Assembly: GCA_021816585.1 (NCBI GenBank)
Contig: JAKAXL010000001.1
Coordinates: 1 to 64,000 of the forward strand
Length of the DNA stretch: 64,000 nucleotides
Reading direction: 5' to 3'
Origin: Pseudomonadota bacterium
GTDB lineage: Bacteria; Pseudomonadota; Gammaproteobacteria; Burkholderiales; Burkholderiaceae_C
Both the position numbers and the translations under genes were made by a program. Of the stretch, positions 1-64,000 are shown in pieces. Within the stretch, counting starts at the first letter, position 1. Every line of letters starts with the position of its first letter. The notes under the pieces are model-generated. The model had not been told where the DNA came from, made no database searches, and was given only the letters and a program-made list of their open reading frames with translations.

Positions 1-1
1 C

Positions 2-1156
2 GCGCTGCATCTGGTGGCGCACGCGTTGCTGGGCGAATACCTGCCGTTCCTGCTGCTGCTGACCGCGCTGTACACCATCGGCGGCGGGGTCAGCCTGCGC
101 GGCAACCTGCATGGAAGCGCCGGGCACAACACCGCGTTGCTGGGAGTCGGCGCGTTGCTGGCCGGGGTCATGGGAACCACCGGTGCGGCGATGCTGATGG
201 TGCGCCCGCTGATCCGCGCCAACGACTCGCGCAGGCATCGCTCGCATGTCATGGTGTTCTTCATCTTCCTGGTCGCCAATGCCGGCGGGGCGCTGACTCC
301 GCTCGGGGATCCGCCGCTGTTCCTCGGCTTCCTGCACGGCGTGGGTTTCTTCTGGACCCTGCGCCACATGGCGGCGCCGACCGCGCTGCTGTGCGCGCTG
401 CTGCTCGGCGTGTTCTACATGCTGGACCGCTGGTACTGGCGCGGCGAGGGCGAGCGCAGGCCGGATCCGACCCCCGACTCGCCGCTTCGACTGCGCGGTG
501 CGTGGAACCTGCTGTGGCTGCTCGCGGTCAGCGGCGCGGTGCTGCTCAGCGGCTTGTGGCGGGCGCCCTTCGAGCTGCGCCTGCTCGGGCAGGTGCTGCC
601 GGGACAGGACCTGGTGCGCGATCTGCTGCTGCTGGCCACCATCGGGCTGTCGCTGGCCACGACCCCGCGCGACGTGCACCGCGAGAACCACTTCGAATGG
701 GGTCCGATGGCCGAGGTGGCCAAGCTGTTCCTGGGCATCTTCATCAGCATCATCCCGGTGCTGGCCATGCTGCGCGCGGGCGAGCACGGGGTGCTCGGCC
801 CGCTGGTGCGCCTGACCGCCGACGGCGCCGGGCAGCCGCTGCCGGCGATGTACTTCTGGCTCACCGGCGGTCTGTCCGCGCTGCTCGACAACGCCCCCAC
901 CTACCTGGTGTTCTTCAACGTCGCCGGCGGCGATGCGCAGCGCCTGATGCACGAGGCCACGGTGCTGGCGGCGCTGTCCGGCGGCGCCGTCTACATGGGC
1001 GCGATGACCTACATCGGCAACGCGCCCAACCTGATGGTGCGCGCCATCGCGCAGCGCCGCGGCATCGAGATGCCGGGTTTCTTCGGCTACCTCGGGTGGG
1101 CGCTGCTGGTGCTCGGTCCCTGCCTGCTGCTGCTGCAGGGGGTGTTCTGGCGCTGA
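2..1156 (+). CDS. Sodium:proton antiporter-like membrane protein, 5' end cut by window
   Basis: The reading frame is open to the left edge, so the true start lies outside the window; the first in-window candidate start is a GTG at 14. About 380 residues are visible, almost all in hydrophobic segments separated by short loops. Motifs such as GGALTPLGDPPLFLGF and LSALLDNAPTYLVFF, with paired helices in each half, are typical of the ion-transporter superfamily that holds NhaD, ArsB and UIT9-type antiporters. The expected role is exchange of Na+ or another ion across the inner membrane; the substrate cannot be read from the sequence. The next gene starts 75 bases downstream on the same strand. 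Confidence 0.75.
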   Translation, partial: ALHLVAHALLGEYLPFLLLLTALYTIGGGVSLRGNLHGSAGHNTALLGVGALLAGVMGTTGAAMLMVRPLIRANDSRRHRSHVMVFFIFLVANAGGALTPLGDPPLFLGFLHGVGFFWTLRHMAAPTALLCALLLGVFYMLDRWYWRGEGERRPDPTPDSPLRLRGAWNLLWLLAVSGAVLLSGLWRAPFELRLLGQVLPGQDLVRDLLLLATIGLSLATTPRDVHRENHFEWGPMAEVAKLFLGIFISIIPVLAMLRAGEHGVLGPLVRLTADGAGQPLPAMYFWLTGGLSALLDNAPTYLVFFNVAGGDAQRLMHEATVLAALSGGAVYMGAMTYIGNAPNLMVRAIAQRRGIEMPGFFGYLGWALLVLGPCLLLLQGVFWR

Positions 1157-1231
1157 GCGCAAGGTCGCCCGGGGCGCCCGCCCGGGCAAGCCCGCTTCGA
1201 GCTGCCGGCGCGCCTGTGGTGCAATGAGGCC

Positions 1232-2500
1232 ATGTCGAGTCCCAACCCATCCCCCGATTCCCGGGCTGCCGCGGGCGGCGCGCTGCATGGCCTGCGCGTG
1301 CTCGAGCTGGGCAGCCTGATCGCCGGCCCCTTCGCGACCAGGCTGCTGGCCGAGTTCGGCGCCGACGTGGTGAAGGTCGAGACCCCGGCGCGCGGCGCGG
1401 ACCCGGGCGGCGACCCGCTGCGCAGCTGGCGCCAGTTGCACCACGGTACCTCGCTGTGGTGGGCGGCGCAGGCGCGCAACAAGCGCTGCATCACGCTGGA
1501 CCTGAAGTCTGCCGCCGGCCGCGACATCGCGCTGCGCCTGGTGCGGCGCTGCGACGTCGTGGTGGAGAACATGCGCCCGGGCGTGCTGGAGAAACTCGGC
1601 CTGGGCTGGGAGCCGTTGCACGAGGCCAATCCCTCGCTGGTGATGGTGCGCATCTCGGGCTTCGGGCAGACCGGCCCGCTGCGCTCGCAGCCGGGATTCG
1701 GCGCCGTCGCCGAATCCATGGGGGGCATGCGCTACGTCACCGGCGACCCCGCGCATCCGCCGATGCGCTCGAACCTTTCACTGGGAGACTCGATCGCGGC
1801 GCTGCACGCGGTGATGGGCGCGCTGATGGCGCTGCGCCATCGCGACGCCACCGGCGGGCGCTTCGACGGCGAGCGCGGCGGCGAGGGACAGGTGGTCGAT
1901 GTCGCGCTCACCGAGTCGGTGTTCAACATGATGGAAAGCACGCTGATGGAATACAGCGTCGGCGGCACCGTGCGCGAGCGCTGCGGCAGCTCGATCGCCG
2001 GCATCGTGCCGTCCAACGTGTACCGCAGCGCCGGCGGCGAATGGGTGCAGATCTCCGGCAACGGCGACGCGATCTTCCGCCGCCTGATGCTGGCCATCGG
2101 GCGCGACGACCTCGCGGCGCGTGGCGACCTCGCCGCCAACCCCGGGCGCATCCGCGCCGCCGCCGAGATCGACCAGGCGATCCAGCAGTGGGTGGGGGCG
2201 CACGAGGCGACGCGCGTGGTGCAGGCCATGCGCGAGGCCGACGTGCCGGCCGGTCGCATCTACAGCATCGCCGACATCTGCGCCGACGAGCAGTTCCGCG
2301 CGCGCGGCATGATCGAGCGTCACGCGCTGGAAGACGGGACCCCGGTGGACCTGCCGGGAGTGGTTCCCAGGCTCGGGCGCACGCCCGGCGCCACGCGCTG
2401 GCTGGGCCCCAGGCTCGGCGCGCACAACGAGCAGGTGCTGGCCGAACTGGGCTTCGACGCCAACGCCATCGCGGCGCTGCGCCGCGACGGCGTGATCTGA
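1232..2500 (+). CDS. CaiB/BaiF family (class III) CoA transferase
   Basis: 422 residues, the normal length for a class III CoA transferase, which moves CoA between carboxylic acids. The N-terminal Rossmann half begins GLRVLELGSLIAGPFATRL and continues with an ADVVKVE strand. The catalytic aspartate is present in GQVVDVALTES at about residue 223, just after a short Gly/Glu-rich insertion (DGERGGEG). The C-terminal small domain contains GEWVQISGNGDAIFRRL and DVPAGRIYSIADI. ATG at 1232. It has no operon partner on its right, where purD converges on it 16 bases away. The acid substrate is unknown. Compare the rearranged relative at 20690-22093. Confidence 0.85.
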   Translation: MSSPNPSPDSRAAAGGALHGLRVLELGSLIAGPFATRLLAEFGADVVKVETPARGADPGGDPLRSWRQLHHGTSLWWAAQARNKRCITLDLKSAAGRDIALRLVRRCDVVVENMRPGVLEKLGLGWEPLHEANPSLVMVRISGFGQTGPLRSQPGFGAVAESMGGMRYVTGDPAHPPMRSNLSLGDSIAALHAVMGALMALRHRDATGGRFDGERGGEGQVVDVALTESVFNMMESTLMEYSVGGTVRERCGSSIAGIVPSNVYRSAGGEWVQISGNGDAIFRRLMLAIGRDDLAARGDLAANPGRIRAAAEIDQAIQQWVGAHEATRVVQAMREADVPAGRIYSIADICADEQFRARGMIERHALEDGTPVDLPGVVPRLGRTPGATRWLGPRLGAHNEQVLAELGFDANAIAALRRDGVI

Positions 2501-2516
2501 CGCCTCGCCGGGTTGC

Positions 2517-3797
2517 CTAGCGCTTGAGCGCGCGCCAGCCGATGTCCTGGCGGAACTGCATGCCGTCGTAGCGGATCTGCCGCACGCCGACATAGGCACG
2601 CTGCTGCGCCATGCGCAGCGAGTCCCCCAGCGCGGTGACCGCCAGCACGCGCCCGCCCGAGGTGCGCAGCACCCCGTCCTCGAGCCGGGTGCCGGCGTGG
2701 AACACCTGCAGGTCCTCGGCGGGCTCGGGAATGCCGTCGATCGCGCCGCCCAGGCGCGGCGCCTCCGGGTAGCCCGGCGCGGCCATCACCACCGCCAGCG
2801 CGGTGCGGCGGTCCCATTGCAGTTCCAGCGTGTCGAGTCGCGAATCGATGGCGGCGTCGAGCACCTGCACGAGGTCGCTTTTCAGGCGCATCAGGATCGG
2901 CTGCGTTTCCGGGTCGCCGAGCCGGCAGTTGAATTCCAGCGTGCGCGCGTGTCCCTGGCGGTCGATCATCAGCCCGGCATACAGGAATCCGGTGTAGGGG
3001 TGGCCGTCGGCGGCCATGCCCTGCACGGTCGGCAGGATGATCTCGCGCATCACCCGCGCATGCACCTCGGGGGTGACCACCGGCGCCGGCGAATAGGCTC
3101 CCATGCCCCCGGTGTTGGGCCCCTGGTCGCCGTCGCGCAGGCGCTTGTGGTCCTGGCTGGAGGCCAGCGCCAGCACGTTGCGACCGTCGACCAGCACGAT
3201 GAAGCTGGCTTCCTCGCCTTCGAGGAAGTCCTCGATGACCACGCGCGCGCCCTGGGCTCCATGCTGCACGCCGTAGGCGTTGCGCTCGAGCATGTCGTCG
3301 ACCGCGGCGTGCGCCTGCTCCGGCGTCGACGCCACCACGACGCCCTTGCCGGCGGCCAGCCCGTCGGCCTTCACCACCAGCGCGCAATTGCGCTCGGCGA
3401 TGTAGGCGTGCGCCGGTGCCGGGTCGCTGAAGGTGCGGTGCGCGGCGGTCGGGATCGCATGCCGCTGCATGAACTCCTTGGCGAAGGCCTTCGAGCTTTC
3501 CAGCTGCGCGGCGCCGCGGGTCGGCCCGAAGATGCGCAGCCGGCGCATGCGGAAATGGTCGACGATGCCGGCGGCCAGCGGCGCCTCCGGTCCGACCACC
3601 GTGAAGTGGATGTCCTCGGCGACGCAGAAGTCGGCGAGGCGCTCGATGTCGGTGAGCGGCAGGTTGTGCAGGTGCGGCGAGGTCGCGGTGCCGCCGTTGC
3701 CGGGGGCCACGTACACCTTTTTCACGCGCGGCGACTGCGCCAGCTTCCATGCCAGCGCGTGCTCGCGCCCGCCGGAGCCGATGACCAGGATTTTCAT
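2517..3797 (-). CDS. purD: Phosphoribosylamine--glycine ligase (GAR synthetase)
   Basis: 426 residues, the usual length for PurD, which joins glycine to 5-phosphoribosylamine using ATP in de novo purine synthesis. The N-terminal domain starts MKILVIGSGGREHALAWKL. The ATP-grasp core is seen in LVVKADGLAAGKGVVVA, the GEEASFIVLVDG segment, NTGGMGAYSPAP and EFNCRLGDPETQPILMRL (metal-binding Glu and Asn). All family landmarks are present, so an active enzyme is expected. It lies 28 bases downstream of yebC on the same strand and is probably cotranscribed with it. Confidence 0.97.
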   Translation of the reverse strand: MKILVIGSGGREHALAWKLAQSPRVKKVYVAPGNGGTATSPHLHNLPLTDIERLADFCVAEDIHFTVVGPEAPLAAGIVDHFRMRRLRIFGPTRGAAQLESSKAFAKEFMQRHAIPTAAHRTFSDPAPAHAYIAERNCALVVKADGLAAGKGVVVASTPEQAHAAVDDMLERNAYGVQHGAQGARVVIEDFLEGEEASFIVLVDGRNVLALASSQDHKRLRDGDQGPNTGGMGAYSPAPVVTPEVHARVMREIILPTVQGMAADGHPYTGFLYAGLMIDRQGHARTLEFNCRLGDPETQPILMRLKSDLVQVLDAAIDSRLDTLELQWDRRTALAVVMAAPGYPEAPRLGGAIDGIPEPAEDLQVFHAGTRLEDGVLRTSGGRVLAVTALGDSLRMAQQRAYVGVRQIRYDGMQFRQDIGWRALKR

Positions 3798-3825
3798 GAT
3801 GGGGGAGGGCAGGGCGCGGCGGGAC

Positions 3826-4548
3826 TCAGGGCAGGATGGCGTTGTGGTCGACGCGCTGCACGTCGTCGAGGTCCTCGAGCGCGTCGATCAGCTTTTGCAT
3901 GCGCTCGGCATCGGCGCCGGCGAGTTCGACTTCCACGCTGGGTTTCATGCCGATCTCGGCGAACTCCGGCTTCAGCCCCGCGGCGTCCAGGCTCTTGCCG
4001 ACGGCCTCGAAATCCCCCGGTTCGCTCAGCACCTCGATGGAGCCGTCGTCCAGGGTCTCGACATCCTCGGCGCCGCCTTCCAGCGCGGCTTCCATCACCT
4101 GCTCCTCGGGAGTCCCGGGAGCGAACAGGAACTGCCCGCAATGCCGGAACTGGAAGGCCACCGAACCCTCGGTGCCGAGGTTGCCGCCGAACTTGGACAG
4201 CGCATGGCGCACCTCGGCCACGGTGCGCACGCGGTTGTCGGTCATGCAGTCGATGATCATCGCGGCGCCCGCCGGGCCGTAGCCCTCGTAGCGGATCTCC
4301 TCGTAGTGCGCGCCCTCGAGGTTGCCGGTGCCGCGGTCGATCGCCCGCTTGAGGTTGTCGGCCGGCATGTTGACCTCGCGCGCCTTGTCGACGGCCAGCC
4401 GCAGGCGCGGGTTGGTGTTGGGGTCGCCGCCGCCGAGCTTGGCGGCGACCGTCACCTCGCGGATGATCTTGGTCCAGATCTTGCCGCGCTTCTCGTCCTG
4501 GCGGCCCTTGCGATGCTGGATGTTGGCCCATTTGGAGTGGCCGGCCAT
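3826..4548 (-). CDS. yebC: YebC/PmpR family regulatory or ribosome-rescue protein
   Basis: 240 residues, beginning [18 protein letters not shown], the family signature. [19 protein letters not shown] and [20 protein letters not shown] are the other conserved blocks. Members have been described as DNA-binding transcriptional regulators; some were later shown to help translation of difficult motifs such as proline runs, so the role here should not be fixed by name alone. It is the first gene of a yebC-purD pair and diverges from glnS across a 244-base gap in which I recognise no confident promoter. Confidence 0.95.
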
Positions 4549-4792
4549 AGCTTCGTGCTCCCGGCGCGCACTGGCGCCATCGTTGGTTGTTCTGGGGCCG
4601 GACGCGCGCGTCCGGGCCGCGGCGCATCGCCGTTGCGCGGTGGCGTCGCGGGGTCTGCCATTCTACGGTGCCCGCCGGGCGCCAAGGGGGGCGGGGGGCA
4701 TCGGGCGCGCTGCGCTGGCGCCTTGCCCCGGGCTTGGCGGACAATAAGGGTTTTTCCCGCGAAGCCCGCGCCCGCGCCGCCGAAGCCGATCC

Positions 4793-6565
4793 ATGCCGAC
4801 CCCGGAAACCGCCCCGTCCAAGCCCTCCAATTTCCTGCGCCAGATCATCGAGGCCGATCTCGCCTCGGGAGCCTTGCAGGGCCGGCACTACGCCGGCGTT
4901 CCGGGAGACGCGCGGCAGCTCGCGCAGGCGCCGCTGGACAGCGCGCGCATGCGCACGCGGTTTCCCCCCGAGCCCAACGGCTACCTGCACATCGGGCATG
5001 CCAAGAGCATCTGCCTGAACTTCGGCCTGGCCGCCGACTACGGCGGGGTGTGCCATCTGCGCTTCGACGACACCAATCCCGAGAAAGAAAGCCAGGAGTA
5101 CGTGGAGGCGATACGCGACGCCGTGCACTGGCTGGGCTTCGACTGGGTGCGCGACGGCGTGCGCCACGAGTACTTCGCCAGCGATTACTTCGACGTCATG
5201 TGGCGTGCCGCGTGCGCGCTGATCGAGGCCGGGCTGGCCTACGTCGACGAGCAGGACGCCGAGCAGATGCGGCGCAACCGCGGCACGCTGACGCAGCCCG
5301 GCGTGGACAGCCCGTGGCGCGACCGTCCCCCCGCCGAGAGCCTGCAGCGCTTCGAGCAGATGCGCGCGGGCCAGCACGCCGAGGGCTCGATGGTGCTGCG
5401 CGCGCGCATCGACATGGCCTCGCCGAACCTGAACCTGCGCGACCCGGCGCTCTACCGCATCCGTTTCGCGCACCACCATCGCACCGGCGACCGCTGGTGC
5501 GTCTATCCGATGTACACCTTCGCGCACCCCATCGAGGACGCGCTGGAACGCATCACCCACAGCATCTGCACGCTGGAATTCGAGGACCAGCGACCCTTCT
5601 ACGACTGGCTGCTCGAGCGCCTGGCCGAGCTCGGGCTGCTCGAGCGCCCGCTGCCGCACCAGTACGAGTTCGCGCGCCTGAACCTCAGCAGCGTGCTCAC
5701 CAGCAAGCGCAAGCTGGCGCAGCTGGTCGACGAGGGCCGCGTGGCCGGCTGGGACGACCCTCGGCTGCCGACCATCGCCGGCCTGCGCCGACGCGGCTAC
5801 ACGCCGGGCGCGATCCGGCTGTTCGCCGAGCGCATCGGGGTCAGCAAGTCGGATTCGTGGATCGACTATCCGGTGCTCGAGGGCGCGCTGCGCGACGACC
5901 TCGACCCGCAGGCCGCGCGCGCGATGGCGGTGCTGGACCCGCTGGCGCTGGTGCTCGACAACTGGGACGAGGTGATCGGCGCGGATCGGCTGGAGCCTTG
6001 CCTGGCGCCGGTGCACCCGCACCATCCGGAACGCGGCACCCGCGGGTTCGTGCTGGGCCCGCGGCTGTGGATCGAGCGCGGCGACTTCGAGCTGGATCCG
6101 CCGAAGGGCTACTTCCGCCTGTACCCGGGTGGCCGCGTGCGCCTGAAGTACGGCTACGTCATCGAGTGCACCGGGGCCGAGCGCGATGCCGACGGCGCGG
6201 TGCGCGAGGTGCATGCGCGCATCGTTCCCGACACGAAGAGCGGAACCCCGGGCGCGGCGGCGGTGAAGGTCAAGGGCGTGATCACCTGGGTCGCCGCGGC
6301 CGATGCGCTGGCCGCCGAGGTGCGCCTGTACGAGCGCCTGTTCCTGCAGGACCAGCCCGATGCCGGCGGCGCCGACTTCCTGCAGGCGCTGAACCCGCAC
6401 AGCCTGCGCGTGGTGCAGGCCTGGGTGGAGCCGACGCTGGCGCAGGCGGCGCCCGGGACTTCGTTCCAGTTCGAGCGCCACGGCTATTTCGTCGCCGACG
6501 CGGTGGACCATCGCGCGGGACGGCCGGTGTTCAACCGCAGCACCGGCCTGCGCGACGGGCGCTGA
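4793..6565 (+). CDS. glnS: Glutaminyl-tRNA synthetase
   Basis: 590 residues, class I synthetase charging tRNA-Gln with glutamine. The HIGH box is at residues 66-69 within PPEPNGYLHIGHAKSIC, and the KMSKS-type loop is LTSKRKL around residues 302-308, close to the form used by E. coli GlnS. RFDDTNPEKE and YPMYTFAHPIEDA are further GlnS/GluRS-type motifs; the C-terminal anticodon-binding barrels (from about residue 375) are complete. Presence of GlnS means the cell does not depend wholly on the Glu-tRNA-Gln amidotransferase route. ATG at 4793. The next gene begins 22 bases after the stop. Confidence 0.96.
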   Translation: MPTPETAPSKPSNFLRQIIEADLASGALQGRHYAGVPGDARQLAQAPLDSARMRTRFPPEPNGYLHIGHAKSICLNFGLAADYGGVCHLRFDDTNPEKESQEYVEAIRDAVHWLGFDWVRDGVRHEYFASDYFDVMWRAACALIEAGLAYVDEQDAEQMRRNRGTLTQPGVDSPWRDRPPAESLQRFEQMRAGQHAEGSMVLRARIDMASPNLNLRDPALYRIRFAHHHRTGDRWCVYPMYTFAHPIEDALERITHSICTLEFEDQRPFYDWLLERLAELGLLERPLPHQYEFARLNLSSVLTSKRKLAQLVDEGRVAGWDDPRLPTIAGLRRRGYTPGAIRLFAERIGVSKSDSWIDYPVLEGALRDDLDPQAARAMAVLDPLALVLDNWDEVIGADRLEPCLAPVHPHHPERGTRGFVLGPRLWIERGDFELDPPKGYFRLYPGGRVRLKYGYVIECTGAERDADGAVREVHARIVPDTKSGTPGAAAVKVKGVITWVAAADALAAEVRLYERLFLQDQPDAGGADFLQALNPHSLRVVQAWVEPTLAQAAPGTSFQFERHGYFVADAVDHRAGRPVFNRSTGLRDGR

Positions 6566-6587
6566 GCCGCCGCGCCGGGACCTCGCG

Positions 6588-7403
6588 ATGGCGGCTTTCG
6601 ATCTCGGCCCGGGTTTCGCCGCGGCCCCGCAGGGCGACGGCGATGCCGCCGAAGGGCTGCGCGGCGCGCTGCTGCGGCGCCTGCGCGAGCAGGGCTTCGC
6701 GTTGCTGCAGCCGGAGCCACTCGGCGAGCTGTGCGGATTCGACGCGCGCGACTGCGCGGCCGCCACGCCGCTGTGGGACGATCTGCCGCCCGACCCCTAC
6801 CTGAAGGATGGCGGGCATTACCGCAGGCGGCGCCACGGCAGCTTCGTGCACGAGCTGCAGGGCAGCGGGCAGCAGGCGCGCGGCCTGGTGCAGGTTCCTC
6901 ATCGCGCGCATTACCAGCCGCTGACCTACAACGCGCTGCACGGCGGGCTGGTGCGCTGGCTCGAGCCGCTGGACCCGACGCTGTGCGAACTGGCGTGCTG
7001 GCGCTCGCTGCTGTCGGGGCTGGGCGAGCTGTTCGCGCAGCTCCGACCGCAGCCGCGCTGGTTCGTCGAGGCGCACCAGTTCCGCATCGACACCGCCGGC
7101 GGCATCGGACGCCCGACCCCGGAAGGAGCGCATCGCGACGGCGTGGACTTCGTCGCCGTGCTGCTGGTGCAGCGCCGCGACATCCGCGGCGGCGAGAGCC
7201 GGGTGTTCGAGCTGCAGGGCGCGCGCGGCGTGCGCTTCACGCTGCGCCAGGCGTGGAGCGTGCTGCTGATGGACGACACGCGGGTGATCCACGAGACCAC
7301 GCCGATCCAGCCCGGCTTCGACGCCGCCGCCGGCTGCCGCGACACCCTGGTGCTGACCTGGCGCGCAGACGGCTTCCTGGACCCGCCGCAGGCCGCGCGC
7401 TGA
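6588..7403 (+). CDS. 2-oxoglutarate/Fe(II)-dependent oxygenase of the 2OG-Fe_Oxy_2 type
   Basis: 271 residues. The iron-binding facial triad is visible as His182-Arg-Asp184 in GAHRDGVDFV and His235 in VIHETTPI, with a likely 2-oxoglutarate-binding arginine in GCRDTLVLTWR. Order and spacing fit the small family (PF10014) that includes bacterial free L-amino-acid hydroxylases. The substrate cannot be deduced; hydroxylation of an amino acid or related small molecule is an inference from family members. It follows glnS by 22 bases and may be cotranscribed with it, but a functional link is not shown. A GGCGC/GCGCC inverted repeat follows the stop. Confidence 0.75.
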   Translation: MAAFDLGPGFAAAPQGDGDAAEGLRGALLRRLREQGFALLQPEPLGELCGFDARDCAAATPLWDDLPPDPYLKDGGHYRRRRHGSFVHELQGSGQQARGLVQVPHRAHYQPLTYNALHGGLVRWLEPLDPTLCELACWRSLLSGLGELFAQLRPQPRWFVEAHQFRIDTAGGIGRPTPEGAHRDGVDFVAVLLVQRRDIRGGESRVFELQGARGVRFTLRQAWSVLLMDDTRVIHETTPIQPGFDAAAGCRDTLVLTWRADGFLDPPQAAR

Positions 7404-7609
7404 CGGCGCCCGAAGCGCCGAGCGCGCTTGCGCCGCTCGCGATGTCCCCGCCACACAAGGCAGGAAGCGGCGCAGGGCCGTGGCGGGCGCTCGGCAGCGC
7501 GGGGCGGGGTCATGTCAAGGTGGCGTCAGGCGCCAGCGCTTATCCTTGACGGATCGTGCCCCCCCGGGCCGGGCCGCGCCCGGCGCGGGCAGCATCCAGG
7601 AGACCCGAC

Positions 7610-8647
7610 ATGGCCGTCAGCACCCCCGCAAGCCGCATTCCCGCCACCCTGATCGCCGGAGACGGCATCGGCCCCGAGATCATGGACGCCACGCTGCGCG
7701 TGCTGGACGCGCTGGGCGCGCCCTTCGTGTGGGATGCGCAGATCGCCGGGCTGGGCGGGGTGAAGGCCGCCGGCGACCCGCTGCCCGAGGCCACGCTGGA
7801 CAGCATCCGGCGCACCCGGCTGGCGCTGAAGGGGCCGCTGGAGACGCCCTCCGGCGGCGGTTACCGCTCGTCCAACGTGCGCCTGCGCGAGGCCTTCAAG
7901 CTGTATGCGAACATGCGTCCGGCCAAGACCATGATCCCGGGCGGGCGCTTCGACAACATCGACCTGCTGGTGTTCCGCGAGAACGTCGAAGGCCTGTACA
8001 TGGGCTACGAGCACTACATCCCGATCGAGGACGACCCGCACGCGGTGGCCATCGCCACCGGGGTCAACACCCGCCAGGGATCGCGCCACATCCTCGACTA
8101 CGCCTTCCGCACCGCGATCGCGCTGGGGCGCAAGAAGATGACCGTGGTGCACAAGGCCAACATCATGAAGGCGCTGACCGGGATCTTCCTGGAGACCGCC
8201 TACCAGATGCACCAGGAGAAGTACGCCGACCGCATCGCGCTGGACGACGTGATCGTCGACGCCTGCTGCATGAAGCTGGTGACCAACCCGTGGCAGTTCG
8301 ACGCGCTGGTCACCACCAACCTGTTCGGCGACATCCTGTCGGACCTCACCGCCGGGCTGGTCGGCGGCCTGGGCATGGCGCCGGGGGCCAACATCGGCCA
8401 GGACGCGGCGATCTTCGAGGCGGTGCACGGCTCGGCGCCCGACATCGCCGGGCGCGGCATCGCCAACCCGACCGCGCTGATGCTGGCCGCCGCGCTGATG
8501 CTCGACCATGTGGCCGAGCACGACAAGGCGCAGCGCCTGCGCACGGCGATCAGCGATACGCTGAACAAGGACCAGGTGCGCACCGGCGACCTCGGCGGCA
8601 AGGCCGGCACCGAGGCCTTCACGAAGGCGGTGATCGCCAGGCTGTGA
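7610..8647 (+). CDS. icd: Isocitrate dehydrogenase, NAD-type (isopropylmalate dehydrogenase fold)
   Basis: 345 residues from the ATG at 7610, chosen because CAGGAGAC sits just upstream; the open frame continues upstream to 7556 without a better site. The protein starts IPATLIAGDGIGPEIMDATL and carries the substrate/Mg motif around DNIDLLVFRENVEGLYMGY, the KANIMKALTG loop, DACCMKLVTNPWQFDALVT with metal-binding aspartates, and the cofactor loop HGSAPDIAGRGIANPTA. This short form resembles NAD-dependent bacterial and mitochondrial isocitrate dehydrogenases, converting isocitrate to 2-oxoglutarate in the TCA cycle. A homoisocitrate or tartrate dehydrogenase is possible but less likely. Confidence 0.88.
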   Translation: MAVSTPASRIPATLIAGDGIGPEIMDATLRVLDALGAPFVWDAQIAGLGGVKAAGDPLPEATLDSIRRTRLALKGPLETPSGGGYRSSNVRLREAFKLYANMRPAKTMIPGGRFDNIDLLVFRENVEGLYMGYEHYIPIEDDPHAVAIATGVNTRQGSRHILDYAFRTAIALGRKKMTVVHKANIMKALTGIFLETAYQMHQEKYADRIALDDVIVDACCMKLVTNPWQFDALVTTNLFGDILSDLTAGLVGGLGMAPGANIGQDAAIFEAVHGSAPDIAGRGIANPTALMLAAALMLDHVAEHDKAQRLRTAISDTLNKDQVRTGDLGGKAGTEAFTKAVIARL

Positions 8648-8683
8648 TGCGCCCGCGGCGGCCTGCCGGAGCCTGCCGCGCGC

Positions 8684-9157
8684 TCAGTCCTGCCCGCGGC
8701 CGACCTTGTTGAGGTAGAAGACGGCGAATTCGTCCTCGTAGTGCAGCGACGGCACCGGGCCGCTGCCGAGGTAGTCGGGGTTCTCGCAGCCTCCGCGCTC
8801 GTCGCACGACGCGTACCCGGGAAGCTCGATGCGGCCGCCGCCTTGCAGGCTCTCGTAGGCGTACAGCGTATTGAAGACCTCGCCGCTGGCCTTGTCGATG
8901 ATGTCGACGTGCACCTCGCCGATGTTCGGCGGGGGCGCGCCCGCGTCGCCCGCGCCGTGGCTGCCGCAGCGGACCGCGAAACTCTGTTCGCGCGTCTCCA
9001 GGGTCGAGCACCTCGCGCCGACCGGCTCCGCGAACCGATAGTGCTGCGCGACCTCGGGCGCCATCTCGACGTCGTAGACGATCGAGCCGTGCGCGAGCGC
9101 GCAAAGACCCGGCCCCAGGGCCGATGCGAGCAGCCGCGGCCATCCGATCCTTCTCAT
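8684..9157 (-). CDS. Exported protein of unknown function with four cysteines
   Basis: 157 residues from the ATG at 9157, preferred over an upstream extension to 9295 because a GGAGAA ribosome site precedes it and a signal peptide then falls at the N-terminus (MRRIGWPRLLASALGPGLC..AHG). The mature part has four cysteines, in ARCSTLE, VRCGSHG and ASCDERGGCENP, which could form two periplasmic disulfides; the DERGGCENPDYLGSG segment is acidic. I recognise no family. It converges on icd and diverges from purU across a gap holding a 17-bp palindrome. Confidence 0.7.
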   Translation of the reverse strand: MRRIGWPRLLASALGPGLCALAHGSIVYDVEMAPEVAQHYRFAEPVGARCSTLETREQSFAVRCGSHGAGDAGAPPPNIGEVHVDIIDKASGEVFNTLYAYESLQGGGRIELPGYASCDERGGCENPDYLGSGPVPSLHYEDEFAVFYLNKVGRGQD

Positions 9158-9234
9158 GGCGTTCTCCAGTGCGAAGCTTCGTTCGATGCGTGATCGGCGG
9201 ACTATAGGAGCGTGGCGCGGAGCTCGGCGATGCC

Positions 9235-9251
9235 TGCGGAAATTTTCCGCA
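9235..9251. promoter_or_regulatory. 17-bp palindrome in the purU divergent gap
   Basis: TGCGGAAA-T-TTTCCGCA has perfect 8-base arms around one base, in the 206-base gap between the exported protein (minus) and purU (plus). Length, symmetry and position suit an operator. It does not match the E. coli PurR or LexA consensus, and I cannot name the regulator. Confidence 0.4.
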
Positions 9252-9363
9252 CGATCTCCAAGCCATTGAAAGATTGGGGTAATTTCGGCGCGCACCGCAG
9301 TCCGCGCGGCGGCTCTCGCGCCCTTCCTAGAATGGGGGTTTCACGGCCCGTCCCACGCTTTCC

Positions 9364-10239
9364 ATGCCCGATCGCTCCAACGACTACGTGCTCACCCTGT
9401 CGTGCCTCGATGCCAAGGGCATCGTCTACTCGGTCTCCGGATTGCTGTTCCAGGCCGGCTGCAACATCCTGGATTCGCAGCAGTTCGGCGACCCCGACAC
9501 CGGGCTGTTCTTCATGCGGGTGCATTTCGCCGCGCCGCCGCACCTGGACGGCGCCGACAAGCTCGAGCTGCTGTTCGCCGACCTGCGCCAGCGCTTCGGC
9601 ATGCAGGCGTCGATCCATGCCTGCGCGCAGCGCCCGCGGGTGCTGATCGCCGTCAGCCGCCAGGCGCACTGCCTCAACGACCTGCTGTTTCGCTGGCGCG
9701 CCGGGCAGATCGCGATGGACGTGGTCGGCGTGGTGTCGAACCACCCCGACTGCGCGTCGCTGGCCGCGCATTACGAGGTGCCCTTCCACCACGAGCCGCT
9801 GGCCGCGGGCGCCGACGCGGCGTCCAGACGCGAGCAGGAGTCGCGCATCGAGGCGCTGATGCGCGAGCAGCGGGTGGAGTTGCTGGTGCTGGCGCGCTAC
9901 ATGCAGATCCTCAGCCCGCAGCTGTGCGCCGCGCTGGACGGGCGCGCGATCAACATCCACCACTCCTTCCTGCCCAGTTTCAAGGGTGCGCGGCCCTACC
10001 GGCAGGCGCACGACCGCGGCGTCAAGCTGATCGGCGCCACCGCACACTACGTCACCCCCGAGCTCGACGAGGGCCCGATCATCGAGCAGGACGTGCAGCG
10101 TGTGGACCACTCGCTCGACGCCGCGGAGCTGACCGCGGTGGGGCAGGACGTGGAGAACCAGGTGCTGGCGCGCGCGGTGCGCTGGCATGTCGAGCACCGC
10201 ATCCTGCGCAACGGCCACAAGACGGTCGTGTTCTCGTGA
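9364..10239 (+). CDS. purU: Formyltetrahydrofolate deformylase
   Basis: 291 residues. An N-terminal ACT domain (about residues 5-85, YVLTLSCLDAKGIVYSVSG) is followed by a GART-type formyl hydrolase domain. Catalytic features include INIHHSFLPSF (Asn197, His199, His200 region) and GATAHYVTPELDEGPII. The enzyme hydrolyses 10-formyl-THF to formate and THF, balancing one-carbon pools and feeding PurT-type formate use. ACT domains in PurU sense methionine and glycine in E. coli. A GC-rich hairpin (10247-10264) follows the stop at once. Confidence 0.95.
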   Translation: MPDRSNDYVLTLSCLDAKGIVYSVSGLLFQAGCNILDSQQFGDPDTGLFFMRVHFAAPPHLDGADKLELLFADLRQRFGMQASIHACAQRPRVLIAVSRQAHCLNDLLFRWRAGQIAMDVVGVVSNHPDCASLAAHYEVPFHHEPLAAGADAASRREQESRIEALMREQRVELLVLARYMQILSPQLCAALDGRAINIHHSFLPSFKGARPYRQAHDRGVKLIGATAHYVTPELDEGPIIEQDVQRVDHSLDAAELTAVGQDVENQVLARAVRWHVEHRILRNGHKTVVFS

Positions 10240-10246
10240 ATTCGCC

Positions 10247-10264
10247 GCGGCCGCGCGCGGCCGC
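10247..10264 (+). other. 18-bp perfect GC palindrome between purU and the next start
   Basis: GCGGCCGC-GC-GCGGCCGC lies 7 bases after the purU stop and ends next to the ACGGAG ribosome site of the following gene (ATG 10277). In RNA it would fold into an 8-bp stem or longer dimer. There is no U-tract, so it is not a canonical terminator; it may lower readthrough or hide the ribosome site. Confidence 0.4.
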
Positions 10265-10276
10265 ACGGAGTCGACC

Positions 10277-10726
10277 ATGCCCCGCAGTTCCTCCCCCGCC
10301 AGTGCCCCCCACAGTTCCGCCGAAGCCGCCGAGGCCGCGTTCTACGAGGCGCTGCAGGCCGGCGACGTGGAAGCGGTGATGCGCGTGTGGAGCGACGACG
10401 ACGACCCGGTGTGCGTGCACCCCGGCGGCCCGCGCCTGGTGGGCGCGGCGGCCATCCGCGCCAGCTACGAGCAGATGCTGGGCGGCAGCGCGCTGCCCAT
10501 CGCGCCCGAACGCGTGCTGCGCACGGTCACGCTGGGGTGCGCCGTGCACAACGTGGTCGAGCGCGTGCGCCTGCCGGCCGGCGCGGCGCCGGCCTCCGCC
10601 TGCGTGCTGGCCACCAACGTGTACCTGCGCACGCCGCAGGGTTGGCGCCTGGTGCTGCATCATGCGAGCCCGGGCACCCTCGACGAAGCCGGCGAGTTGC
10701 TGGCGCAGTCGGACCGCCTGCACTGA
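10277..10726 (+). CDS. SnoaL/NTF2-like fold protein (DUF4440 type)
   Basis: 149 residues from the ATG at 10277, supported by ACGGAG upstream. The pattern AAEAAFYEALQAGDVEAVMRVW, then DDDPVCVHPGGPRLVGAAAIR and RVLHH-like strands is the usual SnoaL-like/NTF2 arrangement: a helix pair, a conserved HPGG turn and a curved sheet. Such proteins may be small-ligand-binding or isomerase-like; no catalytic assignment is possible. It follows purU by 37 bases and precedes another small gene by 27, so the three could form one unit. Confidence 0.75.
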   Translation: MPRSSSPASAPHSSAEAAEAAFYEALQAGDVEAVMRVWSDDDDPVCVHPGGPRLVGAAAIRASYEQMLGGSALPIAPERVLRTVTLGCAVHNVVERVRLPAGAAPASACVLATNVYLRTPQGWRLVLHHASPGTLDEAGELLAQSDRLH

Positions 10727-10753
10727 CGGCGTTCGGCGCCGGAGCACACAGGC

Positions 10754-11344
10754 ATGGATGAGCAGGTTCTGCGGGCGATGCGGCGCTGGCCCGACGTGCC
10801 GGCTTGTGCGGGCTGGCTGGCGCTGGATTCGCGCGGCCAGTGGTGGATTCGCGACGCGCAGGCCCTGCCGTGGCCGCGCCGCGACGACGGCAGCCTGCAG
10901 CGTGAGGGCGCCAGCCGGCTGCTGCACGCGGGGCTGTGCGAGTTCATCGCGCGCAACTACCAGCGCGACGCGCAGGGCTGCTGGTTCTTCCAGAACGGGC
11001 CGCAGCAGGTCTACGTGGAACTCGACAGCGCGCCGCTGGTGCTGCGCCTGCACGTCGAAGGCGCGGGCGCCAGCCTGCGCGCGCATACCGGTGGGGAAGG
11101 GCGGCCACGCGAGGCCTGGCTGGACGAGGCCGGGCGCGTGTGGCTGTGCTGCGACATCGGTCCGGGACTGCTGCACAGCCTGGATACCGTGCTGCTGGCG
11201 CCGTGGCTCGACGAGCCGGCGGCCACGCTGCGCCTGCCGGGGCTCGCACCCATGCCGCTGCGCCCGCTTGCGCTGCGCGACATCGAGTCGCGCCTGGGCT
11301 TTTGCGCGAGCCCGTCGGCGCTTGCGCGCTGGCGCGCGGCTTGA
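10754..11344 (+). CDS. Conserved hypothetical protein, betaproteobacterial DUF2946-like
   Basis: 196 residues, ATG at 10754 with GGAG 9 bases upstream. No signal peptide or membrane span. The segment GWLALDSRGQWWIRD followed by EFIARNYQRDAQGCWFFQNG and QVYVELDSAPLVLRL matches a soluble family I recall from Burkholderiales under DUF2946; it also resembles the layout of DUF1285. The database number is from memory and should be treated as approximate. Function unknown. It converges with the cytochrome c gene across a structured 63-base gap. Confidence 0.65.
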   Translation: MDEQVLRAMRRWPDVPACAGWLALDSRGQWWIRDAQALPWPRRDDGSLQREGASRLLHAGLCEFIARNYQRDAQGCWFFQNGPQQVYVELDSAPLVLRLHVEGAGASLRAHTGGEGRPREAWLDEAGRVWLCCDIGPGLLHSLDTVLLAPWLDEPAATLRLPGLAPMPLRPLALRDIESRLGFCASPSALARWRAA

Positions 11345-11345
11345 C

Positions 11346-11399
11346 GGGCACGGCCCCGTCGAGCCGCGCTCGCGGCCCGCGAAGGGGCCGCCGCTGCCC
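11346..11399. terminator. Nested inverted repeat between convergent genes
   Basis: Three nested arm pairs are visible: GGGCA/TGCCC (11346-11350 with 11395-11399), GGCCCC/GGGGCC (11352-11357 with 11384-11389) and GCCGCG/CGCGGC (11363-11368 with 11371-11376). The structure works on both strands and fills the gap between two convergent stops, so a bidirectional terminator is likely, although no U-run follows. Confidence 0.45.
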
Positions 11400-11407
11400 G
11401 ATCGGGC

Positions 11408-12265
11408 TTACTTGGAGTGGTCGACCATGTAGTCGACCGCGGCCTTCACGTCGGCGTCGCTGGCGGTGCTGCCGCCCTTGGGCGGCATCATGCCGCGCTT
11501 GCCGGTGTAGCCGTGGATGGCGCGGGTGTACAGGGTCGGCAGGCCGTTGGCGATGATCGGCGCCCAGGCCGCCTTGTCGCCGAACTTGGGCGCGCCCGCG
11601 ACTCCGGCGCCATGGCAGGCGATGCAGGTGCTGTCGTACAGCGCCTTGCCGGCGTCGGCCACGGTCGTCGCGGCGGCGGCCGGCGCGGCGGGTGCCGTGC
11701 TGGCGGCCGCGGTGGTGACGGCCGAACCGGCTCCCTTCGAATGCTCGACGATGTAGTCGACGGCGGCCTTCACGTCGCCGTCGCTGGCGGTGCTGCCGCC
11801 CTTGGGCGGCATCATGCCGCGCTTGCCGGTGTAGCCGTGGATGGCGCGGGTGTACAGCGTCGGCAGGCCTTGCGCGATGATCGGCGCCCAGGCTGCCTGG
11901 TCACCGAACTTGGGCGCTCCCGCGACGCCTGCGCCGTGGCAGGCGATGCAGGTGCTGTCGTACAACGCCTTCCCGGCGTCGGCCACCGTCGTCGCTGCCG
12001 CCGCGGGAGCGGCCGCCGGCGCGCTGGCCACGCTGGCCTGCGCGACAGGCGCCAGGCTCTGCGCGGCCATCGGCTGCGAGGCCACCGGCGGCGCGGTGTC
12101 GGTGGCGATGATGTGGGCGATCACCACCAGGATGATCACCGGCACCGCGAAGCCCACCACGAGGATGATGATCAGCTTGCGCAGCGTGGGGGCGAAGGGC
12201 AAGGCCCCGGTGGCGTCGGAGGGCGCGGCATGGCCCTTGGAATGGTTGGAGTCGTGTGCGCTCAT
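11408..12265 (-). CDS. Membrane-anchored dihaem cytochrome c with duplicated c5-type domain
   Basis: 285 residues from the ATG at 12265. A cytoplasmic N-terminus (about 30 residues) leads into one membrane helix, LIIILVVGFAVPVIILVVI, then an Ala/Pro-rich linker and two class-I cytochrome domains. Each has CIACH haem attachment and a distal GMMPPKGG methionine loop. The two 86-residue domains differ at only five positions and lie exactly 108 codons apart. The architecture fits a periplasmic electron carrier tethered to the inner membrane, passing electrons to or from a terminal oxidase or periplasmic dehydrogenase; the partner is not in the window. Longer upstream frames to 12445 lack signal-anchor logic and were rejected. 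Confidence 0.85.
   Translation of the reverse strand: MSAHDSNHSKGHAAPSDATGALPFAPTLRKLIIILVVGFAVPVIILVVIAHIIATDTAPPVASQPMAAQSLAPVAQASVASAPAAAPAAAATTVADAGKALYDSTCIACHGAGVAGAPKFGDQAAWAPIIAQGLPTLYTRAIHGYTGKRGMMPPKGGSTASDGDVKAAVDYIVEHSKGAGSAVTTAAASTAPAAPAAAATTVADAGKALYDSTCIACHGAGVAGAPKFGDKAAWAPIIANGLPTLYTRAIHGYTGKRGMMPPKGGSTASDADVKAAVDYMVDHSK
11411..11992 (-). repeat. In-frame tandem duplication inside the cytochrome gene
   Basis: Two units, 11411-11668 (C-terminal domain) and 11735-11992 (N-terminal domain), have a period of 324 bases. The encoded units are identical at 81 of 86 residues, and long stretches of DNA, including synonymous positions, are unchanged. The Ala/Pro linker before each unit also looks copied. 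Confidence 0.9.
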
Positions 12266-12400
12266 GGTCGGTGCGGGAAGGGATCGAATGGCATCTCGAG
12301 CAACGCGGTCATTCCGCGCGCGGCCTGCATGATAGGACGTGGCGCAAGGCCCGGGCGCATACGCGCGGACGTTGCGCTGCAGCATGCACGCGGAGTTGAC

Positions 12401-12436
12401 GCCTGTCACGACACGCGGGGCCGTGTCGTGGCAGGC
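12401..12436. repeat. 15-bp inverted repeat upstream of tRNA-Arg
   Basis: Arms 12401-12415 and 12422-12436 around a 6-base loop pair over 15 bases with one G.T mismatch; the core is CACGACACG. It lies 136 bases upstream of the cytochrome start on one side and 93 bases upstream of the tRNA on the other. It could be a terminator-like hairpin or an operator for either gene. Confidence 0.5.
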
Positions 12437-12489
12437 GCGCGCCATGCGGGCGCGGTCGCGCCGCGTACCCTGCGCCGAGGCGCTCGCGC

Positions 12490-12522
12490 TACACTGTCGG
12501 TTTGGCCCGGACGCATGTCCGG
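12490..12522 (+). promoter_or_regulatory. Likely tRNA promoter -10 and leader hairpin
   Basis: TACACT at 12490-12495 is a good sigma70 -10 hexamer; the -35 region is poor. A small hairpin (CCGGAC-GCAT-GTCCGG, 12507-12522) falls in the predicted 5' leader, 6 bases before the mature tRNA, where RNase P would cut. Confidence 0.5.
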
Positions 12523-12528
12523 CGCCAT

Positions 12529-12604
12529 GCGCCCGTAGCTCAGTGGATAGAGTATCGGCCTCCGAAGCCGAGGGTCGTGGGTTCGATCCCCGCCGGGCGC
12601 GCCA
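12529..12604 (+). tRNA. tRNA-Arg, anticodon CCG
   Basis: A complete cloverleaf of 76 bases including an encoded CCA end (12602-12604). Acceptor arm GCGCCCG pairs with CGGGCGC, the D arm has GCTC/GAGT, the anticodon stem TCGGC/GCCGA encloses loop CTCCGAA, and the T arm contains GTGGG-TTCGATC-CCCGC. The anticodon CCG reads CGG arginine codons, useful in a GC-rich genome. The last base touches the stop codon of the convergent gene at 12605 with no spacer. Confidence 0.97.
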
Positions 12605-13393
12605 TCACGGCGAGAACTCGTGTTCCACCATCAGCCAGGTCGACCATTGCGGATGCCCGCCGGCCTGCTGGAACGAGGCCTGCTCGCCCAGCGCGATCAG
12701 CCAGGTCGGTGAGCCGCGGTAGCCGATCTGGGGCATCACGCTGCCCTCGATGCCTCGACCTGCGCCGTCGAGGATCAACTGGTTGTCGGCATGCACCTCG
12801 AGTTGCGCCGACCACGCGCTGCTCAGCGCCCTGCCGAGCGAGGTGTCGACGAACCAGCCGCTGGTGACGCCGTTTCCCACGGCCTGCGTGTAGCCCGCCT
12901 CGCCCTGCGTGAACCAGGGATACCAGAGCTGCGCCCACATCGCCTGCGCGGTGACCGAATTGCCCTGGTCCGGCAATACGGAAGGGCGCGGGTCCGCCCA
13001 GTATTGGCCCTCGATTTCCGCGGTCAGCAAGGTGGCGCGGCCGTGGCCCATGTCGCATTCGTGCAGAGCGGCCACTTTCAGGCCCGCGGCCAGCGGCCCG
13101 AAGGCGCCGGGTGCGCTGCCCAGCGGGGTCTGCGCGGTGTAGCCGGGAAGGTCCAGCTCCATGCCGACGCGGTCGTTGAAGCGGGCCTCGAGCTCGGGGG
13201 CGAAGCTCAGCGCCCGCGGGCTGCCCCCCGCCTGGGTGTACAGGTAGGCGGAGTTCTCGACCCACGGCTCCTCGATGCCGATGGCCTTGGTGATGTAGTC
13301 GTCCACGTCGCAGGACTGGGCCCGCGCCGCGGTCGCGCAGGCGGCGCACAGGGCCCCCAGCGCGACCACCGACCAACGACAGTTTGTACGCAT
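12605..13393 (-). CDS. Putative outer-membrane beta-barrel or transporter-like protein behind a Fur-box-like site
   Basis: 262 residues with a signal peptide (MRTNCRWSVVALGALCAACATAARAQS) and then alternating strands rich in aromatic residues, ending in ..LMVEHEFSP with a penultimate aromatic as in many outer-membrane barrels. VENSAYLYTQAGG, ELEARFNDRVGMELDLPGY and WLIALGEQASFQ resemble the family of outer-membrane proteins often annotated as putative transporters or as phenol MetA-pathway-like. A Fur-box-like sequence sits 23 bases upstream of the start, suggesting iron control. The stop codon abuts the tRNA-Arg 3' end. A precise function cannot be given. Confidence 0.7.
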   Translation of the reverse strand: MRTNCRWSVVALGALCAACATAARAQSCDVDDYITKAIGIEEPWVENSAYLYTQAGGSPRALSFAPELEARFNDRVGMELDLPGYTAQTPLGSAPGAFGPLAAGLKVAALHECDMGHGRATLLTAEIEGQYWADPRPSVLPDQGNSVTAQAMWAQLWYPWFTQGEAGYTQAVGNGVTSGWFVDTSLGRALSSAWSAQLEVHADNQLILDGAGRGIEGSVMPQIGYRGSPTWLIALGEQASFQQAGGHPQWSTWLMVEHEFSP

Positions 13394-13415
13394 GCAGCTT
13401 GCTCCCTGGCAAATA

Positions 13416-13434
13416 ACGAATGCGAACCATTATC
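13416..13434 (-). promoter_or_regulatory. Candidate Fur box
   Basis: A 19-base window matches the classical Fur consensus at 13 of 19 positions, including the intact half CATTATC and the AATG and AA blocks. It stands out as AT-rich in a GC-rich region and lies 23-41 bases upstream of the barrel-protein ATG, where a bound repressor would block transcription. Confidence 0.6.
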
Positions 13435-13523
13435 GTTTACGACTCAAGCCAGGGTGTACCGAAAACTGCGAAATCCTGGATTCGGCGCCGGACGTGCGCC
13501 GCCGGGCGCCGCCGGAAGTGGGC

Positions 13524-14201
13524 TCAGCGAGGCGACGCCGGCATGCCGGCGTCGCCGTCCCGGCGTGCGGCGGCGGCCAGCGCGGCGGCGGCCGCGCCCG
13601 GATCGCGGGCGTGGGCGATCGCTCCGAGCACCGCGATGCCGTCGGCGCCGGCCTCGAACACCGACTCCGCGTTGCCGGCGTCGATGCCCCCGATCGGCAC
13701 CAGGGGCAGGGTGCAGCGCGCGCGCATCGCGCGCAGGCCGTCGAGGCCCAGCGGGGCGCCGGCGTCCGGCTTGTTGCGGGTGGCGAACAGCGGGCTCGGG
13801 CTGAGGTAGTCGACGTCCTGGCGCAGCCCGCGGTCGAGCTCGTCCAGCGTGCCCACCGACAGCCCGATGATGGCCTGCGGCATGTGGCGCCGCAGGTCGG
13901 CCACCTCCAGGTCGTCCTGGCCCACGTGCACGCCGTCAGCCCCGGCGGCCAGCGCGACGTCCAGGCGGTCGTTGATCATCAGCGGCACGCCGTGCTCGCG
14001 CAGCAGGCCGCGCAGCCGCCTGGCGCGCGCGACGAACTCGCGGGTCGACAGCTCCTTCTCGCGCAGCTGCACGCAGCGCACGCCCGCGCGCACCGCGTCG
14101 TGCACCAGCCGCAGCAGCGGCGCCTCGTCGAGCCCGCCGACCACCAGGTACAGGCGCAGCGAGTCGCGCGCCACGCGGGGGGTGCAGGGCGACGCGGTCA
14201 C
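13524..14201 (-). CDS. thiE: Thiamine-phosphate synthase
   Basis: 225 residues from a GTG at 14201 whose bases overlap the thiM stop (GTGA, 4-base overlap). The TIM-barrel signature blocks are all present: [61 protein letters not shown] and [20 protein letters not shown]. ThiE joins HMP pyrophosphate to thiazole phosphate to give thiamine phosphate. With ThiM just upstream this looks like a thiazole salvage unit. I found no TPP riboswitch in front of the operon. Confidence 0.95.
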
Positions 14202-15025
14202 GCCGGCAGTTCCAGGCGCAGCCGCGAGGTGAAGGTGTCGGCGTCGAGCAGGTGCACGGCGTCGAGCAGCGCGACCTGGTAGCTGCCCAGGCCGCCCCCC
14301 GCATCGCGCACGCGTTCGGCGGCGATCTCGCCGGCGACTCCCAGGTAGGCCATCGCCGCGACCGTGGCGCGCCAGCGGTCGGGCTGCACCGCCGCGAAGG
14401 CCGCCACCAGCGCGCTGGCGCCGCAGCCCACGCCGGTGACGCGGGTCATCCAGACGTCGCCGTTGCCCAGGCGCGCATGGCGGCCGCGGGGATCGACGAC
14501 ATGGTCGTGCTCGCCGGACACGCACACCACGCAGCCGCTGTCGCGGCTCAGGCGCGACGCGGTGTGCAGCACGGCATCGGCGCCCAGCATGCTGTCGACC
14601 CCGCGCGCACCGGCGGCGTCGCCGGCTCCGGCCACCGCGGCGATCTCGGCGGCGTTGCCGCGCAGCACGTCGGGCTCGGCCGCGGCGCGCAGCGCGCGCA
14701 CGACCTCGCGGCGGTACGCGGTGGCGCCGGCGCCGACCGGGTCGAGCACCACCGGGGTGCCGCGCTCGCGTGCCGCCAGCAGCGCCAGGCGCATCGATTC
14801 CACCCACGACGGCTGCAGCGTGCCGATGTTGAGCACGACGGCGCCGGCAAGCCGCGCCATCTCCTGCACCTCCTCGGCGGCGTGCACCATCACCGGCGAC
14901 GCGCCGGCGGCCAGCAGCAGGTTGGCGTTGAAGTTCATGACCACGAGGTTGGTCACGTTGTGCACCAGCGGGCAACGCGCGCGAAGCTCGAGCACGTCGT
15001 CCCACAGGTCGCGGGCGCGCAGCAT
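14198..15025 (-). CDS. thiM: Hydroxyethylthiazole kinase
   Basis: 275 residues from the ATG at 15025, with GGAG upstream. Ribokinase-like fold with the ThiM landmarks [55 protein letters not shown] and the catalytic region [15 protein letters not shown], where Cys takes part in activity in known ThiM. It phosphorylates 5-(hydroxyethyl)-4-methylthiazole for salvage. Translationally coupled to thiE by the 4-base overlap, and 29 bases downstream of the VOC gene on the same strand. Confidence 0.95.
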
Positions 15026-15054
15026 GGCGGGATCTCCGGATCGACGGCGACGGG

Positions 15055-15477
15055 CTATTTCGCGAACACCTGGCTCATGTCCTCGAAGGACTTGAATTCC
15101 AGCGCGTTGCCGCAGGGATCGAGGAAGAACATCGTCGCCTGCTCGCCCACCTCGCCCTTGAAGCGCACGTGCGGCTCGATGATGAAGCGCACGCCCGCGG
15201 CGCGCAGGCGGTCGGCCAGCGCCTGCCACTCGGGCATCGGCAGGATCACGCCGAAATGGCGCACCGGCACGTGGTCGCCGTCGACCGAGCCGGTGGCGCG
15301 ATGCCCGGCCTCGTCGGGCGCCAGGTGGGCGACGATCTGGTGACCGTGGAAGTCGAAGTCGACCCAGGTGTCCGAACTGCGTCCTTCGGGACAACCCAGC
15401 AGTTCGCCGTAGAAGCGCCGCGCCGCCGCGAGGTCGGTGACCGGGAACGCGAGGTGGAAAGGGGGATGCTGGGCCAT
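15055..15477 (-). CDS. VOC (glyoxalase/bleomycin-resistance fold) family protein
   Basis: 140 residues from the ATG at 15477. [23 protein letters not shown] begins the first beta-alpha-beta-beta-beta unit and [17 protein letters not shown] closes the second. Likely metal ligands are the His in FHLAFPV and the Glu in NALEFK, with the His of VRHFGVI in the second half. This matches the glyoxalase-like subfamily common in Proteobacteria. A metal-dependent lyase or dioxygenase activity is possible; no substrate can be named. First gene of a probable VOC-thiM-thiE unit. Confidence 0.85.
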
Positions 15478-15553
15478 GGCGAAAGCCTCTGCGAGCGTGA
15501 AAAGAAGGGCTTTCGATGCTAGCAGCGCGCAGGCGCGAGCGTTGCGACCGCTG

Positions 15554-16450
15554 TCAATCCGAGCCGGCCTGGCGGAACAGCGCGTACAACTGCGCCGCGC
15601 TGGCCGACAGGGCACGCGCGCGCCTGCGCACGAGCCCGATGGTGCGCCGCACCTCGGGCTCGTGCAGCGGCACGCCGACCAGCCGCGCATGCTCGCGTCC
15701 CTGCAGGGCCATCGCCGGCATCGCCGCCACGCCGAGCCCGGCCTCGACCAGCGCCAGCGCGGTGGCGCCGGTCTGCGCCTCGTAGGCCACGCGCGGGCGC
15801 AGCCCGGCCGCGGCCAGCGCGCGGTCGACGATCAGCCGGTTGCCCGAGGTGCGGGCCAGCGCGATGTAGGCATGCCGGTCCAGTTCGGCCCAGCGCACGC
15901 CGGCTCGCCGCGCCAGGGCGTGCCCGGGCGGGCAGGCCAGCACGAAGGCTTCGTCGAACAGCGCGGTGAACTCCAGGTCGCCGTCGGGTTCGTCGACGAA
16001 GCTCAGGCCGAAGTCGGCGTCGCCCTGCGCCACCGCTTCGCGCACTTCGTTGGACTTGGTGTCGAGCACCGTCACCTGCACCCGCGCGTGACTGTTCCGG
16101 TAGCGCGCCAGCACCCCGGCGACCAGCGACGGCACGACGGTGGGAACGCAGGCCAGCGTGACCCGCTCGCCGCGGGTTCCGGGGTCGCCGCGGATCGCCA
16201 GCAGCGCGTTGTCGAGGTCGTCGAGCAGCACGCGCATCTTGCGCTCGAACTCGCGGCCGGCCGCGCTCAGGCGCACCCGGCGCGTGGTGCGCTCGACCAG
16301 GCGCACCCCGAGCGCGCGCTCGAGCTTGTCGATGCGCCGGCTGTACGCCGGCTGCGACAGATGCACGGCCTCGGCCGCGCGGCGGAAGCTGCCGAGCTCG
16401 GCGAGGGCGCGAAAGGCGATCAGGTCGTCGAGGTCGAAAGGCAGGCTCAT
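15554..16450 (-). CDS. tcuR: LysR-type regulator, probable TcuR
   Basis: 298 residues. The N-terminal winged helix-turn-helix is clear ([29 protein letters not shown]-type start, then [19 protein letters not shown]), followed by a periplasmic-binding-like effector domain from about residue 90. It is divergent from tcuA with a 165-base gap that carries a LysR-type T-N11-A site. In Salmonella, TcuR activates tcuABC in response to tricarballylate; by position this is the equivalent, but the effector has not been shown and could be citrate or another tricarboxylate. Confidence 0.8.
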
Positions 16451-16514
16451 GGTGCGGGCGGGTTCGCGGCCGGGACACGGGGAGGGGATGTCCTGGCATT
16501 GATGTTTATTTTCG

Positions 16515-16538
16515 ATGAATCATTGCCATCATTGCAAT
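16515..16538. promoter_or_regulatory. LysR-type operator between tcuR and tcuA
   Basis: Within an AT-rich island (about 16500-16550), ATTGC-N7-GCAAT (16522-16538) gives a T-N11-A dyad, and the partly overlapping ATGA-A-TCAT (16515-16523) is a second small dyad. Location between a LysR gene and its divergent target is typical of the recognition site. Confidence 0.55.
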
Positions 16539-16615
16539 TGACGAACAGGCCCCCGAAACCGACACTGCGGGGCTATGCGCAATCCATCTGGCCCCTTGCC
16601 CGCGGGAACCGGGAC

Positions 16616-18019
16616 GTGATCGACGTGCTCGTGATCGGCGGCGGCAACGCCGCGCTGTGCGCCGCGCTGACCGCGCGCGAGGCCGGTGCGTCGGTACTGA
16701 TGCTGGAGGCTTCGCCGCGGGCGTGGCGCGGCGGCAATTCGCAGCACACGCGCAACCTGCGCTGCATGCACGATGCGCCGCAGGACGTGCTGGTCGACGC
16801 CTACCCCGAGGAGGAGTTCTGGCAGGACCTGCTGAAGGTCACCGGCGGGCGCACCGACGAGGCGCTGGCGCGGCTGGTGATCCGCGCCTCCGGCAGCGTG
16901 CGCCCGTGGATGCGCAGTCACGGCGTGCACTTCCAGCCCTCGCTGTCGGGCGCGCTGCACACGGCGCGCACCAATGCGTTTTTCATGGGCGGGGGCAAGG
17001 CGCTGCTCAACGCCTACTACCGCAGTGCCGAGCGCCTGGGCGTGGCCGTGCGCTACGAGGCGCCGGTGCAGCGCCTGCAGCTCGAAGGCTCGCGCTTCGT
17101 CGCCGCGTGGGTCGGCGACGAGCGCATCGAGGCGCGCAGTTGCGTGCTGGCCGCCGGCGGCTTCGAGTCCAACCGCGAATGGCTGCGCGAGGCCTGGGGG
17201 CGCAACGAGCGCGGCGAGTATCCGGCCGACCGCTTCCTGATCCGCGGCACCCGCTACAACACCGGGGTGCTGCTGCGATTCATGCTGGACGCCGGGGCCG
17301 ACGCCGTCGGCGATCCGACCCAGGCCCATATGGTGGCCATCGACGCGCGCGCCCCGTTGTACGACGGCGGCATCTGCACGCGCATCGACTGCGTGTCCCT
17401 CGGCGTGGTCGTCAATCGCGACGGCGAGCGCTTCTACGACGAGGGCGAGGACTTCTGGCCCAAGCGCTACGCGATCTGGGGTCGCCTGGTCGCGCAGCAA
17501 CCGCAGCAGCTGGCCTATTCGATCATCGACGCGAAGGCGGTGGGCCGCTTCATGCCGCCGGTGTTCCCGGGCACCCGCGCCGACTCGCTGCCCGAGCTGG
17601 CGCGCGCGCTGCAGCTTCCCGAGCAGCCGTTGCTGCGCACGCTGGGCGCGTACAACGCCGCCTGTCGTCCCGGCAGCTTCGACCACACGCGACTCGACGA
17701 TTGCCGCACCGAGGGCCTGGCGCCGGCGAAAAGCCACTGGGCGCTGCCCATCGACACGCCGCCGTTCCAGGCCTACGCGCTGCGCCCGGGGGTGACCTTC
17801 ACCTATCTGGGGCTGCGTACCGACGAGAGCTCCGCGGTGCGTTTCGGGGACCGGCCCAGCCCGAACCTGTACGTCGCCGGCGAGATGATGGCCGGCAACG
17901 TGCTGGGCCGGGGCTACACGGCAGGCGTGGGCATGAGCATCGGCACCGCCTTCGGGCGCATCGCCGGACAACGCGCGGCGCAGGCCGCGCGCGGGGAGGC
18001 GGCGCGTGCAGCAGCTTGA
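16616..18019 (+). CDS. tcuA: FAD-dependent tricarballylate dehydrogenase-like protein
   Basis: 467 residues from a GTG at 16616, chosen because the FAD Rossmann motif (VLVIGGGNAALCAALTAREAG) should lie at the N-terminus; an in-frame ATG at 16502 would add 38 residues of unlike composition and overlap the operator. The protein belongs to the succinate dehydrogenase/fumarate reductase flavoprotein fold (NSQHTRNLRCMHDAP, GGKALLNAYYRSAERLG, FESNREWLREA, GNVLGRGYTAGVGMSIG near the end). TcuA oxidises tricarballylate to cis-aconitate, giving electrons to TcuB. It overlaps tcuB by 14 bases. Confidence 0.88.
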   Translation: MIDVLVIGGGNAALCAALTAREAGASVLMLEASPRAWRGGNSQHTRNLRCMHDAPQDVLVDAYPEEEFWQDLLKVTGGRTDEALARLVIRASGSVRPWMRSHGVHFQPSLSGALHTARTNAFFMGGGKALLNAYYRSAERLGVAVRYEAPVQRLQLEGSRFVAAWVGDERIEARSCVLAAGGFESNREWLREAWGRNERGEYPADRFLIRGTRYNTGVLLRFMLDAGADAVGDPTQAHMVAIDARAPLYDGGICTRIDCVSLGVVVNRDGERFYDEGEDFWPKRYAIWGRLVAQQPQQLAYSIIDAKAVGRFMPPVFPGTRADSLPELARALQLPEQPLLRTLGAYNAACRPGSFDHTRLDDCRTEGLAPAKSHWALPIDTPPFQAYALRPGVTFTYLGLRTDESSAVRFGDRPSPNLYVAGEMMAGNVLGRGYTAGVGMSIGTAFGRIAGQRAAQAARGEAARAAA

Positions 18020-19187
18020 ACGCCTGATGCGCGAGGCCGGCGAGGCGGTCGCGCCCGCGGCCGGCATGCGCCCCGTGGGTGCGCCGTCGGAGCCGGTCGA
18101 GGCCGAGGCCTCGCGCATGCTGCATATCTGCAACGCCTGCCGCTACTGCGAGGGCTTCTGCGCGGTGTTCCCGGCGATGACCCGCCGGCTCGAGTTCCCC
18201 GCCGCCGACGTGCATTACCTGGCCCATCTGTGCCACAACTGCGGCGCCTGCCTGCACGCCTGCCAGTACGCGCCGCCGCATGAATTCGCCGTGAATGTTC
18301 CGCGCACCCTGGCGCAGCTGCGGGGGCAGAGCTACCGACGCCACGCCTGGCCGCGCGCGCTGGGGGCGCTGTACGCGCGCAACGCACTCGCGCTGTCGCT
18401 GGCGCTGGCGGCGGCGCTGGCGATGTTCCTGCTGCTCGCGCTGGCGCTGCGCGGCAGCTTGTGGGGCGCGGTGGCCGGCGGCAATTTCTACCGCGTGTTC
18501 CCGCACGCGCTGCTGGCGTGGCTGTTCTCGGCGGCCTTCGCGTACGCGGTGGTGGCGCTGGGGGTCGGGGTCGCGCGCTTCTGGCGCGAACTGGGCCCGG
18601 ACGCGATCGGGGCCGCTTGCGCGGCCGAGGCGGCGGGAGCGGCCGCCACGCTGCGCTACCTGGGAGGCGGCCACGGCGAAGGCTGCAACAACGAGGACGA
18701 CCGCTACTCGCTGGCGCGACGGCGTTTCCACCACGCGACCTTCTACGGCTTCGCGCTGTGCTTCGCGGCCACCGTGGTCGCCACCTTCTACGACTATGGG
18801 CTGGGCCTGCCGGCGCCCTATGCCTACACCAGCCTGCCGACGCTGCTGGGAATCGTCGGCGGGGTCTCGATGGTGCTGGGCACGCTGGGCCAGCTGCGCC
18901 TGCGGTTGCGCCGCGAGCCGCTGCAGGGCGACCCCGCGCAGGCGCCGATGGACCTGGGTTTCATCGGCCTGCTGCTGCTGGTTGCGGGCAGCGGGCTGGC
19001 GCTGGCGGCGTGGCGCGCCGGCGCGGCGATGCCCGCGCTGATGGCGCTGCACCTGGGAGCGGTGCTGGCGCTGTTCCTGACCATGCCCTACGGCAAGTTC
19101 GCGCACGCGCCGCTGCGCGTGGCGGCCCTGCTGCGCAACGCCGTCGAACGTCGCCAGCCGCGGCGTCTCGGACTGGCCGACGAGTGA
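18006..19187 (+). CDS. tcuB: TcuB iron-sulfur/membrane electron-transfer protein
   Basis: 393 residues from a GTG at 18006. Two ferredoxin-like cysteine groups lie in the first 85 residues: CNACRYCEGFC and CHNCGACLHAC. About six membrane segments follow (for example LALSLALAAALAMFLLLALAL) with histidines suitable for haem b. TcuB takes electrons from the reduced flavin of TcuA and passes them to the quinone pool. The 14-base overlap with tcuA implies coupled translation. This protein is called citrate utilisation protein B in some databases. Confidence 0.88.
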   Translation: MQQLERLMREAGEAVAPAAGMRPVGAPSEPVEAEASRMLHICNACRYCEGFCAVFPAMTRRLEFPAADVHYLAHLCHNCGACLHACQYAPPHEFAVNVPRTLAQLRGQSYRRHAWPRALGALYARNALALSLALAAALAMFLLLALALRGSLWGAVAGGNFYRVFPHALLAWLFSAAFAYAVVALGVGVARFWRELGPDAIGAACAAEAAGAAATLRYLGGGHGEGCNNEDDRYSLARRRFHHATFYGFALCFAATVVATFYDYGLGLPAPYAYTSLPTLLGIVGGVSMVLGTLGQLRLRLRREPLQGDPAQAPMDLGFIGLLLLVAGSGLALAAWRAGAAMPALMALHLGAVLALFLTMPYGKFAHAPLRVAALLRNAVERRQPRRLGLADE

Positions 19188-19344
19188 ACACGCAGCGCGG
19201 GCCCGCCGCGCCGCTGCGCGTGATGGAGCAGGCGGCGGGGAAGTAGTACAAAGAGCACATCGCAATGAGCAGCACCGCGGGGTCGCCGGCAAGGCGACCA
19301 TCACGAGAAGTGCATACGGCATCACGCCGGATCGGAGACCACTC

Positions 19345-20658
19345 ATGACAAGCAATGCAGCACAGGGGGCCGCGCCCAGTCGCGACCAGATCTACCAGGT
19401 CGCGCTGGCGAGCATCATCGGTTCGGTGATCGAACAGTACGATTTCCTGGTCACCGGCGTGATCGCGGCGACCGTCTGGGGAGGCGTGTTCTTCAAGCTG
19501 CCCGGGCTGGCGGCGGTGGCCGCGGCGATCGGGGTGTACGGGCTGGGCATCGTCATCCGCCCGGTCGGGGCCTTCATCTTCGGCAACATCGCCGACCGCT
19601 ACGGGCGCAAGGACGCGATGGTCTACGCGCTGCTGCTGATGGGCGTGGCCACGCTGCTGATCGGGCTGACCCCGACCTACGACAGCATCGGCGTCGCCGC
19701 CCCCGTGCTGCTGATCGTGTTCAGGCTGCTGCAGGGCATCAGTTTCGGGGCCGAGTTCGGCACCGCGTCGACCTGGGTGGTCGAGCAGGCCGCGAAATCC
19801 GGCAAGCGTGCCTTCTGGGGGGCCTGGGTCGGCTTCGCGATCCCCATCGGCCTGCTGCTGGGATTCGGCTCGGTGATCGCCGTTCGCGCGTCGATGGCGC
19901 CGGCCGAGTTCGTCGCGTGGGGCTGGCGCATCTTCTTTTTCATCGGCTTCGCGGTGGCCATCGTCGGCATCGTGATCCGCGCGCGTTCGGTCGACAGCTT
20001 CGTGTTCGAGCAGTTCCAGAACCAGCGCCAGGTGCTGGCCGCCCCGGCCGCGCAGGTGTGGAAGGAAATGCCCCTGACCATCCTGCGCACCTCGGTGGTC
20101 AACGCGATGTTCGGCGGGGCCTTCTTCCTGAGCTTCGTGTTCGGCACCGGCTACATGAAGGCGGTGGGGTTCAGCGGCACGCAGGCCGAGACCATCGGAC
20201 TGATCGCCGCGGCGTCGATGCTGGTGTTCATGATCATCGGCTCCCGCCTGGCCGACAGCATCAGCCGGCGCAGCGTGCTGCTGGTCTCGGCGGTGGTGTT
20301 CCTGGTGTGGGCGATCCCGTACTTTTACCTGATCAACACCGGCAACTTCTGGCTGGCCGTGCTGGCCGACGTGGTGGGATTCGGTTTCGTGTTCGGCTTC
20401 GGCTACGGCGCGATCCCCACCTTCTACACCGAGAACTTCCCCACGCGGTATCGCGCCTCGGGGGCGAGCGCCGGCTACCAGATCTCGCAGGTCTACGGCG
20501 GCGGGCTGATCCCGATCATCGCCGGGCTGATCCTGCATGCCTACGGCATCCACCGCGCCTACGTGTACATCGGCATGTTCGTGATGCTGTACGCGGTGGC
20601 GGCGATCCTGGCGATCCTGGCCACGCCCGAGACGAAGAACGTCGACCTGCAGGTCTGA
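19345..20658 (+). CDS. tcuC: MFS transporter, metabolite:H+ symporter type, probable TcuC
   Basis: 437 residues, about 12 membrane helices, ATG at 19345 with GGAGA 7 bases upstream. IIGSVIEQYDFLVTGVIAA, the loop 2-3 motif GNIADRYGRKD and FRLLQGISFGAEFGTA mark the metabolite:H+ symporter branch (KgtP, ShiA and citrate permeases). Downstream of tcuAB it should import the tricarboxylate oxidised by TcuA. It is separated from tcuB by 157 bases with a small hairpin (GTCGCC/GGCGAC, 19282-19298), so its expression may be uncoupled from tcuAB. The substrate is inferred from position only. Confidence 0.75.
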   Translation: MTSNAAQGAAPSRDQIYQVALASIIGSVIEQYDFLVTGVIAATVWGGVFFKLPGLAAVAAAIGVYGLGIVIRPVGAFIFGNIADRYGRKDAMVYALLLMGVATLLIGLTPTYDSIGVAAPVLLIVFRLLQGISFGAEFGTASTWVVEQAAKSGKRAFWGAWVGFAIPIGLLLGFGSVIAVRASMAPAEFVAWGWRIFFFIGFAVAIVGIVIRARSVDSFVFEQFQNQRQVLAAPAAQVWKEMPLTILRTSVVNAMFGGAFFLSFVFGTGYMKAVGFSGTQAETIGLIAAASMLVFMIIGSRLADSISRRSVLLVSAVVFLVWAIPYFYLINTGNFWLAVLADVVGFGFVFGFGYGAIPTFYTENFPTRYRASGASAGYQISQVYGGGLIPIIAGLILHAYGIHRAYVYIGMFVMLYAVAAILAILATPETKNVDLQV

Positions 20659-20689
20659 GCCGACGCGCGCGCCACGCCGGGTCCGCGCC

Positions 20690-22093
20690 ATGCCTGCGTC
20701 GCCCGCGCACGCCCTGGCGGCCGCGATGTGGGCCGGGCTGGACGGTGACCCGGGCCGGCTGCGGCGCCTGCGCCTGCATGGCGATGGCGCGCTGGACTCG
20801 GCCTTCGCGGTCAGCGACTTCGCTGCCGCCGCGGTCGGCGTGGCCGCGCTGGCGGCCGACGAACTGGCCGCGCCGGCGCCCGCCGCGGCCGCGCAGCGCG
20901 AGGCCGCGGTGCAGGTCGACCGCAGGCTCGCGGCGCTGAGCTTCGGCTCCACGCTGCGGCCGATCGGCTGGCAGCCGCCGCCGCTGCGCGACCCCTTGAC
21001 CGGCGACTACGCCGCCCGCGACGGCTGGATCCGGCTGCACGCCAACGCGCCGCCGCATCGCGACGCCGCGTACCGGGTACTCGGCTTGCCCGCCGGCGCA
21101 GACGCCGCGCAGGCCGCGCCGCGCGTCGCGCAGTGGCAGGCCGATGCGCTGGAACAGGCGGTGGTCGACGCCGGGGGCTGCGCGGCCGCCATGCGGGGGG
21201 CGCAGGCGTGGCGCGAGCACCCGCAGGGCGTCGCGCTGCTGCGTCAGCCCCTGGTGCTGCGCGACACCACGCCGGCACCGCCTGCGCGCTGGTCGCCGAG
21301 TCCCGGGCGGCCGCTGCGCGGGCTGCGCGTGCTCGACCTGACGCGCGTGCTGGCCGGTCCGGTGGCCACGCGCATGCTGGCCGCGCTGGGCGCCACGGTG
21401 CTTCGCATCGACGCGCCCGACTGGAACGAGCCCGGAGTCATTCCCGAAGTCAGCGTGGGCAAGCTGTGCGCGCGCCTGGACCTGAAGACTGCCGACGGGT
21501 TGCGCAGCTTCGTCGAACTGCTCGCCGACGCCGACGTGTTCGTGCACGGGCTGCGCCCGGGCGCGCTGGACGCGCTGGGACTGGACGCGGCCGCGCGTGC
21601 GCAGCTGCGCCCCGGGCTGGTCGACGTCAGCCTCGACGCCTGGGGCTGGGACGGCCCGTGGGCGCGACGCCGCGGCTTCGACAGCCTGGTGCAGATGAGT
21701 TGCGGAATCGCCGAGGCCGGCATGCGCTGGCGCGGTTCGGCGCGGCCGCTGCCGCTGCCGGTGCAGGCGCTGGACCACGCCACCGGCTACCTGATGGCCG
21801 CCGCCGCGTTGCGCGCGCTGCGCCTGCGCGTGCACGGCGCGATCGCCACGCGGGCGCGGCTGTCGCTGGCGCGCAGCGCGTGGCTGCTGCTGGAACAGCC
21901 GCAGCCCGCGCAAGTGTCGCCGCACGCGGCGCCACGCGACGAGGATCTGGCCGAAGGCGTCGAGCACACGGCCTGGGGCCCGGCGCGACGCCTGCGCATG
22001 CCCTGGCGGATCGCCGGCGTCGAGTCGCGCTGGGAGCTTGCCGCGGCGGCGCTCGGAAGCTCCCCGGCGTGCTGGCCCGCGCGCGAAGGCTGA
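20690..22093 (+). CDS. CaiB/BaiF-like protein with swapped domain order and no catalytic Asp
   Basis: 467 residues. The segment RDGWIRLHANAPPHRDAAY (about residues 110-128) and the following helices look like the small/C-terminal portion of a CaiB-type CoA transferase. The normal N-terminal signature, LRGLRVLDLTRVLAGPVATR, starts only at about residue 209. At the place where class III enzymes have the catalytic Asp (VVDVSL-like), this protein reads TRARLSLARSA, with Arg at about 390. Ordinary CoA-transferase chemistry is therefore doubtful. It lies between the tcu transporter (31 bases) and an acyl-CoA synthetase. ATG at 20690; it may belong to a widespread subfamily annotated only as CoA transferase. 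Confidence 0.7.
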   Translation: MPASPAHALAAAMWAGLDGDPGRLRRLRLHGDGALDSAFAVSDFAAAAVGVAALAADELAAPAPAAAAQREAAVQVDRRLAALSFGSTLRPIGWQPPPLRDPLTGDYAARDGWIRLHANAPPHRDAAYRVLGLPAGADAAQAAPRVAQWQADALEQAVVDAGGCAAAMRGAQAWREHPQGVALLRQPLVLRDTTPAPPARWSPSPGRPLRGLRVLDLTRVLAGPVATRMLAALGATVLRIDAPDWNEPGVIPEVSVGKLCARLDLKTADGLRSFVELLADADVFVHGLRPGALDALGLDAAARAQLRPGLVDVSLDAWGWDGPWARRRGFDSLVQMSCGIAEAGMRWRGSARPLPLPVQALDHATGYLMAAAALRALRLRVHGAIATRARLSLARSAWLLLEQPQPAQVSPHAAPRDEDLAEGVEHTAWGPARRLRMPWRIAGVESRWELAAAALGSSPACWPAREG

Positions 22094-22224
22094 AGGCGCG
22101 GGCGCGTCCCGGCGAGGCCGGCATGCGCGGCCCGAGCCTGCCCGACACGGGTTGACCCTTTGGCGCCGAGCCGCGAAGGCGCTACGCTGGCGGGCATGCC
22201 ACGGTCAACGGCTGGGAGACACGC

Positions 22225-23910
22225 ATGAGCGAGAGTTCGGGCGCGCAGGCCTTCGTGCAGGCCCGCGATTTCCTGCTGCATCATCGCAGCGACTACAAGA
22301 CCGCCTACGAGGGCTTCCGCTGGCCGCAGCTGGAGACCTTCAACTGGGCGCTGGACTACTTCGACGCGATGGCGCGCGACAACCACGACACGGCCTTGTG
22401 GATCGTCGACGAGCAGGGGCACGAGGACCGGCTGAGCTTCGACCACATGTCGCGCCGCTCCGACCAGGTCGCGAGCTGGCTGCGCCGCCTCGGCGTGCGG
22501 CGCGGCGACCGCGTGCTGCTGCTGCTGCCCAACGAGGTCGCGCTGTGGGAGTGCATGCTGGCGTGCATCAAGCTGGGCGCGGTGATCGTGCCGACGACCA
22601 CGCTGGTCAGCGTCGACGACCTGCGCGACCGCTTCGAGCGCGGCGCCGTGCGCCATGTCATCTGCACGCTGCCGGCGGTCGAGCGCTTCGCGCCGTTCAC
22701 CGGCGAGTACACGCGCATCGTGGTCGGCGGCAGCGCCCCCGGCTGGACCGCCTACGCGGAGTCGGCGCTGGCGCAGACGCGCTTCGATGCGGACGGCCCG
22801 ACCCGCGCCGACGACCCGCTGCTGCTGTATTTCACCTCCGGCACCACGTCGCGGCCCAAGCTGGTGCTGCACAGCCACCAGAGCTACCCGGTGGGCCACC
22901 TGTCGACCATGTACTGGATCGGCCTGCGCCCCGGGGACGTGCACTGGAACATCAGCTCGCCGGGCTGGGCCAAGCATGCGTGGAGCTGCTTCTTCGCGCC
23001 GTGGAACGCCGGCGCCACGGTGTTCATCTTCAACTACGCGCGCTTCGATTCCGCCGCCGTGCTCGACGCGCTGCAGCGTCACGGCGTGAGCTCGCTGTGC
23101 GCGCCGCCGACGGTGTGGCGCATGCTGATCCTGCAGGACCTGCAGCGCTGGAAGGTCGGCTTGCGCGAAGCGGTGGCGGCGGGCGAGCCGCTGAATCCCG
23201 AGGTCATCGACAGCGTGCGTCGCGCCTGGGGCATCACCATCCGCGACGGCTACGGCCAGAGCGAGACCACGGCGATCGTCGGCAACACGCCGGGGCAGGC
23301 GCTGAAGCCCGGCTCGATGGGGCGCCCGTTGCCGGGCTACCGCGTGGTGCTGCTCGACGCCGACGAGCAATCCTGCGACGACGGCGAGATCGCGCTCGAC
23401 CTGGCGCATCGCCCGCTCGGCCTGATGCTGGGCTACGAAGGCCAGGACGACAAGACCGCGCAGGCCTGCCGGGGCGGCAACTACCACACCTCGGACGTGG
23501 CCAGCCGGGACGCCGACGGCTACCTGACCTACATCGGCCGCTCCGACGACGTGTTCAAGGCCGCCGATTACCGCATCAGTCCCTTCGAGCTGGAAAGCGT
23601 GCTGATCGAGCACGATGCGGTGGCCGAGGCGGCTGTCGTGCCGGCTCCCGACGCGGTGCGCGGCGCGGTGCCGAAGGCGGTGGTGGCGCTGCGCGCCGGC
23701 GTGGCGCCGGGGCGCGAGGTCGCGCTCGACATCCTGCGTTTCGCGCGCGACCGGCTGGCGCCGTACAAGCGCATCCGCATCATCGAGTTCGCCGAACTGC
23801 CCAAGACCCTGTCGGGCAAGATCCGCCGCGTCGAGCTGCGCAAGCGCGAACTGGCGCGCGCTCCCGGCGAACGCGTCGAGCTGGAATTCCGCGAGTCGGA
23901 TCCGGCGTAG
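22225..23910 (+). CDS. AMP-forming acyl-CoA synthetase
   Basis: 561 residues. The phosphate loop is TSGTTSRPK at residues 204-212 (Ser where Gly is common), followed by GYGQSETT, the hinge region YIGRSDDVFKAADYRISPFELE and a C-terminal catalytic lysine in LSGKIRR (Lys532). All motifs for acid adenylation and thioester formation with CoA are present. The N-terminal FRWPQLETFNWALDYFDAMA resembles the medium-chain and aromatic-acid ligases and the acetyl/propionyl type. The acid is unknown. It follows the CaiB-like gene by 131 bases and is followed by a sigma54-type promoter reading away into ureD. Confidence 0.9.
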   Translation: MSESSGAQAFVQARDFLLHHRSDYKTAYEGFRWPQLETFNWALDYFDAMARDNHDTALWIVDEQGHEDRLSFDHMSRRSDQVASWLRRLGVRRGDRVLLLLPNEVALWECMLACIKLGAVIVPTTTLVSVDDLRDRFERGAVRHVICTLPAVERFAPFTGEYTRIVVGGSAPGWTAYAESALAQTRFDADGPTRADDPLLLYFTSGTTSRPKLVLHSHQSYPVGHLSTMYWIGLRPGDVHWNISSPGWAKHAWSCFFAPWNAGATVFIFNYARFDSAAVLDALQRHGVSSLCAPPTVWRMLILQDLQRWKVGLREAVAAGEPLNPEVIDSVRRAWGITIRDGYGQSETTAIVGNTPGQALKPGSMGRPLPGYRVVLLDADEQSCDDGEIALDLAHRPLGLMLGYEGQDDKTAQACRGGNYHTSDVASRDADGYLTYIGRSDDVFKAADYRISPFELESVLIEHDAVAEAAVVPAPDAVRGAVPKAVVALRAGVAPGREVALDILRFARDRLAPYKRIRIIEFAELPKTLSGKIRRVELRKRELARAPGERVELEFRESDPA

Positions 23911-23925
23911 CGAGGGACCCGGCGC

Positions 23926-23941
23926 AGGCACGGTCCTTGCT
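23926..23941 (+). promoter_or_regulatory. Sigma54-type promoter for ureD
   Basis: AGGCACG-GTCC-TTGCT has the exact GG-N10-GC spacing of -24/-12 promoters and differs from the consensus TGGCACG-N4-TTGCW only at its first base. Transcription would start near 23952, before the small leader frame at 24009 and ureD at 24091. Confidence 0.65.
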
Positions 23942-24008
23942 TCGGTTTCCGTGCGGTGCGGGTCGTCGACGGCCCGCCGCATTACGGCATGTGCCGGGGG
24001 AGGATTCG

Positions 24009-24089
24009 ATGCACCCATCGATGGCGAAGGGCCGCAGCGCGCCGGCGGCGGCGTCGCGGCCGAAGCTCGTTGCTGTCGCGGGAGCTTGA
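24009..24089 (+). CDS. 26-codon leader reading frame ahead of ureD
   Basis: ATG at 24009 is preceded at 5-base spacing by a strong purine-rich ribosome site (GGGGGAGGA). It encodes 26 residues beginning MHPSMAKGRSAP and ends with TGA at 24087-24089, one base before the ureD ATG, so the junction reads TGAGATG. The spacing suggests translational coupling. The peptide is Ala/Arg/Lys-rich and has no recognised family. It may be a regulatory leader or chance; a second in-frame ATG lies at 24021. Confidence 0.4.
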   Translation: MHPSMAKGRSAPAAASRPKLVAVAGA

Positions 24090-24090
24090 G

Positions 24091-24960
24091 ATGGGGGTGC
24101 TCGAAAGGCCCGGCGACGACGTGACCGGCGCGGGCTGGGCCTCGCGCCTGCAACTGCGCTACGAGCGAGTCGGCCCGCGCACCGTGGCGTGGCATCGCCA
24201 CGAGGGCGCCACGCGCGTGCTGGCCGCATTGCATCCGGAAGGCGACGAGCGCTGCCACCACGTGCTGGTGCACCCGCCGGGGGGCATGGCGGGCGGCGAC
24301 ACCGTGGACGTCGAGGTCGACGTGCGGGCGGGTGCCCATGCGCTGCTGACCACGCCCGGGGCGACGCGCTTTTATCGCAGCCTCGGGGCGGGCGCGGCGC
24401 AGCGCCTGCACGCGCGCGTGGCCGCCGGGGCGCGCCTGGAATGGCTGCCGCTGGAGAGCCTGGCCTTCGAGGCCTGCATCGCCGAGAACCGCTGCGTGTT
24501 CGAACTCGAGCCCGGCGCCGAGCTGCTGGCCTGGGACATGCTGGCGCTGGGCCGTCCGGCGGCCGGCGACGACTTCGCGCGCGGCAGCTTCACGCAGCAC
24601 CTGGAGATTGCCGGCGTGTGGCTGGAGCGCGGGCGCATCGACGGTGGCGACCGCGTGCTGCGCGAGGCGCCGGGCGGACTCGCCGGCGCGCAGGCGCTGG
24701 GCACCCTGCTGCTGGCCGCCGGCGAGGCGCTGACGCCGCAGCGTCGCGACGAACTGCTGGAGTCGGTGCGCGAGTTGCTGGGCGATCTCCCCGATGGCGT
24801 GCACGCCGGTGTCACATCGCCGCAGCCGCGACTGCTCGCGCTGCGCGCCACGGCCCCGCGGATCGAGCCGCTGGCCGAGCTGCTGCGCGCGGCGTGGGCC
24901 TGCCTGCGCGAACGCGCCTGGGGCCTGCCGGCCTGCGCGCCGCGCGTGTGGTCCACCTGA
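24091..24960 (+). CDS. ureD: Urease accessory protein UreD (UreH)
   Basis: 289 residues, ATG at 24091 with GGGAG 7 bases upstream. Conserved blocks: VLVHPPGGMAGGDTVDVEV, LLTTPGATRFYRS, RLEWLPLESLAFE and ELLAWDMLALGRP. UreD is the scaffold that binds apo-urease and, with UreF and UreG, allows nickel delivery and lysine carbamylation. In many bacteria it heads the ureDABC operon; here it is alone on the plus strand and ends 22 bases from the convergent ureG. It has its own sigma54-type promoter. Confidence 0.93.
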   Translation: MGVLERPGDDVTGAGWASRLQLRYERVGPRTVAWHRHEGATRVLAALHPEGDERCHHVLVHPPGGMAGGDTVDVEVDVRAGAHALLTTPGATRFYRSLGAGAAQRLHARVAAGARLEWLPLESLAFEACIAENRCVFELEPGAELLAWDMLALGRPAAGDDFARGSFTQHLEIAGVWLERGRIDGGDRVLREAPGGLAGAQALGTLLLAAGEALTPQRRDELLESVRELLGDLPDGVHAGVTSPQPRLLALRATAPRIEPLAELLRAAWACLRERAWGLPACAPRVWST

Positions 24961-24982
24961 GGCCGCGCCTCCCGGGGCCGCG

Positions 24983-25666
24983 TCAGCGCTGCGACAGCAG
25001 CCCCTGGGTCTCGATGAAGCGGATCACGTCCTGCAGGCCCTGCAGGGTCTTCAGGTTGGTCATCGCGTAGGGCTTGCCGCGGCGCATGCGCTCCGTGTCG
25101 CGGCGCATCACCTCGAGACTGGCGCCCACATGCGGCGCGAGGTCGATCTTGTTGATCACGAACAGGTCGCTCTTGGTGATTCCGGGGCCTCCCTTGCGCG
25201 GGATCTTCTCGCCGCCGGCGACGTCGATCACGTACAGGGTCAGGTCCGACAGCTCGGGGCTGAAGGTCGCCGCGAGGTTGTCGCCTCCCGATTCGATGAA
25301 CACGATGTCGGCATCGGGAAAGCGCTCCAGCATGCGCTCGACGGCTTCCAGGTTCACCGAGGCGTCCTCGCGGATCGCCGTGTGCGGGCAACCACCGGTC
25401 TCCACGCCCTCGATGCGCTCGGGCTCCAGCGCGCCGGCCACGGTCAGCAGTCGCTGGTCCTCGCGGGTGTAGATGTCGTTGGTGATGACCACCAGTTCGT
25501 GGCGATCGCGCATGGCCTTGCACAGCATTTCCAGCAGGGTCGTCTTGCCGGAGCCGACGGGGCCGCCGATTCCCACGCGCAGCGGAGGCAGGCGCTTGCT
25601 GCGCCCGCGGATGCGGTGCAGCGCGCCCGACGCGGATTCGAGGTCGGCCTGCAGAAGTTCGCTCAT
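24983..25666 (-). CDS. ureG: Urease accessory GTPase UreG
   Basis: 227 residues from the ATG at 25666. SIMIBI-class GTPase with the P-loop [15 protein letters not shown], the nickel-binding CPH motif in [32 protein letters not shown] and the NKxD guanine motif in VINKIDLAP. It drives nickel transfer to urease with UreD and UreF, using GTP. Its start overlaps the ureF stop by 4 bases. Last gene of the ureABCEFG operon, facing ureD tail to tail with only 22 bases between stops. Confidence 0.97.
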
Positions 25667-26382
25667 GATCGGAAGAGTCGGGAGTACTGGGTCTCGTGGC
25701 GCGCGCCGAGCACGGCCAGCATCGGGGAAAAGTTCTGCCACTCCTGCGGGCGGTCGCGCAGCCGCAGCGCCCGGGTCACCGCCGCCGGAAGATCCAGGCT
25801 CAGCGCCTGCAGCAGACGCTGCCCGCTGCTCTGGCCCAGCGGCACGCAGCGCAGTGCCGCCTGCACCTGGTTGTCGAGCCAGGAAAATCCCAGCGCCTGC
25901 AAGGTGCGCGTGGCGTCGAGCCCGAGCGCGCAGGCGCCGAGCGCGAAGCCCGGCGGCCAGCATGGCGGCTCCGGCAACTGCCCGGCCAGCCCCAGCAGCG
26001 CGTGTCCGGGTCGCAGCCGCGCCAGCCAGTCCAGCATCGAACGCCCCATCTGCAGGGTCTGCAGGCGCAGTTCGGCGGTCTCGCGCGTGGCCAGCACCCA
26101 GGCCTGCACTTCCTGCAGCACCCGGGCGTCGCGCGCCACGCAGGCGGCGTGGGCGCGCGCGGCGGCCGGCAGCTCGCTGCGCGCCAGCGCCAGCTGCAGC
26201 TGGCCGCGCAGCCAGCGCAGCGACGAGTCCTCGTCGTGCACCACGCCGGCCTCGACGGCCGCCTCGAGTCCCTCGGAGTAGCTGAACCCGCCGACCGGCA
26301 GCGCGGGCGACGACAGCCACATCATCGCCAGCTCGGGCGCCGGCACGACGTCGGCTTCAGGCTCCCGCGGCGTGCGTGGCAT
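25663..26382 (-). CDS. ureF: Urease accessory protein UreF
   Basis: 239 residues from the ATG at 26382 ([11 protein letters not shown]), chosen because the conserved core starts soon afterwards with [21 protein letters not shown]. Upstream ATGs exist only because the frame runs through the His-codon repeat of ureE. The all-helical UreF fold is seen in [17 protein letters not shown] and [19 protein letters not shown], and the C-terminus QYSRLFRS matches the family end that touches UreG. UreF acts with UreD to recruit UreG and gates nickel insertion. Overlaps ureE by 26 bases and ureG by 4. Confidence 0.93.
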
Positions 26383-26974
26383 GGTCGTGCGCATGGTCGT
26401 GTCCGTGGTCGTGGTCGTGCCCGTGGTCGTGATCATGGTCGTGCGCCGCATGGTGCCGGTGCCGCGGCGCGTCCGCCGCGGCCTGGCCGTGGACTTCGTA
26501 GGCGCCGGACTCGGGCTCGAAGGGCGCCAGCGCGGCCTCGACGCGCAGGCCCATGCGCACCAGCATGTCGGCCAGCACCGGGTCGGGTTCGAGTTGCAGT
26601 ACGCCGCAGCTCAGCTGCAGCGCGACGTGGCGGTTGCCCAGGTGGTAGGCGGCGCGCAGCAGCGCCAGCGCATCGTCGGCGCGCACCTGGAGCAGGGCCT
26701 GGCGGGCCGCGCGCACCCGCAGCAGCGAACCGTCGACGGCGACCAGCGCGTCGCCGTCGCGCAGCACGCTGCCGCGCGGCAGGATCACCGCGATGCTCCG
26801 ACCCAGGCTGTCGCCGGCCGCGAAGCGACTGCGCGAGCGGGTGTCCCAGTCCAGGCACAGTTCGGGGGCGCGCTCGAGCAGCGACGGCGCGAGTCCGCGC
26901 GCCGCCGGCACGTGCAGGTTGGCCTGCAGCGCAAGCTCGGCAGGCGGGGAAGGGCAGGGCTGGCCGGGGTGCAT
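26357..26974 (-). CDS. ureE: Urease accessory nickel chaperone UreE
   Basis: 205 residues from the ATG at 26974. N-terminal peptide-binding domain and a C-terminal metal-binding domain with AYHLGNRHVALQL (the nickel-site His of the dimer) and DPVLADMLVRMGL. The tail is a long His/Asp-rich stretch (HDHDHDHGHDHDHGHDHA), which would store or deliver nickel. The DNA of the tail is a low-complexity repeat, not a mobile repeat. The N-terminus (about 25 residues before ANLHVPA) is longer than in short UreE forms. Eight bases follow ureC. Confidence 0.92.
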   Translation of the reverse strand: MHPGQPCPSPPAELALQANLHVPAARGLAPSLLERAPELCLDWDTRSRSRFAAGDSLGRSIAVILPRGSVLRDGDALVAVDGSLLRVRAARQALLQVRADDALALLRAAYHLGNRHVALQLSCGVLQLEPDPVLADMLVRMGLRVEAALAPFEPESGAYEVHGQAAADAPRHRHHAAHDHDHDHGHDHDHGHDHAHDHATHAAGA

Positions 26975-26982
26975 GTCGGATC

Positions 26983-28734
26983 TCAGAACAGGAAGTAGCG
27001 CTGCGCCATGGGCAGCGAATGCGCCGGTTCGCAGCGCAGCAGCACGCCGTCGGCGCGCACCTCGTAGGTCTGCGCGTCGACCTGCATCGCCGGCGCGTAG
27101 GCGTTGTGCACCATGTCGGACTTGCGCACCGAGCGGCAGTCGCGCACCGCGCTCAGCGCGCGCCGCAGCCCGAGGCGCGAGCCGATTCCGGACTGCAGCG
27201 CCGACTGCGAGACGAAGCTCAGCGAGGTCGCGGACAGCGCGGCGCCGAAGGCGCCGAACATGGGGCGGGCATGCACCGGCTGCGGAGTCGGGATCGACGC
27301 GTTGGGGTCTCCCATCAGGGCCGCGGCGATGAAGCCGCCCTTGAGCACCACGCTGGGCTTGATGCCGAAGAAGCCGGGGCGCCACAGCACGAGGTCGGCC
27401 CACTTGCCGGGCTGCACCGAGCCCACCTCGTGCGCGATGCCGTGCGCCAGCGCCGGATTGATGGTGTACTTGGCGACATAGCGGCGCGCCCGGAAGTTGT
27501 CGTTGCGCGAGTCGGCGCAGGCGGCGCCGAGTGCGTCGGCGTCGGGCGCGGGAGCCAGCCAGCCGCGCTGCTGCTTCATCTTGTGCGCGGTCTGCCAGGT
27601 ACGCAGGATCACCTCGCCGACCCGCCCCATGGCCTGGCTGTCGCTGGACATGATGCTGATGGCGCCGAGGTCGTGCAGGATGTCCTCGGCGGCGATGGTC
27701 TCGCGCCGGATGCGGCTCTCGGCGAAGGCCAGGTCCTCGGCGACCTGGGCGTCGAGATGGTGGCACACCATCAGCATGTCCAGGTGCTCGTCGACGGTGT
27801 TGACCGTGTAGGGGCGCGTCGGATTGGTCGACGACGGCAGCACGTTGGGCTCGCCGAGCACGCGCAGGATGTCGGGCGCATGCCCGCCTCCGGCTCCCTC
27901 GGTGTGGAAGGTGTGGATGGTGCGTCCCTTGAAGGCGGCGATCGTGTCCTCGACGAAGCCGGATTCGTTCAGCGTGTCGGTATGGATGGCCACCTGCACG
28001 TCGCCGAGCTCGGCGGCCTCCAGGCAGGTGTCGATGGCCTGCGGAGTGCTGCCCCAGTCCTCGTGCAGCTTGAGCCCGATCGCTCCGGCATCGATCTGCT
28101 CGCGCAGCGGGTCGATGCGGCTGGCGTTGCCCTTGCCGTAGAAACCCAGATTCATGGGGAAGGCCTCGGCCGCCTGCAGCATGCGCGCCAGGTTGCTCGC
28201 CCCGGGGGTGCAGGTGGTGGCGTTGGTCCCGGTGGCCGGACCGGTGCCGCCGCCCAGCATGGTGGTGACGCCGCTCATCAGCGCCTCCTCGATCTGCTGC
28301 GGACAGATGAAGTGGATGTGCGAGTCGATGGCGCCGGCGGTCAGGATCATGCCCTCGCCGGCGAGGATCTCGGTGCCGGGGCCGATGGGCAGGTCCACGC
28401 CCGGCTGCACGTCGGGGTTGCCGGCCTTGCCGATGCCGGCGATGCGCTGGCCGCGCACGCCGACGTCGGCCTTCACGATGCCCCAGTGGTCGAGGATCAA
28501 CGCGTTGGTGATCACCAGGTCCATCGCGCCTTGCGCGTGGGTGGCCTGGCCTTGCCCCATGCCGTCGCGGATGGTCTTGCCGCCGCCGAACTTGACCTCC
28601 TCGCCGTAGCCGCCGGCGCGCAGCGTGCAGTCCTGCTCGACTTCGATGAACAGCTCGGTGTCGGCCAGGCGCACGCGGTCGCCGACGGTGGGGCCGAACA
28701 TCTCCGCGTAGGCGCGACGGGTGATCGAGCTCAT
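26983..28734 (-). CDS. ureC: Urease alpha subunit
   Basis: 583 residues of the catalytic nickel amidohydrolase. Active-site features are intact: [12 protein letters not shown] (first Ni ligands), GLKLHEDWG with the carbamylated lysine, [28 protein letters not shown], the mobile-flap MVCHHLD cysteine and histidines, and [11 protein letters not shown]. The urease is therefore expected to be active. Compared with the usual 567-572 residues there is a short insertion around [18 protein letters not shown], before [10 protein letters not shown]. Its start overlaps the ureB stop by 4 bases. Confidence 0.98.
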
Positions 28735-29045
28735 GGCAGGTCTCCCATGACGCGGCCGCGAAAGCCGATGACGCGGCGCCGGCCCGCGAGGGCCACCAGC
28801 ACGACGCTGCGCTGCTGGCCCGGCTCGAAGCGCACGGCGGTGCCGCTGGCAATGTCCAGGCGCATGCCCAGCGCCGCGTCGCGGTCGAAGTCCAGCGCCG
28901 GGTTGGTCTCGGCGAAGTGGTAGTGCGAGCCGACCTGGATCGGGCGGTCGCCGCGGTTGTGCACCAGCAGCTGCAGGCGCTCGCGCGAGGGGTTGAGTTC
29001 GAGCTCGCCCGCGGCGCAGACGATTTCACCGGGAATCATCGGCAT
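28731..29045 (-). CDS. ureB: Urease beta subunit
   Basis: 104 residues, the usual size. [19 protein letters not shown] begins the family; [20 protein letters not shown] and [21 protein letters not shown] are the conserved core. UreB packs against UreC in the (alpha-beta-gamma)3 trimer. It is 10 bases downstream of ureA and overlaps ureC by 4. Confidence 0.97.
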
Positions 29046-29055
29046 CTCCTGGAGA

Positions 29056-29358
<303 letters not shown>

Positions 29359-29402
29359 GGGGGTCTCGCAGGTCGTCGCGGGCACGATTTCCCGGACAGC
29401 GT

Positions 29403-29418
29403 GGCAAGAAGCGTTCCC
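29403..29418 (-). promoter_or_regulatory. Sigma54-type promoter for ureABCEFG
   Basis: Read on the minus strand: GGGAACG-CTTC-TTGC, with GG-N10-GC spacing exact, the -12 TTGC perfect and two departures from TGGCACG in the -24 box. Predicted start near 29392, giving a 34-base leader before ureA. Confidence 0.5.
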
Positions 29419-29481
29419 GGCGCGTCGGCGCGGTGCGTCGTCGCACGGTGCCGTGCGCGCTTGCGTGCGCCGGTGCATCGA

Positions 29482-29528
29482 TGCACGAGCGAGGTGCGCA
29501 CCTGTGCGCTGTGCCCCGCCGCGGTGCG
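29482..29528. promoter_or_regulatory. Two NtrC-like enhancer sites
   Basis: TGCACG-AGCGA-GGTGCG (29482-29498) and TGCCCC-GCCGC-GGTGCG (29512-29528) each match 10 of 12 bases of the dyad TGCACC-N5-GGTGCA. Their centres are 30 bp apart, about three helical turns, so bound dimers would face the same side. They lie about 98-128 bases from the ure start and 145-175 from the urt start, normal for NtrC enhancers. Confidence 0.5.
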
Positions 29529-29559
29529 CCCGGGATCGCGCGCGATCCCCCGCACGCAC

Positions 29560-29585
29560 GCGCCCGCGCAAGCCTGCGCGGGCGC
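29560..29585. other. Perfect 11-bp hairpin in the ure-urt gap
   Basis: GCGCCCGCGCA-AGCC-TGCGCGGGCGC, followed by CTTTCATC. It lies upstream of the urtA promoter, so it is not in the urt mRNA. It could stop stray transcription from the left or bend the DNA between enhancer and promoter. Confidence 0.45.
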
Positions 29586-29638
29586 CTTTCATCGAGGCGC
29601 CAGGCCACGGCGTGCGGCGCTTGCGGCGACGTCCGAGG

Positions 29639-29654
29639 TGGCACGGGACTTGCA
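29639..29654 (+). promoter_or_regulatory. Consensus sigma54 promoter for urtABCDE
   Basis: TGGCACG-GGAC-TTGCA is a perfect match to the -24/-12 consensus TGGCACG-N4-TTGCW. Start of transcription is predicted near 29665, 42 bases before the urtA ATG. Confidence 0.85.
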
Positions 29655-29706
29655 AAACCCCGGCACAACCCGTGCTTTCCTCGACCCGCTTGAAAGGACC
29701 CGCAAC

Positions 29707-30948
29707 ATGGACCGTCGCACCGCCATCAAATCCCTCGGAGGCGCCGCCGTCGCGGCCGCCGCCGGCGGCCTGCCGTTTCCGGCCGTCGCCGCGCGCAAGT
29801 CGCCGATCAAGGTGGGCATCCTGCATTCGCTGTCGGGAACGATGGCGATCTCGGAGACCGCGCTGAAGGACGTGGACCTGATGACCATCGCCGAGATCAA
29901 CGCCGCCGGCGGAGTCGACGGGCATCCGATCGAGCCGGTGGTCGTCGACCCGGCGTCGAACTGGCCGCTGTTCGCCGAGAAGGCGCGCCAGCTGATCTCG
30001 CAGGACAAGGTGGCGGCGATCTTCGGCTGCTGGACCTCGGTGTCGCGCAAGTCGGTGCTGCCGGTGCTCGACGAGCTCAACGGGCTGCTGTTCTACCCGG
30101 TGCAGTTCGAGGGGCAGGAGCAGGACCCGCATGTGGTCTACACCGGCGCGGCGCCGAACCAGCAGGCGATTCCCGCCACCGAGTACCTGATGAGCCAGGA
30201 CGGCGGCGGCGCCAAGCGCTTCTTCCTGCTCGGCACCGACTACGTGTACCCGCGCACCACCAACGCCATCCTGCGCGGCTTCCTGCATTCCAAGGGGGTG
30301 AAGGACAGCGACATCGCCGAGGTCTACACGCCCTTCGGATTCAGCAACTACCAGAACATCGTCGCCAACATCAAGAAGTTCGCGGCGGCGGGTCCGACCT
30401 GCGTGATCTCCACCATCAACGGCGACTCCAACGTGCCCTTCTACAAGGAGCTCGGCAACCAGGGCATCAAGGCCACCGACATTCCGGTGGTCGGCTTCTC
30501 GGTGGCGGAGCAGGAACTGGCCGGGATCGACTGCCGCCCGCTGGTCGGCCAGCTGACGGCGTGGAACTACTACGAGTCGCTGCAGAACCCGCGCAACGCC
30601 CGATTCGTGAAGTCGTGGAAGTCCTGGGTGAAGTCGCGCGGCCTGAAGGACTACCCGGTCACCGACGATCCGATGGAGGCCTCGTACATCGGACTGCACA
30701 TGTGGAAACAGGCGGTGGAGAAAGCCAAGTCGACCCACACCGACGCGGTGCGCAAGGCGCTGGTCGGGCAGACCTTCGCCGCGCCCGACGGCTACACCGT
30801 CGAGGTACTCGAGAACCAGTACCTGAGCAAGCCGGTGATGATCGGGCAGGTGCGCGCCGACGGCCAGTTCGACGTGGTGTGGCGCTCCAAGGGACTGGTC
30901 CCCGGCCAGTCCTGGAGCCCCTACATCCCGAAGCCGAAGAACGCCTGA
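29707..30948 (+). CDS. urtA: Urea ABC transporter substrate-binding protein
   Basis: 413 residues from the ATG at 29707, with AAAGGA upstream. A signal peptide containing a twin-arginine-like [20 protein letters not shown] ends near AVAARKS. The mature protein is a type-I periplasmic binding fold of the amide/urea branch: [55 protein letters not shown] and [15 protein letters not shown]. It captures urea in the periplasm for UrtBCDE. First gene of a five-gene operon with a consensus sigma54 promoter, divergent from urease. Confidence 0.96.
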
Positions 30949-30965
30949 GCCGGGGGGCGACCGCC

Positions 30966-32588
30966 ATGCCGCGCCTGCCTCGTGCACTGCTCCGGGTGCT
31001 GCGCCTCGCGCTGCCGCTGCTGCTCGGGCTGCTGCCGCTGCGCGCGGCACTGGCGCTGGACACCGGCCAGGCGCTGGCGCTGTGCAGCGGCGACACCCAT
31101 GCGCGCCTGGCCGCGCTGCACGACGCGCTGCGCCACCCCGACGAGCAGCTCGCCGACTTTCTCGGCGCGCTGCTCGACAACCGGGTGCAGCTCGACGGAA
31201 CCAAGGTCGAGGTGCAGCGCGGCAGTCAGTGGTTCGAACTCGCCGGCGGGCCCGCGATCCAGCCGGGACCGCAGGCGCAGCCGGTGGTCAGCAACAACTA
31301 CCTGCGCAAGCAGTTGACCGCGGCGCGCGCCGCGCTGCAGTTGCTGTCGCCGCGCGCATCGGAGCGCCTGCAGGCGGTGCAGCGCCTCGAGGCGGACCCG
31401 GAGTCCCTGGATTCCGGGCTGGTCGAGCGCGCGTTGCGGCGCGAGACCGACCCGGCGATCCGCAAGCGCCTGCAACTGCTGGTGGCCGCGGTGCGGCTGC
31501 GCGGCGGCAGCCCGGAGCAGCGCCTGGCGGCGGCGCGCGAACTGGCTTCCAGCGACTACCCGGCGGTGCATGCGCTGCTGCTGTCGCGCCTGGGGCGCGA
31601 CGACGGCGTCTGGGTCGAACCCGATGCCGCGGTGCGCCGGCAGGTGACGCAGTCGCTGCAGGCCATCGATTCCCGGCTGGCCTGGGGACGCCGCGTGGGC
31701 ATGCTGTTCTCCGGCATCAGCCTGGGCAGCATCCTGCTGCTGGCGGCGCTGGGGCTGGCGGTGACCTACGGGCTGATGGGGGTCATCAACATGGCGCAGG
31801 GCGAGTTCATCATGCTCGGCGCCTACGCGACCTATGTCGTGCAGCGCGTGTTCGACGCCTGGCTGCCGGGGCTGCACGACTGGGCGCTGGTGGCCGCCGT
31901 GCCGTGCTCGTTCCTGCTCGCGGGCGGGGTCGGCATGCTGGCCGAGCGCACGGTGATCCGGCGCCTGTACGGCCGGCCGCTGGAGACGCTGCTGGCCACG
32001 TGGGGGATCAGCCTGCTGCTGATCCAGGGGGTGCGCAGCCTGTTCGGGCCGCAGAACGTGCAGGTCGACAGCCCGTCGTGGATGTCGGGGGGCTGGCATG
32101 TGATGGCCAACCTGATCCTTCCCTACAACCGCATGGTCATCCTGGGGTTCACCGGCGTCGTGCTGCTGGGCATGTGGCTGCTGGTGACACGCACCCGCCT
32201 CGGACTGTTCGTGCGCGCGGTGACCCAGAACCGGCCGATGGCGGCCTGCGTCGGCGTGCGCACCTCGCGCGTGGACCTGCTGGCCTTCGGGCTGGGCACC
32301 GGAATCGCCGGGCTGGCCGGCTGCGCGCTGAGCCAGGTCGGCAACGTCAGCCCGGAAATGGGGACCCAGTACATCGTCGACTGCTTCATGGTGGTGGTGC
32401 TGGGCGGCGTGGGCCAGCTCAGCGGCACCGTGGTGGCCGCGCTCGGCCTGGGCATCGTCGACACGCTGCTCGAGGGAGTCGCCGGCGCGGTGCTGGCGAA
32501 GATCGCGGTGCTGGTGGCGATCATCCTGTTCATCCAGAAGCGTCCGCAGGGCCTGTTCGCCCTGAAGGGTCGCAGCGTCGAGGGTTGA
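30966..32588 (+). CDS. urtB: Urea ABC transporter permease UrtB
   Basis: 540 residues from the ATG at 30966. A cleavable signal or first helix ([19 protein letters not shown]) precedes an extracytoplasmic domain of about 220 residues with helical repeats ([20 protein letters not shown]), as usual for UrtB. The LivH-like permease then begins near [19 protein letters not shown], with [20 protein letters not shown] and [19 protein letters not shown]. UrtB and UrtC form the membrane channel. The long N-terminal domain is a family trait and not a fusion. Confidence 0.95.
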
Positions 32589-32592
32589 ATCC

Positions 32593-33744
32593 ATGTCGCT
32601 GATTCCTGCCACCTCAGCCGGGGATTCCCGGACCGACGCTTCGGCGCGCGCGCACCTGCCCGCGTCGGGGGGCGAGGCCGGGCTGCTGCCGCGCTGGGGC
32701 TGGTGGATGCTGGGCGGCTTCGTGCTGCTGAGCTGCGTGCTGGTGCCGTGGCTGGCGCTGGGCGTGGCGCGCGGCAGCGCCTGGCACCTGCAGACCTACT
32801 GGGTGGGGCTGGCCGGCAAGATCCTGTGCTACGCGATGGTGGCGCTGGCGATGGACCTGGTGTGGGGCTACGGCGGCATCTTGTCGCTGGGCCACGGGCT
32901 GTTCTTCGCGCTCGGCGGCTACGCCATGGGCATGTACCTGAACCGTGCGATGAACGCGGCCAGCGGGACCCTGCCCGACTTCATGCAGTTCATGCAGTGG
33001 ACGCACTTCCCGTGGTACTGGGCCGGCACCGGCAACTTCGCCTATGCGCTGGCGCTGGCGCTGGCGGTGCCGGGGCTGCTGGCCTTCGTGTTCGGCTACT
33101 TCGCGTTCCGCTCGCGAATCCGCGGCGTGTACTTCTCCATCATCACGCAGGCGCTGACCTATGCCGCGATGCTGCTGTTCTTTCGCAACGAGACGGGATT
33201 CGGCGGCAACAACGGGCTCACCGACTTCAAGGTGCTGCTGGGCTGGCCGGTGGGAACGCCGGGCATGACGGTGGCGCTGTTCGTGGCCACCAGCGTGTGC
33301 CTGGTGCTGTGCTTCATGCTCCTGCGCTGGCTGGTGCAGGGGCGTTTCGGCCGGCTGCTCGGCGCCATCCGCGATGCCGAGAGCCGGGTCATGTTCTGCG
33401 GCTACGACCCGCTGTGGTTCAAGCTGTTCGCATGGACGGTGTCGGCGATGGTCTGCGGACTCGCCGGGGCGCTGTACGCGCCGCAGGTCGGGATCATCAA
33501 CCCGGGCGAGATGTCGCCCGCCAACTCCATCGAGATCGCCATCTGGACCGCGGTCGGGGGGCGCGGCACGCTGGTCGGGCCGATGCTCGGCGCGGTGCTG
33601 GTGAACGCGGCCAAGAGCTGGCTGACGGCGGCCTTTCCGCAGTTCTGGCTGTACCTGCTGGGTGCCCTGTTCGTGGTCGTGACGCTGTACGCGCCGGCGG
33701 GACTGGCGGGGCTGCTGCTGTCGTGGAGCCGGCGCCGTGGCTGA
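32593..33744 (+). CDS. urtC: Urea ABC transporter permease UrtC
   Basis: 383 residues, LivM-like permease. Membrane segments include WWMLGGFVLLSCVLVPWLAL and YGGILSLGHGLFFALGGYAMG; FGRLLGAIRDAESRVMFCGYD is the EAA-like loop that contacts the ATPases. The MNAASGTLPDFMQFMQW insertion is typical of UrtC. Four bases after urtB and an 8-base overlap with urtD point to one operon. Confidence 0.95.
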   Translation: MSLIPATSAGDSRTDASARAHLPASGGEAGLLPRWGWWMLGGFVLLSCVLVPWLALGVARGSAWHLQTYWVGLAGKILCYAMVALAMDLVWGYGGILSLGHGLFFALGGYAMGMYLNRAMNAASGTLPDFMQFMQWTHFPWYWAGTGNFAYALALALAVPGLLAFVFGYFAFRSRIRGVYFSIITQALTYAAMLLFFRNETGFGGNNGLTDFKVLLGWPVGTPGMTVALFVATSVCLVLCFMLLRWLVQGRFGRLLGAIRDAESRVMFCGYDPLWFKLFAWTVSAMVCGLAGALYAPQVGIINPGEMSPANSIEIAIWTAVGGRGTLVGPMLGAVLVNAAKSWLTAAFPQFWLYLLGALFVVVTLYAPAGLAGLLLSWSRRRG

Positions 33745-34579
33745 CGTGGACTGGCGCGACATCGTGTTCCGGCAGGCGCCGCAGTCCGGCGAGGCCACCG
33801 CCGGGCTGGCGCGCATGCGCCCCGAGGGCGTCGACCTGAGCCACGGCGTCGCGCTGTACCTGGACGAGATCAGCGTGAGCTTCGACGGATTCCGCGCGCT
33901 CGACCGGCTGAGCCTGTCGATCGATGCCGGGGAGTTGCGCTGCGTGATCGGGCCCAACGGGGCCGGCAAGACGACGATGATGGACGTGATCACCGGCAAG
34001 ACCCGTCCGGACAGCGGGCAGGCCTGGTTCGGCCAGACCATCGACCTGCTGCGACTGCGCGAACCCGAGGTGGTGGCCGCGGGGATCGGGCGCAAGTTCC
34101 AGAAGCCCACGGTGTTCGAGAACCTCGAGGTGCGCCACAACCTGGAGCTGGCGATGAAGGAGCCCAAGCGCGTGCGCGACGCCTTGCACTCGCGCCCGGG
34201 GCCGCGGCAGATCGAGCGCATGCACGAGGTGCTGCACATCATCGGACTGTCCGAGCAGGCGCGGCGGCGCGCCGGCGAGCTGTCCCACGGCCAGAAGCAG
34301 TGGCTGGAGATCGGCATGCTGCTGATGCTCGAGCCGCAGTTGCTGCTGCTCGACGAACCGGTGGCCGGAATGACCGACGCCGAGACCGAACGCACCGCCG
34401 AGCTGCTGCTGTCGCTGGCCGGCACGCACACGCTGATGGTGGTCGAGCACGACATGGAGTTCGTGCGCGCGATCGCGCAGCGCGTGACCGTGCTGCACGA
34501 AGGCCGCGTGCTGGCCGAGGGCAGCCTGCAGCAGGTGCAGGCGGACGAGCGCGTCGTCGAGGTCTACCTGGGGCGCTGA
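33737..34579 (+). CDS. urtD: Urea ABC transporter ATP-binding protein UrtD
   Basis: 280 residues from a GTG at 33737 that overlaps the urtC stop by 8 bases. LivG-type ATPase with Walker A GPNGAGKTTMMDVIT, the signature ELSHGQKQWLEIGMLL and Walker B LLLLDEPVAGMTDAE, then an H-loop VVEHDMEFVR. The first 40 residues form an N-terminal extension seen in UrtD. It powers urea import with UrtE. Confidence 0.95.
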   Translation: MADVDWRDIVFRQAPQSGEATAGLARMRPEGVDLSHGVALYLDEISVSFDGFRALDRLSLSIDAGELRCVIGPNGAGKTTMMDVITGKTRPDSGQAWFGQTIDLLRLREPEVVAAGIGRKFQKPTVFENLEVRHNLELAMKEPKRVRDALHSRPGPRQIERMHEVLHIIGLSEQARRRAGELSHGQKQWLEIGMLLMLEPQLLLLDEPVAGMTDAETERTAELLLSLAGTHTLMVVEHDMEFVRAIAQRVTVLHEGRVLAEGSLQQVQADERVVEVYLGR

Positions 34580-34612
34580 GGCCCCGGGGCCGTCACCCGC
34601 CGAGGAGCGAAC

Positions 34613-35305
34613 ATGCTGGACATCCGGGCCATCGACCAGTACTACGGCGGCAGCCACATCCTGCGCGGACTGAGCCTGAGCGTGCAGCGCGGCCGCGTGC
34701 TGGCGCTGCTCGGGCGCAACGGCGTGGGCAAGACCACGCTGCTGAAGTCGCTGATGGGCCTGGTGCCGATCCGCCGCGGCAGCATCGAGCTCGACGGCCG
34801 GCGCATCGACGGCCTGGCGCCGGACGCGCGCGCGCGCCTGGGTATCGGCTACGTGCCGCAGGGGCGCGAGATCTTCGCGCGCCTGAGCGTGCTCGACAAC
34901 CTGCGCATGGGGCTGGCCGGGCTGCCCGGGCGCCCGCAGGTTCCGCCCGAGCTGTTCGAGTTGTTCCCGGTGCTGCGGCAGATGCTGGGGCGCCGCGGCG
35001 GCGACCTGTCCGGCGGCCAGCAGCAGCAGCTGGCGATCGCCCGCGCACTCGCGGCGAGTCCCAGGCTGCTGGTGCTCGACGAGCCCACCGAGGGCATCCA
35101 GCCGTCGATCATCAAGGACATCGAACGCGTGATCCGGCTGCTCGCCGCACGCGGCGACATGGCGATCCTGCTGGTCGAGCAGTACTACGACTTCGCGCGT
35201 GCGCTGGCCGACGACTATTGCGTCATGTCGCGCGGCGAGATCGTGCTCGCCGGGCGCGGCGCCGACATGCAGGCCGACGGCGTGCGCGAGCTGATCGCGG
35301 TGTAG
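34613..35305 (+). CDS. urtE: Urea ABC transporter ATP-binding protein UrtE
   Basis: 230 residues, ATG at 34613 after GAGGAG. LivF-type ATPase with Walker A GRNGVGKTTLLKSLM, signature LSGGQQQQLAIARALA and Walker B LLVLDEPTEGIQPS. QYYGGSHILRGLSL is the UrtE N-terminal hallmark. Last gene of the urt operon; the following 43 bases separate it from the convergent regulator gene. Confidence 0.95.
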   Translation: MLDIRAIDQYYGGSHILRGLSLSVQRGRVLALLGRNGVGKTTLLKSLMGLVPIRRGSIELDGRRIDGLAPDARARLGIGYVPQGREIFARLSVLDNLRMGLAGLPGRPQVPPELFELFPVLRQMLGRRGGDLSGGQQQQLAIARALAASPRLLVLDEPTEGIQPSIIKDIERVIRLLAARGDMAILLVEQYYDFARALADDYCVMSRGEIVLAGRGADMQADGVRELIAV

Positions 35306-35348
35306 CCGCGCCGGCACGGCGCCCTCGCGGGGAGCGCCGGCGCCGGGA

Positions 35349-36521
35349 TCAGGCGTCGCCGCGCGGCTTGCGTCCGGCTCGCGAATCCTGCGACTGCGGC
35401 GACTGCGCCAGCTTGCGGTAGACGGTGGCGCGACTGAGTCCGAGCGCGCGAGCCGCCTCGGCCACGTTGCCGCGCGCCGCGTCCACCGCCTGGCGAACCA
35501 GCGCCTGCTCGAGCTGCTGCAGCGACATGCGGCTGCGCGCCGACGCCAGCGGCATGCGTGTGTCGCTGCCGGCTCGCCGAGCGCGCAATTGCACCAGCAG
35601 TCCCGACCACAACGGGACCTCCATCGGGCCGGTGTCGAGCAGTTCGCAGGCGCGGGCATGCTCGAACAGGCGTTGCGGCGCCAGCGCGAACACCTCGCCG
35701 GCATGCACCGCCGAGCCGACGCTGGCCAGCTGGGGCACCAGCGCGCGCGCGGCGGCGTTGGCGCCGCGGATCCAGGCGTCGGCATCCAGGCAGACGATGG
35801 CGTCGGATTCGCCGCCGAGCTCGTGGCCGGGCCAGTTCATGCGCAGCGCCAGCGCGTGCGGGCGCGCCAGCACCAGCGCGTTCTCGATACGCCGCGCCGC
35901 CTGCGCGGCCAGGTCGGTGAGTTCGGGGCGTTCGACGGCCTCCACGCCGGTGAGGTCGAGCATGCCGATGCAGCGCCCGTCGGGGTCGAACAGCGGCGCG
36001 CCGGCGCAGCTGTACACCGAGGTGTCGCGGTAGAAATGCTCGCCGCGGTGCAGCCACACCGGGTGCAGTTCGCTGAGCGCGGCGCCGATCGCGCTGGTGC
36101 CGATGCTGGCCTCCGAGAGGTCGACGCCGACCCGCGCGATCGCGCGCACGCGCCGGTCGCGGTGATCTGCGGCGCCGCGCACGTCGATGACCATGCCGTG
36201 CGCGTCGGTGAGGATGGCGAAGTAGCGGGTGCGCGCGATGGCCCGCGCCAGCTCGTCGAGCAGCGGCGACGCGACGCCGAGCAGCTGGTGATGCAGCTCC
36301 TCGCTGGCGCGCCTGGCGCCGGGCGGCACGCTGTCGAACTCGACGCGCTCGTCGGGGCGCCGGCCGCGCTGCAGGCAGCGCCGCCACGAACGCTCGATCC
36401 ATTCGCGCTGCGCTCCCAGCACCTGCTGCGGCAGCTCGCGGCCTTCGCCGATCACCAGCTGCCGCGCCTGGGCGATGCTGCGCAGGCGGCTGTCGGCGGG
36501 AAGGGCGGGGGCGACGTGCAT
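35349..36521 (-). CDS. GAF/Fis-type regulator lacking the AAA+ sigma54 domain
   Basis: 390 residues. The N-terminal half is like AcoR-family regulators (SWRRCLQRGR, then a GAF domain with SIGTSAIGAALSELHPVW and GAPLFDPDGRCIGMLDLTG). A PAS-like segment follows (IVCLDADAWIRGANAAA), and the protein ends in a Fis-type helix-turn-helix, GNVAEAARALGLSRATVYRKL. There is no Walker A, no GAFTGA and no room for an AAA+ domain, so it cannot drive sigma54 open-complex formation. It diverges from the molybdenum hydroxylase genes and is probably their regulator. The ligand is unknown. Confidence 0.8.
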   Translation of the reverse strand: MHVAPALPADSRLRSIAQARQLVIGEGRELPQQVLGAQREWIERSWRRCLQRGRRPDERVEFDSVPPGARRASEELHHQLLGVASPLLDELARAIARTRYFAILTDAHGMVIDVRGAADHRDRRVRAIARVGVDLSEASIGTSAIGAALSELHPVWLHRGEHFYRDTSVYSCAGAPLFDPDGRCIGMLDLTGVEAVERPELTDLAAQAARRIENALVLARPHALALRMNWPGHELGGESDAIVCLDADAWIRGANAAARALVPQLASVGSAVHAGEVFALAPQRLFEHARACELLDTGPMEVPLWSGLLVQLRARRAGSDTRMPLASARSRMSLQQLEQALVRQAVDAARGNVAEAARALGLSRATVYRKLAQSPQSQDSRAGRKPRGDA

Positions 36522-36570
36522 GAGGGGCTCCTCGTGGCGCTGGCTTCGACCGTAGGAATACCGGATGGTG

Positions 36571-36723
36571 TTCTATTTTGAGAAATTTCGCGCGGCCCGT
36601 GTTCAAACTCGGTGTTTTCCCTGAAGGTGGCGCCTTGAGCCGGGACAGGTCGGCTCCAACAATGGCTGCGCTGGGGGAAGCACTCCCCGCGACGAATTTC
36701 CGCGCGGGCCGGCCGGCCCGCGC
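36571..36723. promoter_or_regulatory. Control region in front of the molybdenum hydroxylase operon
   Basis: Two items are visible in the 223-base divergent gap. An AT-rich patch holds TTCT-N6-AGAA (36571-36584), a possible operator. A 22-bp perfect palindrome, GCGCGGGCCGG/CCGGCCCGCGC (36702-36723), ends about 21 bases before the ATG and just upstream of the AGAGGAG ribosome site; in RNA it could control access to that site. No -24/-12 element was found. Confidence 0.45.
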
Positions 36724-36744
36724 CACTACAAGAGGAGACCCGCG

Positions 36745-37215
36745 ATGCAAATCACGTTGACCGTCAATGGGCGGCGCGCGTCGATCGACGTTGCCCCCAA
36801 CACCCTGCTGGTGCAGGCGCTGCGCGAGCACCTGCGCCTGACCGGGACCCATGTCGGCTGCGACACCGCGCAATGCGGGGCCTGCACCGTGCTGCTCAAC
36901 GGCGACGCCGTCAAATCCTGCAACATGCTGGCGGCGCAGGCCGACGGGGCCGAGATCACGACCATCGAGGGCCTGGCCGCGGCCGACGGCACGCTGCACC
37001 CGATGCAGGCGGCGTTCAAGGAGTGCCACGGCCTGCAGTGCGGCTTCTGCACCCCGGGCATGGTGATGAGTTCGATCGACCTGTGCAACAAGCATCCGCA
37101 GGCCAGCGAGTCGGAGATCCGCGAACTGCTGGAAGGCAACCTGTGCCGCTGCACCGGCTACCACAACATCGTCAAGGCCGTGAAGAAGGGCCGCGAGGCC
37201 ATGTCCGGGACCTGA
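36745..37215 (+). CDS. 2Fe-2S small subunit of a CO-dehydrogenase-like molybdenum hydroxylase (CoxS-like)
   Basis: 156 residues. The plant-type ferredoxin domain has [15 protein letters not shown] and a fourth Cys in KSCNMLA; the C-terminal helical domain has CGFCTPG and CRCTG for the second cluster. The start [19 protein letters not shown] is normal and AGAGGAG precedes it. It passes electrons from the molybdenum centre to the FAD subunit. Operon order S-L-M matches form-II or BMS-type clusters. Forty-four bases precede the large subunit. Confidence 0.93.
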
Positions 37216-37259
37216 GTCCCAGGCGCTCGCTCGACCCACACCACCTGAGGAGACTCGAC

Positions 37260-39644
37260 ATGGGTGCATCCGATTTCGCCAAGCTGCCGCATATCGGCGA
37301 GGCCGTCCGTCGCAAGGAGGACTACCGCTTCCTCACCGGCGGAGGCCAGTACACCGACGACATCCGGCTGGACAACCAGCTCTATGCGGTGTTCGTGCGC
37401 TCGCCGCACGGCCACGCGGTGATCAAGTCCATCTCCACCGACGCGGCGCGCGCCGCGCCGGGGGTCGAGGGGGTGTTCACGGGGGCCGACGTGGCCGCCG
37501 ACAAGATCGGCGGACTGCCCTGCGGCTGGCTGATCACCAGCACCGACGGCACGCCGATGAAGGAGCCGCCGCACCCGATCCTGGCGCAGGGCAAGGTGCG
37601 CTATGTCGGCGATCACGTGGCCATGGTGGTCGCGGGCACGCTGGAGCAGGCGCGCAACGCGGCCGAGATGGTCGAGGTCGACTACGAGGTGCTGCCGACG
37701 GTGACCGAGGTCCGGGACGCGGCCGCCGGCAAGGGCGTCGCGCTGCACGACGAGGCCCCCGACAACCACTGCTACAAGTGGGCGCTGGGGGACAAGGCGG
37801 CGGTCGACGCGGTGTTCGCGAAGGCGGCGCACGTGACCCGCCTGGACCTGGTGAACAACCGGCTGGTGCCCAACGCGATCGAGCCCCGCTCGGCGATCGG
37901 CAGCTACCACCGCGCCACCGACGAGTACACGCTGTACGTGGCGAACCAGAATCCGCACGTCGAGCGCCTGCTGATGACGGCCTTCGTGATGGGCCTGCCG
38001 GAGCACAAGGTGCGGGTGATCGCCCCCGACGTCGGCGGCGGCTTCGGCTCGAAGATCTACCTGTACGCCGAGGACGTGGCGCTGACCTGGGCCTCGAAGA
38101 AGCTCGGCGGGCGCCCCATCAAGTGGACCGCCGATCGCACCGAGGCCTTCCTGTGCGACGCGCACGGACGCGACCACGTCAGCCATGCCGAGATGGCGAT
38201 GGACGCGCAGGGGCACTTCCTGGCGCTGCGCGTGCACACCCACGCCGCGCTGGGAGCGTACCTGTCGACCTTCGCCACCGCGGTGCCGACCATCCTGTAC
38301 GGCACCTTGCTGGCCGGGCAGTACAAGACCCCGCAGATCTACGTCGAGGTCGACGCCTGGTTCACCAACACCGCACCGGTGGACGCCTACCGCGGTGCCG
38401 GACGCCCCGAGGCGACCTATCTGCTGGAGCGCCTGGTGTCGCGCTGCGGCTGGGATCTGGGGTTGTCGCAGGACGAGATCCGCAGGCGCAACTTCATCGA
38501 CAAGTGGCCCTACCAGACTCCGGTGGCGCTGCAGTACGACACCGGCGACTACCTGGGCAGCCTCGAGCGCGCGCAGGAACTGGCCGACGTCGCCGGCTTC
38601 GCGGCGCGCCGCGCCGCGAGCGAGGCCAAGGGGCTGCGCCGCGGCATCGGCTACTCCTGCTACATCGAGGCCTGCGGGCTGGCGCCGAGCAACATCGCGG
38701 GGGCGCTGGGCGCGCGCGCCGGGCTGTTCGAGTGCGGCGAGGTGCGCGTGCACCCGACCGGCAGCGTGACCGTGTTCACCGGCTCGCACAGCCACGGCCA
38801 GGGCCACGAGACGACCTTCGCGCAGGTGGTCGCGGCGCGCCTGGGAATCCCGGTGGAGAACGTCGACGTGGTGCACGGCGATACCGGACGCGTGCCCTTC
38901 GGCATGGGCACCTACGGTTCGCGCTCGATCAGCGTCGGCGGCGCCGCCATCATGCGCGCGCTGGACAAGATCGAGACCAAGGCGAAGAAGATCGCCGCCC
39001 ACCTGCTGGAAGCCAGCGATGCCGACATCGAGTTCTCCGACGGCAACTTCACGGTCAAGGGCACCGACAGGCAGATTCCCTTCGCGCAGGTCGCGCTGAC
39101 CGCCTACGTGCCGCACAACTACCCGCTGGACAAGCTCGAGCCCGGGCTCAACGAAACCGCGTTCTACGACCCGACCAACTTCACCTTCCCCGCCGGCAGC
39201 TACGTCTGCGAGGTGGAGATCGACCCGGCCACCGGGGTCACGCGGGTCGACCGCTTCACCGCGGTGGACGACTTCGGCACCATCATCAACCCGATGATCG
39301 TCGAGGGCCAGGTGCACGGAGGCATCGCGCAGGGAATCGGCCAGGCGCTGCTCGAGCAGTGCGTGTACGACCCGCAAAGCGGCCAGCTGCTGACGGCCTC
39401 GTTCAGCGACTATGCGATGCCGCGCGCCGACGACATTCCGCAGCTGCAGCTCGACACCATCTGCACCCCCTGCGTGCACAACCCGCTGGGCACCAAGGGC
39501 TGCGGCGAGGCCGGCGCGATCGGCACGCCGCCGGCGGTGATCAACGCCGTGCTCGACGCCCTGGCCCCGCTCGGGGTGAAGGATTTCGACATGCCCGCCA
39601 CGCCGCAACGCGTGTGGCAGGCCATCCGCGGCGCCCGCGCCTGA
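37260..39644 (+). CDS. Molybdopterin large subunit, form-II CoxL-like hydroxylase
   Basis: 794 residues from the ATG at 37260. Belongs to the xanthine oxidase/CoxL family: [20 protein letters not shown] start, [42 protein letters not shown] and [17 protein letters not shown] with the catalytic Glu. The active-site loop reads AYRGAGR (residues 376-382), not the AYXCSFR of genuine aerobic CO dehydrogenase, so this is form II, whose natural substrates are mostly unknown. CO oxidation should not be assumed. The adjacent maturation genes suggest a fully assembled enzyme. Confidence 0.92.
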
Positions 39645-39657
39645 GGAGACCGACACC

Positions 39658-40452
39658 ATGTACGCCTTCGAACTGCAACGAGCCACCAGCGCCGCCGACG
39701 CGGCGCGCCATGCCGCCGCCGGCGCGCGCCCGCTGGCGGGGGGACAGACCCTGCTGGCCGCGATGAAGCTGCGCATCGCGCAGCCCGAGTCCCTGGTCGA
39801 CCTGTCCGGGGTGCAGGAGATGACCGGCATCCGCCGCGACGGCGCCAGGCTGCGCATCGGCGCCATGACCCGGCACGCGCAGGTCGCCGCCAGCGCCGAG
39901 GTGCGCCAGGCGATTCCCGCGCTGGCCGACCTGGCCGCGCACATCGGCGACCGCCAGGTGCGCGCGAGGGGCACGCTGGGCGGCTCGGTGGCCAACAACG
40001 ATCCGGCCGCCTGCTACCCGAGCGCGGTGCTGGGGCTGGGGGCCACCGTGCACACGACGCGGCGCGCGATCGCCGCGGACGACTTCTTCGTCGGCGTGTT
40101 CACCACCGCGCTGGACGACGGCGAGCTGATCACCGCGATCGACTTCGCCGTGCCGCGCCGCGCCGCGTACATGAAGTTCAAGCAACCGGCGTCGCGCTTC
40201 GCGCTGATCGGGGTGTTCGTGGCGCAGCACGACGACGGGGTGCGCGTGGCCGTTACCGGCGGCGGCAACGGCGTGTTCCGGCACGGCGGGCTGGAGCGCG
40301 CGCTGTCGGCCAGCTTCACCCCCGACGCGGCGGCCGCGGTGAGCATCGATCCCGGCGCCCTGGCCGGCGACCTGCACGCCACGCCCGAGTACCGCGCCAG
40401 CCTGATCGGCGTGATGGCGCAGCGCGCGGTGGCCAAGGCCCTGCAGGGATGA
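39658..40452 (+). CDS. FAD-binding medium subunit (CoxM-like)
   Basis: 264 residues. The PCMH-type FAD domain has ARPLAGGQTLLAAMKLR and ARGTLGGSVANNDPAACYPS, the two FAD loops of CoxM and the xanthine dehydrogenase FAD subunit. It receives electrons from CoxS-like clusters and passes them to an acceptor. Thirteen bases follow the large subunit. A 10-bp-stem hairpin lies between its stop and the next gene. Confidence 0.92.
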   Translation: MYAFELQRATSAADAARHAAAGARPLAGGQTLLAAMKLRIAQPESLVDLSGVQEMTGIRRDGARLRIGAMTRHAQVAASAEVRQAIPALADLAAHIGDRQVRARGTLGGSVANNDPAACYPSAVLGLGATVHTTRRAIAADDFFVGVFTTALDDGELITAIDFAVPRRAAYMKFKQPASRFALIGVFVAQHDDGVRVAVTGGGNGVFRHGGLERALSASFTPDAAAAVSIDPGALAGDLHATPEYRASLIGVMAQRAVAKALQG

Positions 40453-40514
40453 GCGCTCGGCCGCCTCGCGCGGGCGAGCGCGGCGAGCGGGGCCGTACCA
40501 TGGGCACGGCGGGC

Positions 40515-40536
40515 GGCGGGCCGTGGACGGCCCGCC
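40515..40536 (+). other. Hairpin upstream of the MoxR gene
   Basis: GGCGGGCCGT-GG-ACGGCCCGCC is a perfect 10-base inverted repeat ending 19 bases before the MoxR ATG. No U-tract follows. It may separate expression of the structural genes from the maturation genes. Confidence 0.45.
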
Positions 40537-40555
40537 CCGTGACCCGGACCTTGCG

Positions 40556-41461
40556 ATGATCGAACACGAGCCGTCCACCATCGATGCGCTGTGCACCGCG
40601 CTGGAGCGTGTCGGCTACTTCGCCGACCGCCGCCTGGCCACCGCGGCCTTCCTCGCGCTGCGCCTGCAGCGCCCGCTGCTGCTGGAAGGCGAGCCGGGGG
40701 TCGGCAAGACCGAGCTGGCGAAGGCTCTGGCGCAGGTGCTCGGGCGGCAGCTGCTGCGCCTGCAGTGCTATGACGGCCTCGAGCTGCGCGAGGCGCTGTA
40801 CGAGTGGAACTACCCGGCGCAGCTGCTGCACATGCGCGCCGCGGAAGGGCAGGCGCAGGCCGAGCAGATCGAGCGCGAGGTCTACCGGGAACACTACCTG
40901 ATCCGGCGCCCGCTGCTGCAGGCGCTGCAGGCGCCGCCGCCCGGCGCGCTGCTGCTGATCGACGAGGTCGACCGCGCCGACGAGCCCTTCGAGGCCTTCC
41001 TGCTCGAATACCTGGGCGAATACCAGGTCAGCATTCCCGAGCTCGGCACCGTGCGCGCGCAGGTCAACCCGGTGACCATCCTGACCAGCAACCGCACCCG
41101 CGAACTCAACGACGCCGTCAAGCGCCGTTGCCTGTACCACTGGCTGGACTACCCGGACCGCGAGCGCGAACTGGCGATCGTGCGCGCGCAGGTCCCGCAG
41201 GCGCCGGCCGAGCTCACGCGCCGGGTGGCCGAATTCGTCTCGCGCCTGCGCGGTGCGCCGTACGCGGGCACCTTCCAGCGCATGCCGGGGATCGCCGAGA
41301 GCGTCGAGTGGGCGCGTGCGCTGGTCGCGCTGGACACGCTGGAACTCGACCCCGAGGTGGTGTCCGACACCGCGGGCATCCTGTTCAAGCAGCGCGAGGA
41401 CGTGGCCGCGCTGACCCGCGACCTGGCCGCCGAGCTGCTGGCTCCCGAGCCGGCGCGCTGA
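40556..41461 (+). CDS. MoxR-family AAA+ ATPase (CoxD-like)
   Basis: 301 residues from the ATG at 40556. Walker A is GEPGVGKT at residues 45-52, Walker B LLLIDEVDRAD, sensor TILTSNRTRELNDAVKRR. CoxD-like MoxR proteins unfold or remodel the large subunit so that the molybdenum site can be completed (shown for Oligotropha CoxD). Its VWA partner follows after 31 bases. Here the pair probably matures the form-II hydroxylase just upstream. Confidence 0.88.
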   Translation: MIEHEPSTIDALCTALERVGYFADRRLATAAFLALRLQRPLLLEGEPGVGKTELAKALAQVLGRQLLRLQCYDGLELREALYEWNYPAQLLHMRAAEGQAQAEQIEREVYREHYLIRRPLLQALQAPPPGALLLIDEVDRADEPFEAFLLEYLGEYQVSIPELGTVRAQVNPVTILTSNRTRELNDAVKRRCLYHWLDYPDRERELAIVRAQVPQAPAELTRRVAEFVSRLRGAPYAGTFQRMPGIAESVEWARALVALDTLELDPEVVSDTAGILFKQREDVAALTRDLAAELLAPEPAR

Positions 41462-41492
41462 GGCGCGGTCCCGCGCAGGAGCTCCGGTCCCG

Positions 41493-42674
41493 ATGCTGCT
41501 GGGAGACGCGCGCCAGGGCAAGTTGCTGGGCAATCTGGCCGGCTTCGCGCGCGCGCTGCGCCGCGCCGGCCTGGCCGTCGACCCGGCGCGCATCGCGCTG
41601 GCCGGGCAGGCGATGCAGGAAGTCGGCGTGCAGCGCCGCGACGACCTCGGCGCGGCGCTGGAAGCCGTGCTGGTGGCGCACGAGCGTGACCGCGGCGTGT
41701 TCCGCGAGATGTTCGACGCCTATTTCCGCGACCCGGCGGTCGCCGCGAAGCTGCTGGCGCAGATGCTGCCGAGCGCCGAGGGCAGGGCCGATCCGCCGCG
41801 TCAGCGCCCGCGCGTGCGCGAGGCGCTGGCCTCGCCGCAGCGCCCGGACGAGGCGCGCGCGCCGCGCGAGCAGGCGCTGGAGCTCGACGCCTGCATGAGC
41901 GCCAGCACGAAACGGCAGCTGCGGCATGCCGACTTCAATTCGCTGGGCGCCGCCGAATACCACCTGCTCGAACGCCTGGTGCGCGACGTCCCGCTGCCGC
42001 TGCCCGAACTGCCGGCGCGGCGCCTGCGCGCGGGGCTGCGCGGCGCGCGCGCGGACTGGCCGCGGCTGCTGCGCGCCGCCGCGCGTTGCGGCGGCGAATG
42101 CGTCGAACTGCCGCGCCTGCGGCGCCGCCGCGAGGCGCCGCCGCTGCTCGTGCTGGTCGATGTGTCGGGGTCGATGGAGCGCTACACGCGACTGCTGCTG
42201 GCCTTTCTGCATGCCGCCACGCGCGAACTGCGCCGGCGCGACGTGTTCGCGGTGGGAACCAGCCTCACCGACCTGACGCCGGCCTTCGGACTCAGCGACG
42301 GCGACGCGATGCTGGACGCCGTCGGCACGGCGGTCAGCGACTTCGCCGGCGGCACGCGCCTGGGCGAATGCCTGGCCGAGCTGCACCGCAGCCATTCGCG
42401 GCGCCTGGTCGGCCGGCGCAGCGTGGTGCTGCTGATCAGCGACGGGCTGGATACCGGCGAGCCGGCGCAGCTGCGCGCCGAGCTGGACTGGCTGCGCCGG
42501 CGCAGCCGCCGCCTGCTGTGGCTCAACCCGCTGCTGCGCTACGAGGCCTACCAGCCCAGCGCGCGCGGCGCCGCCGCGCTGCACGCGGCCTGCGACGCGA
42601 TGCTCGCGGTGCACAACCTGGCCAGCCTGGAGCAGCTGGCGAGCAGCCTCGCCGAACTGATGCGCACGCCCTGA
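41493..42674 (+). CDS. VWA domain protein (CoxE-like)
   Basis: 393 residues. The N-terminal part is helical (LLGNLAGFARALRRAGLAVD), and the C-terminal von Willebrand A domain carries a MIDAS metal site starting DVSGSMERYT (Asp223, Ser225, Ser227) with GGTRLGECLAEL and LLISDGLDTGE completing it. CoxE-type proteins work with MoxR ATPases in enzyme maturation. A GGAG-like site (GCAGGAGC) precedes the ATG. Cytoplasmic; no signal peptide. Confidence 0.88.
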   Translation: MLLGDARQGKLLGNLAGFARALRRAGLAVDPARIALAGQAMQEVGVQRRDDLGAALEAVLVAHERDRGVFREMFDAYFRDPAVAAKLLAQMLPSAEGRADPPRQRPRVREALASPQRPDEARAPREQALELDACMSASTKRQLRHADFNSLGAAEYHLLERLVRDVPLPLPELPARRLRAGLRGARADWPRLLRAAARCGGECVELPRLRRRREAPPLLVLVDVSGSMERYTRLLLAFLHAATRELRRRDVFAVGTSLTDLTPAFGLSDGDAMLDAVGTAVSDFAGGTRLGECLAELHRSHSRRLVGRRSVVLLISDGLDTGEPAQLRAELDWLRRRSRRLLWLNPLLRYEAYQPSARGAAALHAACDAMLAVHNLASLEQLASSLAELMRTP

Positions 42675-42689
42675 AGGGACGCGCCGGGC

Positions 42690-43286
42690 TCAGTCGCGCA
42701 GCGCCTGGGCCTGCTCGAGCTGCTGCGGCTGGTCGACGTCGAGCAGCAGCCCGGGGTCGTCGAGTTCCAGCCAGTGCAGCGCGTCGCGATGCGCCTGCAG
42801 CACGGCGCGCGCGCCGCTGTCGCCGCGCAGCTGCAGCAGCTCGTCGCCGAAATCCCGGCCGAAGCCCACCGGATGCCCGCGCAGCCCGCCGTGCGTGGGC
42901 AGCACGATGCCTTGCGGACGCAGCGCGTGGGCCACCGCGCGGATGCTCGCGGCCTGCAGCGCCGGCATGTCGGCCAGCCCGATCAGCCAGCCGTCGGCAC
43001 GCGGGGTCTGCAGCACGCCCCAGGCCAGCGAATGGGCCATGCCGAGATGCGCCTCGGCGCAGAAGGTGCTGGGCACGTTGATGCGCTGCAGCATGTCGGC
43101 CAGCTCGCGCTCGGCCTCATCGGCCTCGCGCAGCACCACCAGCGGCGGGGCGAGGCGTTCATCGCAGGCTTCCAGCCAGCGCTGCACACTGCGCAGCAGC
43201 AAGGGCTCGCCGCCGAGCGGCGCGCGGCGCTTGTCGCTGCCGAAGCGCCGCGAGCGCCCGGCCGCCAGCAGGAGGCCCTGGATCAT
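42690..43286 (-). CDS. MobA/MocA-like nucleotidyltransferase for molybdenum cofactor
   Basis: 198 residues from the ATG at 43286. Starts with the nucleotide-binding motif LLLAAGRSRRFGSDKRRAPL; GLADMPALQAASIRAVA has the metal-binding Asp, and GHPVGFGRDFGDELLQLRGDSGARAVL is typical of MocA and CoxI-neighbour enzymes that make molybdopterin cytosine dinucleotide. Xanthine-oxidase-type hydroxylases in bacteria often need that form, so the gene fits its location although it is on the opposite strand and converges on the VWA gene (15 bases). Confidence 0.85.
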   Translation of the reverse strand: MIQGLLLAAGRSRRFGSDKRRAPLGGEPLLLRSVQRWLEACDERLAPPLVVLREADEAERELADMLQRINVPSTFCAEAHLGMAHSLAWGVLQTPRADGWLIGLADMPALQAASIRAVAHALRPQGIVLPTHGGLRGHPVGFGRDFGDELLQLRGDSGARAVLQAHRDALHWLELDDPGLLLDVDQPQQLEQAQALRD

Positions 43287-43404
43287 CCGCGCATTGTCGC
43301 GGCGCCGCCCGCGCCGGCGCAAGTCGCACCGCGCAAACGCCGGGCGGCAGCGAATGCAGCGAGCGGGGGATGAGGGGGGATGACTCCCGCAATGGCGGCT
43401 CAAC

Positions 43405-43419
43405 GCACCCAACGGGTGC
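43405..43419 (-). terminator. Hairpin after the soeABC-like operon
   Basis: GCACCC-AAC-GGGTGC is a perfect 6-bp stem lying 9 bases beyond the last stop codon (43428) in the direction of transcription, followed by GTTGAG on the minus strand. Weak U-content makes it a tentative terminator. Confidence 0.4.
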
Positions 43420-43427
43420 CCTGCACC

Positions 43428-44354
43428 TCAATGTGCGGCGGCGTAGTAGTGGTTCTGCGGGTGGTCGACCTGGGCGAAGAAGTCCCAGCGCTCGCCGAGC
43501 AGCGCGGCGAATTGCAGCAGCGCCAGCAGCCCCAGCCAGGCCGCCCGCGGGGGCGCGGCGAGCAGCGCGGCCAGCACCACGCTGGGCAGCGCGAAGCCCA
43601 GGGTCATGTACAGGCTGCGCAGCCGGCCGAGCAGCAGCGCCGACGCGTTCAGGCCGAATTCCTCCAGGTTGAAGCTGCCGGCGGTGAAGCCGCGCGACAC
43701 CTGGCGCACCGGTCGCGAACCGGCGCCCACCGCGCCTTGCGTCGAGCCGGCGCGGCGCAGGCGCTTCAGGCGTGCCAGCGCGCCGGCGCGGCAGGCCCAC
43801 GCCAGCGCGGTCCACAGCAGCGCCAGGCGGGCGACCAGCGCAGCGGCCGGGGCGTGCGCGGCGGCCAGCGCGGTCGCCGCCACCAGATGCCCGCTGGCCA
43901 GTCCCATCAGCGCGAAGTTCAGCGGGGTCAGCGGGGTGGCCCATTCGCGGATGAAGGCGATCGCCGCATACACCTTGCCGGTGCACAGCCACAGCAGCAG
44001 CGCCTCCAGCACCGACAGCGCCTGCAGCCAGCCGGGCCAGGCGCCGGTGCGGTCGACGCTCAGCGCGCCGGCCAGGGTCAGCGCGAGGAAGGCCGACACC
44101 GCCATCACTTCGCGCGACAGCCACGAGGTGCGCCACATCGCGGCCGCGCGCCAGGCGCGCAGCGGCTGCCCGAGGTGGGCGAAGGAGCAGCCCAGCGCCA
44201 CCGCGCCGAGCCCGAAGGCCAGCGCCAGCGTGTCGCGCAGCACGGCGGGGTCGAGCGCCGGCGCGCCGAGGCCGGCCAGCGCGAGCGCGACGACGATGCC
44301 CTGGGCGCAGCCGAGCAGGGTGGTGAACCAGATCACGGACCAGGCAGGACGCAT
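43428..44354 (-). CDS. soeC: Membrane anchor subunit, DmsC/SoeC type
   Basis: 308 residues with about eight membrane helices (VIWFTTLLGCAQGIVVALALAG at the start, then LAFGLGAVALGCSFAHLGQP). HLGQPLRAWRAA and WLSREV are typical of the DmsC family of quinone-reactive anchors without haem. Twenty-five bases follow soeB. In A. vinosum SoeC anchors the cytoplasmic SoeAB sulfite dehydrogenase and passes electrons to quinone. Identity as Soe and not Dms depends on the A subunit. Confidence 0.78.
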   Translation of the reverse strand: MRPAWSVIWFTTLLGCAQGIVVALALAGLGAPALDPAVLRDTLALAFGLGAVALGCSFAHLGQPLRAWRAAAMWRTSWLSREVMAVSAFLALTLAGALSVDRTGAWPGWLQALSVLEALLLWLCTGKVYAAIAFIREWATPLTPLNFALMGLASGHLVAATALAAAHAPAAALVARLALLWTALAWACRAGALARLKRLRRAGSTQGAVGAGSRPVRQVSRGFTAGSFNLEEFGLNASALLLGRLRSLYMTLGFALPSVVLAALLAAPPRAAWLGLLALLQFAALLGERWDFFAQVDHPQNHYYAAAH

Positions 44355-44379
44355 GGCAATTTCTCGTCGAAGGACTCGT

Positions 44380-45171
44380 TCAGCGCCGCGCCGCCGGCGC
44401 GGCGTCGCGGATCGGGTGCGACAGCGTGGCGGGCGCCGTCGCGGGGGTGTCGCAGCCCAGGCCGAGCAGCGCGCCGAGCCAGTCGAGCACGCCGGCGGAG
44501 CGCGCCGGTACGGCCGGCTCGGGCGACGCGGTCTGCAGCTGCGGCGTGGCGTCGCGCATGGTGCGTCGCGGCAGGTAGTGGTTGGCCGGACGCGTTCCCA
44601 GCTCGGGCATCGGCGCGAAGCCGCCGCGCTCGGCGATGGCGCGCGAGACTTCGGATTCCGGGTCGTCGACGTCGCCGAACAGCCGCGCGTTGGTCGGGCA
44701 GGCGTTCACGCAGGCGGGCTTGCGCCGGCTTTCCGGGATCGACATGTCGTGCACGCGGTCCACGCACAGCGTGCACTTGGTCATCACGCCGCGCGGTTCG
44801 TCGAACTCGCGCGCGCCGTAGGGGCAGGCCCACGAGCAGTACTTGCAGCCGATGCACTTGTCGGCGTCGACCAGCACGATGCCGTCCTCGGCGCGCTTGT
44901 ACGAGGCCCCGGTCGGGCACACCGGCACGCAGGGCGCGTCCTTGCAGTGCAGGCAGCTCTTCGGGAAATGCAGCACCTCGGTGGCCGGGAAGGCGCCGAC
45001 CTCGAAGGTCTGCACGCGGTTGAAGAACACGCCCGAGGTGTCCGGTCCGTAGGGGTCGACGTCGCTCAGCGGTCCGGCCGCGCCGGAGGTGTTCCACTGC
45101 TTGCACGACGTCACGCAGGCGTGGCAGCCCACGCACACGTCGAGGTCGATGACCAGCGCGAGCTGACTCAT
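44380..45171 (-). CDS. soeB: Four-cluster ferredoxin subunit, DmsB/SoeB type
   Basis: 263 residues. Four 4Fe-4S binding groups are visible: CVGCHACVTSCKQWN, CLHCKDAPCVPVCPTGAS, CIGCKYCSWACPYGA and CTLCVD..CVNACPTNARLFG. It starts MSQLALVIDLDVCVGCHAC without signal peptide. The C-terminal 60 residues are an Ala/Pro-rich tail. It wires the molybdenum subunit to the membrane anchor. Its start overlaps the soeA stop by 4 bases. Confidence 0.85.
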   Translation of the reverse strand: MSQLALVIDLDVCVGCHACVTSCKQWNTSGAAGPLSDVDPYGPDTSGVFFNRVQTFEVGAFPATEVLHFPKSCLHCKDAPCVPVCPTGASYKRAEDGIVLVDADKCIGCKYCSWACPYGAREFDEPRGVMTKCTLCVDRVHDMSIPESRRKPACVNACPTNARLFGDVDDPESEVSRAIAERGGFAPMPELGTRPANHYLPRRTMRDATPQLQTASPEPAVPARSAGVLDWLGALLGLGCDTPATAPATLSHPIRDAAPAARR

Positions 45172-48100
45172 GAATGCTTCTCCTGGCGTTGGCGCGCGAG
45201 CTGCGGCGCCGTTTCATCCTGCGCCGGGGCGGCGGCGTGTCCGCGGTGCCTGCCGGCCATGTACTGCAGCAGGCGCCGCGCGGCGCCGTCGTGGCGCATC
45301 TGCCCGGGCGCCGGCGGCGGCGCCTCGTGCGCCGGCCACGTGGCGTGCGCGACCAGCGGCTGCAGGTCGTCGTGCGCCGCGTGCAGCGAGTCGCCGTGCG
45401 CGCTGGCGTAGCGTGCCGGGTCGGCGTCGGCGCTGGTCTCGTCGGCGCGCGCCGGGTAGATGCGCACGCGCAGGTCGTACCAGCCTGCCTGCCCGGTCAC
45501 CGGGTCGCTGTTCGACAGCTGGCCGTGATGGCCGGGCAGCTCGTCGGTGATGACGTGGTTGAGCAGGAAGCCGCGGCGCGACTCGTCGGCCTCGTGCTCC
45601 AGGCCCCACATGCCGCTGGCCTTGCCGATGGCGTTCCAGGTCCACACGGTTCCCGGCTCCACCGCTTCGGTGTACTGGGCCAGGCAGCGCACCTTGCCCC
45701 AGGGGGATTCGACCCACATCCAGGCGCCGTCGTCGATGCCCGCGGCACGCGCGGTCGACGGGTGCAGGTGCAGGCGGTTGTGGCCGTGGATCTGGCGCAG
45801 CCACGCGTTCTGCGAGTCCCACGCGTGGTACATGGCCATCGGGCGCTGGGTGACCGCGGCCAGCGGGTAGGCGTCCAGGTCGACCAGTTGCTGCTCCAGC
45901 GGGGCGCTCCAGTGCGGCAGCGGGTCGAAGTGCTCGAACACCCGCTCGCGCAGCTCGGCCGGAGGCTGGCGCTCGCCCTGGCCGCAGGCGGCGAGGCGGA
46001 AGGACTGCAGGATGTCGCTGTAGATCGCGATCACCGCCGGCAGGTCCAGCTTGCGCCAGCCGTGTTCGCGGGCGTAGCGCAGGTAGTCGCGGTTGACGCC
46101 GCGCATGTAGCGCAGCGCCGGCGGGAGGTGGGTCAGGTGCACGCAGTCGTGGCTGGCGTACTCCTCCCACTGGCGCGGATTGGGCTCGCCCTTGAGCGAC
46201 TTGGAGCCGTCGGCGCCGCGCCAGCCGGTGAGAAAGCCGATTCCGGAACCCGGCGCGGTCTCGTAGCGCACGATGAAATCCGGGTAGTCGGCGAACTTGC
46301 GTGCGCCGTCCGGCGTGGTGAACGACGGCAGGTGCAGGCGCGACGCGAGTTCGATCAGCACCTCCTGGAACGGCCGGCACTCGCCCAGCGGCGGCACCAC
46401 CGGCACGCGCACCGAGTCCATCGCGCCGTCGTATTCGGAGATCGGGCGGTCGAGCATCGACATCGCGTCGTGGCGCTCGAGATAGGTGGTGTCGGGCAGC
46501 ACGAGGTCGGCGAAGGCCGTCATCTCGCTGTGGAAGGCGTCGGCCACGACCAGGAAGGGGATGCGGTACTCGCCGCTGTCGTCGCGGTCGGTGAGCATGC
46601 GTCGCACCCGCTGCGTGTTCATCGACGAGTTCCACGCCATGTTCGACATGAAGATCATCAGCGTGTCGATCGGGTAGGGGTCGCCGCGCCACGCGTTGGT
46701 GATCACGTTGTGCATCAGGCCGTGCACCGCCAGCGGGTGCTCCCACGAGAAGGCCTTGTCGATGCGCATGGGCTGCCCGTGCTCGTCGACCATCAGCTCC
46801 TCGGGGCGCGTGGGCCAGCCCAGCGGAGCCCCGGGAAGCGGGGTGTTCGGGCGCACCTGCTGCCAGCTGTTGACGGTGCGCACGCTCGGCGGGATCTCCT
46901 TCGGGTAGGGCGGCTTGTGGCGAAAGCCCCCGGGCACGTCGATGGTTCCCAGCAGGCTCATCAGCACGGCCATCGCGCGGATGGTCTGGAATCCGTTCGA
47001 GTGCGCCGCCAGCCCGCGCATGGCGTGGAAGGCCAGCGGGCGCGCGCGCACGCTGGCGTGCTCGCGGCCCCACCAGTCGGTCCAGCGCTGCGGCTCGTCC
47101 CAGGCCTCGTCGAGGGCGCTGTGGGCCATCTGCTCGGCCAGCTTCTCGATGCGCCCGGCGGGAATCCCGGTGATCTGCGAGGCCCACTGCGGGGTGCACT
47201 CCTCGGTCTGCTCGCGCAGCAACTGCAGCGCGGTTGCCACCGGGGTGCCGTCGGGCATCGTGTAGCGTCCCCACAGCGCCGGCTGCACGCCGTCGGTCCA
47301 GGCCGGCACGGGCCGGTTCGCGGCTTCGTCCCACCACCAGAAGTTCAGCGGCGCGTCGGGCGAGCCTTCCTCGGCATCCGGGTTGCGCAGCAGCATGCCG
47401 TCCTGCGGATGCCCGGGTTGCACCCGCACCAGTTGCGGGGCGTTGGTGTAGCGACTGGCGAACTCGCGATCGAAGCGTTCGCGGCGCAGCAGCAGGTGCA
47501 GCAGGGCCATGAACAGCGCGCCGTCGGTCCCCGGGCGGATGGGGATCCACTCGTCGGCCACCGCCGAATAGCCGGTGCGCACCGGGTTGATGGAAATGAA
47601 GTGCCCGCCGTTGCGCTTGAATTCGGAGATCGCGGTCTTCAGCGGGTTGCTGTGGTGGTCCTCGGCGGTGCCGATCATCACGAACAGCTTCGCGCGCTCG
47701 AGATCGGGGCCGCCGAATTCCCAGAAGCTGCCGCCGACCGTGTAGATCATCCCGGCGGCCATGTTGACCGAACAGAAGCCTCCGTGCGCCGCGTAGTTCG
47801 GGGTTCCGAACTCGCGCGCGAACAGGCCGGTGAGGGCCTGCATCTGGTCGCGCCCGGTGAACAGCGCGAAGCGCTTCGGGTCGGTTGCGCGCAGATGGCC
47901 CAGGCGCTGCTCGAGCATCGCGTAGGCCTCGTCCCAGCCGATGGGCTCGAATTCGCCGCTGCCGCGCTGCGATCCCGGCTTGCGGCGCAGCGGCCGGCTC
48001 AGGCGCGCCGGCGAGACCTGCTTCATGATCCCGGCCGATCCCTTGGCGCAGATCACGCCGCGGTTCAGCGGATGGTTCGGGTTGCCTTCGATGAAGCGGA

Positions 48101-48254
48101 CCTCGCCTTCGCGCACGTGCACGTTGATGCCGCAGCGGCAGGCGCACATGTAGCAGGTGGTCGAGCGGACCTCGGTGTGGCCGTGCGGGTGCTCCTGCGG
48201 GTCGTGCAGGGGCTCGCCGATGGAGAACACGCGATTCCAGAGTTTTTCGATCAT
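45168..48254 (-). CDS. soeA: Molybdopterin oxidoreductase, SoeA-type sulfite dehydrogenase
   Basis: 1028 residues. A 4Fe-4S cluster is bound by Cys34, Cys37, Cys41 and Cys69 (TTCYMCACRCGINV and GVICAKG). A candidate molybdenum-ligand cysteine is Cys161 in AAHGGFCSVN, as in polysulfide/thiosulfate reductase and SoeA. There is no twin-arginine signal, so the enzyme is cytoplasmic, which agrees with SoeABC (sulfite to sulfate) and disfavours periplasmic DmsA or PsrA. Length and operon order A-B-C fit SoeABC. An AT-rich upstream segment has CAAAC-N5-GTTTG (48322-48336). Substrate assignment remains an inference. Confidence 0.78.
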   Translation of the reverse strand: MIEKLWNRVFSIGEPLHDPQEHPHGHTEVRSTTCYMCACRCGINVHVREGEVRFIEGNPNHPLNRGVICAKGSAGIMKQVSPARLSRPLRRKPGSQRGSGEFEPIGWDEAYAMLEQRLGHLRATDPKRFALFTGRDQMQALTGLFAREFGTPNYAAHGGFCSVNMAAGMIYTVGGSFWEFGGPDLERAKLFVMIGTAEDHHSNPLKTAISEFKRNGGHFISINPVRTGYSAVADEWIPIRPGTDGALFMALLHLLLRRERFDREFASRYTNAPQLVRVQPGHPQDGMLLRNPDAEEGSPDAPLNFWWWDEAANRPVPAWTDGVQPALWGRYTMPDGTPVATALQLLREQTEECTPQWASQITGIPAGRIEKLAEQMAHSALDEAWDEPQRWTDWWGREHASVRARPLAFHAMRGLAAHSNGFQTIRAMAVLMSLLGTIDVPGGFRHKPPYPKEIPPSVRTVNSWQQVRPNTPLPGAPLGWPTRPEELMVDEHGQPMRIDKAFSWEHPLAVHGLMHNVITNAWRGDPYPIDTLMIFMSNMAWNSSMNTQRVRRMLTDRDDSGEYRIPFLVVADAFHSEMTAFADLVLPDTTYLERHDAMSMLDRPISEYDGAMDSVRVPVVPPLGECRPFQEVLIELASRLHLPSFTTPDGARKFADYPDFIVRYETAPGSGIGFLTGWRGADGSKSLKGEPNPRQWEEYASHDCVHLTHLPPALRYMRGVNRDYLRYAREHGWRKLDLPAVIAIYSDILQSFRLAACGQGERQPPAELRERVFEHFDPLPHWSAPLEQQLVDLDAYPLAAVTQRPMAMYHAWDSQNAWLRQIHGHNRLHLHPSTARAAGIDDGAWMWVESPWGKVRCLAQYTEAVEPGTVWTWNAIGKASGMWGLEHEADESRRGFLLNHVITDELPGHHGQLSNSDPVTGQAGWYDLRVRIYPARADETSADADPARYASAHGDSLHAAHDDLQPLVAHATWPAHEAPPPAPGQMRHDGAARRLLQYMAGRHRGHAAAPAQDETAPQLARQRQEKHS

Positions 48255-48400
48255 GGCCGGGGGTCCGGGGTGCGGCGGGAACGGGGGTGCATCGCAATTT
48301 AGGAATGTTTGGTTCCGAAATCAAACGAATGGTTTGCGTAGGATCGAGCAAGAAATTCGATTGATGCACTGCGGCAAGCCTTTCGGGACGGCGCAGCGCC

Positions 48401-48406
48401 TACACT
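48401..48406 (+). promoter_or_regulatory. Possible -10 element for recCBD
   Basis: TACACT, the same hexamer as before tRNA-Arg, 40 bases upstream of the recC start. The -35 region is not convincing. Confidence 0.35.
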
Positions 48407-48445
48407 GCGAGGCCTGCGATGGCCTGAAAGACCGAGCCCGCCGCC

Positions 48446-51400
48446 TTGCCCGCCGAGCCGCCCCCGAACCGCGTTGCCGTCTGCCCGCCTGGCCCGCCGC
48501 CTCGCGGGCTGCTGGTGCTGCACGGCAACCGGCTGGAGACGCTGCACGAACTGCTGCTGCACTGCCAGCAGCGCTGGCCGCTGGCCGCGCTGGAGCCCGA
48601 GCTGGTGCTGGTGCAAAGCCACGGCGCCGGGGAATGGTTCAAGGCGGCGCAGGCGCAGGCCACCGGGATCAGCGCCGGCACGCGGATCGAGCTGCCGTCG
48701 CGCTTCGCGTGGCAGGTGTACCGCCGCGTGCTCGGCGCCGCGCAGCTCGGCGCGCGCTCCCCGCTGGACCGCCAGGCGCTGGTGTGGCGCCTGATGCACG
48801 CGCTGCCGCGGGTGTGCGTGCGCCCGGGCTTCGAGGCGTTGGCCGCCTTCCTGCGCGACGACGACCCGCTGCGCCTGCTGCAGCTGGCGCAGCGTCTGGC
48901 CGACCTGTACGACCAGTACCAGGTGTATCGCGCCGACTGGCTCGACCTGTGGTCGCACGGCGTCGACGTCACGGTCGATGCGCGGGGACGGCGCGACGCG
49001 CTGGCCACGGCGCAGCGCTGGCAGGCGCTGCTGTGGCGCGAACTGCTCGACGGCCTCGGCGACGAGGCGCGACTGCTGGTGCGCCCGCAGGTGCACCAGC
49101 GCGTGCTGCAGCAGCTGCGCGCCGCGCCCGCGGGCAGCCTGCGGCTGCCGCCGCGCGTCAGCCTGTTCGGCGCCTCGACCCTGGCACCCTCGCTGCTGGA
49201 ACTGCTGGTCGCGCTGTCGCGGCACGCGCAGGTGCTGGTGGCGGTTCCCGATCCCTGCCGCTTCCACTGGGCCGACATCGTCGAGGGCCGCGAACTGCTG
49301 CGCGCGCCGCGCCGCCGCCAGCCGCTGCGCGAGGGTCGCGAACTGGCGCAGGTGGAGCTCTCCGCGATGCACGCCCACGCCCATCCGCTGCTGGCCGCGT
49401 GGGGGCGCCAGGGGCGTGATTTCATGCGCCAGCTCGACGCCGGCGAGGCGGCGGCGCCGGACCTGGGCGAGCTGCCGCGCACCGACGTGTACGACGAGCA
49501 GCCGGCGCACAGCCTGCTGCAGCACGTGCAGGTCGCCATCCGCGACCTGCTGCCGCTGGCCGAGCACGCCGCGCCGCCGCTGCCCGACGACGACGATTCG
49601 ATCCAGTTCCATGTCACCCACGGCACGCTGCGCGAGGTCGAGGTGCTGCACGACCGGCTGCTCGACATGCTGGCTCGCCCGGGCCGCGCGCTGCGCCCGC
49701 GGGACATCGTGGTCATGGTGCCGGACATCGAGGAGTTCGCACCCGCGGTGCGCGCGGTGTTCGGGCAGTACGCGCACGACGATCCGCGCCACATCCCCTT
49801 CGACATCGCCGACCTGCACCGGCGCAACAGCCACTCGCTGCTGCTCGCGCTGGAGTGGCTGCTGGGAATCGCGCGCCGCCGCGTCACCCTCAGCGAGGTC
49901 TGCGACCTGCTGGACGTGCCGGCGGCGGCCGCGCGTTTCGGACTGGACCCGGCCGACCGCCCGCTGCTGGCGCGCTGGATGGCGCAGTCGGGGGCGCGCT
50001 GGGGGCTGCACGAGCGCCAGCGCGCCAGTTTCGGACTGCAGGCCTGCGGCGAAGCCGCGAGCTGGGACAGCGGCATGCGGCGCATGCTGCTGGGCTACGC
50101 CAGCGGCGACGGCCCGGCGTGGAACGACATCGTGCCGCTGCGGGAGATCGGCGGGCTCGACGCCGCGCTGGTCGGCGTGCTGCACGGCCTGCTCGAGGTG
50201 CTGCGCGGGTGGTGGGAGCACAGCCGCGCCCCCGGCACGCCGCAGCAATGGGCCGAGCGCGCGCGCGAGCTGCTGCAGGCATGCCTTGCGCCGCAGGACG
50301 AGTCCGACCGTCAGGCGCTGGCGGCCCTGCACGAAGGCCTGGCGCAATGGCTGAACGACTGCGAATGCGCCGGCTTCGACCTGGAGCTGCCGGCGGAGGT
50401 CTTCGCCGAAGCCTGGCTGGCGCGCATCGACGACAGCAGCGCGTCGGGGCGTTTTCTCGCCGGCGGAGTGACCTTCTGCAGCCTGCTTCCGCTGCGCGCG
50501 ATTCCCTTCCAGGTCGTGTGCCTGCTGGGCATGAACGACGACGCCTACCCGCGCGCCGGCCAGCGCAACGACTTCGACCTGATGGCGCAGCCGGGCCAGT
50601 TCCGCGCCGGCGACCGCTCCCGGCGCGACGACGACCGCTACCTGATGCTCGAGGCCCTGCTGTCGGCGCGCCGCACGCTCTACATCAGCTGGCGCGGACG
50701 CAGCGCGCGCGACAACACCGAGCTGCCGCCGTCGGTGCTGGTGTCGCAGCTGCGCGACTATCTCGCGGCCGGCTTCGCCGCGCCGCGACCGCGTCCCGGC
50801 GAATCGCCGGGCCAGGCACTGCTGCGCGTGCGCACCACCGAGTACCCGCTGCAGCCCTTCAGCCGGCGGCATTTCGAGCCCGGCGGACCGCGCACCTACG
50901 CCCGCGAATGGTTCGCGCTGCACGCCGCGCCGAGGGACACGGAGACCTCCGCGCCGCCTGCCGTGCCCGAGTCGGCGCTGCCGGCGGCGACCCTGCGCGA
51001 ACTGGCGGCGATGCTGGCCAACCCGGTTCGCCTGTACTTTCGCGCCCGTCTCGACGTGGCCCTCGACGAGATCGACGACACGCCCGACGACGACGAGGTG
51101 TTCGTGCTGCGCGGACTGCCGCGTCACGCGCTGCTGCAGCAGTTGCTGCGCGACCCCGGGCAGCTGCGCGAGGACGAGGCGCTGCCCATGCTGCGCGAGC
51201 GCCTGCGGCGGGCGGCGGCCGACGGCCTGCTGCCGTTGGGCGGGCCGGGCGGCGCCTTCGCGCGCCAGCTCGAGCAGGACCTGGCGCCGCTGCTGCAGGC
51301 CTGGAGCACGCTGGCGCGGCGGCATGCGCTGCAGGTGCCGCGGCTGGCGCTGCGCCATGCGGTGGACTGCGACGGCGTGCGCGTCGAGCTCGACGACTGG

Positions 51401-51955
51401 ATCGACGGACTGCGGCGCGAGCACGCGCAGGCGCCTGCGGTGTGGCTCGAACTCAGGGCTTCGCGCATGCTGCACGGCGGTGGCGGCGCGCGGGTGCAGG
51501 TCGACAAGCTGCTGGCGAGCTGGGTGCGCATGCTCGGCGCGGCGTCGCTGGGCCTGGACTGCGAGGCCTATGTGCTCGCACCCGACGCGGCGCTGCATCT
51601 GCGCGCACCGCCGCCGCAGCCGGCGCGGGACCTGCTGCGCGAGCTGCTGTGCACGTGGCGCCGTGCGCGCATCGAGGCGCTGCCCTGGGGGCGGCGCAGC
51701 GCCGTCGCGCAGGCGCAGCAGCGCCAGGCTCGCGGCGCCTACGAAGGCGTCCCGGGGCGCGCTGCCGGCGACCGCGACGACCCCAGCCTGGCCCGCGTGT
51801 ATCCGGACTTCGACGCGCTGAGCGCCGACGGGCGCTTCGCGCGGTACGCCGAGCGCCTGTTCGTGCCGCTGTGCGACTGGGCGCAGCGCGACGTGCGGGT
51901 CGTCGATGCGCGCGAGCTCGTCGAGACTTCGGCGGGGGCCGGCGCCGATGCCTGA
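48446..51955 (+). CDS. recC: Exodeoxyribonuclease V gamma subunit RecC
   Basis: 1169 residues from a TTG at 48446; no ATG is available after the in-frame stop at 48425. A GTG at 48515 (before LHGNRLETLHELL) would give an N-terminus nearer to E. coli RecC (short strand, then NRLD), so the start is uncertain. Inactivated helicase fold that recognises Chi and splits DNA strands: FAWQVYRRVLG, LADLYDQYQVYRADWL, DIPFDIADLHRRN-like and LGMNDDAYPRAGQRNDFDLM blocks are typical. First gene of recCBD; its stop overlaps the recB start by 8 bases. Confidence 0.93.
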   Translation: MPAEPPPNRVAVCPPGPPPRGLLVLHGNRLETLHELLLHCQQRWPLAALEPELVLVQSHGAGEWFKAAQAQATGISAGTRIELPSRFAWQVYRRVLGAAQLGARSPLDRQALVWRLMHALPRVCVRPGFEALAAFLRDDDPLRLLQLAQRLADLYDQYQVYRADWLDLWSHGVDVTVDARGRRDALATAQRWQALLWRELLDGLGDEARLLVRPQVHQRVLQQLRAAPAGSLRLPPRVSLFGASTLAPSLLELLVALSRHAQVLVAVPDPCRFHWADIVEGRELLRAPRRRQPLREGRELAQVELSAMHAHAHPLLAAWGRQGRDFMRQLDAGEAAAPDLGELPRTDVYDEQPAHSLLQHVQVAIRDLLPLAEHAAPPLPDDDDSIQFHVTHGTLREVEVLHDRLLDMLARPGRALRPRDIVVMVPDIEEFAPAVRAVFGQYAHDDPRHIPFDIADLHRRNSHSLLLALEWLLGIARRRVTLSEVCDLLDVPAAAARFGLDPADRPLLARWMAQSGARWGLHERQRASFGLQACGEAASWDSGMRRMLLGYASGDGPAWNDIVPLREIGGLDAALVGVLHGLLEVLRGWWEHSRAPGTPQQWAERARELLQACLAPQDESDRQALAALHEGLAQWLNDCECAGFDLELPAEVFAEAWLARIDDSSASGRFLAGGVTFCSLLPLRAIPFQVVCLLGMNDDAYPRAGQRNDFDLMAQPGQFRAGDRSRRDDDRYLMLEALLSARRTLYISWRGRSARDNTELPPSVLVSQLRDYLAAGFAAPRPRPGESPGQALLRVRTTEYPLQPFSRRHFEPGGPRTYAREWFALHAAPRDTETSAPPAVPESALPAATLRELAAMLANPVRLYFRARLDVALDEIDDTPDDDEVFVLRGLPRHALLQQLLRDPGQLREDEALPMLRERLRRAAADGLLPLGGPGGAFARQLEQDLAPLLQAWSTLARRHALQVPRLALRHAVDCDGVRVELDDWIDGLRREHAQAPAVWLELRASRMLHGGGGARVQVDKLLASWVRMLGAASLGLDCEAYVLAPDAALHLRAPPPQPARDLLRELLCTWRRARIEALPWGRRSAVAQAQQRQARGAYEGVPGRAAGDRDDPSLARVYPDFDALSADGRFARYAERLFVPLCDWAQRDVRVVDARELVETSAGAGADA

Positions 51956-54900
51956 GTCGCTGCAGACCCTCGACCCGCTGCGCCTGCCGCTGCGCGGCAG
52001 CCGGCTCATCGAGGCCAGTGCGGGAACCGGCAAGACCTGGACGATCGCCGCGCTGTACCTGCGGCTGGTGCTCGGCCATGGGGGGCCCGCCGCCGCGTGG
52101 CCCGAGGCGCTGGCCCCGGCGCAGATCCTGGTCATGACCTTCACCCGCGCCGCCACGCAGGAGCTGCGCGAGCGCATCCGCCGCCGCCTGGCGCAGGCCG
52201 CGGAGTGTTTCCGCGGCGTCGCCGAGGTGCCCGCGGAGGACGCGCTGCTGCGCGACCTGCTGCACGCGTACGGCGACGACCCGGCGGCGCGCGAGCACGC
52301 CGCGTGGCGCCTGGCGCAGGCCGCCGACGCGATGGACGAGGCGGCGGTGTTCACCATCGACGCCTGGTGCCAGCGCATGCTGCGCGAGCATGCCTTCGAC
52401 AGCGGCAGCCTGTTCGACGAGCAACTGCTGGCCGACGATTCCGAGCTGTTGCAGCGCGCGCTGCGCGACGTCTGGCGGCGCGAGCTGTACCCGCTGCGCG
52501 ATCCCGAACTGTCCGGGCTGCTGCGGGTGTGGCCGGACCTGGAGGCCTTCGTCCGCCACATCGGGGCGCGGGTGAGCCGGCGCGGCGCCGGCGGCCTGGC
52601 GCGCGAACTCGGCGAAGGCGGCGGGCTCGCGCTCGCATGGCGCGAACTCGAAGCCCGACGCCTGGACGCGCTGCGGCCGCTGCGCGAGCACTGGGCGGGG
52701 GAACTGCCGCGGCTGCGCGACTGGCTGCTGCGCCAGCTCGACGGCGGGAATTCGCCCTTCAAGGCCAACATGGTGTCGGCGCAGCGCGTGGCGCCGTGGT
52801 TCGACGAACTGCTGCGCTGGGCGCGGGCGACGGACGGCGAGGCCGCGCAGCTCGAGCCCAAGGCGTGGCAGCGCCTGGGCGCGGCGGGCCTGCGCGAGTC
52901 CCTGAAGAAGGGCCGCGAAGTCGATGTCCCGGACGGATTCGAGCGGCTGGCCGGGCTGCACGAGGCGGTGCTGCGCCTGCCGCAACCCGCGCACGAGCTC
53001 GCCGACCGCGCCTGCGCGGCGGTGGAGCAGCGCCTGGCCGAGCTCAAGCGGCAGTCGCGCAGCTTCGGCTTCGTCGACCTGCAGCAGCGCCTGGCGCAGG
53101 CGCTGGACGGCGCGGGCGGCGCGCGCCTGCGCGAGCGCATCCGCGCCCAGTACCCGGTCGCGCTGATCGACGAGTTCCAGGACACCTCGGCCCTGCAGTA
53201 CCGGCTGTTCGACAACCTGTACCGGCTGGGCGACGACGACCCGGGCAGCGCGCTGCTGCTGATCGGCGATCCCAAGCAATCGATCTACGGCTTTCGCGGC
53301 GCCGACATCGACAGCTACCTGCGCGCGCGCCGCGCCACGTCCGGGCGCCATTACGTGCTGCACGTCAACCACCGCTCCACGCGCGCGCTGGTGCAGGCCT
53401 TGAACCAGCTGTTCGAACGCGCCGAGCGGACGCGCCGCGGCGGCGCCTTCGGCTATGCGGATGCCCACGGCAACCCGCTGCCTTTCGTGCCCGTGCAGGC
53501 GCGCGGGCGCGACGAGCAGCTGGTGGGGGGCGACGGGCGGGAACTGCCGGCGCTGCAGGTGGAGTACGGCAGCGAGCTGCGCAGCACCGGGGTGGCGCGC
53601 GAGGAATTCGCGCAGGCCTGCGCGCAGCATGTGCTGGGGCTGCTCGACGACCCCGGCTGCGGCATGCTCGAAGGCGGGCGCCTGCAGCGCCTGCGCCCGC
53701 GCGACATCGCGGTGCTGGTGCGCACCCGCCTGGAATCCGACAGCGTGCGCGCCGCGCTGCGCCGGCGCGGCGTGGCCAGCGTCTACCTGAGCGAGCGCGA
53801 GTCGGTGTTCGCCAGCGCCGAGGCGCGCGACCTGCTGCGCTGGCTGCGCGCGGTGGCCGCGCCGCGCGACGCCGCGCTGGCCCGCGCCGCGCTGGCCAGC
53901 GCCACCTTCGAGCTCGAACTGCGTGAACTCGAGGCGCTGGCCCACGACGACCGGGTGTTCGAACGCCATGCCGAACTGCTGCTCGAACTGCACGCGGTGT
54001 GGCAGCGCCAGGGCGTGCTGCCGATGCTGCGCGCCACCCTGCATCGCCTCGACCTGGCGCGGCGCTGGCTGGCGCGTGACGGAGGCGAGCGTCGCGTCAC
54101 CAACGTGCTGCACCTGGCCGAGCTGCTGCAGCGCGCCAGCGCCGCCATCGATGGCGAGCAGGCGCTGGTGCGCTGGCTGGAACTGGCGGTCGCCGGGCGC
54201 GCCGGCGCCGCCGACGAGCAGGAGCTGCGCCTGGAAAGCGAGGCCGACCTGGTCAAGGTGGTGACCATCCACAAGTCCAAGGGCCTCGAGTACCCGGTGG
54301 TGTGCATTCCCTTCGCGACCCTTTTCCGCAGCGCCGACGACGAGGATTCGGACGATGAGCCGGACGCCGATGCCGATGCCCGGTCGGGCCCGGACGGCGA
54401 CGCCGACGAGCAGCGCCTGCGCGAGGACCTGCGCCTGTTGTACGTGGCGCTGACGCGGGCGCGCCACGCGCTGTGGGTCGGCGCGGCCGCGCTGGGCGGC
54501 GCGCGCGGCAGCTGCCTGCTGGGGCGCAGTGCGCTGGGCAGCCTGCTGGGGGCCGAACCCACGCGCGGGGCGGAGCAACTCGGAGAATTGCTGCACGAAG
54601 CCCTCGGCGGGCTGCCGCAGGTGCGCCTGCAGGCATGGCGCGAGGCATCGGCGGGCGGCCGGCTGGCGCCGCGCGAGGCGCCGCCCGTGCTGCACGAGCC
54701 GCCGCGCTTTCAGGCCCGCTTCGAGCGCGACTGGTCGATTTCCAGCTTCAGCGCGCTGGTGCGCAACCTGGCGCCGGTACGCGCGGCTTTCGGTGCGCGG
54801 CAGCACGAGCTCGACGACGCGGCCGACGACGCGCCGTCGTTCGCGCCGCCGGCGCCCGCGGCGAGCCCGCAGCATGGTTTCCCGCGCGGGGCGAGCGCCG

Positions 54901-55619
54901 GCAGTTTCCTGCACGAGCAACTGGCCTGGCTGGCCGAGCAGGATTTCGCCGACGACGCGGCGACGCGTGCCGCGTTCGTGCAGCGATGCAGCCGCCTCGG
55001 CTGGGGCGCGCATGCGGATGGCGCGTGGGGCTGGCTGCAGCAGGTGCTGCACACCCCGCTGCCGCCGTTGCGGGCCGCGTTGCGCGAACCGCGCAGCCGG
55101 CTGGCGGAAATGGAATTCTGGTTCCCGGCCGACGCCGCCAGCGCGGCCGCGCTCGACCGCGCCTGCGCACGGCGCTGGCTGGGCGAGCGCGAGCACGCGC
55201 CGCTGGACGAGCGCCGCCTGCTCGGACTGGTGATGGGATTCGCCGACCTCGTGTTCGAGCACGATGGGCGTTACTGGGTGCTGGACTACAAGTCCAACGC
55301 GCTGGGCGAACGCGATGCCGACTACCACGCCGACGCGCTGGCCGACGCGGTGGCGGCGCATCGCTACGACGTGCAGGCCATGCTGTACCTGCTGGCGCTG
55401 CACCGGCAGCTGCGCGCGCGCCTGGGGCGCTCCTACGACCCCGCGCGCCAGCTCGGCGGCGCGATCTGCCTGTTCCTGCGCGGCATCGACGGCCCCGCGC
55501 GCGGCTGCTTCACGATGCCTGCCGACATCGCCTGGCTGGACGACTTCGATCGCCTGCTCACGCCATCGGTCGAGGCTGCGGCGGCCTGCGGCGCCGGACC
55601 CGGCGAGGAGGGCGGATGA
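51948..55619 (+). CDS. recB: Exodeoxyribonuclease V beta subunit RecB
   Basis: 1223 residues from the ATG at 51948. UvrD-type helicase with Walker A in ASAGTGKT (residues 23-30), motif II ALIDEFQDTSALQYRLFD, GDPKQSIYGFRGAD and VTIHKSKGLEYPVVCIP. The RecB nuclease domain near the C-terminus has LVMGFADLVFEHDGRYWV and the catalytic DYKSN (Asp1113, Lys1115). All motifs for helicase and nuclease activity are intact. Overlaps recC by 8 bases and recD by 4. Confidence 0.96.
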   Translation: MPESLQTLDPLRLPLRGSRLIEASAGTGKTWTIAALYLRLVLGHGGPAAAWPEALAPAQILVMTFTRAATQELRERIRRRLAQAAECFRGVAEVPAEDALLRDLLHAYGDDPAAREHAAWRLAQAADAMDEAAVFTIDAWCQRMLREHAFDSGSLFDEQLLADDSELLQRALRDVWRRELYPLRDPELSGLLRVWPDLEAFVRHIGARVSRRGAGGLARELGEGGGLALAWRELEARRLDALRPLREHWAGELPRLRDWLLRQLDGGNSPFKANMVSAQRVAPWFDELLRWARATDGEAAQLEPKAWQRLGAAGLRESLKKGREVDVPDGFERLAGLHEAVLRLPQPAHELADRACAAVEQRLAELKRQSRSFGFVDLQQRLAQALDGAGGARLRERIRAQYPVALIDEFQDTSALQYRLFDNLYRLGDDDPGSALLLIGDPKQSIYGFRGADIDSYLRARRATSGRHYVLHVNHRSTRALVQALNQLFERAERTRRGGAFGYADAHGNPLPFVPVQARGRDEQLVGGDGRELPALQVEYGSELRSTGVAREEFAQACAQHVLGLLDDPGCGMLEGGRLQRLRPRDIAVLVRTRLESDSVRAALRRRGVASVYLSERESVFASAEARDLLRWLRAVAAPRDAALARAALASATFELELRELEALAHDDRVFERHAELLLELHAVWQRQGVLPMLRATLHRLDLARRWLARDGGERRVTNVLHLAELLQRASAAIDGEQALVRWLELAVAGRAGAADEQELRLESEADLVKVVTIHKSKGLEYPVVCIPFATLFRSADDEDSDDEPDADADARSGPDGDADEQRLREDLRLLYVALTRARHALWVGAAALGGARGSCLLGRSALGSLLGAEPTRGAEQLGELLHEALGGLPQVRLQAWREASAGGRLAPREAPPVLHEPPRFQARFERDWSISSFSALVRNLAPVRAAFGARQHELDDAADDAPSFAPPAPAASPQHGFPRGASAGSFLHEQLAWLAEQDFADDAATRAAFVQRCSRLGWGAHADGAWGWLQQVLHTPLPPLRAALREPRSRLAEMEFWFPADAASAAALDRACARRWLGEREHAPLDERRLLGLVMGFADLVFEHDGRYWVLDYKSNALGERDADYHADALADAVAAHRYDVQAMLYLLALHRQLRARLGRSYDPARQLGGAICLFLRGIDGPARGCFTMPADIAWLDDFDRLLTPSVEAAAACGAGPGEEGG

Positions 55620-57613
55620 CGAGCCTGCCGCTGTTCCGGAATGCGCAGCGTCGCGAGGTGCTGCAGCAGTTGCGCGCCTGGTGCGAGCGCGGCTGGCTGC
55701 GCAGGCTGGACCTGGCCTTCGCGGGTTTCCTCGCCGATGCGGATCCCGACGCCGATCCCCGGCTGCTGCTGGCCGCCGCGCTGCTGGCGCATCTGGAAGG
55801 CCTCGGGCATGTGTGCCTCGAGTTGCACGACGCGCTCGATCCGGCGGAACTGGGCGTGCAGCCGGCGCTCGCCGAAGAACTGCTTCGGCTGGCGCGGCGC
55901 TTGGCAGGCATGCCGGACGCGTCGGGCGAGCGGCGCGGGACGGAGCTTGCGCGGGCCTGGCGGGCGGCGCTGCAGGCAAGCCGCGCGGTGCGCTGCATCG
56001 AGCAGGGAGATGCCGACGATCGAGGCCAGCCGCTGGTGCTGGAGCACGGGCGCCTGTACCTGCGACGCTACCGCGACTACGAGTGCCGCCTGGCGGCGCA
56101 ATGGCTGCAGCGCATGCGCCAGCCGCAGCCGCCGGTGCCGGGCGACGTGGCGGCGTGGATGGATCGGTTGTTCGAGGGCGGTGCCGACGCGGCCGACGGC
56201 GCGGACTGGCAGCGCATCGCCTGCGCGCTGGCGCTGCGTCACGGAGTCAGCGTGATCACGGGTGGACCCGGGACCGGCAAGACCTTCACCGCGGCGCGGC
56301 TGCTGGTGCTGGCGCTGGCGACGGCCGCGCAGCCCGAAGGCCTGCGCATCGCGCTGGCCGCACCCACCGGCAAGGCGGCGGCGCGACTGAAGCAGTCGAT
56401 CGACGCCGCGCTGCGCCAGCTCGGCGAACGACTGCGCGGGGACGCGCGCGGCGAGCAGGCGCTGGCTCTGGCGGCACGCATCGAGCCGGCGCGCACGCTG
56501 CATGCGCTGCTCGGTGCGGGTGCGGGCACGCGGCGCCTGCGGCATGACGCCGCGAACCCGCTGGATGTCGATCTGCTGCTGGTCGACGAGGCCTCGATGG
56601 TGCACCTGGAAATGATGGCCGACCTGCTCGACGCGCTGCCGCGGCACGCCCGCCTGGTGCTGCTCGGCGACCGCGACCAGCTCGCCAGCGTGGAGGCCGG
56701 CGCGGTGCTCGGCGAGCTGTGCGCGCAGGCGCGCGACGGACGCTACACCCCCGACACGGTGCGCGAGGTGCGCAGCCTCAGCGGGCAGCGCATCGAGCAC
56801 GCGCTGCAGGATGCGCAAGGCCCGCTGCCGGCGCAATCGGTGACCATGTTGCGCCGCAGCCGGCGCTTCGGCGGAGGCATCGCGAGCCTGGCCGAGGCCG
56901 TCAACCTGGGCGACGCCCGACAGGCGCGCGCCGCGCTGCTCGAGCATGCCGAACTGCACTGGCAGCAACAGGCGCAGCCGCGCCAGGTCTGCGAACTGGT
57001 GCTGCGCGAGCGCGGGCTGCGCGAGTGCCTCGAGCGGGTGCGCGCGGGCTGCGACGGCGATGCCGAGGCGCACGACGCGTGGGCGCTGCGCGCGCTGCGC
57101 GAATTCGACTCGCTGCGCGTGCTGTGCGCGGTGCGCCAGGGGCCCTGGGGGGTGGAGCAGGTCAACCGCATGCTCGAGCAGGCCCTGCGCGGGCGCGGGC
57201 TGCTCGGCCAGGGCGAGCCGTGGTACGTGGGGCGCGCCGTGATGGTCACGCGCAACGACCCCGATCTGGGCTTGTTCAACGGCGACATCGGACTGGCGCT
57301 GCGCGGCCCCGACGCCGCGCTGCGCGTGGCCTTCGCGCAGGCGCAGGGCGTGCGCTGGATCGCCCCGGGGCGCCTGGCCCACGTGGAGACGGCGTTCGCG
57401 ATGACCGTGCACAAGTCGCAGGGCTCGGAGTTCGGGCACGCCGTGCTGCTGCTGGGCAGCGGCCCCTCGCTGTCGCGCGAGCTGCTCTACACCGCGGTCA
57501 CGCGGGCGCGCGAACGCCTGAGCCTGTACACCGAGCAGGCGCAGCTGCTGGAGCAGTGCGTGGCACGGGTGACGCGACGCAGCGGCGGGCTGCGGCTGCG
57601 CCTGCAGGGTTGA
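55616..57613 (+). CDS. recD: Exodeoxyribonuclease V alpha subunit RecD
   Basis: 665 residues from the ATG at 55616 (ATGA overlap with recB). SF1B 5'-3' helicase with Walker A GGPGTGKT (residues 216-223), LLLVDEASMVHLEMMADLL, GDRDQLASVEAGAVLGEL and the C-terminal AMTVHKSQGSEF. It completes the RecBCD double-strand-break resection machine. A 10-bp stem hairpin with a GCGA loop follows the stop. Confidence 0.95.
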   Translation: MTSLPLFRNAQRREVLQQLRAWCERGWLRRLDLAFAGFLADADPDADPRLLLAAALLAHLEGLGHVCLELHDALDPAELGVQPALAEELLRLARRLAGMPDASGERRGTELARAWRAALQASRAVRCIEQGDADDRGQPLVLEHGRLYLRRYRDYECRLAAQWLQRMRQPQPPVPGDVAAWMDRLFEGGADAADGADWQRIACALALRHGVSVITGGPGTGKTFTAARLLVLALATAAQPEGLRIALAAPTGKAAARLKQSIDAALRQLGERLRGDARGEQALALAARIEPARTLHALLGAGAGTRRLRHDAANPLDVDLLLVDEASMVHLEMMADLLDALPRHARLVLLGDRDQLASVEAGAVLGELCAQARDGRYTPDTVREVRSLSGQRIEHALQDAQGPLPAQSVTMLRRSRRFGGGIASLAEAVNLGDARQARAALLEHAELHWQQQAQPRQVCELVLRERGLRECLERVRAGCDGDAEAHDAWALRALREFDSLRVLCAVRQGPWGVEQVNRMLEQALRGRGLLGQGEPWYVGRAVMVTRNDPDLGLFNGDIGLALRGPDAALRVAFAQAQGVRWIAPGRLAHVETAFAMTVHKSQGSEFGHAVLLLGSGPSLSRELLYTAVTRARERLSLYTEQAQLLEQCVARVTRRSGGLRLRLQG

Positions 57614-57616
57614 ACA

Positions 57617-57640
57617 GGCGCCGCGCGCGAGCGCGGCGCC
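57617..57640. terminator. Bidirectional hairpin between recD and the AcoR-like gene
   Basis: GGCGCCGCGC-GCGA-GCGCGGCGCC has a perfect 10-bp stem and a GNRA-type loop, and it fills the whole 27-base gap between convergent stops. No U-tract, but the position fits a shared terminator. Confidence 0.6.
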
Positions 57641-59641
57641 TCAGTCGCGGCCCGGCGCGGCGCGTCGGTACAGCGTGCTGCGGTGCACCCCGAGCATGCG
57701 CGCGGCGCGGCTGATGTTGCCGTCGCAGGCCTGCAGCGCGGCCCGCACCGCGGCCTCGGTCAGGCTGCGCAGGTCGGTGTTCGCGCCGGACCCGGCCAGC
57801 GAGCCCGGGCCGTTGCCGGCGGCGCTGCCTGCCGCGGCGTCGCGCGCGCGCCGCAGGCAGTCGCGCACCGAGGCCGGCAGGTCGGCCAGGTCGAGGCAGC
57901 GCCCCGGCTCCCCCAGCGCGCGCAGGGTGCGGCACACGCCGACCAGTTCGCGCCAGTTGCCGGGCCATGCGCAGCCGAGCATGGCCTCGCGGGCCTGCGC
58001 GCTCAGGCGCAGGCCGTGGCGCCCGAGCATCACGTGCAGCAATTCGTCGATGCGCTCGCGCCGATCGGGCAGCTCGCGCAGCGCCGGCAGCTCCACCGTG
58101 AAGTGCTGCAGGCGGTAGTACAGGTCGGCGCGGAATCGTCCCTCGGCGACCAGCTCGGACAGCTTGCGGTGGGTCGCGCATACCAGCGCGAAGTCCACCG
58201 CCTGGGCCTGGCCGCCGCCCAGCGGGCGCACCTCGCGGTCCTGCAGCACGCGCAGCAGGCGCGACTGCAGCAGCAGCGGCATGTCGCCGATCTCGTCGAG
58301 GAACAGCACGCCGCCGTCGGCCTCGCGCACCAGCCCCGCCTGGCCGCGGCGTCGCGCCCCGGTGAAGGCGCCGGCCTCGTAGCCGAACAGTTCGGACTCG
58401 ATCAGCGACTCCGGCACCGCGGCGCAGTTGACCGCGACGAAGGGCCCCGCGGCGCGCGCGCTGGCGCGGTGCAGCTGGCGCGCGAACACTTCCTTGCCGA
58501 CCCCGGACTCGCCGCTGATCAGCACCGGGATCTCCGCGTCGAGCACGCGCAGCGCGCGCTGCAGCTGGTGCTGGCGCAGCGGGTCGTCGATCAGTGGCGC
58601 GTCGTCGGCCGGGGTGGATGCCGGGCGCGGGGCCGCCGTGTCCTCCGGCACGACCTGCGCCGCATGCGAGGACTGCGACGCGAAGCGCCTGCCGCGCACC
58701 CAGCTCGCCTGCCAGACCGCCAGGCGCCCGGGTTGCATCAGGTGCGGCTGCAACTGCAGGCTCGACGCCGCCGCGTCGCCGGGCGGAAGCGTGGTGAACA
58801 GATCCTCCACGTAGCGCTCGTAGAGCTGCTCGAAGCGCATGCCCAGCACGCGCAGCGCGGCGCGGTTGGCGCCCACGACCACGCCGCCGCGCACCCACAG
58901 CAGCGCCTCGCGGTGGGTGCCGATCAGCGCCGGGTCGCGCGCGAAGCGCAGGATCTCGGTGTCGGCCGGCCAGGTGTCGAGGGCCAGCCGGTGCTCGATC
59001 ATCTGCCCGGCCATGCGCACCAGCGACGAGGTCTGCGCCTGGATGCAGCGCGGGTCGCCCGACACGTCGAGCACGCCCATGACGTGGCCGTTGGGCGCCA
59101 GCAGCGGGGTCGCGGTGCAGCCGAGGGCGCTGTTCTGCTCCAGGTAGTGCTGCAGTCCGAGCACCGTCACCGGGGAGGCGTCGGTCAGCGCGGTGCCGAT
59201 GGCGTTGGTGCCGCGGCTGCCCTCGGACCAGTCGACGCCGGGCATCAGCGCGACGCGCTGCGCCTTGGTCATGAAGGCGTCGGATCCGGCCGCGTCGAGG
59301 ATCATGCCCTCCGGGTCGGCCAGCAGCACGATCACGCGCGACGGCACCAGCGCCTCGGCCAGCGCCTCGAGTTCGGGCAGCGCGTGGTGGCGCAGCCGCC
59401 CCTGCGCATCGCGCCGCGAGAACAGCTCCTCGCTGGGCAGCGGCTCCGGGCGCGGCAGGCTGCGCGCCGGCAGGGTCGAGCAGCGCCGCCAGGAGCGGGC
59501 GATGGACTCCGGCACCAGCACTCCGGGGTCGGAGCCTTCGTCGAAAAAGCGTCGGCGCGCCAGATGCAGCTGCTGCGTCGGCGGGGTCTGGGCGAGGGCC
59601 GCGGAGCTGGCGGCGGCGCCGCCCGGGCGAAGGTCTTGCAT
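57641..59641 (-). CDS. Sigma54-dependent activator of the AcoR family
   Basis: 666 residues from the ATG at 59641 with GGGAG upstream. Domains: SWRRC motif and GAF ([17 protein letters not shown]), PAS-like region with [20 protein letters not shown]+ with Walker A GESGVGKE (377-384), the sigma54-contact loop GAFTGA (424-429) and [19 protein letters not shown], then a Fis-type helix-turn-helix [20 protein letters not shown]. AcoR-like proteins activate genes for acetoin, alcohols or related carbon sources. No obvious target operon is next to it; the target may lie elsewhere. A symmetric site 81 bases upstream may be its own operator. Confidence 0.92.
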
Positions 59642-59721
59642 GCTTGTCTCCCTGCCCGCCGTGGCATCCCGGCGGGTTCGTTCGAGGGCCCAGTTTCGCA
59701 CCCGTGTCAAGGCTTGTCGAC

Positions 59722-59738
59722 TGTCGCAAGCTGCGACA
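59722..59738. promoter_or_regulatory. 17-bp palindrome upstream of the AcoR-like gene
   Basis: TGTCGCA-AGC-TGCGACA has perfect 7-base arms. Symmetry and size suit an upstream activating site for a Fis-type helix-turn-helix dimer, so it may serve autoregulation, but MarR (divergent) is also nearby. Confidence 0.45.
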
Positions 59739-59773
59739 TGCGGCGGGCGCATCAAATAACCCCACAAAATATA

Positions 59774-59796
59774 ATGGTTCTAACGCGAACTACCAT
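59774..59796. promoter_or_regulatory. Possible MarR operator in an AT-rich patch
   Basis: GTTC-N6-GAAC flanked by ATGG and CCAT (ATGGTTC..GAACTACCAT), 28-50 bases upstream of the MarR ATG. The arms are symmetrical apart from a one-base offset. MarR proteins usually bind such dyads over their own promoters. Confidence 0.4.
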
Positions 59797-59823
59797 CCGT
59801 TTCCGAGATATCCGCACTTCGAC

Positions 59824-60300
59824 ATGTCCTCCGTCAACCCCTACCTGCCGCTGCTGCGCGAGCTGGTGCGTGCCTACCAGGCCTTCGAGCGCTACTCGGC
59901 GATGCATGTCGGGCAGCTGGGGCTGACCCCGGCGCAGTTCGACGTGCTGGCCACGCTGGGCAACACGCAGGGCATGAATCCGAAGACCCTGGGGGCGCGC
60001 ACGCTCATCACCAAGGGCACGCTGACCGGCGTGGTCGACCGTATGCTGGCCAAGGGCCTGGTGCGGCGCGACCCCGATCCGCAGGACGGGCGCGGCCAGA
60101 TCGTGCGCCTGACCCCCGCCGGGCAGACGCTGTTCGAGCAGGTGTTCCCGGCGCACGGCAGGCATCTGCGCCGGGTGTTCGACGGCATCGCGACGCCCGA
60201 ACTCGAGCATGCCGAGCGCGCGCTGCATGCCATTCGCGAAGCCTTCGAGCGGGCGGCCGCGGCGCCGCGCGCCGCCACCGACCTGGAGCCCCGAGCATGA
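59824..60300 (+). CDS. MarR family transcriptional regulator
   Basis: 158 residues from the ATG at 59824. Winged helix-turn-helix: LTPAQFDVLATLGNTQGMNP, KTLGARTLITKGTLTGVVDRML, then the wing VRRDPDPQDGRGQIVRLTP. Dimerisation helices lie at both ends. It is likely a repressor relieved by phenolic or electrophilic ligands, or by oxidation. It overlaps the cytochrome b561 gene by 4 bases, so it is part of the operon it probably controls. Confidence 0.9.
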   Translation: MSSVNPYLPLLRELVRAYQAFERYSAMHVGQLGLTPAQFDVLATLGNTQGMNPKTLGARTLITKGTLTGVVDRMLAKGLVRRDPDPQDGRGQIVRLTPAGQTLFEQVFPAHGRHLRRVFDGIATPELEHAERALHAIREAFERAAAAPRAATDLEPRA

Positions 60301-60863
60301 CCCCGCAGTCCCCGAAACCTCGCGCGCCGGCCCGCTACTCCGGACCGGCGATGCTGCTGCACTGGTTGATCGCCGTGCTCATCTTCGGCCTGTTCCCGCT
60401 CGGCCTGTACATGAGCGAGCTGGCGCTTTCGCCGCGCAAGATCGAGCTCGTGTCGTGGCACAAGTGGTTCGGCATCACGGTGCTGCTGCTGGTCGTGCTG
60501 CGCATCGTGTGGCGTGTCGGGCACCGTCCGCCGCCGTTGCCGGCGTCGGTGCCGCGCTGGCAGGTGGGCGCCGCGCACGCGCTGCACGGCCTGCTGTACC
60601 TGCTGATCCTGGCCATTCCCTTGTCGGGCTGGGCACTGAGTTCGGCCGCCGGCGTGCCGGTGGTGTGGTGGGGCGTGCTGCCGCTGCCCAGCCTGCTCGC
60701 GCCGGACCATGCGCTGGCGCACCGGCTGGTCGAGGTGCACGAATGGCTGAATTTCACGATGGCCGCGCTGGTCGTGGCCCATGTGGGCGCCGCGCTCAAG
60801 CACCAGTTCGTCGACCGCGACGGCGTGCTGCTGCGCATGCTCCCGATTGCCTCGAAGGAGTGA
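60297..60863 (+). CDS. Cytochrome b561 family protein
   Basis: 188 residues, four membrane helices: MLLHWLIAVLIFGLFPLGLYM, HKWFGITVLLLVVLRIVWR, LHGLLYLLILAIPLSGWALS and EWLNFTMAALVVAHVGAALKH. The haem-b histidines are in LLHWL, WHKWFG, ALHGLLY and VAHVG. It may carry electrons between quinone and periplasmic acceptors and is often found beside YceI genes, as here. It starts 4 bases inside marR. Confidence 0.9.
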   Translation: MTPQSPKPRAPARYSGPAMLLHWLIAVLIFGLFPLGLYMSELALSPRKIELVSWHKWFGITVLLLVVLRIVWRVGHRPPPLPASVPRWQVGAAHALHGLLYLLILAIPLSGWALSSAAGVPVVWWGVLPLPSLLAPDHALAHRLVEVHEWLNFTMAALVVAHVGAALKHQFVDRDGVLLRMLPIASKE

Positions 60864-60867
60864 AGCG

Positions 60868-61443
60868 ATGACCTCGAATTCCCGCCGCCGGGCCCGGCGC
60901 CTGATCGGCGCGGCCGCCGCGCTCGGGCTGGCCGCCGCCGCGCACGCGGCTCCCGTCTACAGCCATGTCCAGCCGGGCGCGCAGGTGGACTTCCAGGCCA
61001 CGCAGATGGGTGTTCCGATGAAGGGGCACTTCGGCAGCGTGACCGCGCAAGTCCATTTCGCGCCGCAGGACCTGAAGGCCAGCCGGGTCGAATTCAGCGT
61101 CGCCACCGCCAGCGTCGATGCCGGCAGCGGCCAGACCGACGAACTGCTGCGCGGCCCCGACTGGCTCGATGCGAAGGCCGATCCGCAGGCGCGCTTCGTG
61201 TCCAGCGCGTTCCAGCCGGACGGCCCGGGGCGCTACTGGGTCAGCGGCGAGTTCACGGTGCGCGGCAAGACCCATCCGCTGCGCGTGCTGGTGCGCACGC
61301 AGCCCTCGGGCAAGTCGCTGCTGATGCAAAGCGACTTCAAGCTCGACCGCAGCGCCTACGGGCTCGGCGGCGGCAGCTGGGCCGACACCGGCGTGGTCGC
61401 CGCCGACATCGCCGTGCACGTGCAACTGCTGGCGCAACCCTGA
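60868..61443 (+). CDS. YceI-family lipocalin-like protein, first copy
   Basis: 191 residues from the ATG at 60868. Signal peptide LIGAAAALGLAAAAHAAPV, then the YceI barrel: GAQVDFQATQMGVPMKGHFG, SVTAQVHFAPQDLKASRVEF, WLDAKADPQARFVSSAF and LDRSAYGLGGGSWADTGVV. Family members bind isoprenoid chains and are thought to handle quinone-like ligands in the periplasm. It follows the b561 gene by 4 bases. Confidence 0.9.
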   Translation: MTSNSRRRARRLIGAAAALGLAAAAHAAPVYSHVQPGAQVDFQATQMGVPMKGHFGSVTAQVHFAPQDLKASRVEFSVATASVDAGSGQTDELLRGPDWLDAKADPQARFVSSAFQPDGPGRYWVSGEFTVRGKTHPLRVLVRTQPSGKSLLMQSDFKLDRSAYGLGGGSWADTGVVAADIAVHVQLLAQP

Positions 61444-61527
61444 AGACGCGGCAGCCGTCCCCTTTACGCCGCACCGCGGCGCACTCCGCAAGCCTGGCTT
61501 GCACCCGTTGATCGAAGGATGTCTCGC

Positions 61528-62190
61528 ATGAAAACCCTCTCCCGCCTGAGTCTCGCGCTGGGTGCCGGCGCGCTGTCCATGGCCGCATGGGCGGCCACGC
61601 CCGCCAGCGCGGCCGACGCACCGCCCGCGGTGCAGGCCTACGCGCAGCTGCATTCCAATCCGGCCGGCAGCTACACCATCGACCCCGACCATTCCGGGGC
61701 GCAGTTCAGCATCGGCCACGCCGGCGTCGCGCTGGTCACCGGCGTGTTCAGCAAGGTCAGCGGCAGCTACACCTTCGAGCCGCGTGATCCGAAGGCCTGC
61801 AAGGCCGACATCACGATCCAGGTGAACAGCCTCGACACCTTCCTGCCGCTGCGCAACGAGCATGTGCTCGGAGCCGAGTTCCTCGACGCCGCGAAATACC
61901 CGACCATGCACTTCGTCGGCACCCGCTACGTGCCGCGCGGGCCGCGCGGCGGCGTGCTGCACGGCGAACTCACGCTGCATGGCGTGACGCGTCCGGTGGC
62001 CTTCCGCGTGCACCTGATCGGTGCCGGCGAGGTGTCGTACCTGCCCAAGCCCTGGGGCGGCTACCTCAGCGGCTTCGTCGCCACCACGGTGATCGACCGC
62101 ACGGCCTTCGGGATCGACGCGTTCTCGGCCGGCATCGGCCACAAGGTGCGCGTGCGCGTGGACGTCGAGGGCGTCCGCAGCTCCTCCTGA
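61528..62190 (+). CDS. YceI-family lipocalin-like protein, second copy
   Basis: 220 residues from the ATG at 61528 (AAGGA at good distance; an ATG at 61519 is too close to it). Signal peptide MKTLSRLSLALGAGALSMAAWA. YceI core: YTIDPDHSGAQFSIGHAGVA, SLDTFLPLRNEHVLGAEFLD, MHFVGTRYVPRG and ELTLHGVTRPVAFRV, with IDRTAFGIDAFSAGIGHKVRV near the end. It is clearly divergent from the first copy, so not a recent duplicate. Probably cotranscribed with the b561 gene. Confidence 0.9.
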   Translation: MKTLSRLSLALGAGALSMAAWAATPASAADAPPAVQAYAQLHSNPAGSYTIDPDHSGAQFSIGHAGVALVTGVFSKVSGSYTFEPRDPKACKADITIQVNSLDTFLPLRNEHVLGAEFLDAAKYPTMHFVGTRYVPRGPRGGVLHGELTLHGVTRPVAFRVHLIGAGEVSYLPKPWGGYLSGFVATTVIDRTAFGIDAFSAGIGHKVRVRVDVEGVRSSS

Positions 62191-62246
62191 ACCGCTCGGC
62201 GCCTCGCGCCTCGCACCCCGTTCCGACAACCCCGGAGACTCTCGCC

Positions 62247-62861
62247 ATGAAACTGTATTTCTCCCCCGGAGCCTGCTCGCTGTCCCCACACATCGTGCTG
62301 CATGAACTCGGCCTGCAGGCGCAGACCGTGAAGGTCGACCTGGCCAACAAGACCCTGCAGGACGGCGGGGACTTCCGCAAGGTCAACCCGAAGGGCTACG
62401 TGCCGGTGCTGCAGCTCGACGACGGCTCGGTGCTCACCGAAGGTCCGGCCATCGTGCAGTACCTGGCCGACCGCAAGCCCGAGTCCGGGCTGGCCCCGGC
62501 CAACGGCACGCTGGAGCGTTATCGGCTGCAGGAGTGGCTGAACTTCATCTCGACGGAACTGCACAAGCAGTTCAGTCCGCTGTTCAACCCGCAGCTTCCG
62601 GATGCCGTGAAGGATGCGCAGAAGCAGCGCCTGCAGGGCCGCTTCGACTATCTCGCGCAGTCCCTGGCGGGGCACGACTACCTGATGGGCTCGAGCTTCA
62701 CGGTGGCCGATGCCTATCTGTTCACGGTGCTGAGCTGGTGCGCCTACGTGGGCATCGAGCTGGAGCGCTGGCCCGTGCTGCAGGCCTATGTGCAGCGCGT
62801 GGCGCAGCGTCCGGCGGTGGCGGCGACGCTGCAGGCCGAGCGCGACGCGAAGAAGTCCTGA
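62247..62861 (+). CDS. Glutathione S-transferase, beta-class-like
   Basis: 204 residues. MKLYFSPGACSLSPHIVLHE places Cys10 as in bacterial beta-class GSTs, and GYVPVLQLDDGSVLTEGPAI provides the glutathione-binding cis-Pro and Glu/Gly loop. The C-terminal helical domain with SFTVADAYLFTVLSW is complete. Cytoplasmic; would conjugate glutathione to electrophiles. Fifty-six bases separate it from the second YceI gene. Confidence 0.92.
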   Translation: MKLYFSPGACSLSPHIVLHELGLQAQTVKVDLANKTLQDGGDFRKVNPKGYVPVLQLDDGSVLTEGPAIVQYLADRKPESGLAPANGTLERYRLQEWLNFISTELHKQFSPLFNPQLPDAVKDAQKQRLQGRFDYLAQSLAGHDYLMGSSFTVADAYLFTVLSWCAYVGIELERWPVLQAYVQRVAQRPAVAATLQAERDAKKS

Positions 62862-62881
62862 AGGCCGCGGGAGTCGGGATC

Positions 62882-63679
62882 ATGCAGGGAGCCGGTGGGG
62901 TGGTGTTCGTGTCGCACGGTTCGCCGATGCTGCCGCTGGAGCCGGGCAGCGCGGCGCCGATGCTGGTCGACCTGGGGCGCGAGCTGCTGCGCCAGGGTCG
63001 CCCGCGTGCCGTGCTGGCGTGGTCTCCGCACTGGATGACCCGCGGCATCGCCGCGGGCGCCAGCCGGCGCCCGCCGACCCTGCACGATTTCCATGGCTTC
63101 GATCCGGCGCTGCAGCGCCTGCGCTACGACGTGCCGGGCGACCCGGATCTGGCGGCGCAGGTGGTCGGCCTGCTGCAGCAGGCTGGGCTGCCGGCGGCGC
63201 TCGACACGCAGCGCGGACTCGACCACGGCGTGTGGGTGCCGCTGCAGCTGATGTTCCCGCAGGCCGACATCCCGGTGGTGCCGCTGTCGATGCCGTGGCC
63301 GCTGGACGCCGCCGGCGCCTGGCGCCTGGGCGGCTTGCTCGCGCCGCTGCGCGAGCAGGGGGTGCTGCTGCTGGGCAGCGGCAGCCTCACCCACAACCTG
63401 CACGAATTCCGTGGCGCAGCGACGGTGGATGACGCCCCCGAGCCCTACGTGCTCGAATTCGCCGCCTGGTTCGAGGACGCCATCGCGCGCGGCGAGACCG
63501 CCGCGCTGCTGGACTGGCGTGAACGCGCGCCGCAGGCGCGGCGCGCCCACCCGAGCGACGAGCACCTGCTGCCGCTGCACTGGGCGCTGGGAGCCGCCGG
63601 CGAGGCCCTGCGGCCGCGCCGCTGGCATGGCGGCGTGCACTATGGCATGCTGAGCATGGATGCGTGGAGCCTGTGCTGA
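62882..63679 (+). CDS. DODA-type extradiol ring-cleavage dioxygenase (LigB/YgiD superfamily)
   Basis: 265 residues from the ATG at 62882, 20 bases after gst. VVFVSHGSPMLPLEPG, VLAWSPHWMTRG, LDHGVWVPLQLMFP and LLLGSGSLTHNLHEF supply the conserved histidines of the metal site. This matches the 4,5-DOPA dioxygenase-like proteins with unknown bacterial substrates, sometimes acting on catechols. With GST next door it fits handling of aromatic or quinone compounds; that role is inferred. Confidence 0.88.
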   Translation: MQGAGGVVFVSHGSPMLPLEPGSAAPMLVDLGRELLRQGRPRAVLAWSPHWMTRGIAAGASRRPPTLHDFHGFDPALQRLRYDVPGDPDLAAQVVGLLQQAGLPAALDTQRGLDHGVWVPLQLMFPQADIPVVPLSMPWPLDAAGAWRLGGLLAPLREQGVLLLGSGSLTHNLHEFRGAATVDDAPEPYVLEFAAWFEDAIARGETAALLDWRERAPQARRAHPSDEHLLPLHWALGAAGEALRPRRWHGGVHYGMLSMDAWSLC

Positions 63680-63740
63680 GCCTGGCGCCCGGCGCGCCGC
63701 CGCGCAGCTTCCTCCAGGCGCAGTCACCGGAGCCATCCTG

Positions 63741-64000
63741 ATGCCCCACAGCCTCGTCATCGCACGCCCCGAAGGTCCGGCGCAGCAACTCGTGCTGCTG
63801 TTCCACGGATTCGGCGCCGACGAGCGCGACATGCAGCCGCTGGGGCTGCGACTGGCCGGGGAGTTCGCGCAGGCCTGCGTGGTCAGCGTGCGCTCGCCGC
63901 AGGCCTGCGCCGGCGGCCGCGGCTACCAGTGGTTCGCGGTGCAGGGAGTCGACGAGCACAACCGTGTCGAGCGGGTGGCCGAGGCGCTGCCGGACTTTCT
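63741..64000 (+). CDS. Phospholipase/carboxylesterase family alpha/beta hydrolase, 3' truncated
   Basis: The first 86 residues are visible before the window ends. MPHSLVIARPEGPAQQLVLL then FHGFGADERDMQPLG is the oxyanion-hole region of the YpfH/carboxylesterase family; the catalytic Ser motif would be beyond the edge. ATG at 63741, 61 bases after the dioxygenase. Confidence 0.82.
   Translation, partial: MPHSLVIARPEGPAQQLVLLFHGFGADERDMQPLGLRLAGEFAQACVVSVRSPQACAGGRGYQWFAVQGVDEHNRVERVAEALPDF

Follow-up and report, generated by a model that had tools for sequence, protein, structure and literature searches.

The 348-base gap between the divergent ureA and urtA genes of a Thiomonas-related bacterium is likely a two-way NtrC/sigma54 control region, which would govern both the ure and the urt operons. 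This reading is favoured because the signals are conserved in the genus, because matching double sites precede glnA and a porin-glnK-amtB gene set, and because ntrC and rpoN mutants of other Burkholderiales, the order of Thiomonas, have been published. The gap lies in a window (the whole stretch of DNA analysed, 64,000 nucleotides) with a G+C content of 72%, which belongs to a draft genome assembled into 131 contigs (3.4 Mb in all). The encoded UrtA is 93% identical to its homologue in Thiomonas sp. FB-6.

The gap runs from the ureA start at 29358 on the minus strand to the urtA start at 29707 on the plus strand. To the left, on the minus strand, ureA (urease gamma subunit, 29056..29358; PF00547, 156.3 bits, with NF009712 and TIGR00193 over cut-off) is followed by ureB (beta subunit, 28731..29045; PF00699, 148.1 bits) and ureC (alpha subunit, 26983..28734; TIGR01792, 922.9 bits for a cut-off of 680). 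To the right, on the plus strand, urtA (substrate-binding protein of a urea ABC transporter, 29707..30948; TIGR03407, 541.5 bits for a cut-off of 492.75) leads the four genes urtB, urtC, urtD and urtE, which stand in succession at 31002..35305 (the urtB start is approximate) and match TIGR03409, TIGR03408, TIGR03411 and TIGR03410, each over cut-off. The accessory gene ureD (24091..24960, plus strand; PF01774, 170.6 bits, and no NCBIfam match at 0.001) is on the strand opposite to ureABC and faces them. An Rfam match to 5_ureB_sRNA (102.3 bits, cut-off 40) was also found at 28284-28573 on the plus strand, antisense to ureC; it may be a mere echo of the conserved ureC coding sequence and not an antisense RNA.

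The frame of a sigma54 promoter is TGGCAC-N5-TTGC, with the GG and GC doublets at fixed spacing. Both doublets are exactly spaced before urtA and before ureA, where the sites score 16/16 and 13/16 on a 16-point scale weighted by the consensus. The urtA element TGGCACGGGACTTGCA (29639..29654, plus strand; predicted start about 29665) is the sole 16/16 site in the window, of which Markov sequences yield 0.03 per window, and the preliminary description was right to call it perfect. Genome-wide, the frame has 16 matches versus 4 for the reversed control, so that the match by itself is strong but not unique. The ureA element GGGAACGCTTCTTGCC (29403..29418, minus strand; predicted start about 29392) does not exceed chance on its own sequence; the window holds 69 sites scoring at least 13 versus 54.5 expected, and the probability of such an element in the gap is P = 0.185. 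Both predicted starts are arithmetic from the -12 elements. It was found that the motif GG.A[CT].{5}TTGC is present in all 21 complete ureA-urtA gaps (the own gap and those of 20 relatives) versus 1.4% of 2100 shuffles. Thus, the slightly weaker but exactly spaced element that had been proposed for ureA is accepted on its conservation across the genus.

Two NtrC-like sites lie between these elements. The NtrC box is described in a passage of PMC8743547 as TGCACCAnnnTGGTGCA, and paired upstream sites of this type, as in an NtrC regulon, are present at 29483 and 29513. Site 1 (GCACGAGCGAGGTGC, 29483..29497) is a perfect GCAC-N7-GTGC, while site 2 (GCCCCGCCGCGGTGC, 29513..29527) has one mismatch in the GCAC/GTGC arms; neither has a strand, and they score 10.7 and 8.1 bits by a matrix derived from 21 double sites, none of them from a ure/urt gap. 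Relative to the predicted ureA and urtA starts, the centre of site 1 is at -98 and -175 and that of site 2, 30 bp away, at -128 and -145, respectively. The counts from the own sequence are weak: P is 0.039 for one perfect site and 0.17 for the two sites with at most one mismatch that the gap contains, the best matrix score of the gap is equalled by 5.5% of shuffles (P 0.055), and six perfect GCAC-N7-GTGC sites occur across the window. As a further candidate, the perfect palindrome GTGCATCGATGCAC (29473-29486) was rejected as an NtrC site, since its half-sites are wrongly oriented for NtrC; it is present only in the own region and in locus L125 among 22 genus regions. A scan of the gap with sigma70-type consensus sequences gave no promoter or terminator, almost none being expected in such G+C-rich DNA, and Rfam gave no riboswitch or other RNA-family match there.

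Are these signals conserved in the genus? I searched 60 relatives, 27 of which belong to the same genus. A urtA gene at least 86% identical was found in 21 of the 27, one of them truncated by a contig end, and in 20 of the 21 ureA is divergent from urtA, with the start codons 246-391 bases apart. Locus L099 (genome G005), whose contig ends 132 bases upstream of urtA, was excluded, and the counts of 21 full regions thus comprise the own region and 20 relatives; L018, L019 and L020, which duplicate L100, L105 and L106, were left uncounted. The regions were grouped by UrtA identity into nearer genomes (at least 93%, plus the partial L125) and farther genomes (86-90%). The alignment of the gaps has 38 invariant columns in all. 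The interval 29361-29696 has 21 of these: 10 in the ureA element, nine in the urtA element and two in site 2. Those outside this interval lie at the two gene starts, apart from one base at 29697. The urtA element scores 15-16 in all 21 regions. The DNA between the two elements has a mean identity of 60% when the 11 nearer genomes are compared with one another and 43% when they are compared with the 10 farther ones.

The NtrC-like sites are conserved at a shorter range. A perfect site is found at the place of site 1 in all 11 nearer genomes, and the 30-bp pair, whose spacing the preliminary description had pointed out, is kept in 11/11 of them versus none of the 10 farther genomes (L109-L118) and 0.14% of shuffles. 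In eight of the 11 nearer genomes, the own one not among them, an additional one-mismatch site is located on the ureA side of site 1, at a distance of 46 bp. By the matrix, the farther genomes have single or differently placed sites; nine of the 10 have one at -84 or -85 from the predicted ureA start, four of these scoring below 4 bits.

The same arrangement of double sites recurs at nitrogen genes elsewhere in the genome. The double-site pattern was found at three distinct places (the ure/urt gap, before glnA and before porin-glnK-amtB), the reversed control giving one, and 28 genus genomes together gave 95 matches versus 22 for the reversed control, pairs of two perfect sites being counted on both strands. 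The glnA gene (MSKQVADVL..., by eye) has two GCAC-N7-GTGC sites 29 bp apart, with centres about 127 and 156 bases (by arithmetic) before the 14/16 -24/-12 element TGGCATGGTTTCTGCT. At the third place, paired sites and the element TGGCACGAAAGCTGCG stand upstream of a porin-like gene, a PII-like gene (both by eye) and a gene for an Amt protein over cut-off. This layout, in which porin-like, PII-like and amtB genes follow paired NtrC-like sites and a sigma54 element of 14/16 at about 49640-52742 of contig C46 (genome G000; L149 and L151), suggests that an outer-membrane channel may be part of the nitrogen-starvation response. In the farther genomes G010 and G013, a match lies between the gene for a regulator of the ANTAR type and one that, by eye, encodes an ABC binding protein of the nitrate type.

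The machinery is encoded in the genome. RpoN has one match (414.2 bits, over cut-off), and a single protein exceeds the NtrC equivalog cut-off (TIGR01818, 683.6 bits including a second piece, versus 558.6). Its receiver domain and AAA+ region match solved chains of the NtrC family, and its translation shows a GAFTGA loop and a C-terminal HTH. The same model search gave 12 further matches above 250 bits. One of these (57662-58642) is within a minus-strand frame of the window, 57641-59767, for a 708-residue sigma54-activator-like protein that is AcoR-like by eye and has the GAFTGA sequence.

Outside the genus, a sigma54-like element before urtA is general in the examined groups, while a near divergent ureA with an element of its own was, within the set of loci examined, confined to this genus. 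I scanned 400 bases upstream of urtA (less on short contigs), taking controls from the same loci; 67 of the 77 named non-genus regions score at least 14, versus 6.3% of 760 control stretches. The 10 misses are eight Enterobacterales, Chitinasiproducens (L023) and L084. Thus, eight of nine enterobacterial urtA loci have no element of at least 14 within 400 bases upstream, the ninth (L097) scoring 14.5 at -341. The perfect GCAC-N7-GTGC is present in only 11 of the 77 regions, versus 2.6% of controls, and NtrC action at the urtA genes of the farther genomes and of the non-genus loci is less certain from sequence. Of the 77 loci, 31 contain ureA in whole or in part, and in 30 of these it lies downstream of urtA in the same direction. 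In the one divergent case, L084, a metagenome-assembled genome labelled Myxococcaceae, ureA is 1336 bases from urtA, with a UreD-like frame between them (by eye). Eight loci from the family or order (L119-L124, L126 and L127) lack a ureA within 1.5 kb upstream of urtA. A general sigma54 element of ureA or ureD was considered and rejected; elements of at least 14 precede seven of 31 non-genus ureA genes and one of 48 ureD genes (controls 6.3%). Two Burkholderia loci, L063 and L081, have a 16/16 element 131 bases before ureA as well as a 15/16 element before urtA, which may represent a second promoter inside the co-directional cluster.

The ureD gene probably carries a third sigma54 element, which the preliminary description did not mention. 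The putative element AGGCACGGTCCTTGCT (23926..23941, plus strand) scores 15/16 and is one of three window sites scoring at least 15, where 0.65 are expected per 64 kb of plus strand. Its conservation is mixed. Including the own locus, eight of 11 loci have a site of at least 14 within 1 kb upstream of ureD, five of them directly behind a ligase gene; the sites of L129, L130 and L133 score 13, and L128, which has an additional reading frame between the ligase gene and ureD, has no element at that place. An NtrC site near ureD was sought, and no site with at most one mismatch was found within 1 kb upstream of the gene in the window. Genome G005 has a different ureD (L147, 59.5% identical) beside urtE, toward which it points; a 14/16 element of its own stands 120 bases before it.

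A tie of NtrC and RpoN to both gene sets is known from other Burkholderiales. According to a passage of PMC5491218, an ntrC mutant of Burkholderia cenocepacia H111 has lowered ure and urt expression and does not grow on urea, and nitrate and urea use by Paraburkholderia phymatum is stated in part of PMC5748707 to be under RpoN control. In these two species ntrC or rpoN is needed for urea use, and the genes are the same as here. In Herbaspirillum seropedicae, which also has these genes, a sigma54 promoter was noted before urtA (in a passage of PMC3093359), but urt lies upstream of ure there, whereas the two are divergent here. A comparative study lists urt and ureABC among the NtrC targets of four other orders, in a passage that does not mention betaproteobacteria for these genes (PMC5343134). 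What distinguishes the present locus from the known Burkholderiales systems is that ure and urt diverge from a short gap with one sigma54 element for each, and that ureD has a probable third one. It looks like a common type of nitrogen control with an uncommon gene arrangement, the back-to-back order being seemingly particular to the genus. Among the literature matches listed (titles and abstract starts, mostly of non-subscription literature, with 'ureA' also matching 'urea'), none describes a divergent urtA/ureA layout with NtrC, and the matches for Thiomonas and NtrC concern other subjects, judged by title or abstract start.

Paired NtrC sites are also a feature of glnAp2, the glnA promoter of E. 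coli. At glnA the pair serves one promoter, whereas the pair in the ure/urt gap is flanked by two promoters and has a mismatch in site 2. Diverging units under sigma54 have been described for other genes, namely nifF/nifLA of Klebsiella, orp1/orp2 of Desulfovibrio and sgrR/sgrST of E. coli. They differ from the present case in their genes; moreover, IHF sites lie between the orp promoters, and the activator at nif promoters is NifA.

From established NtrC biology I infer phosphorylation, binding, looping and the transcription starts as follows. Under nitrogen shortage, NtrB would phosphorylate NtrC, which would bind at 29483-29497 and 29513-29527 and assemble a higher-order complex. By looping of the DNA, the AAA+ ATPase of NtrC would open sigma54-RNA polymerase at urtA (about 29665) and at ureA (about 29392). 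It is likely that urtABCDE and the minus-strand urease genes would then rise jointly, in one regulon with glnA and porin-glnK-amtB. The geometry suggests, as the simplest reading, that one enhancer pair may serve both promoters, and this is economical because the nearer genomes conserve a single pair.

The published observations on Thiomonas sp. CB2 do not fit a switch that answers purely to nitrogen limitation. This strain has a urea island containing ure and urt genes; urea was degraded only by cells that had grown with urea (0.02 M), and the medium contained NH4Cl at 0.3 (apparently per litre). The authors propose urea induction and acid tolerance (PMC4585258). The words promoter, NtrC, sigma54 and divergent each have 0 occurrences in the main text of that paper. 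Urease was also mentioned in connection with acid tolerance for Thiomonas sp. 3As, in part of PMC2829063. In the preliminary description, the divergent promoters appeared to be a shared nitrogen-limitation switch, and sigma54/NtrC control of urea use was cited as known in enteric bacteria. Two-way NtrC/sigma54 control stands on the conservation, the double sites of glnA and porin-glnK-amtB, and the Burkholderiales mutants; a switch answering to nitrogen limitation and nothing else agrees poorly with strain CB2. The enteric precedent is doubtful. Eight of the nine enterobacterial urtA loci examined have no element of at least 14 within 400 bases upstream, and the ure operon of Klebsiella pneumoniae is transcribed from a NAC-dependent and a NAC-independent promoter (a passage of PMC3415461), although putative NtrC-dependent urea operons have been proposed for Klebsiella oxytoca (a passage of PMC8381380).

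Other explanations were weighed against shared control. Both promoters might depend on sigma54 and NtrC but not share the enhancer, each having its own site or sites, or one of them using NtrC from solution or through weaker sites. The differently placed sites of the farther genomes, some of them near the ureA promoter, point this way, as do the additional one-mismatch site at 46 bp in most nearer genomes and the lack of an NtrC-like site in the 1 kb of window DNA upstream of the ureD element. However, just one pair is common to all 11 nearer genomes; its distance from the two predicted starts is 98-175 bases in the own gap. This makes unshared enhancers unlikely. It is less probable still that urea or acid induces the genes by way of a different regulator, the sigma54 signals being minor or needing some other enhancer-binding protein. 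Such induction would suit the urea-dependent degradation by strain CB2 in an ammonium-containing medium and the acid-tolerance role proposed for it (both from passages of PMC4585258), and also the 12 further NtrC-model matches above 250 bits, one of them in the window frame 57641-59767. Against it are the paired sites of the type that precedes glnA and porin-glnK-amtB, the loss of ure and urt expression in ntrC mutants of another Burkholderiales member (a passage of PMC5491218), the absence of an RNA-family match in the gap, and the empty sigma70-type scan, though almost nothing was to be expected from that scan in such G+C-rich DNA.

The ureA-side element might finally be a chance match, urease being expressed from another promoter and sigma54 dependence being limited to urtA. 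The 13/16 score is indeed within chance for a single sequence, but the recurrence of the motif in 21/21 regions versus 1.4% of shuffles, and the 10 element columns that are invariant amid otherwise diverged DNA, make this very improbable.

A tentative evolutionary reading is slightly more apt to fail than to hold. The urea cluster may have been split in the genus ancestor, and new sigma54 promoters may then have kept the transporter, the urease and the detached ureD in one NtrC regulon, with one enhancer pair driving two opposed promoters in turn. If this is true, the urea genes of the genus would be set up to scavenge nitrogen, with the acid protection reported for Thiomonas sp. CB2 as a side effect. 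Were the genes under NtrC control, the timing of urease production should depend on ammonium and not on acidity. The published idea of a Thiomonas urea island for acid tolerance and metal precipitation is now directly testable, and control of urease by ammonium would be relevant to the addition of urea to mine drainage. The 21 genomes are a natural set for studying the gain of sigma54 promoters upon the splitting of a gene cluster.

I also found a minus-strand gene at 35349-36521 whose product has GAF and Fis-type HTH domains and no AAA+ match in Pfam, thereby resembling a sigma54 activator minus its motor. The gene sits between urtE and a molybdenum-hydroxylase-like gene cluster (the cluster being assigned by eye).
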